IMG/VR virus record: IMGVR_UViG_3300009034_000007
Coordinates: 32,729-96,728 of that record
Length of the DNA stretch: 64,000 nucleotides
Strand: one strand, 5' to 3'
Source of the DNA: a virus
How positions within the stretch are numbered: position 1 is the first letter of the stretch; each line of letters starts with the position of its first letter. A program made the translations under genes and the position numbers. Below are positions 1 to 64,000 of this stretch, piece by piece. The notes below the pieces were generated by a model, which searched no databases, had not been told where the DNA came from, and worked only from the letters and a program-made list of their open reading frames with translations.

Positions 1-101
1 CTGATGATCCCCCTCTGTTGATATTGGTTGCTGACGATATGGTTATTACTGTAATTGAAGAAGCCGCTACTGCTGATATTCAATATCAATGGGGCAAATA
101 A
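1..101 (+). CDS. 3' end of an upstream gene (partial)
   Basis: The window opens inside a reading frame whose first complete codon is at position 3 and which stops with TAA at 99-101. The visible 32 residues are acidic and unremarkable, ending in QYQWGK. The next gene starts with ATG at 103, one base after this stop, as expected for a packed phage operon. It probably belongs to the adhesin group that follows, but only the tail end is visible, so no function is proposed. Confidence 0.6.
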   Translation, partial: DDPPLLILVADDMVITVIEEAATADIQYQWGK

Positions 102-102
102 A

Positions 103-738
103 ATGTCTTGGATTAAATTTGGTCGTTTAGGTACATTTAGAGTCAAAAAGGGAGGCCAAGATATATACGCCGCTTACGCGGCTTTTGATTCATTTATCGA
201 TGATGATGATACGATTATCACAGCCCATGTGCCAGAGAAGGGTGGTGCATGGATTCAAGGTGGGGCTGGATCAAACATTACAATTCAAAGTAATGAGGCT
301 GATCTTGATGGCGCTAGTGAGAAGCACGCTTTATTAACTTCGAGTTATCATGTCCAGGCTAATGTAAAGGGACAGAGTGCAGGGGCTTATGGTGGAATGG
401 GTCTTCTCTTTCGAGGCGACTCCTCAGTTGGTAATGGTCTGATAGTAGCACTGTGTAAAGGGGCAAAATCTCAAGATGTACTTGTTACTAGGGTGACTAA
501 TTGGGCCAACGTAGCGGGTGGACTTGCTATGTCAGCCGTTACATTACCTGCGGCGGGTACATGGGTTAAGATCGAAGTTATTTACACTGATACCCATATA
601 ACTGTTAAAATAGACGATGCTACTGCCATCGATAATGTACCAGAAACTACTTATGGAGGACAGACGGAAATTGGCATTGGTCATTATTTATGGGGTGATA
701 CAACTAGTATACAATGGGATGACTTACGTGCATGGTAA
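103..738 (+). CDS. LamG/concanavalin-like virion adhesin candidate
   Basis: A 211-residue protein made almost entirely of alternating beta-type segments. From about residue 40 it reads like a concanavalin-A/LamG-type jelly roll (FDSFIDDDDT, then GMGLLFRGD, TWVKIEVIYTD, a late beta strand and a C-terminal WDDL). There is no signal peptide or membrane segment. An in-frame ATG-less extension exists upstream, but ATG 103 directly after the previous stop is the natural start. Such domains in phages usually sit on virions and bind carbohydrate. The next gene overlaps its stop. The fold is an inference from pattern only. Confidence 0.55.
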   Translation: MSWIKFGRLGTFRVKKGGQDIYAAYAAFDSFIDDDDTIITAHVPEKGGAWIQGGAGSNITIQSNEADLDGASEKHALLTSSYHVQANVKGQSAGAYGGMGLLFRGDSSVGNGLIVALCKGAKSQDVLVTRVTNWANVAGGLAMSAVTLPAAGTWVKIEVIYTDTHITVKIDDATAIDNVPETTYGGQTEIGIGHYLWGDTTSIQWDDLRAW

Positions 739-938
739 TTCGCAAGGGCAAATGTAATCGGTGTGGTAAATGTTGTGATTATGGGGGTAAATGGCCGTGT
801 GAATATTTAAGATTTGATGGGGATATTGCTATATGTAATATCTATGAAAATCGACCTAAAGTGTGTAGATTATATCCACAAAGACTCGAAGATGTGTTTG
901 AAGGGTGCGGATTTTATTTTGAAGAGGAGGGTATATGA
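732..938 (+). CDS. YkgJ-type cysteine-cluster protein (copy 1)
   Basis: A 68-residue protein with the hallmark CNRCGKCC near the N-terminus (residues 8-15), followed by CEYL, CNIY, RPKVC, a proline and CGFYF. This spacing matches the YkgJ family, which is predicted to bind zinc or iron through clustered cysteines. The biochemical role of the family is poorly known. It overlaps the adhesin upstream by 7 nt and the dehydratase downstream by 4 nt. A paralogue with the same motif order lies at 5553-5819, also next to an adhesin-like gene. Confidence 0.75.
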
Positions 939-1993
939 GTAAGATAGCTTTGATTACTGGTATAACGGGTCAGGATGGTAGTTATTTAGCTGAGTTACTG
1001 CTTCACAAAGGATATGAAGTTCATGGCGTGATGCGTAGGTCTAGTACTTTTAGCACGGAACGTATTGAACATATATTTCCGAAACTAAAGTTACATTATG
1101 GTGATCTGTCAGACGGGACCAATTTAGTTAATCTATTAAATAATATTATGCCTGATGAGATTTATCATCTAGGTGCTATGTCTCATGTCAGAGCATCATT
1201 TGATATTCCTGTCTATACTGGCGAAATCACAGGTTTGGGTACGACTAGGCTTCTGGAGGCTATTAGACATATTGGATTTCGTCCTCGTTTCTATCAAGCT
1301 TCAAGTTCGGAAATGTTTGGGGCTAGTCCTCCACCACAGGATGAAGAAACTCCATTTCGTCCTCAAAGTCCATATGCCGTAGCAAAAGTGTATGCTTATT
1401 GGACTGCTAGAAACTATCGTGATGGCTATGGATTGTACATTACCAATGGAATATTATTCAATCATGAAAGTCCACGTAGAGGAAAAACTTTTGTAACTCG
1501 AAAGATTACAAGAGCTGTAGCACGAATTAAAGCAGGGTTTCAAAAGGATTTATACTTAGGTAATTTAGATTCTAAACGCGATTGGGGATATACTCCAGAG
1601 TATGTTGAAGCTATGTGGAAAATGGTGCAAGAAGATATTCCAGATGACTATGTACTAGGGACAGGAGAAACTCATACTGTAAGAGAGTTTGTACGAGAAG
1701 CTTTTAGCTACGCCGAATTAGATTGGAAGAAGTATGTAAAGTTTGATAAGCGATATCTGCGACCCACAGAAGTTGATGTTTTACAGGCTAATCCTACTAA
1801 GGCTAAGTATAAGTTAGGTTGGGAGCCTCAAATTAGTTTTTATGATCTTGTGAAAATTATGGTTGACGCTGATCTACAAGCCACTGGTCTAAATCCCATA
1901 GGTAAAGGTGTGGACATTGTTGATGGGCGATTTAAATTTGGTTGGCATACATGGGATAATAGCGTGACAGCCTTATTAAGGGAGGCACGATAA
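935..1993 (+). CDS. gmd: GDP-mannose 4,6-dehydratase
   Basis: A 352-residue extended short-chain dehydrogenase. Residues 9-15 form the GxxGxxG NAD(P)-binding turn (GITGQDG). SSSEMFG at 123-129 and YAVAK (Tyr147, Lys151) provide the catalytic Ser/Tyr/Lys set, and NHESPRRG and [10 protein letters not shown] are signature stretches of Gmd. Length is normal for the family. The enzyme converts GDP-mannose to GDP-4-keto-6-deoxymannose, precursor of GDP-fucose, GDP-rhamnose and GDP-perosamine. ATG 935 overlaps the preceding stop by 4 nt. The likely partner is the DegT-type aminotransferase at 14912-16021. No fucose synthase is seen in the window. Confidence 0.93.
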
Positions 1994-1994
1994 T

Positions 1995-3935
1995 ATGTGT
2001 ATCGTTATCTTCGGACATGTCATTTGTATAGAGTGGCCAGTTTTAATTGCTGTTATATCCTTTGTTCTAAGTGCATGGGGCTACGTAAAAATGAAGTCCC
2101 AAAAAGTATTGAATAAAGGTAGTACTATGGTTGGACGGTTGATTGACAGAATAACAGCACCACCTAAGAAATTGATTGACAAAATTACCATGCCACTTAT
2201 TAAGCTAACTGCTTTTTTCCTTTGGCAATGGGAATTCATGCGAAGGCATAAAATACTTAGATGGATATTTTTAAGTATAGCTATAATCGTAGCCCTAATT
2301 TATAAGGCGGCAGGTGGCGAGGCAGTTCTTCAAGTGGCTATGATGGTTTTGCAATTATTGTACGGTCTTGCTTTCATGTTAATGCAGTTTATTGGACTAT
2401 TCTGGTTTTTGGCTAAACCGAAAACTATTGAAATTTTACCAATTGATAAAAATGTGACTACGTGGGATGACTATTGGGGTCAACCACAAGTAGTTGAACT
2501 TATTACACAATGGGGCGAACTTATTAAAGGTCGGAAAGATTTTGATGAAATGGGAGGCGAAGCTGTAAGAGGTATTCTACTTATTGGTCCTCCAGGAACG
2601 GGGAAAACTCATCTTGCTCGATGTATGGCTGGTTCAACTGGTGTAGCATTTTATGGTATGGATGGTTCTGGTTTTAGAGCTATGTTTTGGGGTGTAGATA
2701 TTCTTCGTATGATGGCCTTCGTTAATAAAGGAAGGAAATTAGCAAAAGAGTGGGGTGCTTGCTGGCTCTACATTGATGAAGTTGACGCTTTAGGTAGTAG
2801 AGGAGCACCTGGACAAGCAGGAATGGGCATGTTTGGTGGTCGAATGATGGGACAAGGTGCATTAAATCGACTACTAACGGAAATGGATGGTATTACCAAA
2901 ATTTCTCTTTATGATGAATGTCAAAATAGAATACGTAGAAAGTTAGGTTATTCTGATATTGATCAGGGTACAGTAATGTTTGTAGCCGCCACAAATCAAC
3001 CAGATTTACTTGATCCAGCTTTGCGGCGAGCGGGACGTTTCGATAAGACTATTGAAGTCGGTATGCCAGATAAAGCAAGTCGGCGTGCTGTGATTGAAGG
3101 TTATCTCGGTAAAATTCATGTAAAAGCTCAGAAGTGTCCATATTGCGATACTACAATTCTTGACAGAACTTATCGTGATCGACGGGGAAATTGTGGAGCG
3201 TGTGGTGGTATGCTAACCGATATAGATATAGATGCTCTTGTACAAGATACCGCGGGACGTACGCCAGCCGATATCGAATCTGCTATTGTTTCTGATGCAT
3301 GTAGATTAGCCTATTTTGATAACCGTAATACTGTCACCTTTATGGATATAGAAAACGCAATCCAGGAACAAATGCTTGGGCTTCAAAATCCAATTTCTGA
3401 TTTTGAACCTGAACAAAGACGTACAGTGGCAATACATGAAGCTGGACATGCACTTGTTCAGCACTTCTTGATGGATGATGTTCGTTTAGTAAGAGTATCA
3501 ATTATTCGTCGTGGTGATTCTTTGGGTTACTTAGACGCAAGAGCCAAAGAAGATATCTATGTTATACCTTTGGATAAACTTGTACGATCTATTAAAGTGG
3601 CTTTGGCTGGACATGTGGCTGTTGCTCTTGTGACTGGTGAAGAGTGGAGTGGTGCATTAAGTGATTTTGCTGGTATTCACAACAGGCTCATGGCGTTAGC
3701 GGCTCATGGTTATTTTGGTGTTTTTCCAATGGGGCCTGAAATTTGGAAAGACCACAAGATGAATGAAAGAATTCAAAAGAAGGTGCGGCAATGGATTAAT
3801 GAAACTTCAGAGTTATTGTATGAACACGGAGAAGCATTGGAAGCGTTAGTTAATGCTCTCTTAGAACATGAGGATATATCAGGCAAAGACGCTGTGGCTA
3901 TCATTGAGGCACATGAAAAAGGCGGTGTCGAATGA
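1995..3935 (+). CDS. FtsH-like membrane AAA+ zinc protease
   Basis: A 646-residue protein with hydrophobic stretches near residues 8-30, 88-104 and 108-140. The AAA domain follows: Walker A GPPGTGKT (198-205), Walker B LYIDEVD (around 258-264), sensor AATN (331-334) and the second region of homology RRAGRFD (344-350). The peptidase domain has HEAGH (481-485) and a candidate third zinc ligand, Asp557, in GALSDFAG. This is the FtsH architecture, an ATP-driven protease of membrane and unfolded proteins. Unusual for FtsH, a CxxC...CxxC knuckle (Cys381, 384, 400, 403) interrupts the lid region. It overlaps the thioredoxin-like gene by 4 nt. FtsH is normally a host housekeeping enzyme, so a complete phage copy is notable. 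Confidence 0.88.
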   Translation: MCIVIFGHVICIEWPVLIAVISFVLSAWGYVKMKSQKVLNKGSTMVGRLIDRITAPPKKLIDKITMPLIKLTAFFLWQWEFMRRHKILRWIFLSIAIIVALIYKAAGGEAVLQVAMMVLQLLYGLAFMLMQFIGLFWFLAKPKTIEILPIDKNVTTWDDYWGQPQVVELITQWGELIKGRKDFDEMGGEAVRGILLIGPPGTGKTHLARCMAGSTGVAFYGMDGSGFRAMFWGVDILRMMAFVNKGRKLAKEWGACWLYIDEVDALGSRGAPGQAGMGMFGGRMMGQGALNRLLTEMDGITKISLYDECQNRIRRKLGYSDIDQGTVMFVAATNQPDLLDPALRRAGRFDKTIEVGMPDKASRRAVIEGYLGKIHVKAQKCPYCDTTILDRTYRDRRGNCGACGGMLTDIDIDALVQDTAGRTPADIESAIVSDACRLAYFDNRNTVTFMDIENAIQEQMLGLQNPISDFEPEQRRTVAIHEAGHALVQHFLMDDVRLVRVSIIRRGDSLGYLDARAKEDIYVIPLDKLVRSIKVALAGHVAVALVTGEEWSGALSDFAGIHNRLMALAAHGYFGVFPMGPEIWKDHKMNERIQKKVRQWINETSELLYEHGEALEALVNALLEHEDISGKDAVAIIEAHEKGGVE

Positions 3936-4477
3936 GAAAATTTTATTTTTTACGTATAATGTTTATTCTAGTATGGGCTATGATTTTTTACTTTGGTTAT
4001 ATAATAGGTGATAAAGTCATGGATAATATAGCGGCTTCTCAGGTTCCAATGATACCACATGAATTATCTACTGGAATAAATGTTTCTGCTGTTGGTGATG
4101 TTGTAGACCCTAGTACAGTGCTTGTCTTTGAAGTTATTTTCAATACAAAGTGTAAAGGATGTGTGTCTCAATTGACATTTATGAAAGGAATTCATAATCC
4201 ACCAGAAATTTTTGTAGTAGGGGTGAACTATGGGGAGAGTGATGAAGCTGTACAAAAACTGGTAAATAAATTAGATTTAGAATATCCCATCATCACGGGA
4301 ATTGAAGAAGGCACTTTGAGTGTATCAAGTATTCCATATACCACTGTTTATGTTCCAAATCTCGACACAGGACAATGGATGGTATTTGATGAATGGCCTG
4401 GATTTACTGGAGGACTTAGTAGTAAGAGTCAAGGTGCGTTAGATCGTTTACATGCTTATTTGGAGGAGCAAAAATGA
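3932..4477 (+). CDS. Membrane-anchored thioredoxin-fold (TlpA-like) protein
   Basis: 181 residues with an N-terminal membrane anchor (about residues 6-26), then a thioredoxin-like domain. CKGC (Cys74, Cys77) lies after a beta strand (TVLVFEVIF), and SIPYTTVY (Pro135) fits the cis-proline loop. The layout resembles TlpA/ResA proteins, which hold an extracytoplasmic CxxC domain by a single span and exchange disulfides. It overlaps FtsH upstream and the next membrane protein downstream by 4 nt each, so all three are likely translated together. Whether it reduces, oxidises or merely binds clients cannot be told from sequence. Confidence 0.72.
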   Translation: MRKFYFLRIMFILVWAMIFYFGYIIGDKVMDNIAASQVPMIPHELSTGINVSAVGDVVDPSTVLVFEVIFNTKCKGCVSQLTFMKGIHNPPEIFVVGVNYGESDEAVQKLVNKLDLEYPIITGIEEGTLSVSSIPYTTVYVPNLDTGQWMVFDEWPGFTGGLSSKSQGALDRLHAYLEEQK

Positions 4478-5121
4478 AAAGATTAAAGGTTTATGTAAGA
4501 GCTGTATTGGTTTTACTTATTGCTGGTGTTGTTGGTGTAGGAATTTGGCCTCTGTCACAACCTTGGTTTAAATCTGAGTTTCATCAAGACCTTGTAAAAT
4601 GGGGTGACTCTAATTTCTACGTAGCTGAAGGTCTTGGCTGTGATTATTTTGGTGACGTTTTCCAGGATGCTGTGGAAAAAGGGGAGCCAGAATTGTGTCT
4701 TGACCCTGGATTTATTTATGCCTATGCAGGTGGTTATGATTGGGATGATCCGTTTTTTATGATGGCGTTGAAGTTTGAAAGAGATCATCCAGAATGGGAC
4801 ATTCTACATATTGAAAGAGAGCCATTTGATATTAGGGCTGAACCAGATGATGAGCTACATAGCGAGGACTTCCTGATTGTTGTCTTCAATGTAGAAGGGC
4901 TAAAGCGACTCGAAATCACGGAGTACATTCAGGAATGGGGAGCCAATCAAAATGATTATGTTATCCTGCTATGGGCCGAATACTCCGCACAGAAGGGGTA
5001 CTGGGTCATGAGATACTACATGGAATATTGGGTTTCTGATGGAGTGTGGTATGAAGCATTCTTGAGCACTCCTCTGAAGAGTATATTTGCAAAGTGGGTT
5101 GGAAATCCCTACGCAGACTAA
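4474..5121 (+). CDS. Single-span membrane protein of unknown function
   Basis: 215 residues. A basic N-terminus (MKRLKVYVR) precedes a hydrophobic span at about residues 8-26, leaving a large acidic and aromatic soluble domain that would face outwards. Only two cysteines are seen in the domain, near residues 56 and 76, and they could form a disulfide. I recognise no family. The ATGA overlap with the TlpA-like gene upstream suggests it could be a client or partner of that protein. Confidence 0.6.
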   Translation: MKRLKVYVRAVLVLLIAGVVGVGIWPLSQPWFKSEFHQDLVKWGDSNFYVAEGLGCDYFGDVFQDAVEKGEPELCLDPGFIYAYAGGYDWDDPFFMMALKFERDHPEWDILHIEREPFDIRAEPDDELHSEDFLIVVFNVEGLKRLEITEYIQEWGANQNDYVILLWAEYSAQKGYWVMRYYMEYWVSDGVWYEAFLSTPLKSIFAKWVGNPYAD

Positions 5122-5357
5122 TGAAAGTAGGAACAACGAATTGGTTATTTGTTATAGGATTCTTCCTGTCTTTAATAGGATTCATCCTATTGATAATGGG
5201 AATGGGTGGTATGTCGTTGCCAGTTTTGGGTACTGCTGATAACGTAGTAATTTGTGGAATTTTTGTACTGGTGTATGCTACAATGTTTGTTTGGTCAAGT
5301 AATTACGTAATAGTAATTTGCCCCAAATGCGGCTTTAAAGGAGATATAAACGGATGA
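5121..5357 (+). CDS. Small two-span membrane protein with terminal CxxC
   Basis: 78 residues starting at the ATG that overlaps the previous stop (TAATG). Two hydrophobic segments (about residues 8-28 and 40-62) are followed by a short tail containing CPKCGFKG, a half zinc-ribbon. It belongs to the membrane cassette with the FtsH-like protease. Function unknown. Confidence 0.6.
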   Translation: MKVGTTNWLFVIGFFLSLIGFILLIMGMGGMSLPVLGTADNVVICGIFVLVYATMFVWSSNYVIVICPKCGFKGDING

Positions 5358-5560
5358 TCAAAATTATTGATGTTAATGGAAAAGAAAGAAATATTCTTTC
5401 GTATAAGCGAATTCTTCATGCTTCGCAGAATGGTATCACTGGCGAGGCTATTGATGAAGAATACGTAGAGGTCATGATTAAAGGAAAGTCAGGACGGGAG
5501 TGGAAAGAATGGTATCCGCTCTCAGATTTTGTTGAGAAAAATCCTGGTTTAGATGTCTAA
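5354..5560 (+). CDS. Hypothetical protein, 68 aa
   Basis: A small soluble protein with an alternating beta pattern (IKIIDVNGKERNILSYKRI) and no motif that I recognise. It overlaps both neighbours by 4-8 nt (ATGA with the upstream gene), which supports it being translated. Confidence 0.55.
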   Translation: MIKIIDVNGKERNILSYKRILHASQNGITGEAIDEEYVEVMIKGKSGREWKEWYPLSDFVEKNPGLDV

Positions 5561-5819
5561 ATTACGTTATAAGAGACAAGGACAATGTATTAGATGTGGC
5601 GTATGTTGTTTAACAGAAGGTAAAGATGGGGGGCCTTGTAAATATTTGAAACTGGCTGGTGGTGGTAAGCAAGCTAGTTGTTTACTTATCAATCATCCAG
5701 AACGTCCTCAAAAATGCAAAATATTCCCTCAAGCACCCCCAATATTAATAGATACCTGTGGCTATTATTTTCTTGATACGTGGGAAGAAGATAGAATAGT
5801 CAGAGTGAGGGAAGTCTAA
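5553..5819 (+). CDS. YkgJ-type cysteine-cluster protein (copy 2)
   Basis: 88 residues with CIRCGVCC, then CKYL, CLLI, RPQKC, FPQAPP and CGYYF, the same order as the copy at 732-938. YkgJ-like proteins are predicted metal chelators. The next gene begins two bases after this one stops and is a large adhesin-like virion protein, repeating the adhesin/YkgJ neighbourhood seen at the window start. Confidence 0.75.
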   Translation: MSKLRYKRQGQCIRCGVCCLTEGKDGGPCKYLKLAGGGKQASCLLINHPERPQKCKIFPQAPPILIDTCGYYFLDTWEEDRIVRVREV

Positions 5820-5820
5820 T

Positions 5821-7374
5821 ATGACAGTTACAGCAAGTGTTGATGGTTATAATTTTATAAATGGTTGTGAAGCGGCGGCAGATTGGACAGGTGAATCTCC
5901 TGCCGATGTAGCAGATTTCTTTAAATATGGAACTCAATGTGTAGGATTTGTATTTCGTGGTGTCGGTGATAATGATTCATATATTACTGTTGCTGAGGAT
6001 TTATCAGGAACAGCTCATCTTCGTTTTTGGTTTATGACAACTGCTATAAATGAACTAAATACGGACGCTAATGGTGGAATTCAGGTTTATCTTAGTGATG
6101 GAGCTAATACTGGTTATTGGTATGTAGGCGGTAGTACGACTTATCCTGGTGGTTGGTATAATATTGTTGTTGATTTATCAAGAGATGTAGATTCTGGTAC
6201 TAAACCTACCATGACTGCTATTACTACTCTTGGGATTAGAATTAATCAAACAGCGGCTCCTAAAAACGTTCAAAATACCTGGATTGATCATATCTATGCA
6301 GGTAACGGTATTATATCTTACGGAGATGATGGGGGAAGTGCATATGATCTTGATGATATCTTAGCAATTGATCAAAATACAACCTACGGATGGGGAATAC
6401 TTAGAAAAATTAGTGGTATTTACTATCTCAATGGTAAGCTTATTTTTGGAGATGCGTCTGGTACAAATTCATGTGAGTTTGCTGATGCAAGTGAAATTAT
6501 TATTTTTGAAGATCGTAAGGTTAATGATGCTTTATATTCAATTACGGTGGTAGGAAATGGTACTGGTACAACTAATTTTAAATTAGGGACTAAAGCAGGT
6601 ACGGCTGGTGTTGAGGGATGTGTTATTAAAGCTGAAGGAACAAAAAAATACGATGTAATTTGTACGGATACTGATGTAGCTTATTTCAAACTGTACGGTT
6701 GTACATTCTTGGATGCCGATGTAATTCAATTACCGTTATATAGTTCTGGTAATCGAGAGATGTTAAACTGTAACGTTGAAGCTTCGGCTCAGATTGAAGC
6801 ATCGACATGTACAATTACAAATTTAAATATTATTACTGCGGATACGCGTGGAGTTCTTATTACGGGTGAAACGTTCTATATGACGGATTCTGCATTAATA
6901 AACTGTCCGTCAGGAATTCACATTAATACATCAGGTACTTTTAATCTCGATGCCATACAATTTATTAACTGTGTGTGGGATATCGAAAATTCAAGTGCTG
7001 GTAATGTAATTATCAATAACTTACCTGGTTCTAATGCCAGTACTTATGTAAATACAGGTGGGGGTACAGTAACAATTCAAACATCCGTTTATATTACTAT
7101 CGATGTGGAAGATACGGATGGAAATCCGATTGTAAGTGGAAGGGTAGCAGTTTATAAAACTTCTGACGACTCTGAATTAATGCGGGAGTATACAACTGCG
7201 GCTGGACAGGCTCAAGAAGTATTTAATTATGTTGAAGATACAGATATCTATGTACGAATTCGGAAATCATCTGTAGGGGAAACGAGATATTATCCTTATA
7301 ATACAACGGGTGAAATAACAGATGGTGGATATACCTTGACAGCCGTAATGATTGAAGATACAATCGTACAATAA
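5821..7374 (+). CDS. Adhesin-like virion protein, beta-rich
   Basis: 517 residues. The N-terminal 150 or so look like a carbohydrate-binding jelly roll (FRGVGDNDSYITVAED, AHLRFWFMTT, WIDHIYAG). The middle has short repeated strands (FKLYGCTFLDAD, ALINCPSGIHI, IQFINCVWDI) as in a right-handed beta helix. About residues 415-480 form an Ig/CNA-B-like unit (VYITIDVEDTDGNPIVSG). The C-terminal tail resembles that of the next gene. No enzyme motif is obvious. Probably a receptor-binding or decoration protein. The assignment is by fold pattern and position only. Confidence 0.55.
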   Translation: MTVTASVDGYNFINGCEAAADWTGESPADVADFFKYGTQCVGFVFRGVGDNDSYITVAEDLSGTAHLRFWFMTTAINELNTDANGGIQVYLSDGANTGYWYVGGSTTYPGGWYNIVVDLSRDVDSGTKPTMTAITTLGIRINQTAAPKNVQNTWIDHIYAGNGIISYGDDGGSAYDLDDILAIDQNTTYGWGILRKISGIYYLNGKLIFGDASGTNSCEFADASEIIIFEDRKVNDALYSITVVGNGTGTTNFKLGTKAGTAGVEGCVIKAEGTKKYDVICTDTDVAYFKLYGCTFLDADVIQLPLYSSGNREMLNCNVEASAQIEASTCTITNLNIITADTRGVLITGETFYMTDSALINCPSGIHINTSGTFNLDAIQFINCVWDIENSSAGNVIINNLPGSNASTYVNTGGGTVTIQTSVYITIDVEDTDGNPIVSGRVAVYKTSDDSELMREYTTAAGQAQEVFNYVEDTDIYVRIRKSSVGETRYYPYNTTGEITDGGYTLTAVMIEDTIVQ

Positions 7375-7390
7375 TTAGGAGAAAAGAAAT

Positions 7391-9076
7391 ATGGCAATAC
7401 AAGATGATTTTTCTATTGATTATGTGAATCTTAGAATTCACCACTCAGCGGGAGCTACTGTTTATACAAGTAACCAGTTATATTCTTGGCTAATGAATGA
7501 ATTCGATGAACTTGATCAAATGGATGATGTTGTTCCTATGAGTGCGGCTACTCCAACTGCTTACTCACTAATCAATGGATGGTTCCTTGATTATGGAGAT
7601 GGTAGTGAAGCACATAAATACCTAAGTGGTGGTGCTATTGAGTCCGTAGGTTGGAACAATGTTATTCTTCGTCTAGAGCTACAGTCAGGTGGCTATGTTA
7701 ACTGTACATCTGGTGATAGAGGTAAAGAAGTAACCGACGATGCCGTGGCTGTTGGACCACTCGTAGCCTATGATAATACAAACCGTGTTTGGTGGATTCG
7801 AGACACTGAAAGTCATGGGCAGATTGCTGATACATCAACTATGGATATTCCAACAGGTGATGGTAGTGGTACTGCGGATGAGAACTCAGAGACAGGTGAA
7901 AACCTCTGGACAAACCTCTATACCCTTGGTACTCTTGAAGATAATCCAACGCTCTATATTACCAGGGATGATACCCGTATTACGGGTTGGTGGGGTGCAG
8001 ATCAGATTGACATTATTATGCTTATCAAAGAAGCTGGTGTAGAACTTGGTGATAAACTGGCTGGTGGAGACACTGGTTGGGTACAAGTTTTTGACCGTCA
8101 ATGGACTGATCTTTGGGACTGGTTTGAAGTTGATCTCGGTCCTGGTGGTCGTCAGGCTGTACCTATGGCTACGTTTGAGGACTTGAATAATACTACCGCA
8201 GAAGGTACTGTTGCTGGATGGACAGATGTTGTAATTAGTGTGGCTGGTCCATATTCCAAAGATATTGGTGATGGTGGCGGCGCACAAAACTATGATTATA
8301 GTATTAACTGTGGTGGTCGTATTCTTAGTCAAGTTTATGAGCGTCTAAAGTATGTTACCAGAGATGGGGAAACAACTCTTATCGATGGAGTTCAAGGTCA
8401 GCAATACGTGACTGTTGCTGGACAAGAAGGTACATATGCTCCAGTGAAACAGGCTCCGTTTGGAACCTTTGCTGGTGGTATTTTCTTCGGTGCAAGAGGT
8501 ATTTGGATTGAAAATATGTCTGGTGGTGATACCGAGAATTATCAGTTGATTGATAGTAACGGCGTTACCCGAAGTCCTCCAACCCAAGCACCGATTACAG
8601 TTGTGTCCATTGTAGCTGGAGATCGAGTTCTAGTCGCCGAATCTACTGGTGAAGGTTTGACAGCAATTAAGAAAGACCAATATACAGTATCAGGGACAAT
8701 TATAACTGGCTCGAACTTTATTCATATTACTGTACCAATTCCAGCCGATACTCCTGCATCTGGTTTCATTCGCGTAGTTGATGTGGGTGTTAGTGAAGAA
8801 CGCTATCAATACTCTGGTTGGGCAAATTGGACTTTTGGTTTGCTTGAAAACACAACGAAAGAATACGTTGGTCCAATAGACACATGTTATGTTCCATATG
8901 TTGATAATGAAGCCATAAGTACAACTATAGTTCAGTCTCTTACCTATGATGATAACGCGTGGCTCGTTGCACGAGTACGCAAATACGGTATTATTCCGTG
9001 GGAAGGTACTGGACAGCTAGTAACTGGTGGAGTAACCATCACAGCAAGTCGCATAACTGACTCTATAGCTGAATAA
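7391..9076 (+). CDS. Large virion/adhesin protein
   Basis: 561 residues, beta-rich, with a strong ribosome site (TTAGGAG) 8-10 nt ahead of the ATG. No catalytic motif is recognised. The C-terminus (GTGQLVTGGVTITASRITD) resembles the last residues of the 517-residue protein upstream (TTGEITDGGYTLTAVMIED), which suggests a common terminal module for attachment or trimerisation. Position and composition point to a tail-fibre or capsid-fibre protein. Confidence 0.55.
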   Translation: MAIQDDFSIDYVNLRIHHSAGATVYTSNQLYSWLMNEFDELDQMDDVVPMSAATPTAYSLINGWFLDYGDGSEAHKYLSGGAIESVGWNNVILRLELQSGGYVNCTSGDRGKEVTDDAVAVGPLVAYDNTNRVWWIRDTESHGQIADTSTMDIPTGDGSGTADENSETGENLWTNLYTLGTLEDNPTLYITRDDTRITGWWGADQIDIIMLIKEAGVELGDKLAGGDTGWVQVFDRQWTDLWDWFEVDLGPGGRQAVPMATFEDLNNTTAEGTVAGWTDVVISVAGPYSKDIGDGGGAQNYDYSINCGGRILSQVYERLKYVTRDGETTLIDGVQGQQYVTVAGQEGTYAPVKQAPFGTFAGGIFFGARGIWIENMSGGDTENYQLIDSNGVTRSPPTQAPITVVSIVAGDRVLVAESTGEGLTAIKKDQYTVSGTIITGSNFIHITVPIPADTPASGFIRVVDVGVSEERYQYSGWANWTFGLLENTTKEYVGPIDTCYVPYVDNEAISTTIVQSLTYDDNAWLVARVRKYGIIPWEGTGQLVTGGVTITASRITDSIAE

Positions 9077-9099
9077 TATTCTGAGAAGGGAGGAAAATC

Positions 9100-9807
9100 A
9101 TGGCTCTTAGTTTTGACTTCCAGAATACTATCATTGATATTAGTTCTCCGCAAGTTGAACTTGATGTTCAAGACTTAGTAAATGCAATAAGAACTGTTGA
9201 AGCAACAGTTGAAGGTATTGCTTACCCTCACATACTCAATGCCTCTGGAAAAGAGGTTCTTGCAGACCCCGCTGGTGGGACTGTGAGGGTAAGTATTACC
9301 GCTGATATCCAGGGCGATTGGCAATTAAGATTTTGGGTAGGAGACTATACCGCAACCATTTATGGTGGAAACTTGGTTGGTGGTCTTGGTGATGACCCTG
9401 TTGCTTATAGTGCTGGTGTTCAAGTTTTGCTAATTCAGTCGGCGTATGCTACTCTTGTTTCAACAGGTGAAAGTGGTTTGACTAGTGAAGAAAGTACGAA
9501 ATTGTTATCGCTCGATACAAGTGGTATTGCTTCAGTTCAATCTGATGTGACAGATGTACTAACGGATATTGCGGCCTTGCAAGTTGACATAGATGCTCTG
9601 ATAGTTTCTATTGAAGATGCTCTTGGTTTGATTGGTGAAAATGTTAAATGGAGTGGTATGGCATTTGACTCAAATAAAAACTTGATCTCGGCTGTCATAA
9701 CACAGTATACGGATAACACATTAGTTACACCGCGTAAAGTATGGCAATTAACAGCTACATATGATGGTCAAAGTCGTATAACAAGTTATCAACTGAAGGA
9801 ATACTAA
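9100..9807 (+). CDS. Virion-associated protein with helical C-terminal stalk
   Basis: 235 residues. Residues 1-120 are beta-rich (DISSPQVELDVQDLVNAIR, RVSITADIQGDWQLRFW). Residues 125-185 form a helical segment (VQSDVTDVLTDIAALQVDID), and a short C-terminal beta domain follows. This is a common plan for small fibre or baseplate accessory proteins. It is preceded by GGGAGG and is followed by two 57-codon genes in overlapping register. Confidence 0.5.
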   Translation: MALSFDFQNTIIDISSPQVELDVQDLVNAIRTVEATVEGIAYPHILNASGKEVLADPAGGTVRVSITADIQGDWQLRFWVGDYTATIYGGNLVGGLGDDPVAYSAGVQVLLIQSAYATLVSTGESGLTSEESTKLLSLDTSGIASVQSDVTDVLTDIAALQVDIDALIVSIEDALGLIGENVKWSGMAFDSNKNLISAVITQYTDNTLVTPRKVWQLTATYDGQSRITSYQLKEY

Positions 9808-9980
9808 TGACCAGAGCAGATAATATTGCATCACATGGTCGAATTGGACGAGCCTCAGCCGTGACAATAATTTCATTTGGACGGCTCATTGAATCATGGC
9901 GAATAACTGTCATTGTTGAAGTTATGAGGCTTATGTCAGAAATTAAACGAACAATGGAACTTGTATCAAGGATCAAATAA
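9807..9980 (+). CDS. Small protein, 57 aa
   Basis: The ATG overlaps the previous stop (TAATG) and the frame ends with TAA at 9978-9980, which overlaps the next ATG. The protein is basic and helical (IISFGRLIESWRITVIVEVM). Translational coupling on both sides is the main support. Function unknown. It may be a small fibre or baseplate component, as in the neighbouring structural genes. Confidence 0.55.
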   Translation: MTRADNIASHGRIGRASAVTIISFGRLIESWRITVIVEVMRLMSEIKRTMELVSRIK

Positions 9981-10153
9981 TGGAACCTGAAGTTTTAGAA
10001 ATGATATCACAGATAGATTTCACTATCGCAGGGCTATCAGCAGTAGACATGGAAATAGATGGGATGTCACAAATTGACTCTCAGATTAACCTTGTCAGTA
10101 GTGTTGATACAACTGTTGAAATAGAATCTAGACTGGATTTGGAAGAGGTTTAA
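9980..10153 (+). CDS. Small acidic protein, 57 aa
   Basis: Starts at ATG 9980, inside the stop of the previous gene (TAATG), and ends with TAA one base before the next ATG. It is acidic and rich in D/S/E with a repeated I-D-F/S/T pattern (MISQIDFTIAGLSAVDMEID, then QIDSQINLVSSVD). It has the same length as its upstream neighbour but the opposite charge. Function unknown. Confidence 0.55.
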   Translation: MEPEVLEMISQIDFTIAGLSAVDMEIDGMSQIDSQINLVSSVDTTVEIESRLDLEEV

Positions 10154-10432
10154 ATGAGCAAATTTTATGTAGGAGATGAACCACTTATCTATATCGATTG
10201 TGTAAATGATATCTCTGCGGCCAGCGAAGTCAAGATTCGGTATGAACGTTCTGATGGAACATCGGGTTATTGGGATGGTACTCCATTAGGTGCAACTCAT
10301 ATTACATATCAATGTCTAGCTACTGATCTTGACATAGGTGGTACGTGGAAATTCCAGGCTTATGTTGTAGTTGGTGGTCGAGTTTATCATGGAGATACAG
10401 TTGAACAACTGATAAGTACATTAGGCAAGTAA
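10154..10432 (+). CDS. Small Ig-like structural protein
   Basis: 92 residues with a beta-sandwich pattern (FYVGDEPLIYIDCVNDISAA, KIRYERSDG, GTWKFQAYVVVGGRVYHGDT). Similar short all-beta proteins occur in phage baseplate and fibre clusters, where they act as adaptors. Placement directly after the fibre-like genes fits that reading. The family is not identified with certainty. Confidence 0.5.
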   Translation: MSKFYVGDEPLIYIDCVNDISAASEVKIRYERSDGTSGYWDGTPLGATHITYQCLATDLDIGGTWKFQAYVVVGGRVYHGDTVEQLISTLGK

Positions 10433-10442
10433 AGGAGGACGT

Positions 10443-11354
10443 ATGAACGTTCTATTTGTGGGCGGGGGTAGAAGGATTGAATTAGCCAAACGATTCATAG
10501 CAAGGGGCTACAAGATATTTGCTTATGAGTTACATTCCAATGTTCCTATTAGTTCTGTTGCACGAATCGTTGAAGGTTGCAAATGGACAGATGAAGGACT
10601 TTCCGATCATCTTCTTGCAACTATACAAGAACATAATATTGATTTAGTGTTTCCCCTACAAGATGAAGCTATTAGACTTTGTGCTGAATTATCTGATGTA
10701 GGAGCTAAAGTTGTAGCATCCAATCCTGAAACGGCTGATATCTGTTTTGATAAATTTGAATTTGAAGACTTTATAATGGGAGTTCTTCCTAATGTCTATC
10801 CAGTAGATATTAGCCAGTATCCAAAGATTATAAAACCTCGGTTTGGCTTTGGGTCGCGAAATGTAAGAATTGCCAACAGTCTTACGGATATTATGAGATG
10901 GGAAAAGGAGTTAGGAGATAGATTATACCTTGATAATGTTATTCAAAGAAAAATAGAGGGCGTGGAATATTCGGTAGATTCATATTTTGATCGTGATTGT
11001 AAATGGGTACAATCTGTTCCTAGAACTAGAATACGAGTGGGAAGCGGAGAAGTAATTACTAGTAAAACAGTTTACAATCCAAAATTAAGATCGCTTACAG
11101 CACTGGTTGGTGAAAAATTAGGAATTCGTGGACCATCAAATACGCAATGGATTGTTGATAAACACGGACATCCATATATTGTAGAGGTAAATGCGAGATT
11201 TGGTGGTGGATACACACTCAGCATGGAAGCAGGCATGGATACAATTTCCTTTATTGAGTATGATTATTTTGGAATAGGAAAATCTAGAGTTATTCATCCA
11301 ATTACCTATAATCTGCTCTTAGAAAGGAGCTATAGGGATCATTATTATGGATAA
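10443..11354 (+). CDS. ATP-grasp ligase (CarB/PylC-like)
   Basis: 303 residues. The start MNVLFVGGGRRIELAK is a Rossmann-type pre-ATP-grasp domain. ATP-grasp features follow: PKIIKPRFGFGSRNV (nucleotide-binding Lys), QRKIEGVEYSVDSYF, and the metal-binding end PYIVEVNARFGGG. Such enzymes form an amide or similar bond through an acyl phosphate. Substrates cannot be read from sequence. It opens the sugar operon after AAAGGAGG and overlaps the HAD gene by 8 nt, so it likely modifies a sugar or an attached amino acid. Confidence 0.75.
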   Translation: MNVLFVGGGRRIELAKRFIARGYKIFAYELHSNVPISSVARIVEGCKWTDEGLSDHLLATIQEHNIDLVFPLQDEAIRLCAELSDVGAKVVASNPETADICFDKFEFEDFIMGVLPNVYPVDISQYPKIIKPRFGFGSRNVRIANSLTDIMRWEKELGDRLYLDNVIQRKIEGVEYSVDSYFDRDCKWVQSVPRTRIRVGSGEVITSKTVYNPKLRSLTALVGEKLGIRGPSNTQWIVDKHGHPYIVEVNARFGGGYTLSMEAGMDTISFIEYDYFGIGKSRVIHPITYNLLLERSYRDHYYG

Positions 11355-11640
11355 TAAAAGGGTTGTATTTGATATGGATGGAGTAATTTGTGAGGAAGTT
11401 CCTACATTTGATCGATCACTAGCTGAACCAAATTGGAATGTGATACATAAGATGCAGGACTTACGAGAGGCGGGATGGTTTATCATCATTTATACAGGCA
11501 GAGGATGGGCTGAATATAATATGACACAGGATTGGTTAGCTTGTCATGGTGTGCCGTATGATCTGTTGATATGTGGAAAACCGCTTTATGATTATTGGAT
11601 TGATGATCGAGCGTTTAGACCAAAGGATTTAACTTTATGA
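11347..11640 (+). CDS. HAD-superfamily phosphatase
   Basis: 97 residues with the nucleophile motif DMDGVIC (Asp9, Asp11), motif II IIIYTGRG and a C-terminal DYWIDDRAF motif IV. This is a minimal, capless HAD core as found beside sugar-nucleotide or phospho-sugar genes. It probably removes phosphate from a sugar phosphate or polynucleotide end. The neighbours favour sugars. It overlaps the genes on both sides. Confidence 0.78.
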   Translation: MDNKRVVFDMDGVICEEVPTFDRSLAEPNWNVIHKMQDLREAGWFIIIYTGRGWAEYNMTQDWLACHGVPYDLLICGKPLYDYWIDDRAFRPKDLTL

Positions 11641-12155
11641 CGAGTCAGGAAAAAATACGGGAGATATTATTGGAAATTCTACCAATCTTGAACTTTAACA
11701 ATATTAAATATTGGGTTGATTGTGGTACTTTACTAGGTATTATACGAGATGGTGATATCATTGAGTGGGATGATGATGCTGATCTTGGTGTTTTGTACAC
11801 TTCTGAGAATTGGAAAAAATTATTAATATGTATCAAATCTATTGATAAATTTATATTTGCACCAATGAACGGTATTCGTCCACGATTTTATTATACTGAA
11901 CCTCGTTCACATGAGCCGTGGATAGATTTCTATGGATGGGTAGATAAAGAAACAGCAAACATGCAAGGACGATATTCTAGTATAGAAACTGGTTTTCATC
12001 GAGGATTGTGGCCTTATAAAAACCATATAGGAACACCAGTAAAAATTCAGTGGAAAGGAATAGACATATTTATACCACAAAATCCTGAAGAACGATTGAT
12101 TCATTTATATGGCAAAAGCTGGAAAAATCCTATAAAAAAGATTCCTTACTGGTGA
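11637..12155 (+). CDS. LicD-family nucleotidyl/phosphodiester transferase
   Basis: 172 residues with WVDCGTLLGIIRDGD (27-40) and EWDDDADLGV (43-52), the conserved core of LicD/fukutin-type transferases. LicD proteins add phosphocholine or related groups to surface glycans. The C-terminal part, with PWIDFYGW and the ERLIHLYGKSW end, is typical. The length is short but complete for the core. It sits between HAD and kinase-like/methyltransferase genes, so a phospho-substituent on a glycan is plausible. Confidence 0.75.
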   Translation: MTSQEKIREILLEILPILNFNNIKYWVDCGTLLGIIRDGDIIEWDDDADLGVLYTSENWKKLLICIKSIDKFIFAPMNGIRPRFYYTEPRSHEPWIDFYGWVDKETANMQGRYSSIETGFHRGLWPYKNHIGTPVKIQWKGIDIFIPQNPEERLIHLYGKSWKNPIKKIPYW

Positions 12156-12159
12156 TTAC

Positions 12160-13440
12160 ATGGATAATTGGCAAGAGCATGTCAAAATTTTAACTGTCAA
12201 TAAAACCTATCAAGTTCCTACACGTGGGGAATCCATTCTAGACCCTGCTGGTCGTGTATTTGAATTTGAAGACGGAATTTATCGAGCTATTACGAAAGGA
12301 TATGTTCCAACCGCTAAAGCTATTTTAGCTTCACCTGTGATAGATAAAATATTTGAGGTAGGATTAATTGAAACTGAATTTTGTGACTTACAAGTAGACG
12401 GTTACGCCGCAGTTTTGAAGCATCGGAAGATTGATTTTCAATCACTTTCTTACGAGTGGTCGCCTTCTACGATTAGGGATGGAGCTAAAATGGTAGCCGC
12501 TTTAGGGCGGATCCTCTATGAAAATGGATATAGTTATCGAGATGGGAATATGCCCAATGTTTTAATTGATTATACTAATCCTAAATTTATAGATTTCACA
12601 TCACTTTTAGCCATTGGAAGTCTTCCTAACAGTAGACGCTTAGAACCTCTAGATTTTCCGTGGGAATTCAGTGGAATTTATATTCACAATTGGTTTAGTT
12701 TACTATCAAAATATACATCAAACATAACAAAAGATGGAGCCTACTCTATACGAAAAGATTATATAAATGACGCTCTTAGTTTTTTTGACGCTATTGTTGA
12801 TTATCTAGATAGTGCTGAATTTGAATATGAAACTACGGAGTGGCGAGGATATGGAGGAAGCAAATTTAATTTTCAAGATTTGAACCCAAAGCATCAAGCT
12901 TTTTATGATTTTCTTGTTACAATACAATCTGATCATGTTAATACTTTATTGGATATAGGAGGGAATAAGGGATTATATAGTCTTGTGGCACAAGACTTAG
13001 GTTGGAAAGTGGTAAATTTTGATATTGATATTTATTCAATTATGCAGTTATATGAATATCTTAAAGGAACAGATAAACAAATTTTACCGCTGGTTATAAA
13101 TTTTCTAAGTCCAATGAAACGCATACGAGGGCTTCCATCCGCTGTCGAGCGATTAAAGTGTGATGTAACTGTATTCTTAGCTCTAATACATCATCTATGT
13201 TTACGGCAAGGTATTATATTTGAGCAGATTATTGATCAACTTGATGCGTTTACTAAATACTATTGTATAGTAGAGTTTATTCCGCTTGGCGATAAGCATG
13301 TAGGGAACTGGGCTAAACCAAGTTGGTATCGGCAACAAAATTTTGTTGTAAAAATGAAGGAACGGGGATTTCAATTGATCAACCAAGCACCATCGTCACC
13401 ATCACCACGAACAATGTTATTATTTGCAAGGAGTATATAA
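12160..13440 (+). CDS. Kinase-like plus SAM methyltransferase fusion
   Basis: 426 residues. The N-terminal half carries a degenerate kinase-like core: RDGNMPNVLID (around 128-138) followed by PKFIDFTSLL recalls the HxDxxxxN and DFG loops of aminoglycoside/choline kinases, with Arg-Asp-Gly in place of His-Gly-Asp. The C-terminal half is a class I methyltransferase: LLDIGGNKGLYSL (around 264-276) is motif I, VVNFDID is motif II, and VTVFLALIHHLC is motif IV-like. Related two-part proteins occur near nodulation and surface-polysaccharide genes. It stops inside the next gene's ATG. Confidence 0.68.
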   Translation: MDNWQEHVKILTVNKTYQVPTRGESILDPAGRVFEFEDGIYRAITKGYVPTAKAILASPVIDKIFEVGLIETEFCDLQVDGYAAVLKHRKIDFQSLSYEWSPSTIRDGAKMVAALGRILYENGYSYRDGNMPNVLIDYTNPKFIDFTSLLAIGSLPNSRRLEPLDFPWEFSGIYIHNWFSLLSKYTSNITKDGAYSIRKDYINDALSFFDAIVDYLDSAEFEYETTEWRGYGGSKFNFQDLNPKHQAFYDFLVTIQSDHVNTLLDIGGNKGLYSLVAQDLGWKVVNFDIDIYSIMQLYEYLKGTDKQILPLVINFLSPMKRIRGLPSAVERLKCDVTVFLALIHHLCLRQGIIFEQIIDQLDAFTKYYCIVEFIPLGDKHVGNWAKPSWYRQQNFVVKMKERGFQLINQAPSSPSPRTMLLFARSI

Positions 13441-13739
13441 TGGATACGATAGGCGGGCTAATCGATAAGTTGATTACAGTCGATATGAAAACGTGGTATG
13501 CTCAAGAGGATTTTTATAAAATCCGAAAGATGTCATACGATGAATTTAGAAATATTTATTTCAATGAAAAGGGAATGAAGGAATTATGGGAACAATTCCA
13601 AACAGGGATTGATCTCAATCTTCAACGTAATGTTATCATCGATGAGCTTGATCAAACTTTACATGAAATGATGAAGGCCGTAAAGGAAGGAAAGCAGGTT
13701 GAGGGTAAATTCATTCAAAAGAAACATAAAACATACTAG
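13440..13739 (+). CDS. Small helical protein of sugar operon
   Basis: 99 residues from ATG 13440, overlapping the previous stop by one base. Largely helical, with KLITVDMKTWYAQEDFYKIR and a second helix ending LNLQRNVIIDELDQTLHEMM. The conserved-looking R-N-x-x-I-D-E-L-D stretch recalls DUF4254-type proteins found beside glycosyltransferases, but that link is tentative. Basic C-terminus. Probably a helper of the surface-sugar enzymes. Confidence 0.6.
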   Translation: MDTIGGLIDKLITVDMKTWYAQEDFYKIRKMSYDEFRNIYFNEKGMKELWEQFQTGIDLNLQRNVIIDELDQTLHEMMKAVKEGKQVEGKFIQKKHKTY

Positions 13740-13750
13740 GAGAGGTAATT

Positions 13751-14314
13751 ATGTCACTGAGCTTAACTGCGGAAAATTTAAAAAATCACGTCCACACTCG
13801 AATTTTCTTTGAGACTGGAACTTTTACAGGGGGAGGAGTATCCGTTGCTAGGGCGGTAGGTTTTGAGAGGATCATCAGTATAGAAATATACGAGCCTTAT
13901 CAAAAAGCTAACATAAAACGATTTGCGGGTCTTCCTGGTATAGAGTTACATACTGGAGATTCTGAAGAACTTTTATGGCCTATTATAAAAGATATTAATG
14001 AACCAATTACGTTTTTTTTGGACAGTCATATAGTTGTACAAACAGGAAATGTGTCAGGTATTAGGGAGATTCCGTTACTTCAAGAACTTGAAATAATTAG
14101 CCGACACCCAATAAAATCACATGTCCTTTTGATCGATGATCGTAGAATGATGGGACATGAGACACATCCTGGTGGCTGGATTTCGCAGGAATGGACGGAT
14201 ATTTTGGAGGAGCATGTTATGAAATCTATTTATACCATTAATCCTGATTATAATATTTATTATGAGGATACGGTAAACGGTAAACAAGATTTGATAATTG
14301 CTAAAGTTCAATGA
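13751..14314 (+). CDS. Class I SAM-dependent methyltransferase
   Basis: 187 residues. FFETGTFTGGGVSVAR (18-33) is a motif I glycine loop, ISIEIYEPY follows as motif II with an acidic residue to hold the SAM ribose, and ITFFLDSH fits motif IV. It is shorter than most members but has the whole Rossmann core. The substrate is likely a sugar or its substituent, given the operon. It has a good ribosome site (TAGGAGAGG) and overlaps the next gene by 4 nt. Confidence 0.68.
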   Translation: MSLSLTAENLKNHVHTRIFFETGTFTGGGVSVARAVGFERIISIEIYEPYQKANIKRFAGLPGIELHTGDSEELLWPIIKDINEPITFFLDSHIVVQTGNVSGIREIPLLQELEIISRHPIKSHVLLIDDRRMMGHETHPGGWISQEWTDILEEHVMKSIYTINPDYNIYYEDTVNGKQDLIIAKVQ

Positions 14315-14943
14315 AACGAGCATACTTTGTGGTAGGACCAGAGAGTGCGGGAAATCGTATGATGACTCAAGCACTTCTTGAAGCTAAAGATTTTGGGGCT
14401 GGAGGAATACCAATTGAACATTATGAAGATGGTAACATAGCCTATGAGTGGAATCCTTGGTGGGTAAAGAAAACCGAAGAAGGATTTGTACAGGATATAT
14501 TAAATAGCTTACTAACAGCTCCCGACGAAATTATTTTCTTTTTGAGTGTACCAAGAAAAGCTTGGCCTAACAAGGAATGGGTTCCAATAGCTCAAATTGT
14601 TCAGGCTATGCTGGATAAGAGTTATAAAGTTTATCCAATTGTAATGTCACGATTTTGGAAGTATGTAGCACGATCACAGGTTACTAGAGGCCATGTTCCT
14701 ACTTATGATTTAGCTAAAAGGTATGTCCGTAGAGCTTATCGTTATATACTTGATGAATTAGATTTAGTTAATGTACCAATGTATTTAGTGGAGTACGAAC
14801 AATTTGTTACAGAACCCGATTATCGTAGAGCTGTACTAAAAACGCTTGATGTTGATGGAGAACCACAAATGGAGTTCTTCAATGCAAATCTGAAGTATAA
14901 GGAAGGCGAGGATGATATCAATATACAGACCATATCTACCTAA
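14311..14943 (+). CDS. P-loop sulfotransferase-like protein
   Basis: 210 residues. The N-terminal VVGPESAGNRMMT (7-19) resembles the PAPS-binding P-loop of sulfotransferases (GPESSGTRM type). LVEYEQFVTEPDYRR near the C-terminus fits the family pattern in which a Y-E-x-L/F segment precedes the final helices. It may transfer sulfate to a glycan hydroxyl. No genes for PAPS synthesis are seen, so it would use host PAPS. The C-terminus overlaps the aminotransferase start by 32 nt. Confidence 0.6.
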   Translation: MKRAYFVVGPESAGNRMMTQALLEAKDFGAGGIPIEHYEDGNIAYEWNPWWVKKTEEGFVQDILNSLLTAPDEIIFFLSVPRKAWPNKEWVPIAQIVQAMLDKSYKVYPIVMSRFWKYVARSQVTRGHVPTYDLAKRYVRRAYRYILDELDLVNVPMYLVEYEQFVTEPDYRRAVLKTLDVDGEPQMEFFNANLKYKEGEDDINIQTIST

Positions 14944-16021
14944 AGGTATGTTTAAATATGCTTATGATGCGTTGGAATCTACATGGATTTCATCACAAGG
15001 TAAGTATATGAACCAAGTACCAGAAATGTTAGAAGAGGCATTGGGAGTAAAATATGCCTTGCTATGCAATAATGGTACATCAGCTATGCATCTTGTAGCA
15101 AGAACCTTAAAATATAAATATCCTGATATCAAGGGAATCCTAGTTCCAAATAATGTATATGTTGCGGCATGGAACGCTTTTCTGTTTGATAAAGAATTTA
15201 CTTTATATCCGATTGATGCTGATGTTTACACATGGAATGTAGACATATCAAAATTACAAGCTAATGCTGATAAGGCATATGCGATCTTATGGGTACATAA
15301 TCTAGGAAATACAATCGATGCTCCACAAATGCGACGGTATTTTCCTGAACATGTGTTTGTTGAGGATGCATGTGAGGCTTTTGGTGGAACTTATCTAAAT
15401 CGAGCGCTCCATGCAGGAACAGCATCATTCTGTTCAGGGTTATCATTTTTTGCCAATAAAAACATAACTTGTGGTGAAGGTGGAGCCTTTCTTACTAATA
15501 GTTTAGAGGCATATAAATATGCTAGATTGTTATGGGGGCAGGGTCAGTCGGCTACAAAGTTTATTCATGATGATCTTGGTTACAATTATAGAATGACAAA
15601 CGTACAAGCGGCAATTTTGCGTGGTCAGTTGGAATATGCTGTTGAGATCATGGAGATGAAAACCGAGGTTTTTAATCGATACTTTGAAGCATTTACGAAA
15701 GAACCTACTCTGCGAGTACAACAGACAATTGATGGTGGTACTCATTCATTATGGATGTATGGGGTGCGGATACCTGGAAATCCTGGATATGATCGAGCTA
15801 AGGAGTTCTTTGACCGACATCATATTGAAACACGACCAATGTTCTATCCAATTACGCGTCATAAACATCTTAGTCACATTGAATGTGAAACGGACGTAGC
15901 AGAACTTCTAGCTCAGGAATGTATTGTTATCCCATCATATCCAGAACTTGCAATGGAAAAAGAAATACAAGATTATATCATTAAAAAGGTGATAGAATAT
16001 AGTAGGGAGGGATGGAGATGA
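14912..16021 (+). CDS. DegT/DnrJ-type sugar aminotransferase (perosamine synthase-like)
   Basis: 369 residues with the full PLP fold-type I set: CNNGTSAMH (around 52-60), FVEDACEAFGG (149-159, Asp152 facing the pyridine nitrogen) and SFFANKNITCGEGG (178-191), where Lys183 is the expected Schiff-base lysine. DegT enzymes transfer an amino group to keto-sugar nucleotides. With Gmd encoded 13 kb upstream, the 4-aminotransferase that makes GDP-perosamine is the best guess. The other main possibility is a dTDP- or UDP-sugar transaminase. The next small gene overlaps its stop by 4 nt. Confidence 0.82.
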   Translation: MISIYRPYLPKGMFKYAYDALESTWISSQGKYMNQVPEMLEEALGVKYALLCNNGTSAMHLVARTLKYKYPDIKGILVPNNVYVAAWNAFLFDKEFTLYPIDADVYTWNVDISKLQANADKAYAILWVHNLGNTIDAPQMRRYFPEHVFVEDACEAFGGTYLNRALHAGTASFCSGLSFFANKNITCGEGGAFLTNSLEAYKYARLLWGQGQSATKFIHDDLGYNYRMTNVQAAILRGQLEYAVEIMEMKTEVFNRYFEAFTKEPTLRVQQTIDGGTHSLWMYGVRIPGNPGYDRAKEFFDRHHIETRPMFYPITRHKHLSHIECETDVAELLAQECIVIPSYPELAMEKEIQDYIIKKVIEYSREGWR

Positions 16022-16188
16022 CTCAAGAGGAAAAAATAGAAATTGTGGAAGCAAAACTACCTGTGTATAGATGGAAAGTTAGGGTTTTACCTGCAATTGA
16101 TATTTGTACAGAAAAACGACCTAGTAGATGGGTACGGTTTTGGCAACGATTTTTTTTGAATTGGGTATGGGAGGAACTGGATGTTTAG
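16018..16188 (+). CDS. Small tryptophan-rich protein, 56 aa
   Basis: Starts at the ATG overlapping the aminotransferase stop and ends at TAG 16186-16188, overlapping the following gene's ATG. It is basic and aromatic toward the C-terminus (SRWVRFWQRFFLNWVWEEL), an amphipathic segment that could lie on a membrane. Tight coupling on both sides supports translation. No family recognised. Confidence 0.55.
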   Translation: MTQEEKIEIVEAKLPVYRWKVRVLPAIDICTEKRPSRWVRFWQRFFLNWVWEELDV

Positions 16189-17080
16189 GAGATGTGTCTT
16201 CTATAACTGGTATGGAAACGGCGATCTGTTCAATTCTAGAGAATTCGTCAAAGATATCATGATGCAATTTCGTGATTTAGGTGTCAATGAATTTTATTAT
16301 GCACATGGTAAAGTGCCACGATTTTTTGAGGATATCGATGACCTACAGTATATGCGTATCAATGAATTTTGTGATAACTCAAAACATTACAATTTTGCTG
16401 GTACAGATGCGTATGTGGATATATATATTAATACATGGATTGGCTTAGAAGCTAAATATGTCTTACCTGGAATTGGGTGTACTATTCGTAAGAATCGTGA
16501 AATGTACAATGATATGTTTGCTGAGATGAACCTTTCCATTCATCTAGATAAAGATTATCTGGATTATCTCCCACAAATTGATTTTTCCAAGATTAATCCA
16601 GACGCTATTAATCGAATGAACCTGTGGTTGTCTCAGCATCTAACTAAGAAAATTATAATTGCCAATGGACCAGTTCATTCAGGGCAAGCTGAAAACTTTG
16701 ATATGAATCCGATTGTAGATATGATAGCGACTGAGTATCCAAATCGTTTGATTTTATATACTCAACGATTTGATGCTGTACAGAAAAACGCAATTTATAC
16801 AGGGGATATTACTCAAACTGAGGATGATTTTGACCTAAATGAGATTGCTTATCTGAGTTTAAATGCTGAGGCTGTGATTAGTCGAGCATCTGGACCTGCT
16901 ACTTTTACTCAAGTTAAAGAAAATTGTCTAGATAAGCACATGAAATACATAGTATTTTCATACGGTCCCGCAGTTACATATTTTGCGTATCCTGACCATA
17001 TACCAGCACAAATTCATTGGTCGGAGGCTACGGATAAGGATGAAATTATGGAAGTGATAAGGGAGGTATTAGATGAGTAA
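16181..17080 (+). CDS. GT-B-like glycosyltransferase candidate
   Basis: 299 residues. The C-terminal half shows KKIIIANGPVHSGQ, then NRLILYTQRF, and NEIAYLSLNAEAVISRASGP, the layout of the nucleotide-sugar-binding half of GT-B enzymes such as heptosyltransferases. The N-terminal half has a Rossmann-like start but weak motifs. It lies between an aminotransferase and a GT2 gene, and overlaps both flanking reading frames by 8 nt. The donor is unknown. Confidence 0.55.
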   Translation: MFRRCVFYNWYGNGDLFNSREFVKDIMMQFRDLGVNEFYYAHGKVPRFFEDIDDLQYMRINEFCDNSKHYNFAGTDAYVDIYINTWIGLEAKYVLPGIGCTIRKNREMYNDMFAEMNLSIHLDKDYLDYLPQIDFSKINPDAINRMNLWLSQHLTKKIIIANGPVHSGQAENFDMNPIVDMIATEYPNRLILYTQRFDAVQKNAIYTGDITQTEDDFDLNEIAYLSLNAEAVISRASGPATFTQVKENCLDKHMKYIVFSYGPAVTYFAYPDHIPAQIHWSEATDKDEIMEVIREVLDE

Positions 17081-17972
17081 AACAGTTGTTGGTATAGTGA
17101 CTTTCGGTAATTTACCTTTTACTAAATTGGCTATTGAGGGAGTACAAGCTACAGTTAAAAAGCCGTATGAAATTTTCGTGGTGGTTGGTAAGCCAGGAGA
17201 TATCGAAACTGCCTCGTACTTAGCGGAAAAAGGAATCAAACATGTTGTTCATGATGAGAATTGGGGATTTCCATATTCATTGAATGATATTTATGATTTC
17301 ACATGGAAGGATAATGATAATGACTATTTGGTTATCATGGGAAATGATGTAATCCCATACCCTAAAGCCATTGATGCATTGATTGAAACAGCAGATAGTC
17401 GGGAGTTTGAATGGGTATGTGCTAGTCAATATGATGTTCGAGACTTGTTGAAAACTCATCCAGAATTTCGACCTTATTTCAATGCTAGTTGTAACGTGAC
17501 AGATTTCAGCCATAGATGTTGGGAAACATTTACAAATTGGGATAGACCCATGAATGTTATTGGGCCTGGAATGAGTGATGTTCATAACTTGGCTTTATAT
17601 AAAAGATCAGTTTTCGAGAAGGTTGGTTATATTGATGTGAATTTCTATCCAGCATATTTTTCGGATAATGATTATTGTCGTAGAAGTGCAAATCTTGGTA
17701 TATCATCGTGTACTTTAACAAATGCTATGTATTTTCACTTCTGGAGTAGAACTATTTATCAAGAAACGGGTGGTTCAAACCATGAATTTTTTAGGGCAAA
17801 CGCTTCATTTTATAATATTAAGTGGGGTGGCCCATTTGGAAGTGAACGTTTTACTGTTCCGTTCAATGGTATTGAATATCCACTTTGTCCTGGAGTTAAT
17901 TTGAAACCTGAAACAGAAATTTTTGACAGGGGACGTGAAAAGGATATTATTAAATATTGGATGTATAGATAA
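17073..17972 (+). CDS. GT2-family glycosyltransferase
   Basis: 299 residues beginning KTVVGIVTFGNLPFTKLAI, the nucleotide-binding strand of GT-A enzymes. HDENWGFPYSLNDIYDF and DYLVIMGNDVIPYPKAI follow, the latter in the position of the DxD metal motif. FSDNDYCRRS later fits the ED/DD catalytic region. A GT2 role in transferring a sugar to a glycan or protein is likely. Its stop codon overlaps the terminase start (TAATG), joining the sugar operon to the packaging genes. Confidence 0.75.
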   Translation: MSKTVVGIVTFGNLPFTKLAIEGVQATVKKPYEIFVVVGKPGDIETASYLAEKGIKHVVHDENWGFPYSLNDIYDFTWKDNDNDYLVIMGNDVIPYPKAIDALIETADSREFEWVCASQYDVRDLLKTHPEFRPYFNASCNVTDFSHRCWETFTNWDRPMNVIGPGMSDVHNLALYKRSVFEKVGYIDVNFYPAYFSDNDYCRRSANLGISSCTLTNAMYFHFWSRTIYQETGGSNHEFFRANASFYNIKWGGPFGSERFTVPFNGIEYPLCPGVNLKPETEIFDRGREKDIIKYWMYR

Positions 17973-19543
17973 TGCCTCCTATTGAAAAAATTACTCATGA
18001 AGATTTAATACTCTATGAAATAGTAAGACATCCAGTTCTTTTTGGTGAGTTTTTCAGAAATATTGACTTAAGACCGCATGAGGAACCTTGGGAATTTACT
18101 ATCTACCAAAAGGAATTCATATGTGATTTTGCAAATTATGTGAGTATTTGCTGTGGTCGTACCGTCGGGAAGACGGAAGCCCTTGTAAGTGTTCTAATTT
18201 GGATTTTGGTAAATAATGTTTATAGAGGTGATTATGTAGTTTACACTGTACCCAATAAAGTCCACCTAGACCCTGTATGGGATGGCTTAGTAAAGTTCTT
18301 TCGAGGTAACTCGATCATATCTCAGTTTGTTGAGAAACGAAGTGGTATCAACTCATCTGATCATAATATTAAATGTAACAATTATGCGTCACTTGATTGC
18401 CGAATTGCTGGCACGACTGGTACTGGAGCCTCAGTTGTAGGTATGCACACTCCTTTCGAGGTTTTGGATGAGGCGGGATTCTATCCGTGGGGGACTTGGA
18501 TTGAATTACAACCTACTTTGAATACATGGGAACAGGGTTATCGACAAGTTGTATCAGGAGTTCCTACGGGTGTACGAGAGCAAAATGTACTTTACTATAC
18601 AGATGAGATGGATGATGACTTTACCAAACATCGTATCTCAGCACACCAGAACCCTCGATACACTGAGGAAGATGAGGCTAGAAACTTAGAGAAATATGGT
18701 GGTGTAGATGGACAAGACTATATCCATCACGTCTTAGGACGGCATGGAACACCTGTTTTTGCTGTATTTGACCGAACATTAATGTCAATTGTGGAATATC
18801 CTGTATATAAAATTAAGATTGATGGTATCAAAATTACAGATGTGTCAGAAATTTATAGCAAAATCTCAAATGTTCCTCCGATTGAAAAACGGCATGATTA
18901 TGTAATAATGGGAATTGACTTAGGTTACACTGACCCAACAGCCATTCATATTTTATATAATTCTGGTGGAACTATAAAATATCATGCTCGGATTCAGCTA
19001 ACAAAGGTTCCCTATCCTTTACAAAAACAAGTAATTAGTTTCATTGATGAACGATTTCAAAGACCTGACGTAATTGGTATAGATGCTGGTGGTCCTGGTA
19101 AACCTGTTGTTCAGGATTTCTTAGAAGCTGAAGAATTTTTACATAAAGACTTCGTGAAGCGAATGATTCCTGTAGAGTTTGGTTCACAGCTAATTTTAGG
19201 ACAGGATAATGATGGAAATGATATCAAGGTACGAATGAAACCATTTGCAGTTTCGTTAACTCAGGAATATGCAAACTCACATCGGATAGTGTTTTCATCC
19301 ACAGATTATGAATTTATATCAGAACTAGAACGAACAACTTATACTAAGAATCCGAGTGGGGAAATTGTTTATCGAACTCTTACGCCTAAAGGTGGACAGA
19401 GAGGTGATGATCACCATACAACTGCACTATTATGTGCAATGATAGCACAGTATCAATTGAAAGATGCTATAACAAGACAACAGAAGAAACCGAGATTGTA
19501 TACACCAACTTGGTTACAGAGGAGTAAGTGGATATATGACTGA
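17972..19543 (+). CDS. terL: Terminase large subunit
   Basis: 523 residues. The ATPase domain has CGRTVGKT (61-68) as Walker A and FEVLDEAG (162-169) as Walker B plus catalytic Glu. The RNase H-like nuclease domain has MGIDLGYTDP (Asp316) and IGIDAGG (Asp371), with GDDHHTTALL near the C-terminus supplying the third acidic site. It packages DNA into the prohead. The length is normal. No small terminase is evident nearby. It overlaps the portal gene by 8 nt. Confidence 0.93.
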   Translation: MPPIEKITHEDLILYEIVRHPVLFGEFFRNIDLRPHEEPWEFTIYQKEFICDFANYVSICCGRTVGKTEALVSVLIWILVNNVYRGDYVVYTVPNKVHLDPVWDGLVKFFRGNSIISQFVEKRSGINSSDHNIKCNNYASLDCRIAGTTGTGASVVGMHTPFEVLDEAGFYPWGTWIELQPTLNTWEQGYRQVVSGVPTGVREQNVLYYTDEMDDDFTKHRISAHQNPRYTEEDEARNLEKYGGVDGQDYIHHVLGRHGTPVFAVFDRTLMSIVEYPVYKIKIDGIKITDVSEIYSKISNVPPIEKRHDYVIMGIDLGYTDPTAIHILYNSGGTIKYHARIQLTKVPYPLQKQVISFIDERFQRPDVIGIDAGGPGKPVVQDFLEAEEFLHKDFVKRMIPVEFGSQLILGQDNDGNDIKVRMKPFAVSLTQEYANSHRIVFSSTDYEFISELERTTYTKNPSGEIVYRTLTPKGGQRGDDHHTTALLCAMIAQYQLKDAITRQQKKPRLYTPTWLQRSKWIYD

Positions 19544-21065
19544 AAAAGAAGATAACGTAGTTGTCGAAATGACAGCAGAGGAAGAACCAAAAAAGCTTGC
19601 TAAAGCCTCGCATCAATATACGATTCTTCAGCCACAAAGGAAAACATCAACTCCGTGGTCCGCACGTGATATTGATAAATTAACATTTGATGACAAGAAA
19701 TGGAAAAATGTTGTTAAGGAATGTAGATATTACTATAAACGTGATCCTTTTGCTTCTACAGTTATCAATAAAATGGTCGATTTATCAATTAATAATATTA
19801 TTGTACGGGAAAAGACAGCACGGAAATCTATTAAGCTTGTTCTGGAGGCCATTAAAGGTGACTTATTGGTATTCTTACGGAATGCCGCCTTAGAATATTT
19901 GCTTAGTGGATTAGTGGTACCAGAAATTTCGTTTGATGCTTATAACAAGACACAGCTACATGAATTAGGTATAAAACGCTTTGAAAGATTAGTGTTACCT
20001 TCTGATATGTGGATTCGTGATCCTGGAACTATTGTTGTTAAAGACCCCGTCCTTGGAAGTAAAAAGTCTTATTTAGTTGAAATTCCAGATGCATTTAGAA
20101 CTTTTATTCTAAATAAGGGAGTGTATAGTGATGGTACAAAGGATAAAGAACTTTATAAACAATTAGTACAGGATATGCCTGATTTCGTAAAGGCTGTCAG
20201 AAAAGGTGAAACAACGCTTCTATTGGATAACCCATTGGTAGTGCAATATCGAACTTTAGCTGGAGAAACATATCCAACGCCATATTTATTCTCAGTATTA
20301 GAATCTCTAAAACATAAGCGGAATCTTAGGCGAATGGATTATTCTATTGCGGCTCGAATCATTACAGCTATTATGCTTGTTCGATTAGGTAATGATGAAT
20401 ATCCTCTAACTGAGGATAACGAAGATCAGTTGGAAGCTTTGAAATTAGAAATGAGATGGCGAGAAACTCAGTCATCTAGAGAAATGGAACGAATTTTCCA
20501 GTTATTCGGAAATCATACATTAGATATTGAATGGGTTTTTCCTGATGTAAAGCCGTTACTTGATGATGTAAAATATAAAAATATCAATCAAGATATTGCT
20601 GTAGGATTGGGATTTCCTAGAATTTTAATCACTGGAGAAACGGAACGGTCTTTCGCATCTGATCCAGAAATTGCTACAGTTTCACCAGTTTTAACAATGA
20701 ATAGGATGCAAGATGCTATTACTCCAATTATGCGACGTATTGTTGATGAAATAGTAGCAGAAAATAATTTTGGTGGAAATCCAGAAGTAATGTTTGCTCC
20801 TATCAATTTAATGGCAGTTTCATCCTTTGTTGAAGGACTTCAAAATCTATATGACACTGGCAACTTATCTAGGGAAGATTATGCTAGAATATTTGGTTTT
20901 GATATATTTGAACAACTACTAAAACGTGAAGTAGAAAATAAACTCCTAGAGAAATTAGATTTAGAGGAGTTTGCTCCTGTTCCTCATAGTAATGAACCTG
21001 AAGTACCAGGAACAAATAAGAGTAAAACTAAACCTAAAAAGAAAAAGAAGAAGGAGGGTGAATAA
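19536..21065 (+). CDS. Portal protein
   Basis: 509 residues directly after terminase, as expected. Recognisable portal features are a long helical core (residues 230-320, KHKRNLRRMDYSIAARII), the GLGFPRILITGE loop and a lysine-rich C-terminal tail. It forms the dodecameric DNA gate of the capsid vertex. The tail (KSKTKPKKKKKKEGE) is strongly basic and might contact DNA. The stop overlaps the next ATG. Confidence 0.85.
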   Translation: MTEKEDNVVVEMTAEEEPKKLAKASHQYTILQPQRKTSTPWSARDIDKLTFDDKKWKNVVKECRYYYKRDPFASTVINKMVDLSINNIIVREKTARKSIKLVLEAIKGDLLVFLRNAALEYLLSGLVVPEISFDAYNKTQLHELGIKRFERLVLPSDMWIRDPGTIVVKDPVLGSKKSYLVEIPDAFRTFILNKGVYSDGTKDKELYKQLVQDMPDFVKAVRKGETTLLLDNPLVVQYRTLAGETYPTPYLFSVLESLKHKRNLRRMDYSIAARIITAIMLVRLGNDEYPLTEDNEDQLEALKLEMRWRETQSSREMERIFQLFGNHTLDIEWVFPDVKPLLDDVKYKNINQDIAVGLGFPRILITGETERSFASDPEIATVSPVLTMNRMQDAITPIMRRIVDEIVAENNFGGNPEVMFAPINLMAVSSFVEGLQNLYDTGNLSREDYARIFGFDIFEQLLKREVENKLLEKLDLEEFAPVPHSNEPEVPGTNKSKTKPKKKKKKEGE

Positions 21066-21280
21066 TGCCCGCTGAATACGAAAATTGTGTAAAGAGTTAT
21101 ACAGCTAAAGGGAAGCCATTAAAGGATGCTAAACGGATTTGTGCAATTAGGTATTACAAGCTACATGGTAAACGTCCTCAAGATGTACATAGTACTTTAG
21201 ACCCTGAATCTATTGCTTTATTTGATATGATTGAGGTTATAGATAAAGCGGTAGGGAGTAGGTCTGAAAAAGAGGACTAA
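21065..21280 (+). CDS. Hypothetical protein, 71 aa
   Basis: Starts inside the portal stop (TAATG). Reads MPAEYENCVKSYTAKGKPLK then AKRICAIRYYKLHGK, a pattern seen in small head-region phage proteins whose helical core carries two cysteines. Function unknown. The unit ends here and a promoter-like sequence follows. Confidence 0.6.
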   Translation: MPAEYENCVKSYTAKGKPLKDAKRICAIRYYKLHGKRPQDVHSTLDPESIALFDMIEVIDKAVGSRSEKED

Positions 21281-21336
21281 AAAGGTACAAAAAATAGCAA
21301 ATTTGTTCTAATTTTACCCATGAACCTGTTGTTTAT

Positions 21337-21344
21337 GGTATAAT
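21337..21344 (+). promoter_or_regulatory. Extended -10 promoter for capsid genes
   Basis: TGG-TATAAT (TATAAT at 21339-21344) lies 21 bp before the protease/scaffold ATG at 21365. The 13 nt TTTATGGTATAAT are identical to the lysis promoter at 43502-43514. There is no good -35 at 17-bp spacing, so this would be an extended -10 promoter. GTTC (21305-21308) and GAAC (21322-21325) flank the -35 zone as an inverted pair. Confidence 0.6.
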
Positions 21345-21364
21345 TAAGATAATGAGGAAAGTTT

Positions 21365-22447
21365 ATGGAAAAATTACAGATTACAACTGATATTTTAGCG
21401 TTCTTGGATAAGGATACGGATAACCTCCCGAAGGAGGTTGTCGCGGCTATTTCTCTTAATCCTACCTTACGGTGGATTAAATTTATCTTAACCGATGATA
21501 AACCCAACGCGAATCGACAACGCATCCCTCAAAGTGAATTCGCCAATCTTGTAAAGACTGGTCTACACATGCCTATTAAAATGGCCCAGGGATTTATTCG
21601 CGAAGGACACGAGTTTTCTGTTCCCATCGGTGCTATAACTAGTTTAAATATAAAAGAAGCTCTTGTAGAAGGTATTGCCGCTTTATGGGGAAAGGAATTT
21701 CCTAGTGAAGTCGATCTTCTAAAAGATATGCATACGACAGGTGAAAAACCTCAACTTTCTTGGGAGATTTTATATGTAAATTCGGATATAGAAGATGAGA
21801 CAGGAGTAGAAACATTTCAGGACGTTGCTCTCTCGGCGGCTACCATTGTTGGTATGCCAGCATACGAGGGCAGAACTCCGATTGTAAGCATGGCCGCGAA
21901 GGAAGCTTACAGAATTAAACAGGAGGCTATAGACGAAATGGAAGAGAAAATCAAAGAGCTAGAAGATTTGGTCAAGACTATGGAAAGTGAGAAGGCCGAA
22001 CTTCAGATAAGCTTTGATGCTCTTAAAGAGGAACTGGAAGCCCTCAAAATTGAACATGCTGAGTTAACAACCTTCAAAGAGGAAGTTGAAGCGGCAGAAG
22101 CACGAGTAGAGCGCGTAAAAGCTTTGACAGAGTTATTCTCCAATACAGGAGTGCCTCTCCCTGAAGATTTCTTCGAGGATGAGGAAAAGGCAGAAAAATT
22201 ACTCTCTATGGACCTCGATCAACTTACGTTTGTGGTTCAAGACCTTGCACTTTTCTCCAAAGATGAAACCATCGAAGAAATTGAGGAAGCAAGCGAAGAA
22301 GATGATCCAGAAACGGAAGAAGCTGGCAAAAAGCATCTTGGCTCTAAGAACAAAATTCCAAATGTATCGAGCGAAGATGTAGACGATGAAGATTGGACTC
22401 CGTCCCGCATCGCTAAAAAGCTAAAAGAAGACCGTAAAAAGTCTTAA
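21365..22447 (+). CDS. Prohead protease fused to scaffold
   Basis: 360 residues. The N-terminal 180 resemble XkdF-type prohead serine proteases (FIREGHEFSVPIGAI, QLSWEILYVNSDIED, ALSAATIVGMPAYEGRTP). Residues 185-260 form a charged coiled coil (EEKIKELEDLVKTMESEKAE) typical of scaffolds. A short acidic and then basic C-terminus follows. The fusion would assemble the prohead and then be cleaved. Catalytic residues cannot be assigned with certainty. Confidence 0.75.
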   Translation: MEKLQITTDILAFLDKDTDNLPKEVVAAISLNPTLRWIKFILTDDKPNANRQRIPQSEFANLVKTGLHMPIKMAQGFIREGHEFSVPIGAITSLNIKEALVEGIAALWGKEFPSEVDLLKDMHTTGEKPQLSWEILYVNSDIEDETGVETFQDVALSAATIVGMPAYEGRTPIVSMAAKEAYRIKQEAIDEMEEKIKELEDLVKTMESEKAELQISFDALKEELEALKIEHAELTTFKEEVEAAEARVERVKALTELFSNTGVPLPEDFFEDEEKAEKLLSMDLDQLTFVVQDLALFSKDETIEEIEEASEEDDPETEEAGKKHLGSKNKIPNVSSEDVDDEDWTPSRIAKKLKEDRKKS

Positions 22448-22477
22448 TAATTGGCAATATTCTAGGAGGAATGTTCG

Positions 22478-23056
22478 ATGGAAATCAATAAGATGACCGA
22501 TGTTAGAGGCGTAGTTGCCGTTCAAGACATCACTGAAGGCCGTTTTGTCATGATTACCCCCAATATTGCGGGTACTATTGACTTCGGTTCAAGAAGTGAT
22601 CTTGCTGGCGTGAAACTACCCGCTAATGCAACTGAAGCGGCTTTGGCTAGGTTCATTGTAACGTGGCCAGTTCCTTATCAGTCATTGCCAATGTATATTC
22701 CCACACCCGAACTCGCATTTTCATTGCGACGTGGTGGATTTGATCAAGCAGGAAACTTACCCATGACAGGTACTACGATCCACCTGACTTGGCCAGGACA
22801 AAAACACGGGATTACGATTCCGTCTGGTTACTTGGCCCTTGCGTTTGGTGGTGGCGTATTTACTCTGCCTTCGGGCTATTGGGTAGACTCTGCGGACATC
22901 AGACTTGCTGGTAATCCGTTCACTATTTCTAACATTGCAGACCACGGTGCAACTGACGCAGGTAAACCACGCTACTCCGTAACAAACGTTGTGGGATACG
23001 TTGAGCGATACGATTCTTCAAACGACGATCTAGAAGTAAGAACTTTAGTTCCCTAA
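22478..23056 (+). CDS. Capsid decoration/stabilisation protein
   Basis: 192 residues between scaffold and major capsid protein, preceded by TAGGAGGA. All-beta (GRFVMITPNIAGTIDFGSRS, YLALAFGGGVFTLPSGYW), as expected for a surface cement protein. It ends in DLEVRTLVP, and nearly the same peptide (GIEVRTLVPG) occurs inside the major capsid protein. The role is inferred from position and fold. Confidence 0.62.
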   Translation: MEINKMTDVRGVVAVQDITEGRFVMITPNIAGTIDFGSRSDLAGVKLPANATEAALARFIVTWPVPYQSLPMYIPTPELAFSLRRGGFDQAGNLPMTGTTIHLTWPGQKHGITIPSGYLALAFGGGVFTLPSGYWVDSADIRLAGNPFTISNIADHGATDAGKPRYSVTNVVGYVERYDSSNDDLEVRTLVP

Positions 23057-23095
23057 AATTGTGAGCTGAAGTAATTCGGAGGTTTTAAACTAACC

Positions 23096-24004
23096 ATGAG
23101 CGATAAAGAATTTAAGGAAGCCTTGGCGGAATATATGCGTGATCCCGATCAGCGGGACGCGTTTGCTCAGATTTTGGTGGAGTTTTTGGAGCCAAGCCAT
23201 CTTACTACCGAAGTACTTAGCCTACTCTTAGATACACGTTCCTTGGAAGCAGGGGACTTGCTGGTGAAGAAAGTTCGCAAGGGGATTGAGGTTCGCACCT
23301 TAGTTCCTGGTGCTGTCCATTTAGCAAGTGAGATCACGATCTCTGATCGTATCAACTTCATTCTGGACGGTGCAGATGTGAAAGTCACCTATAATGAGTG
23401 GGAACTTGAACGTGGTGAGATTGGTACTGTCGAGAGCATTTCTGAGGAAATGCGAGACAAATTGCGGGATTATTTTGTGAATAAAGTTTTCACAGCCCTT
23501 ACTACAATTTGGAACGCCACTAATACCCCTGACAACTATACGGCTGTTGGTGGGCCTATTACTGGTGCGGCTCTCGAAAACGCCATTAATCGTATTAACT
23601 TAACAAGCCCTGGTGCAAAACTAATCGTAGGCGCACGTGCGTCTGTCACCCCGATTACCAAATTTGGTGCATTCTGGAGTGATGGTACGACCACAGGCTA
23701 CGCAGAAGAGCTAATCATGAAGATTTTCCAAGATGGTTGGCTTGGACGCTACTACGGTGTTCCCGTTCTTGCGTTAGAGCAGGTTTATGACAACCCTGAA
23801 GATTATCAGGCATTGATCCCCACTGACAAAGTGCTAGTGATTGGAGAAAAAGTTGGCGAGTTTATTAATTACGGCGACGTAAAGACTAAACAATGGACCG
23901 ACATGAACCCAACACCGCCACAGTGGTACCTGGAACTCTATCAGCAATTCGGTATGATTATCGATAATGCTAATGGGATTTACGTACTAGGCAATATTGG
24001 CTAA
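23096..24004 (+). CDS. Major capsid protein, HK97-like
   Basis: 302 residues. An N-terminal helical segment (about 1-50) is followed by a central region with a long helix (SEEMRDKLRDYFVNKVFTAL) and an A-domain-like end (TDKVLVIGEKVGEFINYGDV). It has its own strong ribosome site (GGAGG) and is followed by a terminator hairpin, fitting very high expression. Length and order fit HK97-fold capsids. Cleavage of the first residues by the upstream protease is possible. Confidence 0.82.
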   Translation: MSDKEFKEALAEYMRDPDQRDAFAQILVEFLEPSHLTTEVLSLLLDTRSLEAGDLLVKKVRKGIEVRTLVPGAVHLASEITISDRINFILDGADVKVTYNEWELERGEIGTVESISEEMRDKLRDYFVNKVFTALTTIWNATNTPDNYTAVGGPITGAALENAINRINLTSPGAKLIVGARASVTPITKFGAFWSDGTTTGYAEELIMKIFQDGWLGRYYGVPVLALEQVYDNPEDYQALIPTDKVLVIGEKVGEFINYGDVKTKQWTDMNPTPPQWYLELYQQFGMIIDNANGIYVLGNIG

Positions 24005-24030
24005 AGTTATTAAATAAACAGAGCAATTAC

Positions 24031-24058
24031 GAGGGGGAGAAAATCCCTTCTCCCCCTC
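24031..24058 (+). terminator. Terminator after major capsid gene
   Basis: GAGGGGGAGAA (24031-24041) and TTCTCCCCCTC (24048-24058) form an 11-bp perfect stem with a 6-nt loop, followed by only TTTAAAAAA. The stem is very strong but the U-tract is short, so partial termination that raises capsid transcripts over downstream ones is likely. Confidence 0.75.
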
Positions 24059-24079
24059 TTTAAAAAATAGGAGGATATT

Positions 24080-24601
24080 ATGGTTAAGGAAGGTTTGACT
24101 CACGAGGTTTATTCAGCAATGCAGGTTGGTAAACCGTTCTGCACATACATTAAAACAATATTGGGTAAGGTCGCAGTTACGGTATTGAATCCCTTTTCGG
24201 GCGTACCAGAAGGGGTTATTCTAGAAGGGAATCCTAACGACCTCGATGCTTTTGAAACAATTACAGTACAAGTGTGGTCGTTACAAGAGGATGAATTCTT
24301 CAAACGTACAAATGCGTCACATTTCAAGTCGGGTAATGTCAGAGTTCTTAAAGAAGTTGAAGTACCAGTAAAAGAGCGATCTGTCAATGATATTACTGAT
24401 GAGGAAATCGTGACGGTTTTAAATAAACCATTCCTAGCGTTGAAAAATAAACTCAATGCCTTTACATCAGTGGCTCCAGTCTATCGAGTGCTGAAACGAG
24501 CCGAGGACATGGAGAAATCCGAAAAGATTCTCAATTCTATACGAGCTAGATTAGCTGAATTAGAGCTTGAAGGAATACCACAACCTGAAGAAAACGAGTA
24601 A
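24080..24601 (+). CDS. Head-region protein, 173 aa
   Basis: Starts after GGAGG. Residues 1-100 are beta-rich (KTILGKVAVTVLNPFSG), and residues 120-165 are helical and charged (RAEDMEKSEKILNSIRARLA). It lies between capsid and connector genes, where fibre-like or connector proteins are common. No family recognised. Confidence 0.55.
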   Translation: MVKEGLTHEVYSAMQVGKPFCTYIKTILGKVAVTVLNPFSGVPEGVILEGNPNDLDAFETITVQVWSLQEDEFFKRTNASHFKSGNVRVLKEVEVPVKERSVNDITDEEIVTVLNKPFLALKNKLNAFTSVAPVYRVLKRAEDMEKSEKILNSIRARLAELELEGIPQPEENE

Positions 24602-24604
24602 TAA

Positions 24605-25102
24605 ATGTCAATTACAGGTACTAACCTCAGTTACCTAATTCCGCGATTGCGGTTACATCTAGGCGATTTTACTATGCCTTATAGATATTTAGATGAGTGG
24701 CTTGAAACCTCTCTAGTGGCGGCTGTTGAACTATTAATGCCCCGATGGAATTATAAATATCTATTGAATGAAACTACACATGATGTAGAACGCAATCTAA
24801 CGATTAGATTTTTATTCCAATCGCCCCCAATTGTGGAGCGAGGGGATATTTGGCCCATTGTGCTACAAGCGGCTATTATTATCAAGGAAGGTTCATTAGA
24901 AGGTCAATCATGGAACTTCGCATCCTGGCGTGACGCTGAAATCGCTTATTCTAACTTAGAATCAGCACGTTCAAAAGATGCATCTCTACAGCGGGATATC
25001 GAACTATTAGATACAATGCTTCCGTGGAGATCAAAGAGACTGGCTTTACCAATTAAAGGTCATTTACCTGGATACCTTGATAATTTGTACGAGCATGATT
25101 AG
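24605..25102 (+). CDS. Head-tail connector candidate
   Basis: 165 residues, mostly helical (RYLDEWLETSLVAAVELLMP, WPIVLQAAIIIKEG, RDAEIAYSNLESARS). Size, helicity and position match adaptor proteins that dock beneath the portal (gp6/gp15-type). Sequence identity to a known family is not visible by eye. Confidence 0.55.
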   Translation: MSITGTNLSYLIPRLRLHLGDFTMPYRYLDEWLETSLVAAVELLMPRWNYKYLLNETTHDVERNLTIRFLFQSPPIVERGDIWPIVLQAAIIIKEGSLEGQSWNFASWRDAEIAYSNLESARSKDASLQRDIELLDTMLPWRSKRLALPIKGHLPGYLDNLYEHD

Positions 25103-25200
25103 CAAAAGAGTGTAAAAAGGTTACAAGCGAACGCGGATATTCTCTTTTGCTATGAGGTTCTGAACCTGCCGCCTCGTATCATATTATAAACCGAGGCGGC
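25101..25200 (+). promoter_or_regulatory. Structured intergenic region before GT4 gene
   Basis: Three inverted repeats lie in 100 bp: AGCAAAAGAG/CTCTTTTGCT (25101-25110 with 25142-25151), AGGTTC-T-GAACCT (25155-25167) and GCCGCCTCG/CGAGGCGGC (25168-25176 with 25192-25200, 15-nt loop). No U-tract follows the last stem, so it is not a textbook terminator. It could be an RNA control element or processing site that sets expression of the glycosyltransferase starting at 25228. Confidence 0.6.
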
Positions 25201-25227
25201 CATAGAAATTTATAGGGAGAGGATGGT

Positions 25228-26550
25228 ATGGGCAGATCACAAGCAAAAAGGCGTAAGACTGTGGAAGACATAGAAGACGTGGAAAATAAAGAGCAACCCA
25301 AACCAACAATTTTAATTATTGGAGATGGTGTTGCAACAACTGGTTTTGCTAGGGTTTTACATAGTGTATTTCAACATCTTACTGACCAGTACCACATTCA
25401 TCACCTTGCCATAAATTACCGAGGCGATCCCCACGGATATGATTGGAAAATCTATCCCGCAATGTTAGGAGGGGATATCTACGGATTAGGCAGACTTCCA
25501 GAGATGATGAACGTTCTAAAACCTGATCTTGTATTTATCTTGAACGATTTATGGGTGCATCCAATGTACCTAGATAAATTACAAGAATATAAAGATGTAA
25601 CGAAAGTTATTCTTTATATGCCTATTGATGGTGGACCAGTTGATCCTATATGGGTGAAACAAATCCGTGGGGCTGATAGATTAATTTTCTATACAAGATT
25701 TGGAAAAGGTGTTGTTGAGGATGCTATTGCCAAGCTTCAAGCCGATGAGTGGGAAGAAATAACTGATACTACGGCTACAAAAGTTTTACGCAAAAGAAAA
25801 GTTCCTTTGCGATTTCCTAAAATCCATATTGTCCCACATGGGATTGATACACGGTTATTTCATCCCGTAGATAAAGAAAAAGCAAAAGCAGAAATTTATC
25901 CTGAGAATCCAGATTTCAAGGGTGATGCTTTCATTGTATTAAATTCTAATCGAAATCAACCCCGAAAACGAATCGATATTACAATGAAAGGGTTTGCTCA
26001 ATTTGCGGAAGATAAACCATCAAATGTAAAATTATATCTTCACATGGGCGTTGAGGATATGGGTTGGAACGTTATCAATTTAGCGAAACTCATTGGTATT
26101 GAAAATCGATTGGTTTTGTCAAGTACACAAAATACGATTCCAGGTATTCCTGACGATAGACTAAATCTTATTTACAATGCATGTAATGTCGGTATAAATA
26201 CATCGGTAGGCGAAGGATGGGGTCTATGTAACTTTGAACATGCCGCGACTTTTGCGGCTCAAATTGTACCCGATCATTCGGCATGTAGCGAAGTCTGGAG
26301 AATAGATGGGAAAGAAATGGCAGAATTTCTACCCGTTGAGTACTGGCTTACAAATGAACGAGTCTTGACTGAGGGAGGGATTGTTACGCCTCAAGGGGTT
26401 GCAGAGGCTTTAGAACATCTGTACTCAGATCGGGAGTACTTAGATGAAATGGCTCAACGAGCTTTTGATCTGACACGATCACCCGAATATCAATGGCAAA
26501 GTGTGGCTAAACAATTTAATGACATTTTTATGGATGTATTAGCAGAATGA
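25228..26550 (+). CDS. GT4-family glycosyltransferase in head module
   Basis: 440 residues. After a basic leader (MGRSQAKRRK) comes PTILIIGDGVATTGFARVL, a GT-B N-terminal strand with its glycine loop. The C-terminal domain has IVLNSNRNQPRKRIDITMKG and VGINTSVGEGWGLCNFEHAA, where the E-G-x-G-L-x-x-x-E pattern is the GT4 donor-binding motif. It probably transfers a sugar from a nucleotide donor. Its place between connector genes suggests glycosylation of virion proteins. It overlaps the next gene by 4 nt. Confidence 0.83.
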   Translation: MGRSQAKRRKTVEDIEDVENKEQPKPTILIIGDGVATTGFARVLHSVFQHLTDQYHIHHLAINYRGDPHGYDWKIYPAMLGGDIYGLGRLPEMMNVLKPDLVFILNDLWVHPMYLDKLQEYKDVTKVILYMPIDGGPVDPIWVKQIRGADRLIFYTRFGKGVVEDAIAKLQADEWEEITDTTATKVLRKRKVPLRFPKIHIVPHGIDTRLFHPVDKEKAKAEIYPENPDFKGDAFIVLNSNRNQPRKRIDITMKGFAQFAEDKPSNVKLYLHMGVEDMGWNVINLAKLIGIENRLVLSSTQNTIPGIPDDRLNLIYNACNVGINTSVGEGWGLCNFEHAATFAAQIVPDHSACSEVWRIDGKEMAEFLPVEYWLTNERVLTEGGIVTPQGVAEALEHLYSDREYLDEMAQRAFDLTRSPEYQWQSVAKQFNDIFMDVLAE

Positions 26551-26993
26551 CTACTATAACTTGGCCAACTAACACCGCTGATATAATTGATGATATACGC
26601 GGAGCTATTGGTAGAAATATTGCAATTTATATAAATGTATCTGGAATTCCATGTACAGCATCAGGTTGTCTTTTAGACCCTGTTACTAATTTATCTGTGA
26701 ATCAGTTTTGTCAAGTTTGTCATGGAGAATATTGGCTTTCAGCAGTTTCAGGAGTGCTGGTCGAAGCCCATGTAACATGGAAAGGTGCAGATATACCTGT
26801 ATGGATGCCTGGAGGTCAAGTTCCTGAAGGCGATTGTAGAATACAGATCAAATATACAGTAGCAAATGTTGGCTATGTAGAAGCCGCTGAATATTATATT
26901 GTAGATGGAAAAACGCTTATTCAGGATGATGTAACTTTAAGAGGAGTACCAGAAATTAATAGAATTATTATTAGTCTGGTTCAAAAGGAGTAG
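26547..26993 (+). CDS. Head closure/neck protein with cysteine cluster
   Basis: 148 residues with a likely metal site CTASGC...CQVC (around residues 36-59) in a beta-rich protein. DVTLRGVPEINRIIISL at the end resembles the close of neck proteins. Position after the connector fits head completion. Function inferred from order. Confidence 0.52.
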   Translation: MTTITWPTNTADIIDDIRGAIGRNIAIYINVSGIPCTASGCLLDPVTNLSVNQFCQVCHGEYWLSAVSGVLVEAHVTWKGADIPVWMPGGQVPEGDCRIQIKYTVANVGYVEAAEYYIVDGKTLIQDDVTLRGVPEINRIIISLVQKE

Positions 26994-26997
26994 GGAT

Positions 26998-27240
26998 ATG
27001 AATGGTGAAAATAGGATGGGGCAGGTAGTAATTGATGGTCTGAATATGTTTGACATCATTACTATCTTAGATAAAAAGAAAAGACGCTATATTAAGATAG
27101 CATTAGATGATTTGGAACGAATTGTTCCGAATGATTCTGAACAATTTATTCGGGCTAGGAAATTGTTTTTAGATACATTTAATGACTATCACCGATCAAT
27201 TTTGATTACTTTGTTTGGAAATATTGAAGGCTTGTTTTAA
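26998..27240 (+). CDS. Small neck-region protein, 80 aa
   Basis: A helical charged protein (FDIITILDKKKRRYIKIALD), ending with TAA that overlaps the next ATG (TTTTAATGG). No family recognised. Synteny suggests a minor head-tail joining component. Confidence 0.5.
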   Translation: MNGENRMGQVVIDGLNMFDIITILDKKKRRYIKIALDDLERIVPNDSEQFIRARKLFLDTFNDYHRSILITLFGNIEGLF

Positions 27241-28121
27241 TGGCCGATGATTTCATAACAGATTTAATGTTGCTAAGTAAAAACGCAACCAAATTAGCAC
27301 GAAAATTGGGGGAGTTTGAAGGAACACCAGATGCATTTGCCGCTAAAGTTTTAAAAGGCATAGAAGTTGAGGGGCAAGCGATAATCCAAGGTCATATTAC
27401 CGAAGCATTATTGTTAGCTAAGGAATATGCTATACCCGAATTTGAAGAACCTTTACGTATGGCTTTCGCTAAACCAGACATACTTATAACCAAGCGTGCG
27501 GGTATTAAGATTGACGCTGTGAAGAAGGTGGGAAGTTGGGCTGAGTTAGGAGCTGGCATTAAAGCGGCCAGATTAGCTCTTGGAATTACAGGTAGGCTTA
27601 GTGCAAAAAAGGCATCTGATTTTTGGCGGGAACGTATTTATCGTCCTGCAAGAGAGGGTTTACAACGCCCTAGAGTATTCAAAAAGCTTTCCAAATGGAG
27701 TTATTATAAAGGATATAAAGGTAGGAGAACTCAATCAACATTTGATTATCGAACATACGGTATCAAAAAATATTATGAAACTATTCGTACTCGATTGAGA
27801 ATGTGGCATGGAAAAGCTCCTTATTGGCTTTGGATAGAACATGGAAACCATAGTGGGGAAGGAGGTACATCATACCCTGCTTGTGGTCCTACAAATTTTG
27901 TGGCACGTGCTGAGGTAAGCTTAAATAGACTTTATGAGCAGAAAATGTTTGCTCTAATAGAACAATTTACAGAAGCGGTAGGCGAAGAAATAAAAGCATT
28001 TTTACAGAATCCACAAGGTTATGAACCAGGAACATACCTTGCTGACTTCGAGTACTTAGGTACTCGCTTCCAGATATCAGCAGGTAAACAAGGAGAAATA
28101 AGCGTAACGAAAGTATCCTAA
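27240..28121 (+). CDS. Tail completion protein (HK97 gp10-like)
   Basis: 293 residues, basic, with RTRLRMWHGKAPYWLWIEHG followed by PTNFVARAE and LNRLYEQKMFALIEQFTEAV. The last resembles the closing amphipathic helix of gp10-type proteins. It is larger than typical gp10 (about 130-150 aa) because of an N-terminal helical extension. Position before the terminator-like protein agrees. Confidence 0.6.
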   Translation: MADDFITDLMLLSKNATKLARKLGEFEGTPDAFAAKVLKGIEVEGQAIIQGHITEALLLAKEYAIPEFEEPLRMAFAKPDILITKRAGIKIDAVKKVGSWAELGAGIKAARLALGITGRLSAKKASDFWRERIYRPAREGLQRPRVFKKLSKWSYYKGYKGRRTQSTFDYRTYGIKKYYETIRTRLRMWHGKAPYWLWIEHGNHSGEGGTSYPACGPTNFVARAEVSLNRLYEQKMFALIEQFTEAVGEEIKAFLQNPQGYEPGTYLADFEYLGTRFQISAGKQGEISVTKVS

Positions 28122-28131
28122 AGGGGATAAT

Positions 28132-28581
28132 ATGCATTTACTAAGAAAACAAGATCGAAGTATATTTTACTGGTTATTGGATTTGTTTAGTGCATATCCC
28201 TCAGTTAATGTAGTAGATGGGTTTCCCGACGAAGATATGACACTTCCTACTCTTTCCGTAGAAACTCAAGACATATATCCTTATCCTCTTGAGTTAGGAA
28301 ATAGATTAGGGGTAAATGATCGTTACTGGACTATTGATATTTTTGCTCTGAATAAAGACATGCGAGATGAATTTGCATATCTAATTATGACTCAAATGCA
28401 ATATACTATTCCAGTGTATGATTATGATGAGGGTTTTCCACCTCATGTGTCTCCGACACATATAGGGACACTTCATTGTGAAAACATTAATATGTCTCCG
28501 ATTAGAGTCTTTGGATCAATGCAAGAAAAGCTCTATTGGAGAGCAACAATCTTTTTTAGAACTGACTATCACAGTCATTAA
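28132..28581 (+). CDS. Tail terminator-like protein
   Basis: 149 residues directly before the major tail protein. LLDLFSAYPSVNVVDGFPD and TLSVETQDIYPYPLELGN match the alternating helix/strand plan of small tail-terminator proteins that cap the tail and join the neck. Supported mainly by size and gene order. Confidence 0.58.
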   Translation: MHLLRKQDRSIFYWLLDLFSAYPSVNVVDGFPDEDMTLPTLSVETQDIYPYPLELGNRLGVNDRYWTIDIFALNKDMRDEFAYLIMTQMQYTIPVYDYDEGFPPHVSPTHIGTLHCENINMSPIRVFGSMQEKLYWRATIFFRTDYHSH

Positions 28582-28601
28582 GCTAGGAGGAAAAAGAAAT
28601 C

Positions 28602-29798
28602 ATGGCGAAGCGATTAGCAATTCCTTCTAAATATGTAGAGCTAGAGATTGTTGGGCCTCTTGGTAGCTATTTTGCTTCCAGAGTCCAGCGTGTAACAGCT
28701 AATGCTGATATGCCAACCAATACGGTTGACGAGTTAGGTAACTCAGATCATGCTGGTACGTCTAAAGATATCCCGACTGTAACGGTAACGTTTCAGGCAA
28801 TGGATGTCGGTATTAACCTTATAGCATCCTTAACGGGTGTTAGTCAGGACGCATTTCCAGCCGCAGGGGTGGAACTGAATACTGAATTAGATAGGGCTAT
28901 TGATGCCGTCCTCCGAGTTCGGGATGATCAAGTTGCTCAATACGTAAAAGCGTGTCACCTTCGTAGATGCCAAATTCAGAACTTTACGTTTAACTATTCT
29001 GTTGATGGCGATTCTACCGAGGAGTTTACTATCATTGGTTCCGACAAACGTTGGTTTACTAATGACGTAATGGTTGAGACATTCACTACGGGAACAACTA
29101 CCTTTGTGATAAGTGAATCCGCTACACAACTTAAGAATGGTGAATGGATTCTGACAGTTGTTTTGGATGAGGAATACTTGGAAGAAGTAAGTGGTGCTCC
29201 TGCTTCTGGTGAATATAGTTTCAACGATGGCACAGACACTATTACAACGAGCGATAGCCGTACAGCTCAACTTGTAGTCGTTTATCAATCAACGGCTTCG
29301 GGTGATGCTTGGTCTGATATTGCCGAATCTGAACAGCCAGCCGCTATTCGCGGTAAAGATGTAGATGTTGAGATCGGAGCTAACGATATCCGTCGTGTTC
29401 AGTCGATTACCGTCAATGGTACATTCAATCCACAACCCGTTAGGGAAATGGGTACTCGAAAGATCGTTGGTTATCAGGGTCAAGTTCTTGAAGTTACTGG
29501 TACTGTTACTGTGCTGGATACAGATACCGAGTTAGTAAGATTGTTCACTGGTGCAGAAGTAGGCGACACTGAGTTTGAGATTGGTGCATGTGCGGCTTCA
29601 GGTGTTTCACTTGAAATCACGCTGTTCGATCCTTACGATTGTGCGGCTCCTCTCAATGTGTTGAAGACTGTCTATCTAGATGAAATCTCAATTACGAGCG
29701 AGGGGTATACTTCTAACGTGAACGATAATGCCACACAAACATTTGATTGGAGATCAGATACAGGCTCCATTATCATTTATAGTGGTGCAAAGCCCTAA
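28602..29798 (+). CDS. Major tail tube protein
   Basis: 398 residues, all-beta, after the strong site TAGGAGGAAAAAG. It begins MAKRLAIPSKYVELEIVGPL and holds repeated Ig-like stretches (FTGAEVGDTEFEIGAC). A terminator hairpin follows, as with the capsid gene. Its position just before the frameshifted chaperone and tape measure identifies the tube protein. A second, C-terminal beta domain probably decorates the tube. A contractile sheath is less likely, since no separate tube gene is present. Confidence 0.72.
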   Translation: MAKRLAIPSKYVELEIVGPLGSYFASRVQRVTANADMPTNTVDELGNSDHAGTSKDIPTVTVTFQAMDVGINLIASLTGVSQDAFPAAGVELNTELDRAIDAVLRVRDDQVAQYVKACHLRRCQIQNFTFNYSVDGDSTEEFTIIGSDKRWFTNDVMVETFTTGTTTFVISESATQLKNGEWILTVVLDEEYLEEVSGAPASGEYSFNDGTDTITTSDSRTAQLVVVYQSTASGDAWSDIAESEQPAAIRGKDVDVEIGANDIRRVQSITVNGTFNPQPVREMGTRKIVGYQGQVLEVTGTVTVLDTDTELVRLFTGAEVGDTEFEIGACAASGVSLEITLFDPYDCAAPLNVLKTVYLDEISITSEGYTSNVNDNATQTFDWRSDTGSIIIYSGAKP

Positions 29799-29846
29799 TA
29801 ATAACTAAACAAACTAGCTAGTTTTTGACGAGAAGGATGTAAATAA

Positions 29847-29879
29847 AGGGGTCATACCATGAAATGTGGTGTGGCCCCT
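29847..29879 (+). terminator. Terminator after major tail protein
   Basis: AGGGGTCATACCA (29847-29859) pairs with TGGTGTGGCCCCT (29867-29879) over 13 bp, with three G-U pairs in the RNA and a 7-nt loop, followed by ATTTAATT. A partial terminator or RNA-stabilising hairpin between tube and chaperone genes is likely. Confidence 0.65.
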
Positions 29880-29901
29880 ATTTAATTATGGAGGGATTAC
29901 G

Positions 29902-30615
29902 ATGGAAATAGAAAGGAATGATGTTGACCTAAGTTCGTTATTCAAATGGAAAGCTGATGTAAACATCAAAGATGACACGGGTGAATCTGTCGCCACTGTG
30001 TACATGAGGTTGGTTGGAGATGCTGATATCAACAAAGCCAGAGTTTTTGCCTTGCGGCGAAGCGGGGCTTTACGACATCAATTAAGAACGCCTGGAACAA
30101 ATGAATATGAGGCTTTTGTAGCTCCAATTGATACTATAGAAGACATTCAGAGATTAATAATTGGTATCAAGATGTTATTGCTTCCTGAATTGGCAAATAA
30201 AGCAAGACAGGACATAGATTTACCGTTGCCAACACCACCAAAATCTGATGCTTCGTTGGAAGAACAGGAAAAATACCAAGATGAAATTGATAACTATCCT
30301 ACAGTTTTCAACGGAATGGTACAGGAAAAAATAACTGATTATTTAGATGCTGAACAACTACGACTGGAAAAACTTTCGTTTGAGAAGTTACAAAAGGAAT
30401 ATGTAGAAGCATTGATTGGAAGTACGTGTAATCGAGAAATGCTTCAGGCTTTTCAAGATATGTGTATTTATCATGCTACTTTCCAAGATGCAGATTTCAC
30501 TCAACCAGCATTTAAATCCTTTGAAGACTTTGAAAATGCCTCATTAACTGTGAAGCGACAATTACGTGATGCTTATTCAGATTTTGAGATTAGTATGGAT
30601 TCACTAAAAAAATAG
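29902..30615 (+). CDS. Tail assembly chaperone (short form, G-like)
   Basis: 237 residues from ATG 29902, chosen because GGAGG lies 8 nt upstream. It precedes the tape measure gene, as tail chaperones do. The C-terminal end reads SMDSLKK and is coded by CTA AAA AAA TAG, giving a run of seven A at 30606-30612 that lets ribosomes slip back one base. The protein is acidic and helical. It coats the tape measure protein during tail assembly. Confidence 0.78.
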   Translation: MEIERNDVDLSSLFKWKADVNIKDDTGESVATVYMRLVGDADINKARVFALRRSGALRHQLRTPGTNEYEAFVAPIDTIEDIQRLIIGIKMLLLPELANKARQDIDLPLPTPPKSDASLEEQEKYQDEIDNYPTVFNGMVQEKITDYLDAEQLRLEKLSFEKLQKEYVEALIGSTCNREMLQAFQDMCIYHATFQDADFTQPAFKSFEDFENASLTVKRQLRDAYSDFEISMDSLKK

Positions 30616-30905
30616 TCCGTAGCAACGCCGTAGCAAGTGCCTGGGCTGTTGCTGGAGGAGATTGGCACAAGTTATTTCTTGAGTTTAAAAACTCTTTTGA
30701 GCTTCCTTGGCCAATGACTTATTTGGTGAAGAAGCGTCAACAGCTCGATAATCTATTAGAACTACCTAAAGAAAAGCGACCACCTGATCTAATGATTTGG
30801 TGGGGGACACCTGAAGATATAGAAGACTGGTTAGATAAAGTCTACAGTCGCAAACCAAAAGATGATAAAATTGAATTTATCATTAGAGAAGAGGAAATTG
30901 GATAA
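30606..30905 (+). CDS. Chaperone -1 frameshift extension (T part of GT)
   Basis: Slipping by -1 at A-AAA-AAA (30606-30612) moves the ribosome into a frame open to TGATAATGG's stop at 30903-30905. It adds 97 residues beginning I-V-R-S-N-A-V-A and including WPMTYLVKKRQQL and DLMIWWGTPED, for a 334-residue fusion. The added domain has no strong start of its own before the ATG at 30714. This matches the G/GT arrangement of long-tailed phages. The extension ends inside the tape measure start region. Confidence 0.8.
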   Translation, partial: KKIVRSNAVASAWAVAGGDWHKLFLEFKNSFELPWPMTYLVKKRQQLDNLLELPKEKRPPDLMIWWGTPEDIEDWLDKVYSRKPKDDKIEFIIREEEIG

Positions 30906-33900
30906 TGGCAGAATTCAGTAAAGGAATTGTAACTACACTTAAAAAAATAAGAGATTTGCTTGAGGATGTTGGAAGAACATCTAAAACCACAACTGGTGAT
31001 ATGAAAATATTGGCTGAGGCGGCTAATGCGTTATCAAAACACATTGCTATGCAGAGGCCATTAGGACAATATTTACGCGCTCTTGCTGAGGTAGGTAAAC
31101 AATCTACATGGACCTCTCAAGAGCTTGTTAAATTAGCTAAATCTTTGGAGTATTTATATCCACGAGGCGATCAAGAACGTGGATTACTTATGCTTCGGAA
31201 GTATTTTCAAGATATTGGTGGACAAGCTATTTTTACTAGTGATGATATTAATTATCTAAGAACGGCATTTATTGGGCTTAGAAAGGAAGCAAAATTTCCA
31301 ATAGAATTGCCATTTAATCAGATGCGAGCGGCAATTGAAAATCTTGGAAAGGCTATTAATTGGACTGATCATGAACACTTGCAGTTTATTAATACTCTCA
31401 AACGTCTAGAAGAACAACAGCGTAAAATGCAAGCCCCTGGAGTTGGTGTTAGTGGTTTAGAGGCTTTTCCAGTTACGGCTGAAAAGGTCACTCCACCCAT
31501 ACCAGGAGCAAAGATTCCTATCCATGAATTAATGGAGATGGATGAATTTCTTGAACAAATTCCTGGTAAGGGTGTAGCTATTGATAATGTTATAACAAAA
31601 CTTGATAAAATGGGAGTATCACATACAAAATTAGCAAAAGTTTATGTTGATGCCGCCGCGGGAACTACACGATGGACAGCCAATCTTGAAGTTGAGGGGC
31701 GAGTTATTGGTAAGGCTACTGTTATTACTGGTAAATATGGTGAAGTTCTAAGAAGTACTCAAAAAGTTCATCGTACATTTTGGGGCGGTGTAGCACGTGA
31801 TATTGTAGAGGTTGCTAAATGGGGTGTGGCGGCCGCAGTTATTTATGCTCCGATGAGAAAAATAAGTGAGGGTTTTCGAGAAGCTATTGAGATTCAGACC
31901 AAATTAGCCGATGTACAAGTGGCTTTAGGAAATGCTCAACGTAATGTCAATGTCATTTTCAAAGAAGCGTCTACAATTGCAGATGAACTTGGTGTTAGTG
32001 TTAAAGGTGTTGTTGACGGATATGTTCTTGCTTATCGGGCTACGGGTAGTCTTAGGACTGCTACAGAACGATCTACTGCCGCACAAGCTTTACTACGAGA
32101 CTCAATGATCTTGTCTAAGTTATCAGGAATGGATCAAGCAAAAGCATTAGATACATTGGCAGGTGCTTTGCGACAGACTGGTTTAGGACTCACAGAAGGT
32201 AAGATATTACTAGATAAGTGGGTTGCTGTTACGCGAGTAGCCAATGTCGATCTACAGACATTAGCAGAATCATTCGCTATTACATCTGCCGCCGCAGAAA
32301 ATGTTGGTATTGATATTGATCAATTAAATGGTATTATCGCTACAGTAGCAGAAGTAACAACACTGTCAGCTACCGAATCAGGTAATGCTGTACGTGCCTT
32401 TATATCTGGTTTCCAGACGGATCAAGCAGAACGTGAGTTAGCTAACTATGGTATTGCCGTAAGAACTGCGTCAGGTGAATTACGTAGTTTCATAGATGTT
32501 ATTGAGGATATTGTTGAAAGACGTGGTTTAGGTCTAATTGATGAAGCTGATATAGCAAAATTATCCGAGATTATTGGTGGTGGTGCTCGACGTGGAGCAC
32601 AAGTCAATGCATTTTTGAATGATTATGCAAGAGCTAATGATATCGCAAGAGCAAGCTCTGAAGCAAGTGGTGATTCGGCTGAAGCTCTTGGAATTAAATT
32701 AGAGACTGTTCAAACAGCACTTCAGAGATTGAATAATGCATTTACTGAACTTATGCGGACATTTAGTATGGAAGGCGGTTTTCTTGATGGTATATCAAGC
32801 GGTGTTGATTTACTAACAAATATTGTCAAAGTGATAACTTCTTTAACACGAGGATTAGGACGAGCTATTCCTATGATTTTGGCTTATGTTGGAGCTATGA
32901 AATTAATGCAAAAAGAGTCTGTTAAGGCTTTTATGGCACAACAATTTGGAACTCCTGGTCCTGGTGGTCAGTATGCTATGTGGCCAGCAATAACTGGAGG
33001 ATTAGGAGGTCTTAGGGATGCTGTAAGAACACGATTAACAGGTGGACCAAGTACTTATAACTTGCGACAAGCCATTGGATATCGAATTGGACAAAATGTA
33101 GCAGGAACAACGGGATTACAGGCGTTGACAGGTGGTTTAGGAGCCGCCATGATAGCCGCACCGCAACTTCGAGGAGGTCCACAACAAAATCTCATTGCAG
33201 GTGGTATGACGATAGCCGCAGGAGTATTGGCTACAGCGTTAGGTGGTAGTCCAGTATGGGGTTTCATTGGCGCACAAATCGCTAATGCAATTTTAGGTGA
33301 TATAACAGTCAATATTACTGAGTTAGAATCAGCAATTCTAGCGGCCCGCGAAGGTAGATGGGGAGGTCTTACGGAACAAGAACTTGAAACTCCTGAAGTA
33401 CGTGGTGAAGCGGCTACGCGTTTAATCCGTGAAATTTTTCCTGTTGGTGGTGCTATAGCGGAATGGGGAGCCTCCGAACTTTGGCGAGGACAAGCTGAAC
33501 GAATGATGGGTGCTCCTCCTGATACATTGTCCGATGAACGTATACAACAATATCTTCAAGTTTTATTACTTGGCGGTTTAGCAGGTATAAGTGAAGAACA
33601 ATTCAAACAATTAGGAATCGAACATTTACCCGATCCAGGTGAAATGGGACTAGGAAATTATCTGGCTAACGCTTTAGTTGAAGGAGCAAAAGACCCTGAA
33701 GTTCGATTACGAGCTAAAGATTTAGTAGATGCTATGCTGAAAGGTATCGAAGATGCTACTGATGAAGCTGATCTTAGTACTCCATTTAATCAATTACTCA
33801 AGAGTGTAGTAGATTCTTATGGAGGCATAGCCGTAGAAGTTTACACTCAAGCTGAAACTGATATACGTCGAGAAGTCTCACAAGGTTTAGCTGGAGTTCG

Positions 33901-35482
33901 GGAAATGCGTGAATTTCAGCAACAGCGACAAGGTTTCCCACTACAAGCGGCACAAATTCTTGCTGGAATAGGTGGAATGGGACCAGAACGATTAGGAGTG
34001 GAAAATCTTGGTCAGGCTATGGGAGTCATATCAGATTTACTTGCTGGATTGTCTAAAGAAGAAAGACAAGTTTTTGTAAATATGGCTGGTGATGTTGAGG
34101 AGCTTTACAATAAACTTGAAATGCTAAAAGGTCAAGATGTACCTATAAGGTATCTTACACAAGCATCTGGAGAACTTGCCGCGGCTCAACGAATACTTGC
34201 AGAGGCAATCCAACTTACCATTGAAGGACAAGAATATGCCGCATATCAATTACCTAATGTTATAGCTGTTAGTGCTGAGGCGACCATAAGTGAATTAGAA
34301 CAAATTATCGAAAAAGCTAAACGATTAAGCAAAGCACCACTTGAAGATTTAGAACTTACTGATCCTGAAATGCAAAAGGTTGTAGACAGTTGGGGTGAAT
34401 TAGCTTTGCAAAACGTTGATACATATGGAATTATAATGCAAGGTATTACCGAGGTAAACGCTGAAGTTTTGCAAAGATTGTTGGAAGAAAGCAATCTTGC
34501 GGCAAAAGAAATAGGTATGCAATTCCAGCAAGTTGAATTAACACCAGAACAAATGCCTCAATTGGAAGCATGGATGCAGTATTATGAACAAAAATTTATG
34601 GCACATCCAGGTGGAGCTGAATTCTTAGCTCAACAGGACGTGGCTGATATTCTAATTATGCTATCAGATAAGTCATTCAGACAATTTGAGGAATATCAGA
34701 TTATCTTCCAACTTGCTATGGATGAGCTTATTAGATTGAATGAAGAACAATTAGAAGGTGTATTCAATTTGCCTGAAGGTATGGCGGCGGCAATTCCGTG
34801 GACGGGACGCTTGTACTTCTCTACAAGTCCTATTGCTCAACCTTCTCCAATTGTGTTTCCTGAAGTTGATGCAAATACACTTGCAACTGAAGCAAATACA
34901 AATGCATTGATGGCTAATACAGAAGCATTAGGATTTGAACCTGGACCATATCCGCTACTTCCAGGAATGACAGCGGCTCCAGGTTTCGAGGGTATGGAAG
35001 TAACTCCATATCAGACTCTTGAAGATGTTTATGGAACTGGACCAACAATGCAGGATTTTGCTGATATGCGACAAGAAATGCAACAGCTTTTTAGTACTTT
35101 CTTAATGATTAAAGATTTGGAATTTTTACCTGGACGATTGGAAGGACCACCAGTAGAACCTTATGCTATGCCTGGTACATTTACAGCAGAGCAATTATCT
35201 GATCCTAATTTTATGGCTGAATTAAACGATTTGGCTAATTTTGCTCGTGAGATGCTAACAGGTACAACAAGACCAGAGCTTACTCCTCTAATATCTCCTC
35301 CAGAAGGACCACTGGCTATGCCTGAGTCAATTCCAATTACAGCTAATCTTAGGTTTAATGCTACAATTCCAATTTTTGTGGATAGTACGAAAATACAAGA
35401 AGTTTTACAAGATAAATTATATACCGATTTTGTTAATGCTCGTAGACGAACAGGTGTAATCGGCTACGTTGTCGAAAGCTAG
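30905..35482 (+). CDS. Tape measure protein
   Basis: The longest gene, 1525 residues. The N-terminal half is helical. A hydrophobic patch at about 305-320 (VAKWGVAAAVIYAPM) precedes the conserved tape-measure core (RTATERSTAAQALLRDSMIL, IDQLNGIIATVAEVTTLSA). A glycine/alanine-rich hydrophobic zone lies near 700-800. At about 1.5 angstrom per residue the tail would be near 230 nm, a rule of thumb for long tails. The C-terminal part is proline-rich and ends with a beta segment. The gene starts 1 bp before the frameshift product stops. Confidence 0.88.
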   Translation: MAEFSKGIVTTLKKIRDLLEDVGRTSKTTTGDMKILAEAANALSKHIAMQRPLGQYLRALAEVGKQSTWTSQELVKLAKSLEYLYPRGDQERGLLMLRKYFQDIGGQAIFTSDDINYLRTAFIGLRKEAKFPIELPFNQMRAAIENLGKAINWTDHEHLQFINTLKRLEEQQRKMQAPGVGVSGLEAFPVTAEKVTPPIPGAKIPIHELMEMDEFLEQIPGKGVAIDNVITKLDKMGVSHTKLAKVYVDAAAGTTRWTANLEVEGRVIGKATVITGKYGEVLRSTQKVHRTFWGGVARDIVEVAKWGVAAAVIYAPMRKISEGFREAIEIQTKLADVQVALGNAQRNVNVIFKEASTIADELGVSVKGVVDGYVLAYRATGSLRTATERSTAAQALLRDSMILSKLSGMDQAKALDTLAGALRQTGLGLTEGKILLDKWVAVTRVANVDLQTLAESFAITSAAAENVGIDIDQLNGIIATVAEVTTLSATESGNAVRAFISGFQTDQAERELANYGIAVRTASGELRSFIDVIEDIVERRGLGLIDEADIAKLSEIIGGGARRGAQVNAFLNDYARANDIARASSEASGDSAEALGIKLETVQTALQRLNNAFTELMRTFSMEGGFLDGISSGVDLLTNIVKVITSLTRGLGRAIPMILAYVGAMKLMQKESVKAFMAQQFGTPGPGGQYAMWPAITGGLGGLRDAVRTRLTGGPSTYNLRQAIGYRIGQNVAGTTGLQALTGGLGAAMIAAPQLRGGPQQNLIAGGMTIAAGVLATALGGSPVWGFIGAQIANAILGDITVNITELESAILAAREGRWGGLTEQELETPEVRGEAATRLIREIFPVGGAIAEWGASELWRGQAERMMGAPPDTLSDERIQQYLQVLLLGGLAGISEEQFKQLGIEHLPDPGEMGLGNYLANALVEGAKDPEVRLRAKDLVDAMLKGIEDATDEADLSTPFNQLLKSVVDSYGGIAVEVYTQAETDIRREVSQGLAGVREMREFQQQRQGFPLQAAQILAGIGGMGPERLGVENLGQAMGVISDLLAGLSKEERQVFVNMAGDVEELYNKLEMLKGQDVPIRYLTQASGELAAAQRILAEAIQLTIEGQEYAAYQLPNVIAVSAEATISELEQIIEKAKRLSKAPLEDLELTDPEMQKVVDSWGELALQNVDTYGIIMQGITEVNAEVLQRLLEESNLAAKEIGMQFQQVELTPEQMPQLEAWMQYYEQKFMAHPGGAEFLAQQDVADILIMLSDKSFRQFEEYQIIFQLAMDELIRLNEEQLEGVFNLPEGMAAAIPWTGRLYFSTSPIAQPSPIVFPEVDANTLATEANTNALMANTEALGFEPGPYPLLPGMTAAPGFEGMEVTPYQTLEDVYGTGPTMQDFADMRQEMQQLFSTFLMIKDLEFLPGRLEGPPVEPYAMPGTFTAEQLSDPNFMAELNDLANFAREMLTGTTRPELTPLISPPEGPLAMPESIPITANLRFNATIPIFVDSTKIQEVLQDKLYTDFVNARRRTGVIGYVVES

Positions 35483-35491
35483 AGGTAAAAA

Positions 35492-35857
35492 ATGGCTTCA
35501 ATTTGGAAACTAGATGGTGCTGATATCTATGTAGATGAATATGCTGACAAAAATGAAAGTCAGGTAGCTGAAATCAATCCTATCAACTCGACTGGATCAA
35601 CTTTTCATCACATTTTTGATCGCAGTGAGGAGGCTGTATTTTCAGGTACAGTTATTGGAACAACACATCTGGCTACTATTAAAGCTACAAAAGGAAACGA
35701 AGTTACATTAAAAACTGACTTAGTTCCTGGTGGCTTTACTATAATAGTGCAAGATATAGCCAGTGAACGACAGTTGGTAGCATGGCAACGTGTGGATATT
35801 ACACAAGCCATAACTGCCCCTGTTTATCGAGTTACAGTAACTTGTAATTTAACATAA
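35492..35857 (+). CDS. Distal tail / hub-adaptor protein
   Basis: 121 residues, all-beta (SIWKLDGADIYVDEYADKN, VTLKTDLVPGGFTIIVQDIA). Small beta proteins after the tape measure often form the ring joining tube to hub. It ends with the stop overlapping the next ATG (TAATG). The exact family is not recognised. Confidence 0.55.
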   Translation: MASIWKLDGADIYVDEYADKNESQVAEINPINSTGSTFHHIFDRSEEAVFSGTVIGTTHLATIKATKGNEVTLKTDLVPGGFTIIVQDIASERQLVAWQRVDITQAITAPVYRVTVTCNLT

Positions 35858-36828
35858 TGACGGTTAGAGCATTAGTTCACACTGTACCAAATGTTACAGG
35901 CTTGCTTTCGGTTGAACTAACAGAATCTTATTCTGCAACCATGAAACAAGCAACTATTACGTGTTATGATACATCTCTATCTTTAGGAGATAGTATTAAC
36001 TTTAATATAGGATTTAGTGGAAACAGCGGTAAAGTTTTTACTGGTTGGGTACGAAAGATCATTCGATCATTACCTGAGCCTAGAACGGTGATTGTATGTG
36101 AAGATGAACTAAGCAAAGCCACTGATTATTTTATGGCCGCGGATGATCCTCAAGCACCCTTTACACGTGAAAATATTAAGACCGAAGATTTAATTGAAGA
36201 TATTCTAAACGAAGCCAGTATTACAAATTATGGGCATGATGTACCATTAGAGGTTATTTGGGCAACTCAGGGAACTGTTGAGTTTAATCTGGTGTCAGCA
36301 ATTTCAGCCGCAAAGCAAATAGCTGACGCTTTGGCTTGGCATCTCTATTGTGATAGAAACGGCAAAGTATGGCTAAAAGATAGACCTCCATATTGGGTAA
36401 GTGGAGATTCAATTAGTTTCACATGGAATACAATAAGTGCTGATGACATTATTGCTATATCGCATTCAGAGTCTACAGAAGAACTACGAAATAGAGTAGT
36501 AGTTTATGGACGCGATAATAGATTTGCTAGTGCCTCACAATCAAGTCCTTATTTACCTGATGACTTCTATAAAACAGCGGTTTTAGCATCACCCATCTTT
36601 GATAGAACAGATTTGTGTCAGCTTGTTGCTGACTATAACTTGACAAAATTTAATCGTCTTACAGAAAGTCTTACTTTGCAAATTGAAGGGGATTGGCAAG
36701 TTGAACCTAGAAAATTTGCTACTATTACGGATAGTTTTACAAATACAACTGGTGACTGGTTTATATTTCAAGTTACTCATTCTTTTGGTTCTGGTGGGTA
36801 TCTTCAGAGCGTAGTTGTGGTGAAATAG
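35857..36828 (+). CDS. Tail hub protein 1 (gp27/XkdQ-like)
   Basis: 323 residues. SLGDSINFNIGFSGNSGKVFTGWV and the middle AISAAKQIADALAWHLYCDRN are typical of hub proteins (late-control D, XkdQ) where a ring of beta domains sits at the tail tip. YGRDNRFASASQ then follows. It would bind the tape measure end. A second hub-like gene follows immediately. Confidence 0.6.
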   Translation: MTVRALVHTVPNVTGLLSVELTESYSATMKQATITCYDTSLSLGDSINFNIGFSGNSGKVFTGWVRKIIRSLPEPRTVIVCEDELSKATDYFMAADDPQAPFTRENIKTEDLIEDILNEASITNYGHDVPLEVIWATQGTVEFNLVSAISAAKQIADALAWHLYCDRNGKVWLKDRPPYWVSGDSISFTWNTISADDIIAISHSESTEELRNRVVVYGRDNRFASASQSSPYLPDDFYKTAVLASPIFDRTDLCQLVADYNLTKFNRLTESLTLQIEGDWQVEPRKFATITDSFTNTTGDWFIFQVTHSFGSGGYLQSVVVVK

Positions 36829-36829
36829 T

Positions 36830-39697
36830 ATGGCATTTTACACAGGAGAGTTTGTAGAGGTTTATATTGACGGTACGGAAAGGACGGAATATGTTGTTTC
36901 GTATCAACGTGTATCGTCTATGTGTGATCTTGGTGATACCTTTATAATTAATCTTGACCCTAATTGTCCGCTCCCTGATCCTTATGATCCTATACGTATT
37001 GTCGAGAAATATGGCGGATCCTCTGGTACAGTTTTACGAGGTTATATTCAAACTGTCGAGAAAACTCATGAAACAGGGCTTATTACAATAAATGGACAAG
37101 ATAAATCAATTAGATTACAAGATTATTTCATAGCTGATCAATTATATTCAACGGGCCAAACAGTTGATTATTGGATGAGTTATATTTGTGGTTTGGCTGG
37201 TTTAGATGTTACTTTTGAAGCGACATGTGGAGGTATCATCGTGGAAGATGGAACTCCACTAGGAATGACAACAGCGGCTCAATTGGTTTTGACGCTAGAG
37301 CGTCTAGCGGCTTATTATACGAGGTATGATTCAGAAGAAGATAAGATAGTCATATATCGCTTAAAATCGTCAGAACCACTTGATACGATTAGTACAACAG
37401 ATACGTCGCGTGCACAACGCGAAATGGGTACTGAAAAGACTCGTAATGTAGTAAAAGTTTATGGTGGATGGGCATTTGATTGGGTTAATCAAGTAACATA
37501 CCAAGTTTTCAGTCAAGCAAGATCAGATATACCAGGATTGCTAACGGATAAAACGTTAGTAATGGCTAATCCGTTAATACGACGACAGACTTATGCTTAT
37601 ATAGTAGCCGATAGACTTCTGAATGTTGTAAGTAGCATTGATGATGTTCATACTTATGATTGTCCAGGATTCTTCCCAGGTATTACAGTAAGTAAATATC
37701 TTTACTTCAGTATAAATAAAGGTCACTATACCTATTATGCAGATCGATACGTTACTACTATTCAAACAGTAGTTGATGAAAATGGAGTAATAACAACATT
37801 TGTTATTGGAGAAAAATGTCCACGTATTAGCATTCAACTTCCCGTTCCTCCAATTTATGTTACTGATACAGAGGATGGTGTTGGGGTATCATGGACTGGT
37901 GGAGATTCCTTTCAATTATCAAATGCTGGACTCACAACTTCGGCTGAAAAATATGGGTTTAATATTGCTGTAAATTCATATGGTCAGCAAATGGTGGTTA
38001 CTGCGGCTGGTCTATATAGACGATATGGTTCACAAGCTACATGGACTGGTCCCATTACATTACCTGATCCCATAAATACGTCAAATGATCCTAGCCCTGT
38101 AACTGTTTCAGGCATTACTCTGGTACGAGTTGTCGATGCTCCAACAATCTATAATGCATTTCATTTGTTAGTATCAGGGATAATTCCATCTGGCGAAATT
38201 TTGGACGAGGATTTACACAGAGCATGGGTATATTCGACTGATGATTTTGGTCTTACGTGGACTTCATTACAGTTATATGTTCCTGCTCCGTCAGGAGGTT
38301 ACAAAGAACATGGTGATGCTCCTTTTGGAAATATTTATAATGTATGGGCGCATGATTTACAGGGAAACATTGATAATAAATGTTTTACATTAGTAACCGC
38401 TATATCGGACTTTGTACCAACTCCTAATAGCATATATGTAATGCGTCGTAACGCTGGATATTTGAATAGGTCAGACTATGGATATTTTGAAAGTGGTGGA
38501 ATTTTTGACTATGACTTTACTTATATGCCAGGAGCAATAAGATGTTCCAGAATTTATTCACTTCCTGGTAATGAAAGCGTGGCTTATGCTGTTATAGCAT
38601 CACTAGAAGGAGCTAGTACAAATTACCGAGGATGTCACACTAGAATTTTTAGAACAAAAGATTCTGGAGTAACTTGGACACAGATTCAAGACGGAGTGTT
38701 ACTTTCTGCTTATTTAGATAATGATGCTAATCCATACAATCATGTGATTCATTTCGATCATGCATCTACATCAACTGAGGCACGAATAGTAATCACATGT
38801 TGGAAAAGAATAGATACGAGTACTGCTAGAGTTTATGCACGTTGGATTGAAGATGATTCGGAAGCCGAAGATACTACTGTAACTGATACTAACCAAGATA
38901 TAACCTTAGATTGGCCTAGTTTAGATGCTGGTGAAGTTTTTAATGGTTATATAGCAGATAGTGATTATAATGCTCCAGATGGTGCAAGTGTCAATGCTAG
39001 AACACATTATATTAGTGGTACTAACAATTATGGATATACTCATGGTGGTGGTTACTATGGAGCGTTGCTAGGCCCTGGACCAACTACAATTGGTACTGTG
39101 CAATGCTATCCCTTTGTAAGTTTGAAATTTTCAAGTCATACTATAACAAGGGTAAATTGTTTAGTAAATAAATATTACGGGTATAATCCCCTATATGGAC
39201 ATACTAAAGGGCATGGATATACATTAAGTGCAGATCAAGATGAAAATATATATCCTTTTGTAACGTATCCTGGGGAGACTTATAGAGTAAATTCAACAAG
39301 TATAACATCCTTGTATGATCCAGGAACAGCTTTTGGTGGAAGCGAGTCTGGTAACTATCAAGTTGACGATACAGATGATATATTACAACATATAAATACA
39401 GGATTTCCAGATTACGACGACGAAGTATGGTGGATGAATGGTAATTCACAAGAAGTTGACTGGCGACCTATGGATGGAGATGTAGGCCGTCGATGTCCGA
39501 TACTAAAACTAGAACCCTATGGACAATACTACTATACAGGCTTACATTATCATGAAGGTATACCTAATTTTGGTTTTTATATATCAGACGCGGATGGATT
39601 GGTATGGACCGAATTATTTGATACCGCTGGTGATTTGAACCCTGATAACAATATCTTAGCAATGGCATGTTTTGACTGGAGGACTTGGGAAGCATGA
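36830..39697 (+). CDS. Hub protein 2 with Asp-box repeat domain
   Basis: 955 residues. Residues 1-340 repeat the hub plan of the previous gene (TGEFVEVYIDGTERTEYVVS, MTTAAQLVLTLERLAAYYTR, RNVVKVYGGWAF). Residues 375-680 hold Asp-box sialidase-type signatures, S/T-x-D-x-G-x-T-W (STDDFGLTW near 470, TKDSGVTW near 610), marking a beta-propeller. Such propellers bind or cleave glycans, but no catalytic set was identified. A receptor-binding or glycan-degrading tail tip is likely. The small gene after it overlaps by 4 nt. Confidence 0.65.
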   Translation: MAFYTGEFVEVYIDGTERTEYVVSYQRVSSMCDLGDTFIINLDPNCPLPDPYDPIRIVEKYGGSSGTVLRGYIQTVEKTHETGLITINGQDKSIRLQDYFIADQLYSTGQTVDYWMSYICGLAGLDVTFEATCGGIIVEDGTPLGMTTAAQLVLTLERLAAYYTRYDSEEDKIVIYRLKSSEPLDTISTTDTSRAQREMGTEKTRNVVKVYGGWAFDWVNQVTYQVFSQARSDIPGLLTDKTLVMANPLIRRQTYAYIVADRLLNVVSSIDDVHTYDCPGFFPGITVSKYLYFSINKGHYTYYADRYVTTIQTVVDENGVITTFVIGEKCPRISIQLPVPPIYVTDTEDGVGVSWTGGDSFQLSNAGLTTSAEKYGFNIAVNSYGQQMVVTAAGLYRRYGSQATWTGPITLPDPINTSNDPSPVTVSGITLVRVVDAPTIYNAFHLLVSGIIPSGEILDEDLHRAWVYSTDDFGLTWTSLQLYVPAPSGGYKEHGDAPFGNIYNVWAHDLQGNIDNKCFTLVTAISDFVPTPNSIYVMRRNAGYLNRSDYGYFESGGIFDYDFTYMPGAIRCSRIYSLPGNESVAYAVIASLEGASTNYRGCHTRIFRTKDSGVTWTQIQDGVLLSAYLDNDANPYNHVIHFDHASTSTEARIVITCWKRIDTSTARVYARWIEDDSEAEDTTVTDTNQDITLDWPSLDAGEVFNGYIADSDYNAPDGASVNARTHYISGTNNYGYTHGGGYYGALLGPGPTTIGTVQCYPFVSLKFSSHTITRVNCLVNKYYGYNPLYGHTKGHGYTLSADQDENIYPFVTYPGETYRVNSTSITSLYDPGTAFGGSESGNYQVDDTDDILQHINTGFPDYDDEVWWMNGNSQEVDWRPMDGDVGRRCPILKLEPYGQYYYTGLHYHEGIPNFGFYISDADGLVWTELFDTAGDLNPDNNILAMACFDWRTWEA

Positions 39698-40227
39698 CAA
39701 CGGTATTATGGGAATCAGACGATCAATTTGCCACTATTCAAAATATTTGGCAAGACAATATACTTCAGTATTCCGCTAAAGTTTTTGCCGATTTAACTTA
39801 TGCTTATGTTTGTGAACGAACTATTACTAGATTAGTAACTGGTTCAGGAGTCGAAAGAAATACAGTTGTTATTTCACCAGCACAATTAAGTTATAATTCA
39901 TATTATCTTTTATCAAATTATCTAACTGAATGGGGATTGGGAGTAGCAACTGTAGTAATCGAGGTTGTTGATGGACGTGTATGGTATGGTCCATACCCGC
40001 CAACAGCAGGTCTTTGGACATTAGCAAGTGGTATAAACGTAGACCCTGTAGATGTTGTGTTTCCAGATATACCTGAATCACCACGATTTGTAGTAGGAGT
40101 TTCTGGTGCGCCTCATGGAATAGTTATCCTTGCCGCAAGTGGTTTAATTGATAGATATGATACAAACTGGTCTGCAATGACTACAAGTGCTACAGTAACA
40201 GATTTAGAAGCTACGAGGATTATATAA
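39694..40227 (+). CDS. Beta-propeller-like tail protein, 177 aa
   Basis: The ATG overlaps the upstream stop (ATGA). Beta-rich, with RFVVGVSGAPHGIVILAASG and GRVWYGPYPPTAGLW. It may complete or accompany the propeller of the previous gene, whose C-terminus has the same character. Function by position only. Confidence 0.52.
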   Translation: MTTVLWESDDQFATIQNIWQDNILQYSAKVFADLTYAYVCERTITRLVTGSGVERNTVVISPAQLSYNSYYLLSNYLTEWGLGVATVVIEVVDGRVWYGPYPPTAGLWTLASGINVDPVDVVFPDIPESPRFVVGVSGAPHGIVILAASGLIDRYDTNWSAMTTSATVTDLEATRII

Positions 40228-40228
40228 T

Positions 40229-43200
40229 ATGCCGATTTTTATTAGACAGTATAATACACAAGTTCTAGAGGCGATTCAGGCCGCATCTAGGTATAATGAG
40301 TGGTGGTCGAAACCTTTGAACCTTGGAGGTACAGCAGGTCCAGGAGGAGGCTCAGGGGTTCCTATAGGTGGACTGTATGGGCAATTGATTCAGAGTAAAG
40401 TTGCTTACGATACGACTGAAGCGGCTTATACAGGAATTTTGACGAATATACCAAGTGGTTCATTAGTTGATAACTTGGCACATATTCGTCATAATCTTAT
40501 GATAGCTAGTGGTATTGCGGCTAGTGGTAATATGACGGTTTTAGATGAAGGAACACCATTAGGTCAAGCTAATACTATGGATTTCGTAGGGGAGGGTGTT
40601 ACGACTTCAATGGTAGGAGTGGATGCAACAGTAGAAATTCCTAGTGGCGTATGGACACCAAAAGGAACAGATGTACATCTTCGAGATGGATATATTCAAA
40701 TTGGTGTTGGAACAACTGTTCCACTAAAACAAGTACATGTTTCTGAGGTAGAAACCGTAAGTACAGATTTAGTAACTCCATCATCTACTGACCGAATTGT
40801 TGTTACAGCACAAGGTAGTAACTCTAGTATGGTATTAGTAACTGCCCAAGATACAGCGGGATACCGAGGTATCTATAGAGGTATTCGTGCTGGTGGTACA
40901 CTTGAATCACCGACTGTACCTCCAACTGATGCTGTTATTATGAGCATGTTGGCTACAGTTTATGATGGTAATAGCTTACAATATACTGGTGAGGTTGCTA
41001 TTGAAGTTGACGGTTTATGCGATGACCAAATAGCACCAGCTAGAATTGTATTCAAGACTTCACCTGATCTTTCAGCCAACCGTGTAGAACGTATGCGTAT
41101 TACTGCATCGGGTTGGATTGGTATTAATCAATCAGCACCAGAAGCATTATTACATGTAACAGGTGATAGTATTTTTGATCCTGTTACTCAGATGGAGATT
41201 TGGAGTGACAAAGATTTAGTTTTCTACTCAGATAGTGGAAGTACAGCCGAAATTACTATTAGTCCGAGTCTTGGAAAGATTTCTACTAGTACTGATACTC
41301 TTACGCTACACGGTGGTAATAATGACATTCATATGCCAACCGATGATTTAACGGTAGGGACTTGGAGTTCTACACAGGGTAAGGTTGTATTAGAGGGTGA
41401 TACTCTTTATGGTTGTATTTGGGTTTATGCGGGATATAATGCAGGTTCTAGACGTGCTTTCTTTAAGGCTTATGGTGGTATTTCATTAAGTCTTGGAGTC
41501 AGTAATATCCAAGGCGGTGATCTTGCTCAATATCGCGATAACCAAAATCATTTTCAGCTCTATGTGGATGCAAGTGCGGCTGAAAGTGCTACTGCTATGA
41601 GTCTGTACGGTCATCTTGTAGTTGGTGAAACAACGCCAATTACTATTGCTGGAGATACTGGTACTATTTCGACAGGTGGTGTTTTAGTACTTGATCCCAC
41701 TAGTAATTTGAATATTTATGCAACAGAAATACATGCAAGCGGTATTGGACGAGCTTATGATGCATGGCAATTCGATGATACTGTAGATATTAAGGGATTG
41801 ACGATTATCGAAGATAATCTTATTGTTGATCCGACAGGAACTTTAATAACTCCTGATGGAACGGTTCATATTCATACTTCAAGTGCTGGTACTGTTCAGG
41901 CACAGGCAACTGGTGATGATTTAGTAGTAGAGGTAGGAGACAATGGTGGTATATCTATCCTTACACCCGATGATAAAATTGGCGTAATTTATTTTGGTTG
42001 TCCTGATGATAATACTGCTGGTCAGATTCAGTATTATCATACCACTCATACTAGTGGCCCAAAGTGGCAAATATCTTTAGATCAAGTATCAATTTGTGAT
42101 TTTAAACCAGCAGAAGTCGTTTTTAATGATGACAGTTATGATCGAGATTTTCGTGTTGAAAGTAATAATGAAACACACATGGTATTTGTGGATGGGGGAA
42201 ATGATCGGGTTGGCATAGCACAAGGTACACCTTTATTCCCACTGCATGTGTTTGATGCGGCTGGTGGATTTGGTAATGATGTAGCTGACGCGGCAGTAGT
42301 ACAATTTGAAATAGGTGCATCAGGTGGTACAGCTTGTACAGCAGAGTGGATGACTGGAACTGGTTCAGCGTTTGATATTATGTTATTTGCCGCAGGAGCA
42401 TCACCAGCTTTTGCAGTTTATCTTGATAACCGTAATGCCGCACCTATTATTTTACTAACGACAGATACGGAACGGTTTAGAGTATCAGATAGTGAAGTAG
42501 TTGTTAATGAGCCTGGAAATGATATAGATTTTCGTGTTGAAGGGGATACTCTTAGTGCCATCTTTCATGTCAACGCTGGTGAAGATGATATGCGATTTGG
42601 GTCGCATGTCCATATTACTGAGTTAAACAGTGATCCTACAGAAGTCGCGGGTTTTGTTACACTGTTCGGTAGAGATGGAGTTACAGGTGATGAATTTATT
42701 AATCCAAACTTGTATTCTAAGGATGATGCTGGAGTTGTACGCAATCTTGGAGCAGATTATAGTTATTACGAACCTAGAATCGGTCCATCTGGTTATCATG
42801 CATTAGATGATGCATTTGATGATTATTCACTGGACGCTAAATGGCAAGAGTTCGATCCAGGAAGTCAGGATAATACATGGAGTGAAGAAGAATCAGGCAT
42901 GGTTGTTACGTCTAATGATACAGGCGGTAAAACACATATGAATAGTGGTTATTATCAGCCTATTCCAAGTGGTTTATTAGATTGGGCTGTGGTATTAAGG
43001 GTCAGTAATATAAATAAACGAGCTGGTGATTGGAAAGCTGGAATTATAATTCTTGAAGATTACAACGATCTTGCAAATACTGACATGCTTACATCACGCT
43101 GGTACACAGGTAGTGCTGGTATGGGTTTACAAGCGAGTACGTGGGATGATTATAATAGTAGCTCTATAGGACATCAAAGCTTTATATCGGATAAGTGGAG

Positions 43201-43477
43201 TCCCCATGCGTGGATACGAGTGCGTATCGCTGATAATGGTGATAAAGTTAACTTTGCTATTGATTACTCATTAGATGGAGTAGCTTGGGTTGAACAACAA
43301 GTTCCATCAGGTTTACGATTTGTTCCGACAGCAGTTGGATTTAGTACGTATCATGATTTTGTATCACATGAAGCTAAAGCTGTACTAGGACCATTTATAT
43401 TCTATGAGGATAGTAGTCTAATTACTATTGTTAAGGGAGATCGAGTTGAAGTGCCACAGAAGATGGCACATAGCTAA
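40229..43477 (+). CDS. Long tail fibre / spike protein
   Basis: 1082 residues. The N-terminus (MPIFIRQYNTQVLEAI) is followed by a glycine-rich hinge (GTAGPGGGSGVPIGG). The middle carries repeated fibre motifs of the kind FRVES-N-x-x-x-x-F-V-D-G (RDFRVESNNETHMVFVDGGN near 635 and IDFRVEGDTLSAIFHVNAGE near 770). The last 230 residues form a concanavalin/DUF1349-like domain (DWAVVLRVSNINKRAGDWKA). It is the main host-contact candidate and closes the late virion operon. Confidence 0.72.
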   Translation: MPIFIRQYNTQVLEAIQAASRYNEWWSKPLNLGGTAGPGGGSGVPIGGLYGQLIQSKVAYDTTEAAYTGILTNIPSGSLVDNLAHIRHNLMIASGIAASGNMTVLDEGTPLGQANTMDFVGEGVTTSMVGVDATVEIPSGVWTPKGTDVHLRDGYIQIGVGTTVPLKQVHVSEVETVSTDLVTPSSTDRIVVTAQGSNSSMVLVTAQDTAGYRGIYRGIRAGGTLESPTVPPTDAVIMSMLATVYDGNSLQYTGEVAIEVDGLCDDQIAPARIVFKTSPDLSANRVERMRITASGWIGINQSAPEALLHVTGDSIFDPVTQMEIWSDKDLVFYSDSGSTAEITISPSLGKISTSTDTLTLHGGNNDIHMPTDDLTVGTWSSTQGKVVLEGDTLYGCIWVYAGYNAGSRRAFFKAYGGISLSLGVSNIQGGDLAQYRDNQNHFQLYVDASAAESATAMSLYGHLVVGETTPITIAGDTGTISTGGVLVLDPTSNLNIYATEIHASGIGRAYDAWQFDDTVDIKGLTIIEDNLIVDPTGTLITPDGTVHIHTSSAGTVQAQATGDDLVVEVGDNGGISILTPDDKIGVIYFGCPDDNTAGQIQYYHTTHTSGPKWQISLDQVSICDFKPAEVVFNDDSYDRDFRVESNNETHMVFVDGGNDRVGIAQGTPLFPLHVFDAAGGFGNDVADAAVVQFEIGASGGTACTAEWMTGTGSAFDIMLFAAGASPAFAVYLDNRNAAPIILLTTDTERFRVSDSEVVVNEPGNDIDFRVEGDTLSAIFHVNAGEDDMRFGSHVHITELNSDPTEVAGFVTLFGRDGVTGDEFINPNLYSKDDAGVVRNLGADYSYYEPRIGPSGYHALDDAFDDYSLDAKWQEFDPGSQDNTWSEEESGMVVTSNDTGGKTHMNSGYYQPIPSGLLDWAVVLRVSNINKRAGDWKAGIIILEDYNDLANTDMLTSRWYTGSAGMGLQASTWDDYNSSSIGHQSFISDKWSPHAWIRVRIADNGDKVNFAIDYSLDGVAWVEQQVPSGLRFVPTAVGFSTYHDFVSHEAKAVLGPFIFYEDSSLITIVKGDRVEVPQKMAHS

Positions 43478-43485
43478 AATAGTAC

Positions 43486-43514
43486 TTGACAAAGTTGCTA
43501 TTTTATGGTATAAT
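43486..43514 (+). promoter_or_regulatory. Consensus sigma-70 promoter of lysis genes
   Basis: TTGACA (43486-43491), 17-bp spacer, TGG-TATAAT (TATAAT 43509-43514). Both hexamers match consensus perfectly. It reads into the acidic protein, lysozyme and holin genes. The last 13 nt are identical to those of the capsid promoter at 21332-21344. Confidence 0.9.
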
Positions 43515-43540
43515 ATACCAAATTATAACGGGAGGTTATG

Positions 43541-43831
43541 ATGACTGAGGAAAAGGATGTTGTGGAGGAAGTGCAAGAAGAGGCAGTAGAGGTAGAGGTA
43601 AAGGAAGAGGAAGTACCAGAGGACGCACAGGAAAAAGTTCTTAGTGTTGAGGAAGCTAAGGCAATTTTGTCGCGTCATGAGCAGGAACATCTACAGGAGT
43701 TTGCTAATAAATTGCAAGCTTTAATGATTGAATATAATGTTGCTCTTACAGCTACTTTTAGGCTTTTTGGGCAAACTATTGATCCACCCATTGTAGCTGT
43801 TCCTCGCAAGCAGGAACGACCAAGTGGCTAA
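43541..43831 (+). CDS. Acidic protein preceding lysozyme, 96 aa
   Basis: First gene of the lysis transcript. The second of two adjacent ATGs is preferred, because GGGAGG ends 5 nt before it. Very acidic N-terminal half (EEVQEEAVEVEVKEEEVPED) followed by a helix (LSRHEQEHLQEFANKLQALM). No membrane segment. Function unknown. It overlaps the lysozyme start by 8 nt. Confidence 0.65.
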   Translation: MTEEKDVVEEVQEEAVEVEVKEEEVPEDAQEKVLSVEEAKAILSRHEQEHLQEFANKLQALMIEYNVALTATFRLFGQTIDPPIVAVPRKQERPSG

Positions 43832-44528
43832 TAAAAAAGGCTTTGACATATCTCACTGGAACGGGACTGTTTTTTGGATAGACGTGCCAGATGAGTATTG
43901 CTGGTGTTATATCAAATCTACTGAAAGTGATGACTTTCAGGATGAATTATTTCCTCAACATTGGCTAGGTGCTTATCAAGAAAATAAGCTGAGATCGCCT
44001 TATCATTTTTGGCGTTATGCTAAAACACCAAAAGAAAATGTAGATAATTACTATTCATATGTACGTGAACAAGGACTTGGATTAGGCGAACTACCGCCTA
44101 TTTTAGATGTCGAGGATGTATATGCACCTAAGTCACCTTGGGTATTGTACGAACATATTCTAGAGTGTCTACAGCGAATTGAGGACAGCTTTCAGGTCGA
44201 GCCTTGGATTTATAGTGCCGCGTGGTATTGGGATGAGTGGGTAAAGACAACAAGACTACGTAATTACGGGCTTATTGTAGCAAATTACAAAACGCTTTTG
44301 TATCCAGGGATAAAACCACGTATGCCTAAGACGGGAGGTTGGACTGAGTACAAAGCTTGGCAACATACAGATAAGGCTAAGATTCCTGGTATTCTTGGCG
44401 GGTCTGATGGGAATATAATGCCAGAAGAAGTTTTCAACGAATACAGCAATCCAGGGCCTCCTCCAACAACAAAGATTGTTAAAGTGTTAATTCCAGATGG
44501 AGTTGAGGTAATCGTAGAGAAAATCTAA
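43824..44528 (+). CDS. GH25 endolysin (muramidase)
   Basis: 234 residues starting with GTG. The GH25 fold is clear: KKGFDISHWNG (Asp8), the catalytic pair in PILDVED (Asp95, Glu97), HFWRYAK and EPWIYSAAWYWDEW. These enzymes cut the MurNAc-GlcNAc bond of peptidoglycan. The last 30 residues after GNIMPEEVFNEYS form a short tail, too small for a known wall-binding domain. It is coupled to the holin-like gene, since its TAA overlaps the next ATG. Confidence 0.9.
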   Translation: MANKKGFDISHWNGTVFWIDVPDEYCWCYIKSTESDDFQDELFPQHWLGAYQENKLRSPYHFWRYAKTPKENVDNYYSYVREQGLGLGELPPILDVEDVYAPKSPWVLYEHILECLQRIEDSFQVEPWIYSAAWYWDEWVKTTRLRNYGLIVANYKTLLYPGIKPRMPKTGGWTEYKAWQHTDKAKIPGILGGSDGNIMPEEVFNEYSNPGPPPTTKIVKVLIPDGVEVIVEKI

Positions 44529-44764
44529 TGAATGAACAAGACAGAAGAATTCTAGAGAAGTTAATCGAATATAATGAAAAACGATTAACCCAAGTAGAAA
44601 GTCATCAAATTACTATGAATAGTGAAATGGGCGATTTTAAGGAAGGGATGGGCGAACTTAGAGGCGAAATGAAATGGGTAAAAATCCTGATGTGTGCTAG
44701 TGTTGTAATTGCCCTTGGAAACTTCATTGTAAACTGGCTTTTTGTAAATGGTCTTTTTAAATAG
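44528..44764 (+). CDS. XhlA-like membrane protein, probable holin component
   Basis: 78 residues. A charged, coiled N-terminal part (EKRLTQVESHQITMNSEMGD) is followed by one C-terminal span (WVKILMCASVVIALGNFIVN). This is the XhlA/hemolysin plan seen with endolysins of Gram-positive phages. Only one membrane protein is visible in the unit, so any second holin must lie elsewhere. Confidence 0.75.
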   Translation: MNEQDRRILEKLIEYNEKRLTQVESHQITMNSEMGDFKEGMGELRGEMKWVKILMCASVVIALGNFIVNWLFVNGLFK

Positions 44765-44775
44765 AACATTCGTTC
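44764..44775. promoter_or_regulatory. LexA-like box GAAC-N4-GTTC
   Basis: GAACATTCGTTC at 44764-44775, embedded in AGAAC-ATTC-GTTCT, ends 2 bp before the -35 of the next promoter. GAAC-N4-GTTC is the core of LexA (DinR) operators in Firmicutes. Two exact matches lie in the leftward control region (51908, 52192). Confidence 0.6.
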
Positions 44776-44777
44776 TA

Positions 44778-44806
44778 TTGACAAATAGCCTAAAATATGC
44801 TATAAT
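44778..44806 (+). promoter_or_regulatory. Consensus promoter after lysis genes
   Basis: TTGACA (44778-44783), 17-bp spacer, TGC-TATAAT (TATAAT 44801-44806). Expected transcript start is about 44813, exactly at the next ATG, so the first small gene would be leaderless. It drives the accessory genes and tRNAs up to the terminator at 50.8 kb. Confidence 0.88.
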
Positions 44807-44812
44807 GTAGCC

Positions 44813-44965
44813 ATGAGAAGCAAAAAGCGATTTTTTCTAGGTCAGCGTCGCACTAAGGCTAAATATTGCAGATTGTGTAATCTGCATTATATAGACATAG
44901 GTGGTGGGCATAGCTGTAAGATTAAAAGGAAAGTAAAGGATGACAAAGGTATTTTGGAAGGGTGA
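44813..44965 (+). CDS. Small zinc-finger-like protein, 50 aa, possibly leaderless
   Basis: A basic start (MRSKKRFFLGQRRTKAK) followed by a CRLC...H...H...C pattern (Cys19, Cys22, His33, Cys35), a likely zinc site. The ATG coincides with the predicted transcription start of the promoter at 44778-44806, leaving no room for a ribosome site. Either it is read as a leaderless message or only the next gene (44940) is translated. Confidence 0.5.
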   Translation: MRSKKRFFLGQRRTKAKYCRLCNLHYIDIGGGHSCKIKRKVKDDKGILEG

Positions 44966-45272
44966 TATTTACTATAATAATGATGAGGACATGGAAGCAC
45001 TTGTCCAGTGTGATGAATACTGGAGGAAAAGAGGCATTAATACACTCGATCATGATTTTAGACATAAATATCTTGAATGGGCTATGAATCCTATCATGGA
45101 TGAAATGTTGGTTAATTATTGTATTGGAACACGGGTACATTATATTCATGAGCCTTATATGCTAATAGGACAACACGAGTGGTATCCTATGCGTTTACTG
45201 CAATATAAGCCGACATTATGGGATAAAATTATCTATAGGATTTGTCGAATTCTGGAATGGAGGCCGAAATGA
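44940..45272 (+). CDS. Hypothetical protein, 110 aa
   Basis: Begins after GGAAAGTAAAGG. Acidic, aromatic N-terminus (KVFWKGDIYYNNDEDMEALV), a middle rich in charged and aromatic residues, and a basic C-terminus (DKIIYRICRILEWRPK). No recognised domain. Overlaps the next gene by 4 nt. Confidence 0.6.
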   Translation: MTKVFWKGDIYYNNDEDMEALVQCDEYWRKRGINTLDHDFRHKYLEWAMNPIMDEMLVNYCIGTRVHYIHEPYMLIGQHEWYPMRLLQYKPTLWDKIIYRICRILEWRPK

Positions 45273-45649
45273 GTGCAGATAATATGATTTGTGTTCAAAG
45301 ACGGGGGGACCAATGGTGGGTTTGGATGGATTTTATGAGTAATGACAATCCAGCACCACGACCAAATGATGCTATTTTTGGTAGTGTAGAAACAGCACAA
45401 GCTTTCGCGACTGGATGGCTTCGAGGAGAAATGATTGTAGAATATGGAATTATTCACCTTCCACCAACGGATGAAAAAGGTAAAACAATCAAAGATTTAG
45501 ATAAAGATAATGTTGTACTTAGACAAAAATTGAGAGGGTTAGGAAAAGCGGCTAATGCTGTTTTGTGCTTATTTTTCAAGCATATGGACAGTTATGACAT
45601 AGAGGACTTGAGGGCTATCCGAAGACTACGACATCTTTTAGCGGGTTAG
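45269..45649 (+). CDS. Hypothetical protein whose stop lies in tRNA-Pro
   Basis: 126 residues from ATG 45269 (GGAGG 5-9 nt upstream). N-terminal beta segment MICVQRRGDQWWVWMD, C-terminal helix GKAANAVLCLFFKHMDSYDI. TAG at 45647-45649 falls inside the acceptor stem of tRNA-Pro, so the last codons also code for tRNA. Function unknown. Confidence 0.62.
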   Translation: MSADNMICVQRRGDQWWVWMDFMSNDNPAPRPNDAIFGSVETAQAFATGWLRGEMIVEYGIIHLPPTDEKGKTIKDLDKDNVVLRQKLRGLGKAANAVLCLFFKHMDSYDIEDLRAIRRLRHLLAG

Positions 45650-45715
45650 GGGAGTCTGGTTGTCCCCGCTTGCTTTGGAAGCAAGAGATCGCAAGTTCAA
45701 ATCTTGCACCCGCTA
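45640..45715 (+). tRNA. tRNA-Pro(UGG)
   Basis: All four arms pair: acceptor AGCGGGT/ACCCGCT (45640-45646 with 45708-45714), D-stem GGGG/CCCC, anticodon stem CTTGC/GCAAG with loop TTTGGAA (anticodon TGG), and T-stem GCAAG/CTTGC with loop TTCAAAT. Discriminator A at 45715. CCA is not encoded. Would read CCA and other proline codons. Confidence 0.93.
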
Positions 45716-45716
45716 C

Positions 45717-45787
45717 AAGGGAGTAGCTCAATGGTAGAGCATCGGTCTGTGGAATCGAGGATTCGGGTTCAACTCCCGACTCCCTGA
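45717..45787 (+). tRNA. tRNA-His(GUG)
   Basis: D-stem GCTC/GAGC, anticodon stem TCGGT/ATCGA with loop CTGTGGA (anticodon GTG), and T-stem TCGGG/CCCGA with loop TTCAACT. Six acceptor pairs AGGGAG/CTCCCT form, but the outermost pair is A-G and the usual G-1:C73 identity pair of tRNA-His is not visible. It lies 1 nt after tRNA-Pro. Confidence 0.8.
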
Positions 45788-45804
45788 CTAGGATGGAGGG
45801 AAAA

Positions 45805-45924
45805 ATGTGTGAAGGAAATGGCTACTTTATCCACGGCTATAGTGATCATCCACAATGGATGCCCTGTCCGTGGTATTGTCAGTTAATACGGAGGTTGAAG
45901 GAATGGCTGGTGAAGTGTATGTAA
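45805..45924 (+). CDS. Small cysteine-rich protein, 39 aa
   Basis: Starts after GGATGGAGGG and ends at TAA 45922-45924, overlapping the next gene by 22 nt. Tryptophan- and cysteine-rich (HPQWMPCPWYCQLIRRLKEW). Support is the strong ribosome site. Function unknown. Confidence 0.5.
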   Translation: MCEGNGYFIHGYSDHPQWMPCPWYCQLIRRLKEWLVKCM

Positions 45925-46127
45925 ATGTAGTCGAATATGGTGTTTTTAGCTATCCTGATGAAATTATGAAAGATGAAGGTTGGCGATTTATGCGTATTGA
46001 GTATCATAATACGGACCAATCTTATGCTTTCCTTGAACATCATGTATGGATGCCTCCTTTGATTGGATCAGGTGAACTTGAGGATTTTATGAATGAGAAA
46101 ATTGCAGAATATAGAGAGAACACATGA
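45903..46127 (+). CDS. Hypothetical acidic protein, 74 aa
   Basis: ATG 45903 is preferred over the frame's earlier ATG at 45855, because CGGAGG precedes it and the earlier start would lie inside the previous small gene. Beta-type N-terminus (GEVYVNVVEYGVF) and helical acidic C-terminus. The stop overlaps the next ATG. Confidence 0.6.
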   Translation: MAGEVYVNVVEYGVFSYPDEIMKDEGWRFMRIEYHNTDQSYAFLEHHVWMPPLIGSGELEDFMNEKIAEYRENT

Positions 46128-46573
46128 ATAGTGATGAGATGAAAAATCGTTTCTGTTATCTACGGGATTATGAGCCTTGGTTGAAGTATGCATTTGAACA
46201 TAATCCAATATGGGATTTATATGAGTTGGATTATATAGATTATGTAACTCTCGTAATGAATTCTTCACCAAAAAATATGAAATCAAGAGATACGGCGAAT
46301 TTTCCATTGATGCTTGAAACTCTTGTGCAAATTCGTAATGATCCTTCTTTTCTAAGTACAACATACCAAGGACGGAGGCTAAGTGGGACAACTATTCAAC
46401 AATATATGGATACTGGTATGAATACGATGACTTTATTTGTTGTTGAAAAAGATAAAGATATGAATAAATTAGGCTCTTATTATATTGTGGATGGTATGCA
46501 TAGGTTGGTTGCATTAGGCTTATTACCACGTATTGAGTTTCCTATTTTTGTTTATCGAGGATTGCGAGGATAA
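46124..46573 (+). CDS. ParB/sulfiredoxin-fold protein
   Basis: 149 residues. The C-terminal YYIVDGMHRLVALGLLPRIE contains D-G-x-H-R, the signature of the ParB/Srx nuclease-ATPase-like fold. The N-terminal part is less conserved. Phage members may cleave DNA, bind NTP or act as regulators. The substrate is unknown. Confidence 0.65.
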   Translation: MNSDEMKNRFCYLRDYEPWLKYAFEHNPIWDLYELDYIDYVTLVMNSSPKNMKSRDTANFPLMLETLVQIRNDPSFLSTTYQGRRLSGTTIQQYMDTGMNTMTLFVVEKDKDMNKLGSYYIVDGMHRLVALGLLPRIEFPIFVYRGLRG

Positions 46574-46575
46574 CA

Positions 46576-46860
46576 ATGGAAGAATATAGCATTGAGTGGT
46601 TTCGATGGCATAGGCAAAATAATACAAAGTGGTTAGGTACTCAAGCTTTGCGTTTGCTTGAACATTATGAACAACTTGCAAAAGCATTGAAATACTGCTA
46701 TGATGACAAAGTAGTTATGCAGAATCAAATAGATGTGCTTGTAGCTAATAATGAACGGCTTCGAGGATTATTTGGTGATTTTGATTTCTTTCCGACTGTC
46801 GAAGAATGTGAAAAAATTTGGAATAAATTGATGGAGGAACGTCATGACTTGGCTAGATGA
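46576..46860 (+). CDS. Hypothetical helical protein, 94 aa
   Basis: Helical, with aromatic N-terminus (MEEYSIEWFRWHRQNNTKW) and a middle helix (EHYEQLAKALKYCYDDKVVM). Overlaps the next gene by 17 nt. No family recognised. Confidence 0.58.
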   Translation: MEEYSIEWFRWHRQNNTKWLGTQALRLLEHYEQLAKALKYCYDDKVVMQNQIDVLVANNERLRGLFGDFDFFPTVEECEKIWNKLMEERHDLAR

Positions 46861-47128
46861 GATTGAGGAAGGGAGTCGTAGAGCACGTGAAGCACTTGGT
46901 CGCCTTCCTAAGATGTCGAATAAAGAGAGCGCATATGAACGCATGGCTCGTGTGATTAGAGAATTAACTAATCATCTTGAAGATACTATAAATTGGGCCA
47001 AACATGCTGGATTATATCTTATTGATGGTGTACCTGGTAGTGACCCTATTTTAGAACAAAAACGACTGACGGCGGCTAAATCATGGGATAATCTTTCTCC
47101 TGATGTAAAGGAGTTAATGGAAAAATAA
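46844..47128 (+). CDS. Hypothetical helical protein, 94 aa
   Basis: ATG after GGAGG. Charged helices (LDEIEEGSRRAREALGRLPK, then YERMARVIRELTNHLEDTIN). Its stop overlaps the next start (TAATG). Function unknown. Confidence 0.58.
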   Translation: MTWLDEIEEGSRRAREALGRLPKMSNKESAYERMARVIRELTNHLEDTINWAKHAGLYLIDGVPGSDPILEQKRLTAAKSWDNLSPDVKELMEK

Positions 47129-47559
47129 TGTATGTAGCAGATATACCACTATACGCTAAAAAGAAACTATCTAGACCAGAATGGTTTACTGATTTTAGTA
47201 TGTTTGATAGGGTGAAAATAGTAAAACTACCAAAGTTCTGGCGTAGATTATCTCGTAATAAGTTTGTTGCTATAGCTATAGGACATAAAATTTGTTATAT
47301 AATGCCTGAACGTTATGATCCTTATACGCCAGAAGGTATAGCAATATTAGCCCATGAATTAAAACATGTAGCACAATATGAGAAAATAGGCATGGGTAGG
47401 TTTTTGGTAAGGTATATAATTGAGTTTGCAAAATATGGTTATAGAAATATATCTTTTGAAAAAGAGGCACGTAGATTACATGAACGCGTATTTACAAAAT
47501 TATTAGAGGAGAAAAAACAATGGGTGAGAAACTTATCGATATATTTGAGCCGCAATTAA
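47128..47559 (+). CDS. Zincin-like metallopeptidase domain protein
   Basis: 143 residues with ILAHELKHVAQYEK (around residues 71-84), the HExxH-type zinc motif His-Glu-Leu-Lys-His, followed by a helix and a Glu-rich stretch (FEKEARRLHER) that may hold the third ligand. Resembles small DUF4157-like peptidases. The target is unknown. The last 40 bases are shared with the next gene. Confidence 0.68.
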   Translation: MYVADIPLYAKKKLSRPEWFTDFSMFDRVKIVKLPKFWRRLSRNKFVAIAIGHKICYIMPERYDPYTPEGIAILAHELKHVAQYEKIGMGRFLVRYIIEFAKYGYRNISFEKEARRLHERVFTKLLEEKKQWVRNLSIYLSRN

Positions 47560-48098
47560 AAAAAATACGTAGTCAAGATATAAGAGAAGTAGTAAAATCA
47601 GTATTACGAGAAGGATCGGATAATTTTCTTGGGTGGGCATCATCTTCAACAGGTAAATACCATCCACCCGATGAAATCAGGCCTGAAGGAATGGTAATAC
47701 ATATTAAAAGATGTGTAGCTTTAGCACCTGATATTGCCAGATTATTTAATTTCAATGCTATTGAGGAAGATATTCTTATTGGAGCGTGTATTTTGCATGA
47801 TCTTTATAAACGAGGAAGGAACAATGATGATCCACACACGGATTCTGAACATCCAGTCATTGTTTATGAAAAGATTAAACAATATGGACGTGGATTGATT
47901 TGGGTGGACTATATAGCAAACGCTTGTTTGTTTCATGAAGGACAATGGACAATTCCAGTAGCTTATGATATAGGACGTAGACCTACAGTATATGCTGAAG
48001 CTATGCACATTATTGATATGGTTGTATCTCGTAGGGTAATGCATACTATAATGCAACCAGAATGGACAGCTAAAGTATTGAGGTCTATAAATGAGTAG
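47520..48098 (+). CDS. HD-domain phosphohydrolase
   Basis: 192 residues. His61 (VIHIKRC), the pair His93-Asp94 in ACILHDLYKRG and His111 in TDSEHPVIV give the H...HD...H ligand set of HD hydrolases. ACLFHEGQW adds a further histidine. Likely a nucleotide or cyclic-nucleotide phosphohydrolase. Starts inside the metallopeptidase gene, after GGAGAAAAAACA. Confidence 0.75.
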   Translation: MGEKLIDIFEPQLKKIRSQDIREVVKSVLREGSDNFLGWASSSTGKYHPPDEIRPEGMVIHIKRCVALAPDIARLFNFNAIEEDILIGACILHDLYKRGRNNDDPHTDSEHPVIVYEKIKQYGRGLIWVDYIANACLFHEGQWTIPVAYDIGRRPTVYAEAMHIIDMVVSRRVMHTIMQPEWTAKVLRSINE

Positions 48099-48396
48099 AA
48101 AAACACATTGGACTGTACCTGAATTACCGTGGAAAAAGGAGAATAAAATGAATAATACTGGACAATGTACATTTAGAGTTCCGAATCAAAATATATTAAA
48201 GACTCCACAATATCCTTTACCTTGGTCAGTAAGGTTTGATTGGCAATATGGCAATGATTCAAGTGAAGTACTTTGGACTTGCCAGATTGGGTATTTTGGG
48301 GAAATACCTCAAGTAATGGGTCGGGGATATGCAACAAATCAATTTGACGCTCTGGTTAAAGCAATTGAGAATATGAGAAAGAAAGATGAAGGATAA
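48091..48396 (+). CDS. Hypothetical protein, 101 aa
   Basis: Starts at the ATG overlapping the HD gene. An alternative ATG at 48148 has the better ribosome site AAAGGAG. The core PLPWSVRFDWQYGNDSSEVL and RGYATNQFDALVKAIENM looks like a small alpha/beta domain. The stop overlaps the next ATG. Confidence 0.6.
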   Translation: MSRKTHWTVPELPWKKENKMNNTGQCTFRVPNQNILKTPQYPLPWSVRFDWQYGNDSSEVLWTCQIGYFGEIPQVMGRGYATNQFDALVKAIENMRKKDEG

Positions 48397-48641
48397 TGAG
48401 AACTAGACGGAGAAAAGAGAAGGAGCCTAAATTCTGTGAACATTGTGGTGCTGAATTAATAAAGAAATCTATATTTAGAATAATTCGTTATGATTTATAT
48501 GATGGTGGTCCTGTAGAAAGTTGTAATATTACATGGCAATGCCCTCATTGGATAGATTCGATTGTGGCAAGTGTTCATACTAAAATTACTGATTATTATG
48601 AACGTAAAGTAGATACGGGATACAGACGAGGCTTGAGATGA
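48396..48641 (+). CDS. Zinc-ribbon protein, 81 aa
   Basis: Basic N-terminus then FCEHCGAELIKK, with a second cysteine pair weakly represented by SCNITWQCPHW. A C-terminal helix follows. Function unknown. Overlaps the next small gene. Confidence 0.6.
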   Translation: MRTRRRKEKEPKFCEHCGAELIKKSIFRIIRYDLYDGGPVESCNITWQCPHWIDSIVASVHTKITDYYERKVDTGYRRGLR

Positions 48642-48736
48642 CCATTGTAATGTTCATTGCGTATCTATTAGGCAGTATCTTCTTTATCATTGGTTCTATT
48701 ATAGGATTACTATTGCAATTAGGAGTGATAAAATGA
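48638..48736 (+). CDS. Single-span membrane peptide, 32 aa
   Basis: ATGA overlap with the zinc-ribbon gene, ends TGA 48734-48736 overlapping the next ATG. Almost entirely hydrophobic (IVMFIAYLLGSIFFIIGSII). Probably a membrane micro-protein. Confidence 0.55.
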   Translation: MTIVMFIAYLLGSIFFIIGSIIGLLLQLGVIK

Positions 48737-48933
48737 TACTTGCAGAATGTCCTTACTGTGGTACACGAATAAGCGAATTAGATAATTATGGAGGTTGTCC
48801 TAAGTGCGGAGGCCCCATACAGCCTGAAGATTATTTCATAGGAGCGTACAGAGGAGAATTAATAAAGGTAGGCGAGGCTGGCCCTGAAATGATCAAGGAT
48901 AGATATTTTCTATCACTTTGGCCACCATACTAA
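48733..48933 (+). CDS. Double zinc-ribbon protein, 66 aa
   Basis: CPYCGTRI and CPKCGGPI give a complete four-cysteine zinc ribbon (residues 6-25), with an aromatic tail (FIGAYRGEL, FLSLWPPY). Starts after AGGAG. Function unknown. Confidence 0.65.
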   Translation: MILAECPYCGTRISELDNYGGCPKCGGPIQPEDYFIGAYRGELIKVGEAGPEMIKDRYFLSLWPPY

Positions 48934-48942
48934 AAGGAGTAA

Positions 48943-49143
48943 ATGATGAGAGATATTATAGGTGAATGTATTGCTGGATTATTAATAGCAATTATTCAAA
49001 TAATTATGGGTGCAATTGTAATAGCTATCATAATAGCCTTCATAGCTTTTATGATATGGGCATGGACAAACTGGAAAATAGGTTTGGCTGTTATAGGTGC
49101 ATTAGTTGTATGTTGGATTGTTGGGAGTTGTATATTTGATTAG
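48943..49143 (+). CDS. Two-span membrane protein, 66 aa
   Basis: Hydrophobic across residues 8-60 with a central W-rich turn (MIWAWTNWKIG). Strong ribosome site AAAGGAG. No family recognised. Confidence 0.62.
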   Translation: MMRDIIGECIAGLLIAIIQIIMGAIVIAIIIAFIAFMIWAWTNWKIGLAVIGALVVCWIVGSCIFD

Positions 49144-49160
49144 TCTTTTGGAGATGAATA

Positions 49161-49391
49161 ATGTCTAAGAAATCAATATCGTCTACTGAGGTTGAACAGA
49201 TTTTAAGAGAAAACGGAATTACTCTGACCTATCAGGGAGCAATATATCCTCATCATATGATGCATATGAAGACTCCAGGATTGTATCATATAATGTCTTC
49301 AGATAGTCGTTATAGCTTATTTGATGGTGTAAATTGGTATCTATTACCAGATGATATAATGAAAGAAATAGAGCGTAGGATGGAGGATTAA
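49161..49391 (+). CDS. Hypothetical protein, 76 aa
   Basis: Starts after TGGAGATGA. Contains ILRENGITLTYQGAIYPHHM, a helix-strand start that could suit a nucleic-acid-binding protein, and ends with a basic helix. Function unknown. Confidence 0.58.
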   Translation: MSKKSISSTEVEQILRENGITLTYQGAIYPHHMMHMKTPGLYHIMSSDSRYSLFDGVNWYLLPDDIMKEIERRMED

Positions 49392-49392
49392 G

Positions 49393-49524
49393 ATGAATTG
49401 GTTATGGATCATTGGTGGGGGTATTGTCTTGGGCTATGTTATAGAATTCGTAGTCTGGCAAATAACTGGATGGGAGCCTTATCCATCTTGCCATATAGAG
49501 ATAGATTGTGGCCAAGAAAAGTAA
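49393..49524 (+). CDS. Membrane peptide, 43 aa
   Basis: ATG 49393 follows GGAGG. One span (LWIIGGGIVLGYVIEFVVW) and a short outer tail with two cysteines. It is preferred over an overlapping frame at 49398, which lacks a ribosome site. Overlaps the next gene by 17 nt. Confidence 0.55.
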   Translation: MNWLWIIGGGIVLGYVIEFVVWQITGWEPYPSCHIEIDCGQEK

Positions 49525-49606
49525 GGAAGATGCCGAAACTGGAGAATATACTGGTTATACTGTATTTGGGTCTAGTAAACGAATTGTAGCTTATAAAATT
49601 AAATAG
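49508..49606 (+). CDS. Small basic protein, 32 aa
   Basis: GTG start overlapping the membrane peptide, ending TAG 49604-49606. Reads VAKKSKEDAETGEYTGYTVF and a basic tail. Supported by its tight fit between two genes. Low certainty. Confidence 0.4.
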   Translation: MAKKSKEDAETGEYTGYTVFGSSKRIVAYKIK

Positions 49607-49617
49607 AGGAGGTTAAA

Positions 49618-49839
49618 ATGGGCCTATATAGGAAATTATACTGTATTTGTATGGTAGTGTCCTTTCTTCTACTAATTTTTGGCGAAGAACTTTTGCTGGC
49701 TACTCTTTTCCTAGTGGGTGGAATAGTGTTTAATGAAATGGAGAAAACAAAAGACACTAATAGGACAGTGATAATGCCTAAGAAACCTACAAAACCGCCA
49801 AATGTAGATCATGAGGAATGGAAAAAATGGCTAGAATAG
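49618..49839 (+). CDS. Membrane protein, 73 aa
   Basis: Starts after GAGGAGG. A hydrophobic N-terminal region (MVVSFLLLIFGEELLLATLF) is followed by a soluble proline-rich tail (MPKKPTKPPNVDHEEWKKWL). It overlaps the SLOG-like gene by 13 nt. Confidence 0.6.
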   Translation: MGLYRKLYCICMVVSFLLLIFGEELLLATLFLVGGIVFNEMEKTKDTNRTVIMPKKPTKPPNVDHEEWKKWLE

Positions 49840-50243
49840 GTATAGTAGGCCATGAAGCTAAGAAGTTCACGCCTGAGACAGAGGCTAAGGCAAGGGAAAT
49901 AATACGCTCTTTACTGTCTCCTGGTGATATCCTAGTAAGCGGTGGGTGTCACCTTGGAGGTATTGACATATGGGCTGAGGAAATAGCCGATGAAATGGGC
50001 CTGGAAAAAGACATCTATTATCCAGCCATACAACGTTGGCAAGGTGGTTATAAGCAGAGAAATCTAAAGATAACTTATTATTCAGATATTGTACATTGCA
50101 TTGTAGTAGCTGAATATCCTAAAAACTATGTAGGAAGACGTTTTGATTGGTGTTATCACTGTGATACAGATACTCATATAAAGTCAGGAGGATGCTGGAC
50201 GGCTAAAAGAGCAAGAAAAGCCAAATGGCATATCATACAGTAG
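49827..50243 (+). CDS. SLOG/DprA-like Rossmann protein
   Basis: 138 residues from ATG 49827, preferred over ATG 49818 because GAGGA lies 9 nt before it. RIGIVGHEAKKF at the N-terminus and ILVSGGCHLGGIDIWAEEIA (Gly-Gly...Gly-x-D) are the nucleotide-binding motifs of SLOG/YspA-type proteins. The C-terminus has CYHCDTDTHIKSGGCW, possible metal ligands. SLOG proteins bind nucleotide ligands. The role here is unknown. Confidence 0.68.
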   Translation: MARIGIVGHEAKKFTPETEAKAREIIRSLLSPGDILVSGGCHLGGIDIWAEEIADEMGLEKDIYYPAIQRWQGGYKQRNLKITYYSDIVHCIVVAEYPKNYVGRRFDWCYHCDTDTHIKSGGCWTAKRARKAKWHIIQ

Positions 50244-50275
50244 TAGACAGGCAGACAGACAGATAGGAGGCAGAC

Positions 50276-50488
50276 ATGTTTATTAAGATAGTATATGAAG
50301 ATATCGATGAAACATCTGTGGTACCATTTGAATCAACTATTGAATGTAGAAAGTATTCACTACGGCGAAATGAAGCAAGACAGCTTATTATTGACATGGA
50401 TAACGGAGAACATATCTACGTGATTGAAAGAGATTGCTCCGTCTTTGTCATGAATAAGGATGGACGCACAACAGATCGGATTATATAA
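50276..50488 (+). CDS. Hypothetical protein, 70 aa
   Basis: ATG after AGGAGG, in a run of GACAGGCAGACAGACAGATA repeat bases. Beta/alpha small protein (IKIVYEDIDETSVVPFESTI). Function unknown. Confidence 0.55.
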   Translation: MFIKIVYEDIDETSVVPFESTIECRKYSLRRNEARQLIIDMDNGEHIYVIERDCSVFVMNKDGRTTDRII

Positions 50489-50627
50489 GTAAGTTCACTG
50501 TCTACTACTTAGCAGGAGCTTGATGGGACTCGAATCCGCAACCCTAGTGTGTCTCAAGCGACTGACCAGTTTGATGTCATCGCTTCTGGTTTATCAAAAA
50601 GCGAGACTACCTTAAAGGAGGATTGAA

Positions 50628-50696
50628 ATGATTGACCCTATTGCATGTCCAGAACCACCTGATGATTATGATCCGTCAGATTGGATAGATTGGTAA
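50628..50696 (+). CDS. Tiny acidic ORF, 22 aa
   Basis: A perfect AAAGGAGG lies 6 nt before the ATG. The peptide is acidic and aromatic (CPEPPDDYDPSDWIDW end). It is the last reading frame before the rightward terminator. A leader or micro-protein is possible. Confidence 0.45.
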   Translation: MIDPIACPEPPDDYDPSDWIDW

Positions 50697-50740
50697 AGCC
50701 GACATCACTCTAAAAATTAATTTTTTTAAAATTTGGACTC

Positions 50741-50801
50741 TAGAGTAACTGAAGGATGTAGGTGAAGCCGCGGATAACACTGAATGATGTAGGTTACTCT
50801 A
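50741..50801 (+). ncRNA. Structured element before rightward terminator
   Basis: TAGAGTAAC (50741-50749) and GTTACTCTA (50793-50801) form a 9-bp stem enclosing two near-identical 13-mers, GAAGGATGTAGGT (50751) and GAATGATGTAGGT (50783). No open frame fits. It may be a small RNA or a decoy for antitermination. Confidence 0.4.
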
Positions 50802-50806
50802 AAGTT

Positions 50807-50855
50807 AGCCCTGTATATTCATAGGACTGCGAATTAGTGGTCGATATACAGGGCT
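50807..50855 (+). terminator. Rightward terminator of late/accessory transcript
   Basis: AGCCCTGTATAT (50807-50818) and ATATACAGGGCT (50844-50855) form a 12-bp perfect stem with a 25-nt loop, followed by TCTTTC. It closes the rightward transcripts ahead of the leftward genes. The U-tract is modest. Confidence 0.75.
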
Positions 50856-50973
50856 TCTTTCATTTAACCCACATCGACATGAAACTGTGATGTTGACACC
50901 GTGTAGTATTACACCCAAGCTGATCCTCGATCAGTAACAACGATTTTTTAGAACTTGGGGGGGATTAAAAAAA

Positions 50974-51005
50974 AAAGCTTGAGGTCTATTTCACCCTCAA
51001 GCTTT
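50974..51005 (-). terminator. Leftward terminator of gene 51039-51638
   Basis: AAAGCTTGAGG (50974-50984) pairs with CCTCAAGCTTT (50995-51005), 11 bp. On the minus strand the stem is followed by about ten U. It ends the leftward transcript and faces the rightward terminator. Confidence 0.88.
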
Positions 51006-51038
51006 AATTGTTATTCAGTTGTTAATGTCCTGGTAAGT

Positions 51039-51638
51039 CTAGTCTAGCATAACGGTTGTACGCGTTTCCTTGCTACCACGTTTCACTGTAGCATATCCCG
51101 ATTCAATCTGTTGACTCCAATAGCCCAACAGATAATTTAATCGGTCCGCAATAGCTTCACCGTCGAATGATACACCGTCTTTAACTTTGATCGATTCAAC
51201 GGTGATCCCTGCTTTGTATGCTTCACTTAAGCAGAGTGCCATTAAGCAGGATTCGCTAGACTTTTCGCGTCCTGTCATCATTTTTCGCGTGACCCATGCT
51301 AAGAAGTCTAATGTGTAGAATTGAAGTCTAGACTCCTTAACTGCTTTGTCTAGAAGAGCAGTATTGAATACATTGCCCGAATGTCGTCCACGCTCTTTAG
51401 ACTTTGGGTCTATCGCGATATGGTGATGTTTGGGTTGTTTGTGTATGGTGGGAGTCTTGAGCCACGGAAGTTTAAACTTTGTTACAGTCTCATTATCCGA
51501 GGGGCGTTGGTAGAATTGCCCTACACTGTTAGCCACCCATACAAACGTCTTAACGATTGTTGCCATTAAGGATAATAGTATCGTCATGATCTCATAACGA
51601 TTATCCTTAACCTTTCCCTTCGATCTCTTCTTGCTCAT
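51039..51638 (-). CDS. Leftward gene of unknown function, 199 aa
   Basis: Starts after GGAAAGG. A basic N-terminus (MSKKRSKGKVK), one hydrophobic stretch (TILLSLMATIVKTFVWVA), and a C-terminal soluble domain with a helix-rich part (SCLMALCLSEAYKAGITVES) and basic end (KRGSKETRTT). Single gene with its own terminator, adjoining the control region. Could be a DNA-binding or membrane regulator, but no motif is decisive. Confidence 0.62.
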   Translation of the reverse strand: MSKKRSKGKVKDNRYEIMTILLSLMATIVKTFVWVANSVGQFYQRPSDNETVTKFKLPWLKTPTIHKQPKHHHIAIDPKSKERGRHSGNVFNTALLDKAVKESRLQFYTLDFLAWVTRKMMTGREKSSESCLMALCLSEAYKAGITVESIKVKDGVSFDGEAIADRLNYLLGYWSQQIESGYATVKRGSKETRTTVMLD

Positions 51639-51907
51639 GTTACCTTTCCTTTAACGTGTAGTGTTGTGTGCTGTCATGATGATATAAACCTGTAGGCTAT
51701 ATAACCTGCTATCCCTACTGCTATGGTGATCGAGTCCCACTGGAGGAACGCGAATACTACCATTGTGGGAATCTGGCAGGTTATAAATAGTAATATCTTG
51801 CCCATATTGAATCACCTCTCTAGCTTCACCGTGATTTTACGCGTACGCGTTACCCGCGTATTAAATGAAGCTAGTCTAATTCTTGCACACATTTTACGCG
51901 TCAAGAG

Positions 51908-51919
51908 GAACGCATGTTC
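51908..51919. promoter_or_regulatory. LexA-like box GAACGCATGTTC
   Basis: Exact GAAC-N4-GTTC core inside AGGAAC-GCAT-GTTCTA. Similar to the boxes at 44764 and 52192. Confidence 0.55.
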
Positions 51920-51998
51920 TATGCGTATAGTCATAAAATTCTAAGTGTAAAAAAGTGTAAAAAAACCGTTTTCGATCAAAAAATTAATTTAACATTGC

Positions 51999-52014
51999 GT
52001 TCTAATATTAGAAC
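51999..52014. repeat. 16-bp perfect palindrome GTTCTAATATTAGAAC
   Basis: A self-complementary 16-mer using the same GTTC/GAAC words in reversed order (GTTC-N8-GAAC). Likely a dimeric-protein binding site rather than an RNA stem, since it has no loop. Confidence 0.6.
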
Positions 52015-52191
52015 TTAATTACATTTTAATGAGTCAATTTTTTAAGGTTTCGTTCTAATTTTACACCTATAAATTAAAATCACTAGAACGCTAACCTTCG
52101 CGAATGTTAAAAAAAACCACCAGGATTTTAATTGTGATATTTTTCACAGACGAGATCTTAAAATTTCGCATAGTCATCACCTTTTAACATA

Positions 52192-52203
52192 GAACGCACG
52201 TTC
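52192..52203. promoter_or_regulatory. LexA-like box GAACGCACGTTC
   Basis: Exact GAAC-N4-GTTC core within TAGAAC-GCAC-GTTCTA. It differs at one spacer base from the box at 51908. Confidence 0.58.
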
Positions 52204-52400
52204 TAGAAGTAGTATCGGAGTACTAGGACTTCCGTACTATCATTTCGTATAGCCAAACATGAGTCTATCCCCCATATGTCCTAGAGCAAATGTTCTAATA
52301 GTTCAAAATTTCACAATTAAGATCTCCATTTGTGAGAAAATTCACAAAGGTACTTAATAGCGCGTACCAAAAACCATGTATTTAGTACACACATAGTCCA

Positions 52401-52436
52401 TGTAACGGACTCAGGCGCAAAATTGAGAATAAGGTC
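52401..52436. repeat. Bipartite element, copy 1
   Basis: TGTAACGG (52401) and AAATTGAGAATAAGGTC (52420-52436), starts 19 nt apart. One of four copies with identical phasing (others at 52599, 52781, 59024). Confidence 0.7.
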
Positions 52437-52598
52437 GAGTACTTATTAAAAAGTACAAAAATCGATGTAATATTCAAAAAAACATAAAAAAGCACCAATT
52501 TGGTAGAAGTAAAACTCTCTGGCGTAGCTTTTCCCCTAGTGGTACTTAGTATAGTGTACTGTTACATTGAAGTAAAGTGTACTTAGTTCTATTGGTAC

Positions 52599-52634
52599 TG
52601 TAACAGGAAGTATAGCGAAATTGAGAATAAGGTC
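52599..52634. repeat. Bipartite element, copy 2
   Basis: TGTAACAG (52599) and AAATTGAGAATAAGGTC (52618-52634). The second half is identical to copy 1 over 17 nt, while the 13 nt between the halves differ. Confidence 0.7.
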
Positions 52635-52780
52635 AAGTCTTAGTACTTAGTTCACAAGTACTTAGTTCTTTGACATGTGTACTCAAGTGCTGAGTAAAAC
52701 GGTAGCCAATATGCCCTACCTAATATACTAAGTTACTGAGTTCTACATTGAAAATTGAATAGTTGTACCAGTGTAAGCTA

Positions 52781-52815
52781 TGTAACAGGCTTGGTCTAGA
52801 AATTGAGATTAAGGC
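52781..52815. repeat. Bipartite element, copy 3
   Basis: TGTAACAG (52781) and AAATTGAGATTAAGGC (52800-52815), again 19 nt apart. Confidence 0.68.
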
Positions 52816-52969
52816 ATTTCTAGTACTAAGTTCACAGTTCTCTCGACAACGTATTGGTGAGTAGAACCGCTGAGTTGAGTTGAACTAGTACAAACGCGTG
52901 AGTAATTGATTGTATACTAATTGTAGTCAATTGCATACTATATGTATACAGTGTATTAAATAAAAAAAA

Positions 52970-53000
52970 CCCTAGAACTCCCACTAGAGGAGTCCCAGGG
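52970..53000 (-). terminator. Terminator of the 53-56.8 kb leftward operon
   Basis: On the minus strand a 12-pair stem with two G-U pairs (arms 52989-53000 and 52970-52981, 8-nt loop) is followed by eight U. The two G-U pairs would be A-C mismatches in the opposite RNA, so it is directional. It overlaps the end of the last gene. Confidence 0.88.
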
Positions 53001-53115
53001 CTACTGCTGTATACCATAACAGGTACATTAATACTGTTACTATTACAGCCATGAGTACACCTGACACAATAAAAAATACCTTATTTTCGAGTAATTCAAG
53101 GAATCTGTTAATCAT
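52984..53115 (-). CDS. Membrane peptide, 43 aa
   Basis: Starts after AAGGA. Soluble N-terminus (MINRFLELLENKVFF), then one hydrophobic span (IVSGVLMAVIVTVLMYLLW). Last gene of the leftward operon. Its stop lies in the terminator stem. Confidence 0.55.
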   Translation of the reverse strand: MINRFLELLENKVFFIVSGVLMAVIVTVLMYLLWYTAVALGLL

Positions 53116-53306
53116 TTTATTTCCTTAACAGTAAAGTGTAATGTACCAATTGATGTACTATATAGGACGAAATCGAGTAGTTTAACTAACAGATGACGCT
53201 GACAAAAATAGTAAATAATACTCCCGTCTACTGTTATTGTATATTTAGCGTCTACATGCTCCTTAAATAAACTATGGCACGTATCACAATAAGCATGTGC
53301 GGGCAT
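53112..53306 (-). CDS. Zinc-finger-like protein, 64 aa
   Basis: CDTCHSLF (Cys7, Cys10) and FCQRHLL (Cys, His near 35-38) form a possible CxxC...CxxH site. Overlaps the next gene by 4 nt. No family recognised. Confidence 0.6.
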   Translation of the reverse strand: MPAHAYCDTCHSLFKEHVDAKYTITVDGSIIYYFCQRHLLVKLLDFVLYSTSIGTLHFTVKEIK

Positions 53307-53581
53307 TAGATTAACTCCTTGAGGTCTAGATCAGGTAACATATCTTCTTGATGTGTGAGTACACCAAGGAAGTTACCTTCTACATGCTTACCTACTACTG
53401 TTTCACCCTGAGTATTAGTAATATGAGTATATTCCTCAAAAAATTTATCATTACTCACAACAATGCGTACTCCAGACTCATTTATAAGATAAGCCTCACC
53501 TGTTCCCATAACATCTATACCGAGATACAAGTACAACTTACGAGTACGCTTATTCTGTATAGTTTGACCTAGATACAACAT
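53306..53581 (-). CDS. Hypothetical protein, 91 aa
   Basis: Beta-rich (LYLGQTIQNKRTRKLYLYLG, VGKHVEGNFLGVLTHQED) with an acidic C-terminus. One-base overlap with the zinc-finger gene downstream. Unknown function. Confidence 0.6.
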   Translation of the reverse strand: MLYLGQTIQNKRTRKLYLYLGIDVMGTGEAYLINESGVRIVVSNDKFFEEYTHITNTQGETVVGKHVEGNFLGVLTHQEDMLPDLDLKELI

Positions 53582-53700
53582 TCCACTATTGTCTCAATGA
53601 GTATTAAATCACCAACTACTCCAATAAAATAGTACACTAATGCTAGAAATTCATCAGGCTTACATTTACGCACGAAGAAGTACGCGGCAGTCGTAAACAT
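53569..53700 (-). CDS. Membrane peptide, 43 aa
   Basis: Preceded by AGGAGAG. Two short hydrophobic stretches (FTTAAYFFV and FLALVYYFIGVVGDLILI). Overlaps the following gene by 13 nt. Function unknown. Confidence 0.52.
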   Translation of the reverse strand: MFTTAAYFFVRKCKPDEFLALVYYFIGVVGDLILIETIVECCI

Positions 53701-53725
53701 TTACACTCTCCTATACATCCGCTAT

Positions 53726-54172
53726 TTAGCGTTCGTCTCTACCATGTAAGTTCTCTAGAGCCTGAGCTATAATACTATCCTCTTGGCGTACTACCACATT
53801 ACCTTCTTCATCTTCAAGAGAATCTAATAGCTCATTTTTAGAACAACTCAATTCATGGAGTACAACGTGTTCCCCATTATCATTAGCACAACAACTCCAG
53901 GCTCTACCACAAGTGCATAATGTAATGAAGCCGTTTTTCTTCAAGTTGTGATCTTTGTGGTATGTATCAAGAACGAGACTTCTACTGATATTACCCATAT
54001 TATGCAGAGAATCAATTTGTAGGTAATTTCCATCCCACTCCTCAGTAATAAATTTGATTATTTCTTGCTGAGTTTTAATCAATTCCTCATTCCTGCGCCC
54101 CTCAAAATCTAATCTCTCAGCCTTGAAGAACGCATCTATGAGTATAAATGCTTGTTCATTTAGTTTAGCCAT
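53726..54172 (-). CDS. Hypothetical protein with cysteine motif, 148 aa
   Basis: ATG 54172 is chosen over a TTG at 54190. A helical N-terminus (KLNEQAFILIDAFFKAERLD) and a middle CTCGRAWSCC (around residues 90-99) that could hold metal. C-terminal acidic (LDSLEDEEGNVVVRQEDS). Unknown. Confidence 0.6.
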   Translation of the reverse strand: MAKLNEQAFILIDAFFKAERLDFEGRRNEELIKTQQEIIKFITEEWDGNYLQIDSLHNMGNISRSLVLDTYHKDHNLKKNGFITLCTCGRAWSCCANDNGEHVVLHELSCSKNELLDSLEDEEGNVVVRQEDSIIAQALENLHGRDER

Positions 54173-54190
54173 TATGCGTTTAACCTTCAA

Positions 54191-54292
54191 TCACTTACAG
54201 AATATAAAGTTGAGTAACATAAAGAATACTACTCCATATATAAACACTACAACTAATAATACGCGTTGTACATCAGGCTTTAATCTACTCAT
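54191..54292 (-). CDS. Membrane peptide, 33 aa
   Basis: Good ribosome site GCAGGAG. Basic leader (MSRLKPDVQR) and one span (VLLVVVFIYGVVFFMLLNFI). Starts within the end of the upstream gene. Confidence 0.55.
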   Translation of the reverse strand: MSRLKPDVQRVLLVVVFIYGVVFFMLLNFIFCK

Positions 54293-54527
54293 CTCCTGCA
54301 TTATCCATAATTATGCACTCAGGGAGTATAACCATGTGAGCTAGATAGTGGATTAGTGATTGTACTCGCACAGAGTGTACATGTATCTTCATGAGATGCA
54401 AACGCCTAGCGAGTTTTACCAATGCACCTTCTAAACCCTTAGCTTGGTATAGATAATTTATCTCATTTCTACCAGCAATACCATCCTTTACAGGAGTAAC
54501 TTTCGCAAACCACCATTCATAGTTCAT
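54285..54527 (-). CDS. Hypothetical protein, 80 aa
   Basis: Starts at ATG 54527, overlapping the upstream stop (ATGA), rather than at a weaker GTG at 54575. MNYEWWFAKVTPVKDGIAGR then a helical region (LEGALVKLARRLHLMKIHVH). Function unknown. Confidence 0.58.
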   Translation of the reverse strand: MNYEWWFAKVTPVKDGIAGRNEINYLYQAKGLEGALVKLARRLHLMKIHVHSVRVQSLIHYLAHMVILPECIIMDNAGDE

Positions 54528-54826
54528 TGAATTATACTCTCCAATGCAGTAATCTTCACTACCTGAGTAGAACACACACAGGGATTTCTAAATTGAGGGT
54601 TGAGGTGTCCTCTCTGTGGAGTATAGATTAATAAAGGTTTACCAAACATTATAGGCGAATTGAGTAAAACTCCAGTCTCAAGTTGTTTGGATCCTCCAGT
54701 AACATTATTCGCCTGAGTAGTAATGTGAAGGTCTTTGTACTCATATGGCACGGCTTCTCCATCTTCATCAGTGAAGTATTCAACGATGTACTCAGCACCC
54801 GATTCAGTTTCTACCAGATATTTCAT
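54524..54826 (-). CDS. Hypothetical protein, 100 aa
   Basis: Starts after AAGGAG. Acidic beta-rich N-terminus (KYLVETESGAEYIVEYFTDE), then LLIYTPQRGHLNPQFRNPCV. Unknown function. Confidence 0.6.
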   Translation of the reverse strand: MKYLVETESGAEYIVEYFTDEDGEAVPYEYKDLHITTQANNVTGGSKQLETGVLLNSPIMFGKPLLIYTPQRGHLNPQFRNPCVCSTQVVKITALESIIQ

Positions 54827-54838
54827 TTATAGTTCTCC

Positions 54839-54943
54839 TTAGCGTATGGCGTTGATGACATTGTGAATGGTAAGCACAATACATGTTAAAAATAAAATCT
54901 TGAGTATTAAATAATAAAAGTGTTCCTTCAACTCATCTTTCAC
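54839..54943 (-). CDS. Possible membrane peptide, 34 aa
   Basis: A GTG start overlaps the upstream gene. Hydrophobic middle (YLILKILFLTCIVLTI). Support is only the reading frame and its fit between genes. Confidence 0.32.
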   Translation of the reverse strand: MKDELKEHFYYLILKILFLTCIVLTIHNVINAIR

Positions 54944-55070
54944 AGTAACTCTTGAATATGAGTAGTCCATCAACCACATGCTTTTCTACTCGAAATGCCA
55001 CGAATATTGGAAGCCAGAGTTGATACAGAAGGAACACTATTAATGCAACGCGATCAAAATGACATATCAT
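54933..55070 (-). CDS. Membrane peptide, 45 aa
   Basis: The internal ATG at 55070 is preferred over one at 55130, which lies inside the neighbouring gene. One span (VALIVFLLYQLWLPIFVAF) flanked by charged residues. The next small frame overlaps it. Confidence 0.5.
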   Translation of the reverse strand: MICHFDRVALIVFLLYQLWLPIFVAFRVEKHVVDGLLIFKSYCER

Positions 55071-55290
55071 TGAGTTGTAATCCAACCACGTATTTTTGAT
55101 CAAATTCATGTAGAACTTCGACACTATCAATACGCCATGTCTTGTCAGGAACTTGCTCCATTGCGTATTTCAAGGCACTTGGTCTAGTAACAGCCCGTAC
55201 TGCAAAGTCGAGTTCATCTTGAATAAAATTACTCAAATCATTATCATTAATTACAACAACACGTACAATGTACAGCTTTGCGTTCTTCAT
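55054..55290 (-). CDS. Hypothetical protein, 78 aa
   Basis: Strong AGGAG site. Begins MKNAKLYIVRVVVINDNDLS. A small mixed-fold protein. The C-terminus overlaps the following membrane peptide. Unknown function. Confidence 0.6.
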   Translation of the reverse strand: MKNAKLYIVRVVVINDNDLSNFIQDELDFAVRAVTRPSALKYAMEQVPDKTWRIDSVEVLHEFDQKYVVGLQLNDMSF

Positions 55291-55320
55291 ATCACTCCTG
55301 TTGTCGTAGGAGGCTAATCA

Positions 55321-55521
55321 CTACACAGGCTTGTGCTTCTTCGGCACATATGAGTTGATGTATTCTCCGTTTTCTTTATTCCAGCACACTACTAAGTTCT
55401 TATGGACTACAAATGTAGCCTCAATACTATGTAAGCGTGCGGGATAACGTCCACAGACCACATCAACTGGATCACGGATTAGAACTCGCGTAGAGTAAAA
55501 TTCAATCCCTGTCGAGGTCAT
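55321..55521 (-). CDS. Hypothetical protein, 66 aa
   Basis: Overlaps the upstream zinc-cluster gene by 20 nt. Beta-type sequence (HSIEATFVVHKNLVVCWNKE). Unknown function. Confidence 0.55.
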   Translation of the reverse strand: MTSTGIEFYSTRVLIRDPVDVVCGRYPARLHSIEATFVVHKNLVVCWNKENGEYINSYVPKKHKPV

Positions 55522-55705
55522 AGTTACTTGGCTCCATAGTTCTCATTATCCTTCGGAGGTCTATAAAGCATGGTATACAAATAAATATGCTTCTAGTACT
55601 CCTTAGACTTTTAATTTCAAAAACATCGCGTACGTCGTTCGTGAGTTCAGGAATACAGAAGTCACAACCGCCGTTGTGTCCTTCTTCTACTCGGATGACT
55701 AGCAT
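55502..55705 (-). CDS. Small zinc-site protein, 67 aa
   Basis: GGCDFCIPEL and IFICIPCFIDL give two cysteine pairs (Cys14, Cys17 and Cys43, Cys46), a classic four-cysteine zinc site. The ribosome site is CAGGAGA. Unknown role. Confidence 0.62.
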   Translation of the reverse strand: MLVIRVEEGHNGGCDFCIPELTNDVRDVFEIKSLRSTRSIFICIPCFIDLRRIMRTMEPSNYDLDRD

Positions 55706-55720
55706 TAGTGTTCTCCTGAG

Positions 55721-55843
55721 TTACGGTGTCTGTTGTAGGATTAGCACCACGTTGATTAGAAACGCTATTATAACACTGATGGAAATGCCAATATTAATTC
55801 CTAAAATGATTGTTAATCCAAGTCTGAGTAATATTCTTCGCAT
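55721..55843 (-). CDS. Membrane peptide, 40 aa
   Basis: GAGG upstream. Basic start (MRRILLRLG) followed by one long hydrophobic span (LTIILGINIGISISVIIAFL). Overlaps the gene upstream. Confidence 0.55.
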   Translation of the reverse strand: MRRILLRLGLTIILGINIGISISVIIAFLINVVLILQQTP

Positions 55844-55995
55844 TGTGGATTATCCTCATGCAGACGATCTACACATTCCTGAGTTCTAACGATCTCTGCT
55901 TCTATTAACGCCTCTGCCACATCTTCTATGAGGTCTTTAGGCATACTCAGAGCATCTTTCAACGCTGAGACTACCCTAGTATGTAATTTATCCAT
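55813..55995 (-). CDS. Hypothetical acidic helical protein, 60 aa
   Basis: ATG 55995 lies just after the upstream stop, fitting reinitiation. Helical (KDLIEDVAEALIEAEIVRTQ) and acidic end. Unknown function. Confidence 0.58.
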   Translation of the reverse strand: MDKLHTRVVSALKDALSMPKDLIEDVAEALIEAEIVRTQECVDRLHEDNPQCEEYYSDLD

Positions 55996-55996
55996 A

Positions 55997-56269
55997 TTAA
56001 TCAATAATTGGTAATCCCGCAAGGAAGCGTTCTAAATCATGTGGATAACAACCTTGTGCGATACAAGTTTGTCCTCGCATCCAAGAACCGAATCGCTTGT
56101 GTTCTTCCTCATCCATGAGTTCTTCAATTTTATCCCAATCTACATAGGCTATCTCATACTCCTCGCCCATTGAGTTTACTCCCCTATTAACTTCTATCTC
56201 AAAACCACGTTCAGTGAGTAAAGGCAGTTGACTTTGCCACCTACGTAGAACTGACTTGCTAATGGTCAT
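55997..56269 (-). CDS. Hypothetical protein behind CIRCE-like operator, 90 aa
   Basis: ATG 56269 has GGAGGTCAC directly ahead, so it is chosen over a TTG at 56311 that lies in the operator. Contains LRRWQSQLPLLTERGFEIEV and a C-terminal HDLERFLAGLP. No known family. It is the gene nearest downstream of the element at 56301-56326. Confidence 0.65.
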   Translation of the reverse strand: MTISKSVLRRWQSQLPLLTERGFEIEVNRGVNSMGEEYEIAYVDWDKIEELMDEEEHKRFGSWMRGQTCIAQGCYPHDLERFLAGLPIID

Positions 56270-56300
56270 GTGACCTCCTATGGTAGAACTTAAATAGAAA

Positions 56301-56326
56301 TTAGCACTCAATGATTTGAGTGCTAA
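56301..56326 (-). promoter_or_regulatory. CIRCE-like operator TTAGCACTC/GAGTGCTAA
   Basis: TTAGCACTC (56301-56309) and GAGTGCTAA (56318-56326) match both 9-bp arms of the CIRCE element, the HrcA heat-shock repressor site, exactly. The spacer is 8 nt, where the usual is 9. It lies 32-57 nt before ATG 56269, in the 5' leader position typical of CIRCE. As RNA it would also form a perfect hairpin. Confidence 0.68.
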
Positions 56327-56347
56327 TCTCTCGCTGAGTTCTATCAG

Positions 56348-56848
56348 CTAGTGAGGGTCATTCCTAAGATGGCGTTCTAACCATACGCCAAATCGTTTTA
56401 GAACTAGAGCCTTGGCTTTAACATTCTTGGGAATTCTATACGGTTTCCCGCATACGGGACACTTGAGGTCTACTCGCCAATCGTGTAGTCTAGGCTTACG
56501 CATCCTACGGATTGAACGTGGGAGGGGGAATGTACTCTCGCCGCTGGTACGTAGACCGTGAGTATAGCCATAGCTGGCTATAATCCATCCGATACATAGT
56601 GTAGTGTTAGTGAGTAGTGATGGATTATCCTCCAAGAACTCCAGGATTTGCCACAAGTGTGCTTCCACTAGAATTCGATTTGAGCCAAGTAGAAATTCTA
56701 TGAATTCTATCATCTGTGGAGCAATAATGTGATCCTTGAGTATTTGCAAGGCTCGGTACAGGTCTTTCCATTTAAAACGGTAGACTGTACCAGTTTTAAA
56801 CTTCTCGCCTTTACGCGTACTGATAGTGAACGTAATCTTTTTTCTCAT
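56348..56848 (-). CDS. Zinc-ribbon protein, 166 aa
   Basis: First gene of the P1 operon, after AAAGGAGTAG. A helical N-terminal part (KDLYRALQILKDHIIAPQMI) and a C-terminal half-ribbon CPVCGKPYRIPKN, with basic residues to the end. Could bind nucleic acid. The function is unknown. Confidence 0.62.
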   Translation of the reverse strand: MRKKITFTISTRKGEKFKTGTVYRFKWKDLYRALQILKDHIIAPQMIEFIEFLLGSNRILVEAHLWQILEFLEDNPSLLTNTTLCIGWIIASYGYTHGLRTSGESTFPLPRSIRRMRKPRLHDWRVDLKCPVCGKPYRIPKNVKAKALVLKRFGVWLERHLRNDPH

Positions 56849-56902
56849 ATTTCTACTCCTTTTTAAGGTACTGGTTCTTTTGGGGTCAAATGCCCCTCCC
56901 TC

Positions 56903-56950
56903 ATCATATCATAAATTGTTGAGTACCTCAAATGAGTAGCCAAAGTGAGT
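56903..56950 (-). promoter_or_regulatory. Leftward promoter P1 with upstream box
   Basis: On the minus strand: -35 TTGAGG (56926-56931), 17-bp spacer, -10 TATGAT (56903-56908). Two bp upstream of the -35 is ACTCACTTTGGCTACTC (56934-56950), which is identical in P2. It drives the 56848-52984 operon. Confidence 0.78.
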
Positions 56951-56979
56951 ACGCGTAGAATTTTTATTTAAAAAAAAGT

Positions 56980-57001
56980 GGGGCGGACTTACGCCCGCCC
57001 C
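56980..57001 (-). terminator. Leftward terminator of gene 57020-57574
   Basis: GGGGCGG/CCGCCCC (56980-56986 with 56995-57001) and, on the minus strand, eight U after the stem. It lies just upstream of P1, so the two units are insulated. Confidence 0.9.
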
Positions 57002-57019
57002 TGAGTAGAACTGGCGAGG

Positions 57020-57574
57020 CTACAAAGTAACACTAACTTCAGCAGTTTTCTTTGAACGAGTTTTCTTTGGCTGAAGTTTAGCAACATGTGGGAACCGTGC
57101 CTCTGAGTTCATGGCTGACTGTGCTTTCTGCTCGCACCATGAGATCAACTCAGACAGTGACCACATTATCGTACCACCTCGCTGTTTGTACTCGACAATC
57201 ACGTTGTACTTCGCAGGATTTAGACCTCCAACCATCCTGGGAAATAACTCAGAATTAACAACATTACTCACCCAATTAGCAAAACCGAGGTGACGATCAC
57301 TACGAGCAGACCCAGTTCCACCAAGCAAGGCGTTAAAAATAAAAGTTGCTTGATTAGGATGAATACCTTCTAAGAACTCCTTATTGGCGTAGATAACATA
57401 CTCTTTATGGGTCTGTGTACCAGGCTTCCCTGATTCAACTCGGACCTCACTAATTTGCCCCTTCTCTTGACTAGGAGCCATACTAACTCTACTAAAAAAA
57501 GTTTTTAATGGAGGTAAACCAATTATTTCTATGGTTTTTGAGTTCTTTGCAGTGCTGGCTTTCCTCTTTGCCAT
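57020..57574 (-). CDS. Basic leftward protein, 184 aa
   Basis: N-terminus KRKASTAKNSKTIEI and C-terminus KTRSKKTAEV are basic. The middle contains NWVSNVVNSELFPRMVGGLN and RGGTIMWSLSELISWCEQKA. Its ribosome site overlaps a GAGTANTACTC palindrome. Likely a DNA- or RNA-binding phage protein. No family recognised. Confidence 0.6.
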   Translation of the reverse strand: MAKRKASTAKNSKTIEIIGLPPLKTFFSRVSMAPSQEKGQISEVRVESGKPGTQTHKEYVIYANKEFLEGIHPNQATFIFNALLGGTGSARSDRHLGFANWVSNVVNSELFPRMVGGLNPAKYNVIVEYKQRGGTIMWSLSELISWCEQKAQSAMNSEARFPHVAKLQPKKTRSKKTAEVSVTL

Positions 57575-57678
57575 TGAGTAATACTCCTGTATGTATTCTG
57601 CTATGATGATAAAGTAAAATTAAGGCACGAGTAGTATTAATGTGATTAATAGCCTCCTACAACAGATTAAAAAAATCT

Positions 57679-57797
57679 GGCTAGTAGCCAGAGGGGAGTA
57701 ATACTCAGTTTTCCCTAGCCCGCGTAACTAGAGTTTCAATAACACTTAGCGCGGAATTATCGAATTATCGAGTATTACTCCCCTCTAACTACTAGCC
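57679..57797 (-). repeat. Large inverted repeat H1
   Basis: Arms 57679-57706 and 57770-57797 match over 26 of 28 positions. The centre 57707-57769 holds a further CCGCG/CGCGG pair. It lies in the leader of the gene ending at 57020. Arm sequences include GAGTAATACTC, which is also present in that gene's ribosome site. Confidence 0.8.
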
Positions 57798-57832
57798 ACA
57801 GTGCCAGTAGTTAGAGGTAAAGGAGGAGAAAC

Positions 57833-57862
57833 ATGAGCAAGCGGTACGCCCCGAAAGAGTAA
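57833..57862 (+). CDS. Nine-codon reading frame with strong ribosome site
   Basis: AAAGGAGGAG lies 4-12 nt before the ATG. The frame reads MSKRYAPKE and then TAA. It is rightward in an otherwise leftward region and lies between hairpins H1 and H2. A leader peptide is possible. The alternative is chance. Confidence 0.42.
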   Translation: MSKRYAPKE

Positions 57863-57868
57863 ATCTAT

Positions 57869-58008
57869 TGTCGAGTATTCCACTCGCTCTTTTATTTCTC
57901 GACAGACCTGAGTTGTTTTACGAGTGCAGGTCTATGTAAAGGTTGAGTAGTAGTGGCATAGCCTCTATTAGCTGAAAGATTGGAAAGGTATGCTCTAATC
58001 TACTACTC
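57869..58008. repeat. Inverted repeats H2-H4
   Basis: H2: TGTCGAG/CTCGACA (57869-57875, 57898-57904). H3: AGACCTG/CAGGTCT (57904-57910, 57927-57933). H4: GAGTAGTAG/CTACTACTC (57945-57953, 58000-58008), with an inner GCATA/TATGC pair. They stand in a row after the nine-codon frame. Confidence 0.68.
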
Positions 58009-58041
58009 AGCTTTATGAGGAGATTATTATTTCATTTGATA

Positions 58042-58132
58042 CCTCCTCTCAAGAGTTCTAGTGATAACAATTCAATTTTGCGTACTCGAAGGTTTGTTCT
58101 TCTTCGAGGTCACTAGAACTCTTGAGAGGAGG
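58042..58132. repeat. Large inverted repeat H5
   Basis: A 23-bp perfect repeat (58042-58064 with 58110-58132). Inside it is a second hairpin CTCGAAG/CTTCGAG. The arms contain CCTCCTC, complementary to ribosome-binding purine runs. There is no U-tract on either side, so it is not a normal terminator. Confidence 0.82.
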
Positions 58133-58151
58133 CGTCCCCCGCCAATTCTAC

Positions 58152-58544
58152 TCAAAGCAAATGTACCCAAATATTGAGTATTTTTGCTTTTAGGGTATCA
58201 GTCACCCGTGGAAACTCACAGATATGTTCTAACGCCCGTTCTGGTTCTTTGAGCATTATATCTGCCATGCGTTCCAATGCACCGCGGCGAGTAAAACCAG
58301 AAAAGCCAGTTTTAACACACATCGGTACATTATCTAGTGGTATATTGGTAAAATACCATCTATCATTCTCATCGCCTGTACCGTAGGACGGGTTGACGAC
58401 TTGAAGGCATATAAAACTCAACCCCTCGCAGAACTCAGCCATGACTACACCGCTATTGCGGGTATTGAACTCATCCTGGCTGTTGGTTTCGTTTACTGGA
58501 GGAGAACTAGATTTACTAGCAGAACGTGATTTCTTCTTAGTCAT
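58152..58544 (-). CDS. Leftward protein of P2 unit, 130 aa
   Basis: N-terminal serine/lysine-rich tail (MTKKKSRSASKSSSPPVNET), then a compact domain (VVMAEFCEGLSFICLQVVN, GFTRRGALERMADIMLKEPE). Driven by P2. No recognised family. The layout resembles the 57020 gene in having a basic unstructured start. Confidence 0.6.
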   Translation of the reverse strand: MTKKKSRSASKSSSPPVNETNSQDEFNTRNSGVVMAEFCEGLSFICLQVVNPSYGTGDENDRWYFTNIPLDNVPMCVKTGFSGFTRRGALERMADIMLKEPERALEHICEFPRVTDTLKAKILNIWVHLL

Positions 58545-58616
58545 CGAGGTGTACTCCTTTTAGAGTTGTAATCAAGAAGCTGTACCAGATGACGGGGGAC
58601 GCGTGATCCACACCTC

Positions 58617-58664
58617 ATCCTACCATAAAAACGCGAGTACCGCAAGCGAGTAGCCAAAGTGAGT
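58617..58664 (-). promoter_or_regulatory. Leftward promoter P2 with upstream box
   Basis: On the minus strand: -35 TTGCGG (58640-58645), 17-bp spacer, -10 TAGGAT (58617-58622). The 17-bp upstream box at 58648-58664 is identical to P1's and also lies 2 bp from the -35. Drives the 58152-58544 gene. Confidence 0.75.
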
Positions 58665-58890
58665 TCTAGCCGTTTGGTGGAGTAGCCACAGAGCTGTACT
58701 CTGCCAGAAAAAGCTACGCTAATGAGTTTTGGTTCTTAATCTCACTCGAATACAATATACACACAGAGCTATACCAAATTGTGAGTATTCCCTGTTCACC
58801 ATGTCTTCCTTTTAAATACGCGCCCGCGTGAGGTACTAAGTTTTAGGTATATAGTTCAGATTTCTACTCAGGTTAAATTAAAAAAAATTG
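58665..58890. other. Non-coding region upstream of P2
   Basis: No credible gene. A partial echo of the P1/P2 box (GAGTAGCCACAG) occurs near 58680, and GGTACTAAGTTTT near 58833 resembles the GTACTTAGTTC repeats of 52.5 kb. Confidence 0.45.
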
Positions 58891-58891
58891 A

Positions 58892-58929
58892 AGTGGGATT
58901 AATATTTGGCAGAGTATATTAATCCCACT
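58892..58929 (-). terminator. Leftward terminator of the 59-64 kb genes
   Basis: AGTGGGATTAATAT (58892-58905) and ATATTAATCCCACT (58916-58929), 14 bp perfect. On the minus strand the stem is followed by TCAATTTTTTTT. Ends the transcript of the 59-64 kb genes. Confidence 0.88.
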
Positions 58930-59023
58930 CTAGTTTAAATTAATTTATCTACGCGAGTTCTTTAATTTACCCCGAATTCTTATTTTTCTTAATTTGGGAG
59001 TAAATTAATTTAACATGTCACTA

Positions 59024-59058
59024 TGTAACGGCGACTGTTTAGAAATTGAAATTAAGGC
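59024..59058. repeat. Bipartite element, copy 4
   Basis: TGTAACGG (59024) and AAATTGAAATTAAGGC (59043-59058), 19 nt apart as in the copies 6.2-6.6 kb away. Confidence 0.65.
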
Positions 59059-59109
59059 TATTAAATATTAAGGTGGACGGATGCTGATTAACATCGTTTC
59101 TCCTTTTGT

Positions 59110-59340
59110 CTAATACCAATCTTCCTCAGGAATAAAGGCATAGTGTTCTTTAAGATACGCCTCATCACAGCTAATTCTATTAATCAACATTACATCATGA
59201 TTACGCATTTGAGGTCTACCAATATGCGCCCAAGGTTTAGGAATACCAAACCATGAACGAGATAAAGTATTATTAGTAATTCTACAAACATTTAATGCTA
59301 TTGCATGTAATTGTTTAATGAATAGGTTTATATAAATCAT
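59110..59340 (-). CDS. Hypothetical protein, 76 aa
   Basis: Last gene of the 59-64 kb unit. Begins with a hydrophobic stretch (MIYINLFIKQLHAIALNVCR) and ends FIPEEDWY. No family recognised. One-base overlap with the next gene. Confidence 0.58.
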   Translation of the reverse strand: MIYINLFIKQLHAIALNVCRITNNTLSRSWFGIPKPWAHIGRPQMRNHDVMLINRISCDEAYLKEHYAFIPEEDWY

Positions 59341-59561
59341 TACTGCTCTCCTTGGATAAAATAGTTTTCAACTGGAATCCAATATCCATCTATTTTAACC
59401 CTGCATGAAACTAAAGAAAGAAAATTGTACTTATATTCATTAACACCAAGTAAATCTGATCTTATACTACATTCTCTATCACCTAGATAAGCACAAAAAC
59501 ACATGAGTATAATAAAAAATAAAATTATCCCTAAACATCCAAGTGTTTCGCTTTTACTCAT
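59340..59561 (-). CDS. Membrane protein, 73 aa
   Basis: One span near residues 7-26 (LGCLGIILFFIILMCFCAYL), then a soluble beta-rich domain with two cysteines. Likely faces outward. Function unknown. Confidence 0.6.
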   Translation of the reverse strand: MSKSETLGCLGIILFFIILMCFCAYLGDRECSIRSDLLGVNEYKYNFLSLVSCRVKIDGYWIPVENYFIQGEQ

Positions 59562-59562
59562 A

Positions 59563-59769
59563 CTAGCCCCAACTTATTAACTGATCAAGTAAATAATTAC
59601 GCACTTTATGACAAAAAGCCCTCATACATTTTACGCTACAGAATACGTAATGTCTACCGTAAATTGATAACGTAATTGAGGGTATTTTATCGCATAATTT
59701 ATCACAAAAATCGCATTTTTCAACATCATCAGGAACATAAACACTTGCATCTATGCCTATTTTTTCCAT
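59563..59769 (-). CDS. TRASH-like cysteine protein, 68 aa
   Basis: CDFCDKLC and FCSVKCMRAFC form a C-x2-C-x3-C plus C-x3-C arrangement, as in TRASH/MYM-type metal-binding domains. ATG 59769 starts 2 nt after the upstream stop. ATG 59781 is an alternative. Function unknown. Confidence 0.6.
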   Translation of the reverse strand: MEKIGIDASVYVPDDVEKCDFCDKLCDKIPSITLSIYGRHYVFCSVKCMRAFCHKVRNYLLDQLISWG

Positions 59770-59770
59770 C

Positions 59771-60112
59771 TTAGTGACCATATTTAATTTTAGGAATTGT
59801 AATGTAATCATGCTCTTGAATCATATGTATTTGAAAGTCTACTTGACTATCTGCTAAATATGATCTATCAAATCTAAATTTAATTTGATTTAATCCAAAC
59901 CAAACGAATAAACCTGTGAGTCGCCTAAGAGATTCTACGCTAATCTCCTTTTCAATTTCAGGAATAAAATCCTCATAAAAAAGTGCTCCACTTCCAAATT
60001 TTACTCCCGCATATGGTTTTAGATTAAATCTCTTTACTAACTCAACAGCCCTATCACCACGTAAACTTTCTATCCCACTAAATACTATGCAGATTTTGTT
60101 TTCATGACTCAT
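59771..60112 (-). CDS. Hypothetical protein, 113 aa
   Basis: NKICIVFSGIESLRGDRAVE opens a Rossmann-like start, and FVWFGLNQIKFRFDRSYLAD follows. No catalytic motif is clear. Its start follows a stop by six bases (ATTAAC), like its neighbours. Confidence 0.6.
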   Translation of the reverse strand: MSHENKICIVFSGIESLRGDRAVELVKRFNLKPYAGVKFGSGALFYEDFIPEIEKEISVESLRRLTGLFVWFGLNQIKFRFDRSYLADSQVDFQIHMIQEHDYITIPKIKYGH

Positions 60113-60118
60113 GTTAAT

Positions 60119-60292
60119 CTAACCTTTCCTTTTTAGTTTTTTACACAATAACCAATGATGTATACTAGATAAGCCACCAATTCTTACTGTGTTAACATCC
60201 CAACAACATTTATTTTCTTCAAACATAAAATGATAATGTCCTAATTCACACATCCATCCTCCAAAAATTAAGACTAATATTTTTCTAATCAT
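60119..60292 (-). CDS. Small basic protein, 57 aa
   Basis: MIRKILVLIFGGWMCELGHY begins a hydrophobic stretch. Cysteine pair in NKCCWDV, basic tail KKLKRKG. ATG 60292 comes after TAA-ATTAAC. No family recognised. Confidence 0.55.
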   Translation of the reverse strand: MIRKILVLIFGGWMCELGHYHFMFEENKCCWDVNTVRIGGLSSIHHWLLCKKLKRKG

Positions 60293-60298
60293 GTTAAT

Positions 60299-60490
60299 TT
60301 AATCTCCCCATCCCCACCAATCATATACACTTAAATTATCACCAGTGATTGTCATAATTACAATATCAATTCCATTTTTTCTTTCAACAATATTCATAAA
60401 ATCTTCTCCAACGTAGAAGATTAAGTCATTATACTCAAATTTATCAGTGTGTTCATCATCTTTTTTGTAATCAAAATTTCTATTACTCAT
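60299..60490 (-). CDS. Hypothetical protein, 63 aa
   Basis: Acidic start (NFDYKKDDEHTDKFEYN) and a beta-type core (VIMTITGDNLSVYDWWGWGD). Starts after TAG-ATTAAC. Unknown. Confidence 0.58.
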   Translation of the reverse strand: MSNRNFDYKKDDEHTDKFEYNDLIFYVGEDFMNIVERKNGIDIVIMTITGDNLSVYDWWGWGD

Positions 60491-60491
60491 G

Positions 60492-60683
60492 TTAATCTAA
60501 CCACATGGTGATATTTCCTGAATGTCTACTCCACGGACAATCAGTCTGACTTAAGTAAATAAGCCAACCATTTTCTAACTCTAATCTTAATCCCGCACCA
60601 TTATATTCATCAGTCTCATCAATTTCAGCAATTTTATGGTTATTTAATATTTCTATGAAGCGTTCTTTATCAATCTCTATCAT
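60492..60683 (-). CDS. Hypothetical protein, 63 aa
   Basis: Acidic; MIEIDKERFIEILNNHKIAE then a beta segment GAGLRLELENGWLIYLS. It resembles its downstream neighbour in size. Overlaps the next gene upstream by 4 nt. Confidence 0.58.
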   Translation of the reverse strand: MIEIDKERFIEILNNHKIAEIDETDEYNGAGLRLELENGWLIYLSQTDCPWSRHSGNITMWLD

Positions 60684-60907
60684 GTTTTATCCCTATCTGT
60701 AATCCACTCAGAAAATACAAACACCGCTCCGAACAATAAAAATACCTTTAAGCCTATAAGATAATTCATATTAAGTCCTATTGCACATGTGTTAGATGCT
60801 GACAAAAATATAATACACATTCCAATAGTAAATAACATTCCAAAAAATTGCCATATTCTAATCAAAGCTTTAATAATAAACACAATTGGAATTTCTAGTG
60901 TTATCAT
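60680..60907 (-). CDS. Two-span membrane protein, 75 aa
   Basis: Hydrophobic segments near 5-40 and 48-68 (FFGMLFTIGMCIIFLSA, VFLLFGAVFVFSEWI) with a charged tail DRDKT. Unknown function. Confidence 0.62.
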   Translation of the reverse strand: MITLEIPIVFIIKALIRIWQFFGMLFTIGMCIIFLSASNTCAIGLNMNYLIGLKVFLLFGAVFVFSEWITDRDKT

Positions 60908-61227
60908 TTTTTCTCCTTATTTAATTCACACCAGTCTTGATAATTTGCTTCTTTATACCACTCTTCATAATTAGCTTGTTTATAACGACAATCCCCCTGT
61001 ATCCAAGCAGGATTCATCTTCATAATTGACGATATTACAGCCTCTTTTAAAGAAGTTAATGAATATTCACATTCACCACCTAAAATTAATCCCTTATAAA
61101 TTAAAAAATGAGGTCCGTAGCGTTCTTTCCATTTTTTAGGAGACTCTAAAGAACAACGTAACTCTTCAGGAATTTTAGCAGTCACAGGAGCTAAAAACAA
61201 AACATGACATTCTATTGTTTTAGACAT
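60904..61227 (-). CDS. Hypothetical protein, 107 aa
   Basis: ATG 61227 has GGAG 8 nt before it and is preferred over an upstream ATG in the neighbouring gene. Contains ECHVLFLAPVTAKIPEELRC and WIQGDCRYKQANYEEWYKEA. No known domain. Confidence 0.6.
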   Translation of the reverse strand: MSKTIECHVLFLAPVTAKIPEELRCSLESPKKWKERYGPHFLIYKGLILGGECEYSLTSLKEAVISSIMKMNPAWIQGDCRYKQANYEEWYKEANYQDWCELNKEKK

Positions 61228-61430
61228 TATAGTAACTCCATTAAATGTTGCCACATTGTAATAATTACTGACGCTAAAAATAAGGTAAAAAATATCCACA
61301 ATAAAGCACCAATAATAAGTATGGCACAACCAAAACAACCTTCACATACAAATTTAAATGTTTCCTCATCAGTAAACATATCAGAGATAATATCTTTAAT
61401 TGTTAGAATGACTATTTTTAATCTGTGCAT
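61227..61430 (-). CDS. Membrane protein, 67 aa
   Basis: ATG 61430 follows GAGGAGT. Charged N-terminus and a C-terminal span (AILIIGALLWIFFTLFLASV) with CEGCFGC before it. Unknown. Confidence 0.6.
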   Translation of the reverse strand: MHRLKIVILTIKDIISDMFTDEETFKFVCEGCFGCAILIIGALLWIFFTLFLASVIITMWQHLMELL

Positions 61431-61431
61431 T

Positions 61432-61587
61432 CTACTCCTCAGTTTCGTCCTTTTCGTTATCCTCAACTGGCTCTACATTAAATTTTTCAACGTCAACGCC
61501 AAGAAATTCAAGAATATCTTTAAAATGACCACAAGCCTCATCTAATTCATTATCTAGAACACTACAAATTAATGTAATTTTATGCAC
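61432..61587 (-). CDS. Acidic protein, 51 aa
   Basis: GTG start after AGGAGG. Reads VHKITLICSVLDNELDEACG then an acidic tail NEKDETEE. Overlaps the gene upstream. Not a membrane protein. Function unknown. Confidence 0.58.
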   Translation of the reverse strand: MHKITLICSVLDNELDEACGHFKDILEFLGVDVEKFNVEPVEDNEKDETEE

Positions 61588-61789
61588 GTCGCTTCCTCCT
61601 AGCAAGAATATTAATTCTTTTAGGTTTATTGTTTAATTGTTCATCAATTGATGTATCAATTAAATCATTGCTCATTAAATAATCAGCAGGAATTTTATAT
61701 GGTGAAATGACATCATGTCTATTATAAAAGAACAACTGGACTGTACTTTTTAGATTTTCGACTGCTTTTTTCATTTCTCGATCCGACAC
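61580..61789 (-). CDS. Hypothetical basic protein, 69 aa
   Basis: Helical start (SDREMKKAVENLKSTVQLFF) and basic C-terminus (INILARRKRRA). Could bind nucleic acid. The preceding 175 bp hold an inverted repeat. Confidence 0.58.
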   Translation of the reverse strand: MSDREMKKAVENLKSTVQLFFYNRHDVISPYKIPADYLMSNDLIDTSIDEQLNNKPKRINILARRKRRA

Positions 61790-61811
61790 TAGAATTAAAA
61801 TATGGTGAAAA

Positions 61812-61901
61812 ACCGAGAGTCACCCCTCTCTTTATTGAGGATTCACAATGAAAATTTAACCCTTTCCACCTTTTTGATAGGAATCTCGGATGACTCTCGG
61901 T
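61812..61901 (-). repeat. Long-range inverted repeat ahead of 61580-61789
   Basis: ACCGAGAGTCA (61812-61822) and TGACTCTCGGT (61891-61901), 11 bp with a 68-nt interior. On the minus strand the second arm ends in CGGTTTTTC, so it may act as a terminator of the gene upstream. It may otherwise be a small RNA. Confidence 0.55.
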
Positions 61902-61964
61902 AATTCGCCCTAGTTTTAAGTAAAATTAGGATATTTTAATTGATCATCAATTGAGGTGCAATAG

Positions 61965-62315
61965 TTATCCTACCTGTACCTCAAAAGGAAATCCATCGAC
62001 ATCACTTATTAATCTACACTGAGTGCTTGTTACATCATTAAAATCCTCTAAAAATTCAGTGTATGCCTCATGATATTCATCGGCATCATCTTCTTTAGCA
62101 GGATCATATTCTAAAATAACACCATGCTTGGGACAAATAGGAAACGCTACTGTTCCTACTGTTATTAATATACCCCATCCTATTTGAGCAAGACTATCCA
62201 TTTTTTTAATAGCAGTAGTAGTAAGTAAAATAGTGCAATCAGGAACAGGACAAAACCAATAACCAAGACTACCATAAAATTTATTAACTTCTTGTGTTAA
62301 ATTAGTCATCGCCAT
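61965..62315 (-). CDS. Hypothetical cysteine-containing protein, 116 aa
   Basis: WFCPVPDCTILLTTTAIKKM and FPICPKHGVILEY hold C-x4-C and C-x2-H pairs spaced like a zinc site. The C-terminus is acidic. Overlaps the amidotransferase by 14 nt and might be its partner. Confidence 0.6.
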   Translation of the reverse strand: MAMTNLTQEVNKFYGSLGYWFCPVPDCTILLTTTAIKKMDSLAQIGWGILITVGTVAFPICPKHGVILEYDPAKEDDADEYHEAYTEFLEDFNDVTSTQCRLISDVDGFPFEVQVG

Positions 62316-63258
62316 ACTCCATATTTTCTGCTTCTATTCTTAATATTTCCTCTACGCTGTCTGAATAATTAGGTGCTGAAAAATTTGCTCTTTCACGCTC
62401 AATATTTAAGCCTTCTGGATAAAAAGGTAAATCTCTTCCAGAATGTTCAACATCAGGAGAGTTAAATTTTTCATTATCTCTTATTAATTCCAATTGTTTC
62501 AGTTTCTTTGGAATAACATACTTACCAGCCTTTGAAAAATAACCTGCTACAAAATAATCTACTTGCATTAGATAACTAAATAAAACTCCATCTTTAGCAT
62601 AACCCTTAAATTCGGGATGACATTGGAGTCCTCTTATTCTTCCATTCCTAGATTCTATTCCTTCATTAACGTATGCTCTTCTATGCATACAGACTAAAGT
62701 ATTTAATATTCTATCAGGTGTATGCCTAATAGCTTGATGATGTAAAGATGATACTAAAAATGGTCTATTATTTAAGTATCTAGATATAACTAATCTGCTC
62801 AATCTACCTGATATTCTTTCCTCTAAAGTTACATTATGTTCAGAAGCGTGTTCAAAATTACGATCATATTCGCGTCTAAAAACTTGATGAATATCCTGAT
62901 ATAATGATCCTCCAAAATGTACATTTAATAATTGATGCCCTCTACAAATTCCAGATATCCTCTTTTTATTACCATTAAAATAGTCAATTAATTTCATTTC
63001 AATGGCATCCCTGGCTGGTGAATAAAAACTATATAGATTAACTTCACCATATAGCTCAGGATTAACATCCTCACCACCATCTAAAATCAACAAATCTGGA
63101 CAATTAGCAGGTAAATTATTTTCATCTAGCTCATTTAAATCATAATGGACAGAAATTTTGCTATTATCTAAAAAACTATTTAGTGTAGTAATGCTACTGG
63201 CTATTGCTAAATAAAAGGGAGCATTTCGCCAGATTCCAACATTAACTATTTTATCCAT
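62302..63258 (-). CDS. Class I glutamine amidotransferase (peptidase C26-like)
   Basis: 318 residues. SGICRGHQLLN holds the nucleophile Cys105, CHPEF gives His214 and Glu216, and DLLILDGGEDVNP is the oxyanion-region strand of the PuuD/C26 group. These enzymes release ammonia from glutamine or cleave gamma-glutamyl amides. In phages similar enzymes are found beside amidoligases. It overlaps the genes on both sides. Confidence 0.82.
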   Translation of the reverse strand: MDKIVNVGIWRNAPFYLAIASSITTLNSFLDNSKISVHYDLNELDENNLPANCPDLLILDGGEDVNPELYGEVNLYSFYSPARDAIEMKLIDYFNGNKKRISGICRGHQLLNVHFGGSLYQDIHQVFRREYDRNFEHASEHNVTLEERISGRLSRLVISRYLNNRPFLVSSLHHQAIRHTPDRILNTLVCMHRRAYVNEGIESRNGRIRGLQCHPEFKGYAKDGVLFSYLMQVDYFVAGYFSKAGKYVIPKKLKQLELIRDNEKFNSPDVEHSGRDLPFYPEGLNIERERANFSAPNYSDSVEEILRIEAENMEYGDD

Positions 63259-64000
63259 TGATTTTTTTCTCCTTCATTATTATTTCATCCGCATTTATTA
63301 TTTTCTCCGCATTTATATCCGCTTTATAACTATCAATAAATTTATAAATAGATTCTCTGTCTGTAAAATTTTTCAAGTAATCTCCATATGTCCTAATATA
63401 ATTATAAAACCAAATTGGATTTTTCTTTAATGTAGATGAAAACTCTACTAATCTTATTAAAGAATCTCCATTAAATTGTTTTAGAAAAGTTCGCGGACCA
63501 TTAATACTTGAGTAGTCCGTTCCATGACAAAACGGTGATGCAAAAACATTATTAAAGAAAAATACTAGAAAAAGAGGAAAATATGGAAACGCAGAGACAG
63601 GTATATTAAAATCTACTGCTCTATCTTCTCTAATTGCATCCATATATTCATAATAAAGATCATTACCTTCCTCCATAGTTACAGTAGCTACATCTATTAA
63701 TTCTTTCCAATTAGATACACCAGAATAAAAACGTTTGTAATCTCTAAATAAACCTGCAAGAGCTGAAATACCTGTAAAAGCGTTATTAGCTTCTTGACGT
63801 GTGACAGGTATTGCTAAATAATTATATGCATCCTTTTCACCTTCAATAGAAAAAAAGAAATCATCAGTATAAACAGCCTCCGCTGTTCCTGACCATGTTT
63901 TATAATTATAACTTAATTCACGACCTCTATATTTACTCGGTATAGGCATCACTTTATATTTACGCCATTCACGTAAAAAATTATAAGCAAAATCACGATA
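63251..64000 (-). CDS. Amidotransferase-linked protein, partial at window edge
   Basis: The frame is open for the last 48 nt of the window with no stop, so the true start lies beyond 64000. At least 249 residues are visible. SYNYKTWSGTAEAVYTDDFF and LFLVFFFNNVFASPFCHGTD are notable, with an aromatic middle and basic C-terminus (IIMKEKKING). It may be an amidoligase-like or cofactor protein, given its overlap with the amidotransferase, but no catalytic motif is certain. Confidence 0.58.
   Translation of the reverse strand, partial: YRDFAYNFLREWRKYKVMPIPSKYRGRELSYNYKTWSGTAEAVYTDDFFFSIEGEKDAYNYLAIPVTRQEANNAFTGISALAGLFRDYKRFYSGVSNWKELIDVATVTMEEGNDLYYEYMDAIREDRAVDFNIPVSAFPYFPLFLVFFFNNVFASPFCHGTDYSSINGPRTFLKQFNGDSLIRLVEFSSTLKKNPIWFYNYIRTYGDYLKNFTDRESIYKFIDSYKADINAEKIINADEIIMKEKKING

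Follow-up and report, generated by a model that had tools for sequence, protein, structure and literature searches.

What role could be served by a non-coding gap that separates two genes on the same strand and is taken up by an array of inverted repeats? The question is raised by the window analyzed here, a stretch of 64,000 nucleotides that makes up the final 64 kb of a virus record of 96.7 kb and in which such an array separates gene A from gene B, both on the minus strand (Table 1). The record has genes for RecA, DnaB, and a polymerase of family A, so the uncultured virus is most likely a tailed bacteriophage. Late genes occupy the plus strand up to ~50 kb, and long open reading frames lie on the minus strand from 51 kb onward; genes A and B are neighboring early genes. 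Neither has a Pfam or PHROG match, and no PDB match was obtained with the predicted structures of gene B (poor; pLDDT, 57) or gene C (fair; pLDDT, 75.6).

Table 1. Features of the array and its surroundings, and the counterpart hairpins in relative G007 (positions are those of the window unless prefixed with a locus).
Feature	Position	Strand	Description
H5	58042-58064/58110-58132	minus	23-nt arms, 100% complementary; 45-nt loop
H4	57939-57953/58000-58014		Moderate, 13 of 15 positions paired; inner 7-bp stem
H3	57905-57932		Small hairpin, GACCTG/CAGGTC
H2	57869-57904		Small hairpin, TGTCGAG/CTCGACA
H1	57678-57706/57770-57798	minus	29-nt arms, 27 Watson-Crick pairs plus 2 G.U; 63-nt loop
I3	57782-57796/57803-57817	minus	15-bp hairpin, one G.U; competes with outer half of H1
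T hairpin	57676-57692 (57669-57692 with U7)	minus	TCTGGCT-ACT-AGCCAGA, then U7
Nine-codon frame	57833-57862	plus	MSKRYAPKE; AAGGAGGAG at 57820-57828; antisense to all neighboring genes
Two-codon frame	58035-58027 (58027-58047 with AGGAGGT)	minus	ATG AAA TAA; ribosome-site word inside H5 3′ arm
P_A	58617-58645	minus	Promoter-like TTGCGG-17-TAGGAT, upstream of gene A
P_C	56903-56931	minus	Promoter-like TTGAGG-17-TATGAT, upstream of gene C
Gene A	58152-58544	minus	130 aa; upstream neighbor of array; homologues in G007, G021, and G013; positional counterpart in G046
Gene B	57020-57574	minus	184 aa; downstream neighbor of array
Gene C	56348-56848	minus	166 aa; conserved CPxC...H motif; completes syntenic A-B-C module
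Intrinsic terminator	56980-57001	minus	Ordinary; 3′ of gene B; 9-bp stem, T8
H5 counterpart, G007	L123:9619-9683		After gene A; 22 bp, perfect; 21-nt loop
H1 counterpart, G007	L123:9035-9152		Before gene B; 28-nt arms; 62-nt loop

An earlier, sequence-only reading of this DNA described five large inverted repeats, which overstates the case: H1 and H5 are exceptional, whereas H4 is moderate and H2 and H3, with stems of only 6 to 7 bp, are unremarkable. It correctly gave H5, which starts ~20 nt past the gene A stop codon, perfect arms enclosing a nested hairpin (7 to 8 bp, within the loop), and it recognized H1 as a long inverted repeat but made its arms 1 nt too short, at 28 nt. In a uniform scan for inverted repeats (Watson-Crick pairs, mismatch penalty of 4, loops of ≤110 nt) covering ~186 kb of the contig and its relatives, four strong ones were found, namely, H5, H1, and two in the A-B gap of relative G007; H1 and H5 are the sole strong inverted repeats of the whole contig (the 64-kb window plus the other 33 kb). 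Folding of both strands, which had been proposed as a check, placed the array region far below its shuffles on either strand (z of about −11), and the four most structured of ~850 300-nt windows across the 64 kb, after correction for composition, all fall in the array. With the covariance models of Rfam 15, no family exceeded its gathering score in the slot between the hairpins. Two further elements had been overlooked: the T hairpin, followed by T7 on the minus strand, and I3, in which the right arm of H1 finds an alternative partner (57803-57817). On the minus strand, the H1 stem stops 2 nt short of U7, such that H1/T, like an intrinsic terminator, has a U-run directly after its stem. The assertion that no known terminator accounts for the array is thus wrong in the case of H1. 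No tRNA is encoded in the window gap. H5 has no U-tract after its stem, as had been stated; what follows it on the minus strand is TATCAAATG.

Relatives were identified through the capsid protein: after its alignment with the capsid protein of G001, a relative recovered through RecA (60% identical), a search of IMG/VR yielded at least 117 of them. (One capsid homologue, L117 [66%], sits on a contig binned as Bathyarchaeota, representing either a binning error or an unexpected host.) Other queries were less productive: searches of viral contigs with genes A, B, and C, the terminase, and the promoter 17-mer yielded no match, as did searches of phage and plasmid DNA collections; the polA query returned matches of 27% only; and the RecA query returned the fragments G001 and G002, which end short of the locus. 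The terminase of these two fragments (L034:12120-14891; 923 to 931 aa) matches the 523-aa terminase at both ends only and carries an in-frame insert of ~380 aa, possibly an intein.

Homologues of gene B occur in G007 (45% identical), G021, and G013/G014, with a weak one in G046; those of gene C occur in the same records (39% identical in G007); and those of gene A adjoin gene B in G007 (31% identical; E value, 8e-20), G021, and G013. The place of gene A in G046 is occupied by a 112-aa frame, 18 nt upstream of gene B; as the gene A profile does not match this frame, it is a positional counterpart only. Judged from these homologies, the gene order A-B-C is conserved among the relatives. The gap between A and B is 577 nt long in this phage, 845 nt in G007, 228 nt in G021, ~270 nt in G013, and 18 nt in G046, and its folding z scores are −7.3 here, −4.8 in G007, 0.7 in G021, and −0.7 in G013: in the more distant relatives G021 and G013, the gaps are short and unstructured and the array is absent. 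A frame of 46 to 61 codons for a small basic protein is present just upstream of gene B in G007 (L123:8862-9002), G021 (L126:7278-7442), and G013 (L132:7722-7907) and is missing from the window. Also in G013, an inverted repeat with 20-nt arms and a tRNA-Met gene (L132:8501-8733) follow gene B rather than lying between A and B.

Paired hairpins are present in two genomes only, this phage and G007, whose A-B gap holds both strong inverted repeats of its 10.9-kb region. Their order and geometry are alike: a perfect stem of 23 bp (here) or 22 bp (G007) after gene A is followed by arms of 29 nt around a 63-nt loop or 28 nt around a 62-nt loop before gene B. Their sequences are not. H1 and its counterpart show no significant match; H5 and its counterpart are weakly above shuffles (3/200), apparently through the common word GTTCT; and when the two gaps are aligned end to end without restriction, the result is no better than with shuffles. 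The same order, the same relation to the genes, and a near-equal geometry with changed letters are what selection on pairing predicts. U-rich sequence follows both H1-type hairpins on the minus strand (U7 here and a weaker UUUUUC in G007), and the H5-type hairpins lack a U-tract, with TTATACTG following the G007 counterpart. Between its two hairpins, G007 carries genes for tRNA-Leu, tRNA-Ile, and tRNA-Lys, all on the minus strand. Among the possibilities listed in the sequence-only reading, the structured RNA is thus the one that the relative supports, with two hairpins retained in the same place and minus-strand tRNAs in the gap. The loss of repeats in close relatives without compensation, which was to count against that reading, is the opposite of what G007, the closest informative relative, shows: there, pairing is kept while letters change. 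From the more distant relatives, the whole array is gone.

Which strand would carry such an RNA is not settled by wobble pairs alone. On the minus strand, all 29 positions of H1 pair (two as G.U), as do all 15 of I3 (one as G.U), and the three non-Watson-Crick positions involved become A.C mismatches on the plus strand. H4 and the G007 repeat IR1 disagree: contrary to H1 and I3, both mismatches of H4 become G.U on the plus strand, and IR1 has one wobble favoring each strand. H3 to H5 are also marginally more stable on the plus strand. A scan of the 96.7-kb contig for terminator-like elements (stems of ≥10 bp abutting ≥5 T) recovered four, all on the minus strand, with H1 the longest and strongest. 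Taken together, the wobbles of H1 and I3, the U-tract scan, and the minus-strand tRNAs of G007 favor the minus strand. A second long-loop stem, with a loop similar in size to that of H1, occurs in an intergenic region at 61813-61900 on the minus strand (13 bp, 62-nt loop, then T5).

We give an even chance to the explanation that H5 and H1 are minus-strand RNA hairpins that bracket a slot for small RNAs within an A-B operon and act in processing and termination. A transcript would run from P_A through the slot; cleavage of the H5 duplex by an RNase III-type enzyme would free the gene A mRNA of the downstream RNA; H1 would serve as a long-stem intrinsic terminator, possibly a leaky one, or as a processing site, ending the slot RNA before gene B; and H2 to H4 may be the leftover of, or a replacement for, tRNA cargo. 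At 23 bp, H5 has the length of about two helical turns seen in RNase III substrates and lies between genes that are presumably co-transcribed, a common transcript being plausible because the A-position gene and gene B adjoin in G046, 18 nt apart. Probably, the paired hairpins signal RNA processing and transcript ends and are not the replication or packaging site that had also been put forward, for which no positive support was found. P_A and P_C have in common a 52-nt element (58613-58664 and 56899-56950) that is 81% identical, and these elements are probable co-regulated operators. In a scan for sigma-70 promoters, promoter-like sites were no commoner than in shuffles, with the exception of this pair. 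Words of the form GAGT recur in the 52-nt element at an exact 13-nt spacing. A promoter site within H5 (58052-58023) was discarded, being at chance level in the same scan.

Unlikely is the alternative that the palindromes act as DNA, as protein-binding or cruciform sites for replication, partition, recombination, or operator function, tied to a word that saturates the whole module. Hairpins of the H5 type could equally be DNA cruciforms or protein sites, and the perfect symmetry of H5 and its G007 counterpart would fit such a role. GAGTA/TACTC is much more frequent than expected in the arms and their surroundings, and an 11-mer, GAGTAATACTC, occurs in both arms of H1 and at the start of gene B. 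Within the 7.5-kb block around A-B-C, GAGTA/TACTC numbers 82 occurrences versus 15.6 expected from the remaining contig; inside genes, it occurs 36 times versus 13.7 ± 3.1 in synonymous shuffles, and this excess indicates an enrichment at the level of DNA rather than of codons. The word-saturated module (51600-59100 in the window; L123, L126, L132, and L133) has its words on both strands and in genes and gaps alike. The word itself varies: TGAGTA in the window recurs as GAGTA/TGAGTA in G007, whereas, in tests that are partly selected since the words in relatives were chosen by a scan for enriched 5-mers in the tested loci themselves, it is GGTNC in G021 (77 in coding sequence versus 39.8 ± 4.4) and G013 (43 versus 23.9 ± 3.6) and AGGACA in G046 (12 versus 2.9 ± 1.4), where GTACGC occurs as well. 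For GGTNC and AGGACA, the excess is still well above the shuffle maximum. If true, a lineage-specific word accompanying a syntenic A-B-C module would be an instance in which the co-evolution of a DNA-recognition system and its sites can be tested directly. The word makes up much of the sequence of the array arms, although it is not part of the array. A protein site would be expected to keep its sequence in a relative with the same word, yet H1 and its counterpart differ; H1, moreover, is coupled to a U-tract, and the G007 gap also holds tRNA genes. Elsewhere in the module, a 38-nt element resembling CCTTA(A/T)TCTCAATTT-N12-GTTACATGG has four non-coding copies on the minus strand (52398, 52596, 52778, and 59021), and a similar stretch occurs in G007 near L123:10590.

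Alternatively, I3, the inner part of H1, and T could together oppose the full H1 in a bistable leader of gene B that sets the read-through from A to B, with a topology (1:2 plus 3:4 versus 2:3) like that of trp-type leaders. On the minus strand, neither fold contains a mismatch, each precludes the other, and their energies nearly coincide (−69.2 kcal/mol for the full H1 versus −68.0 kcal/mol for the alternative); segment T directly precedes U7, and its compact hairpin (7 bp, 3-nt loop) competes with the 29-bp H1. Both folds, however, abut the U-tract, such that neither is a clean antiterminator, and bistability is not conserved in G007, in which the alternative loses to the full hairpin by 18 kcal/mol (−32.7 versus −51.1 kcal/mol). 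For these two reasons, we rank such attenuation below the bracketed RNA slot and consider it doubtful, somewhat behind the DNA-level element. Apart from MK*, the minus strand also has no leader frame preceded by a ribosome site, and there is no Rfam match. A minus-strand peptide, MFLLLYL, was considered as a Leu leader and rejected; it has no ribosome site and is a by-product, complementary to the plus-strand ribosome site.

A broader and still more tentative version of the bracketed RNA slot is a fixed-border, exchangeable RNA cassette in an early operon, in which geometry is selected and sequence is free; its cargo would vary (three tRNAs in G007, a structured RNA here), and the module word would imply a co-evolving protein that reads the DNA or RNA of the module. 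If the bracketed slot is real, hairpins recognizable by their geometry rather than their sequence would delimit small-RNA cargo in an uncultured phage group with at least 117 capsid relatives, and they could guide searches for processed phage RNAs absent from Rfam.

The three tRNA genes of G007 lie at the place corresponding to the window slot, which has none, and H2 to H4 might accordingly be decayed tRNAs, with the hairpins now lacking a role. Decay, however, would not leave H5 perfect and H1 fully pairable; H2 to H4 have no tRNA-like score, and the middle of the window gap is not significantly similar to the tRNA segment of G007. As an account of the whole array, this is improbable, although it is compatible with the bracketed slot as a sub-case limited to H2 to H4. 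Least credible is a plus-strand regulatory RNA or translation switch acting through the nine-codon frame: AAGGAGGAG plus ATG is rare by chance away from real gene starts and plus-strand stability of H3 to H5 is slightly greater, but there is no supported plus-strand promoter, the minus strand carries every neighboring gene and the G007 tRNAs, and neither this frame nor the two-codon frame has a counterpart in the gaps of G007, G021, and G013. The switch suggested by the sequence-only reading is therefore not supported; the nine-codon frame and its good ribosome site do exist, but not as the lone frame of the region, the two-codon minus-strand frame, whose AGGAGGT is likewise a good site, having been missed.

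Several known systems resemble parts of this locus. The nearest known analogue of the module words is the stoperator system of the cluster A mycobacteriophages, in which the sites differ according to the cognate repressor (PMC6550527). Stoperators are 13 bp long, mostly in one orientation, and genome-wide, whereas the module words are 5 to 6 bp long, on both strands, and restricted to one module. Trp-type attenuators likewise combine three mutually exclusive helices with a U-tract, which here lie on the minus strand, but this locus has no leader peptide and its bistability is not conserved in G007. Phage tRNA gene clusters are represented by tRNA-Leu, -Ile, and -Lys in the corresponding gap of G007, whereas the window gap is without tRNAs. 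As in intrinsic terminators, H1/T is a GC-containing stem followed by U7 on the minus strand; known intrinsic terminators have short loops, in contrast to the 29-bp stem and 63-nt loop of H1. RNase III sites of T7 contain internal loops, whereas the stems here are perfect or nearly so and a slot for tRNAs lies between two hairpins. The likeness lies in the processing hairpins of early RNAs of T7 (Dunn and Studier 1973, cited in PMC5371410), which are likewise long intergenic duplexes between co-transcribed early genes, with pairing conserved over sequence.
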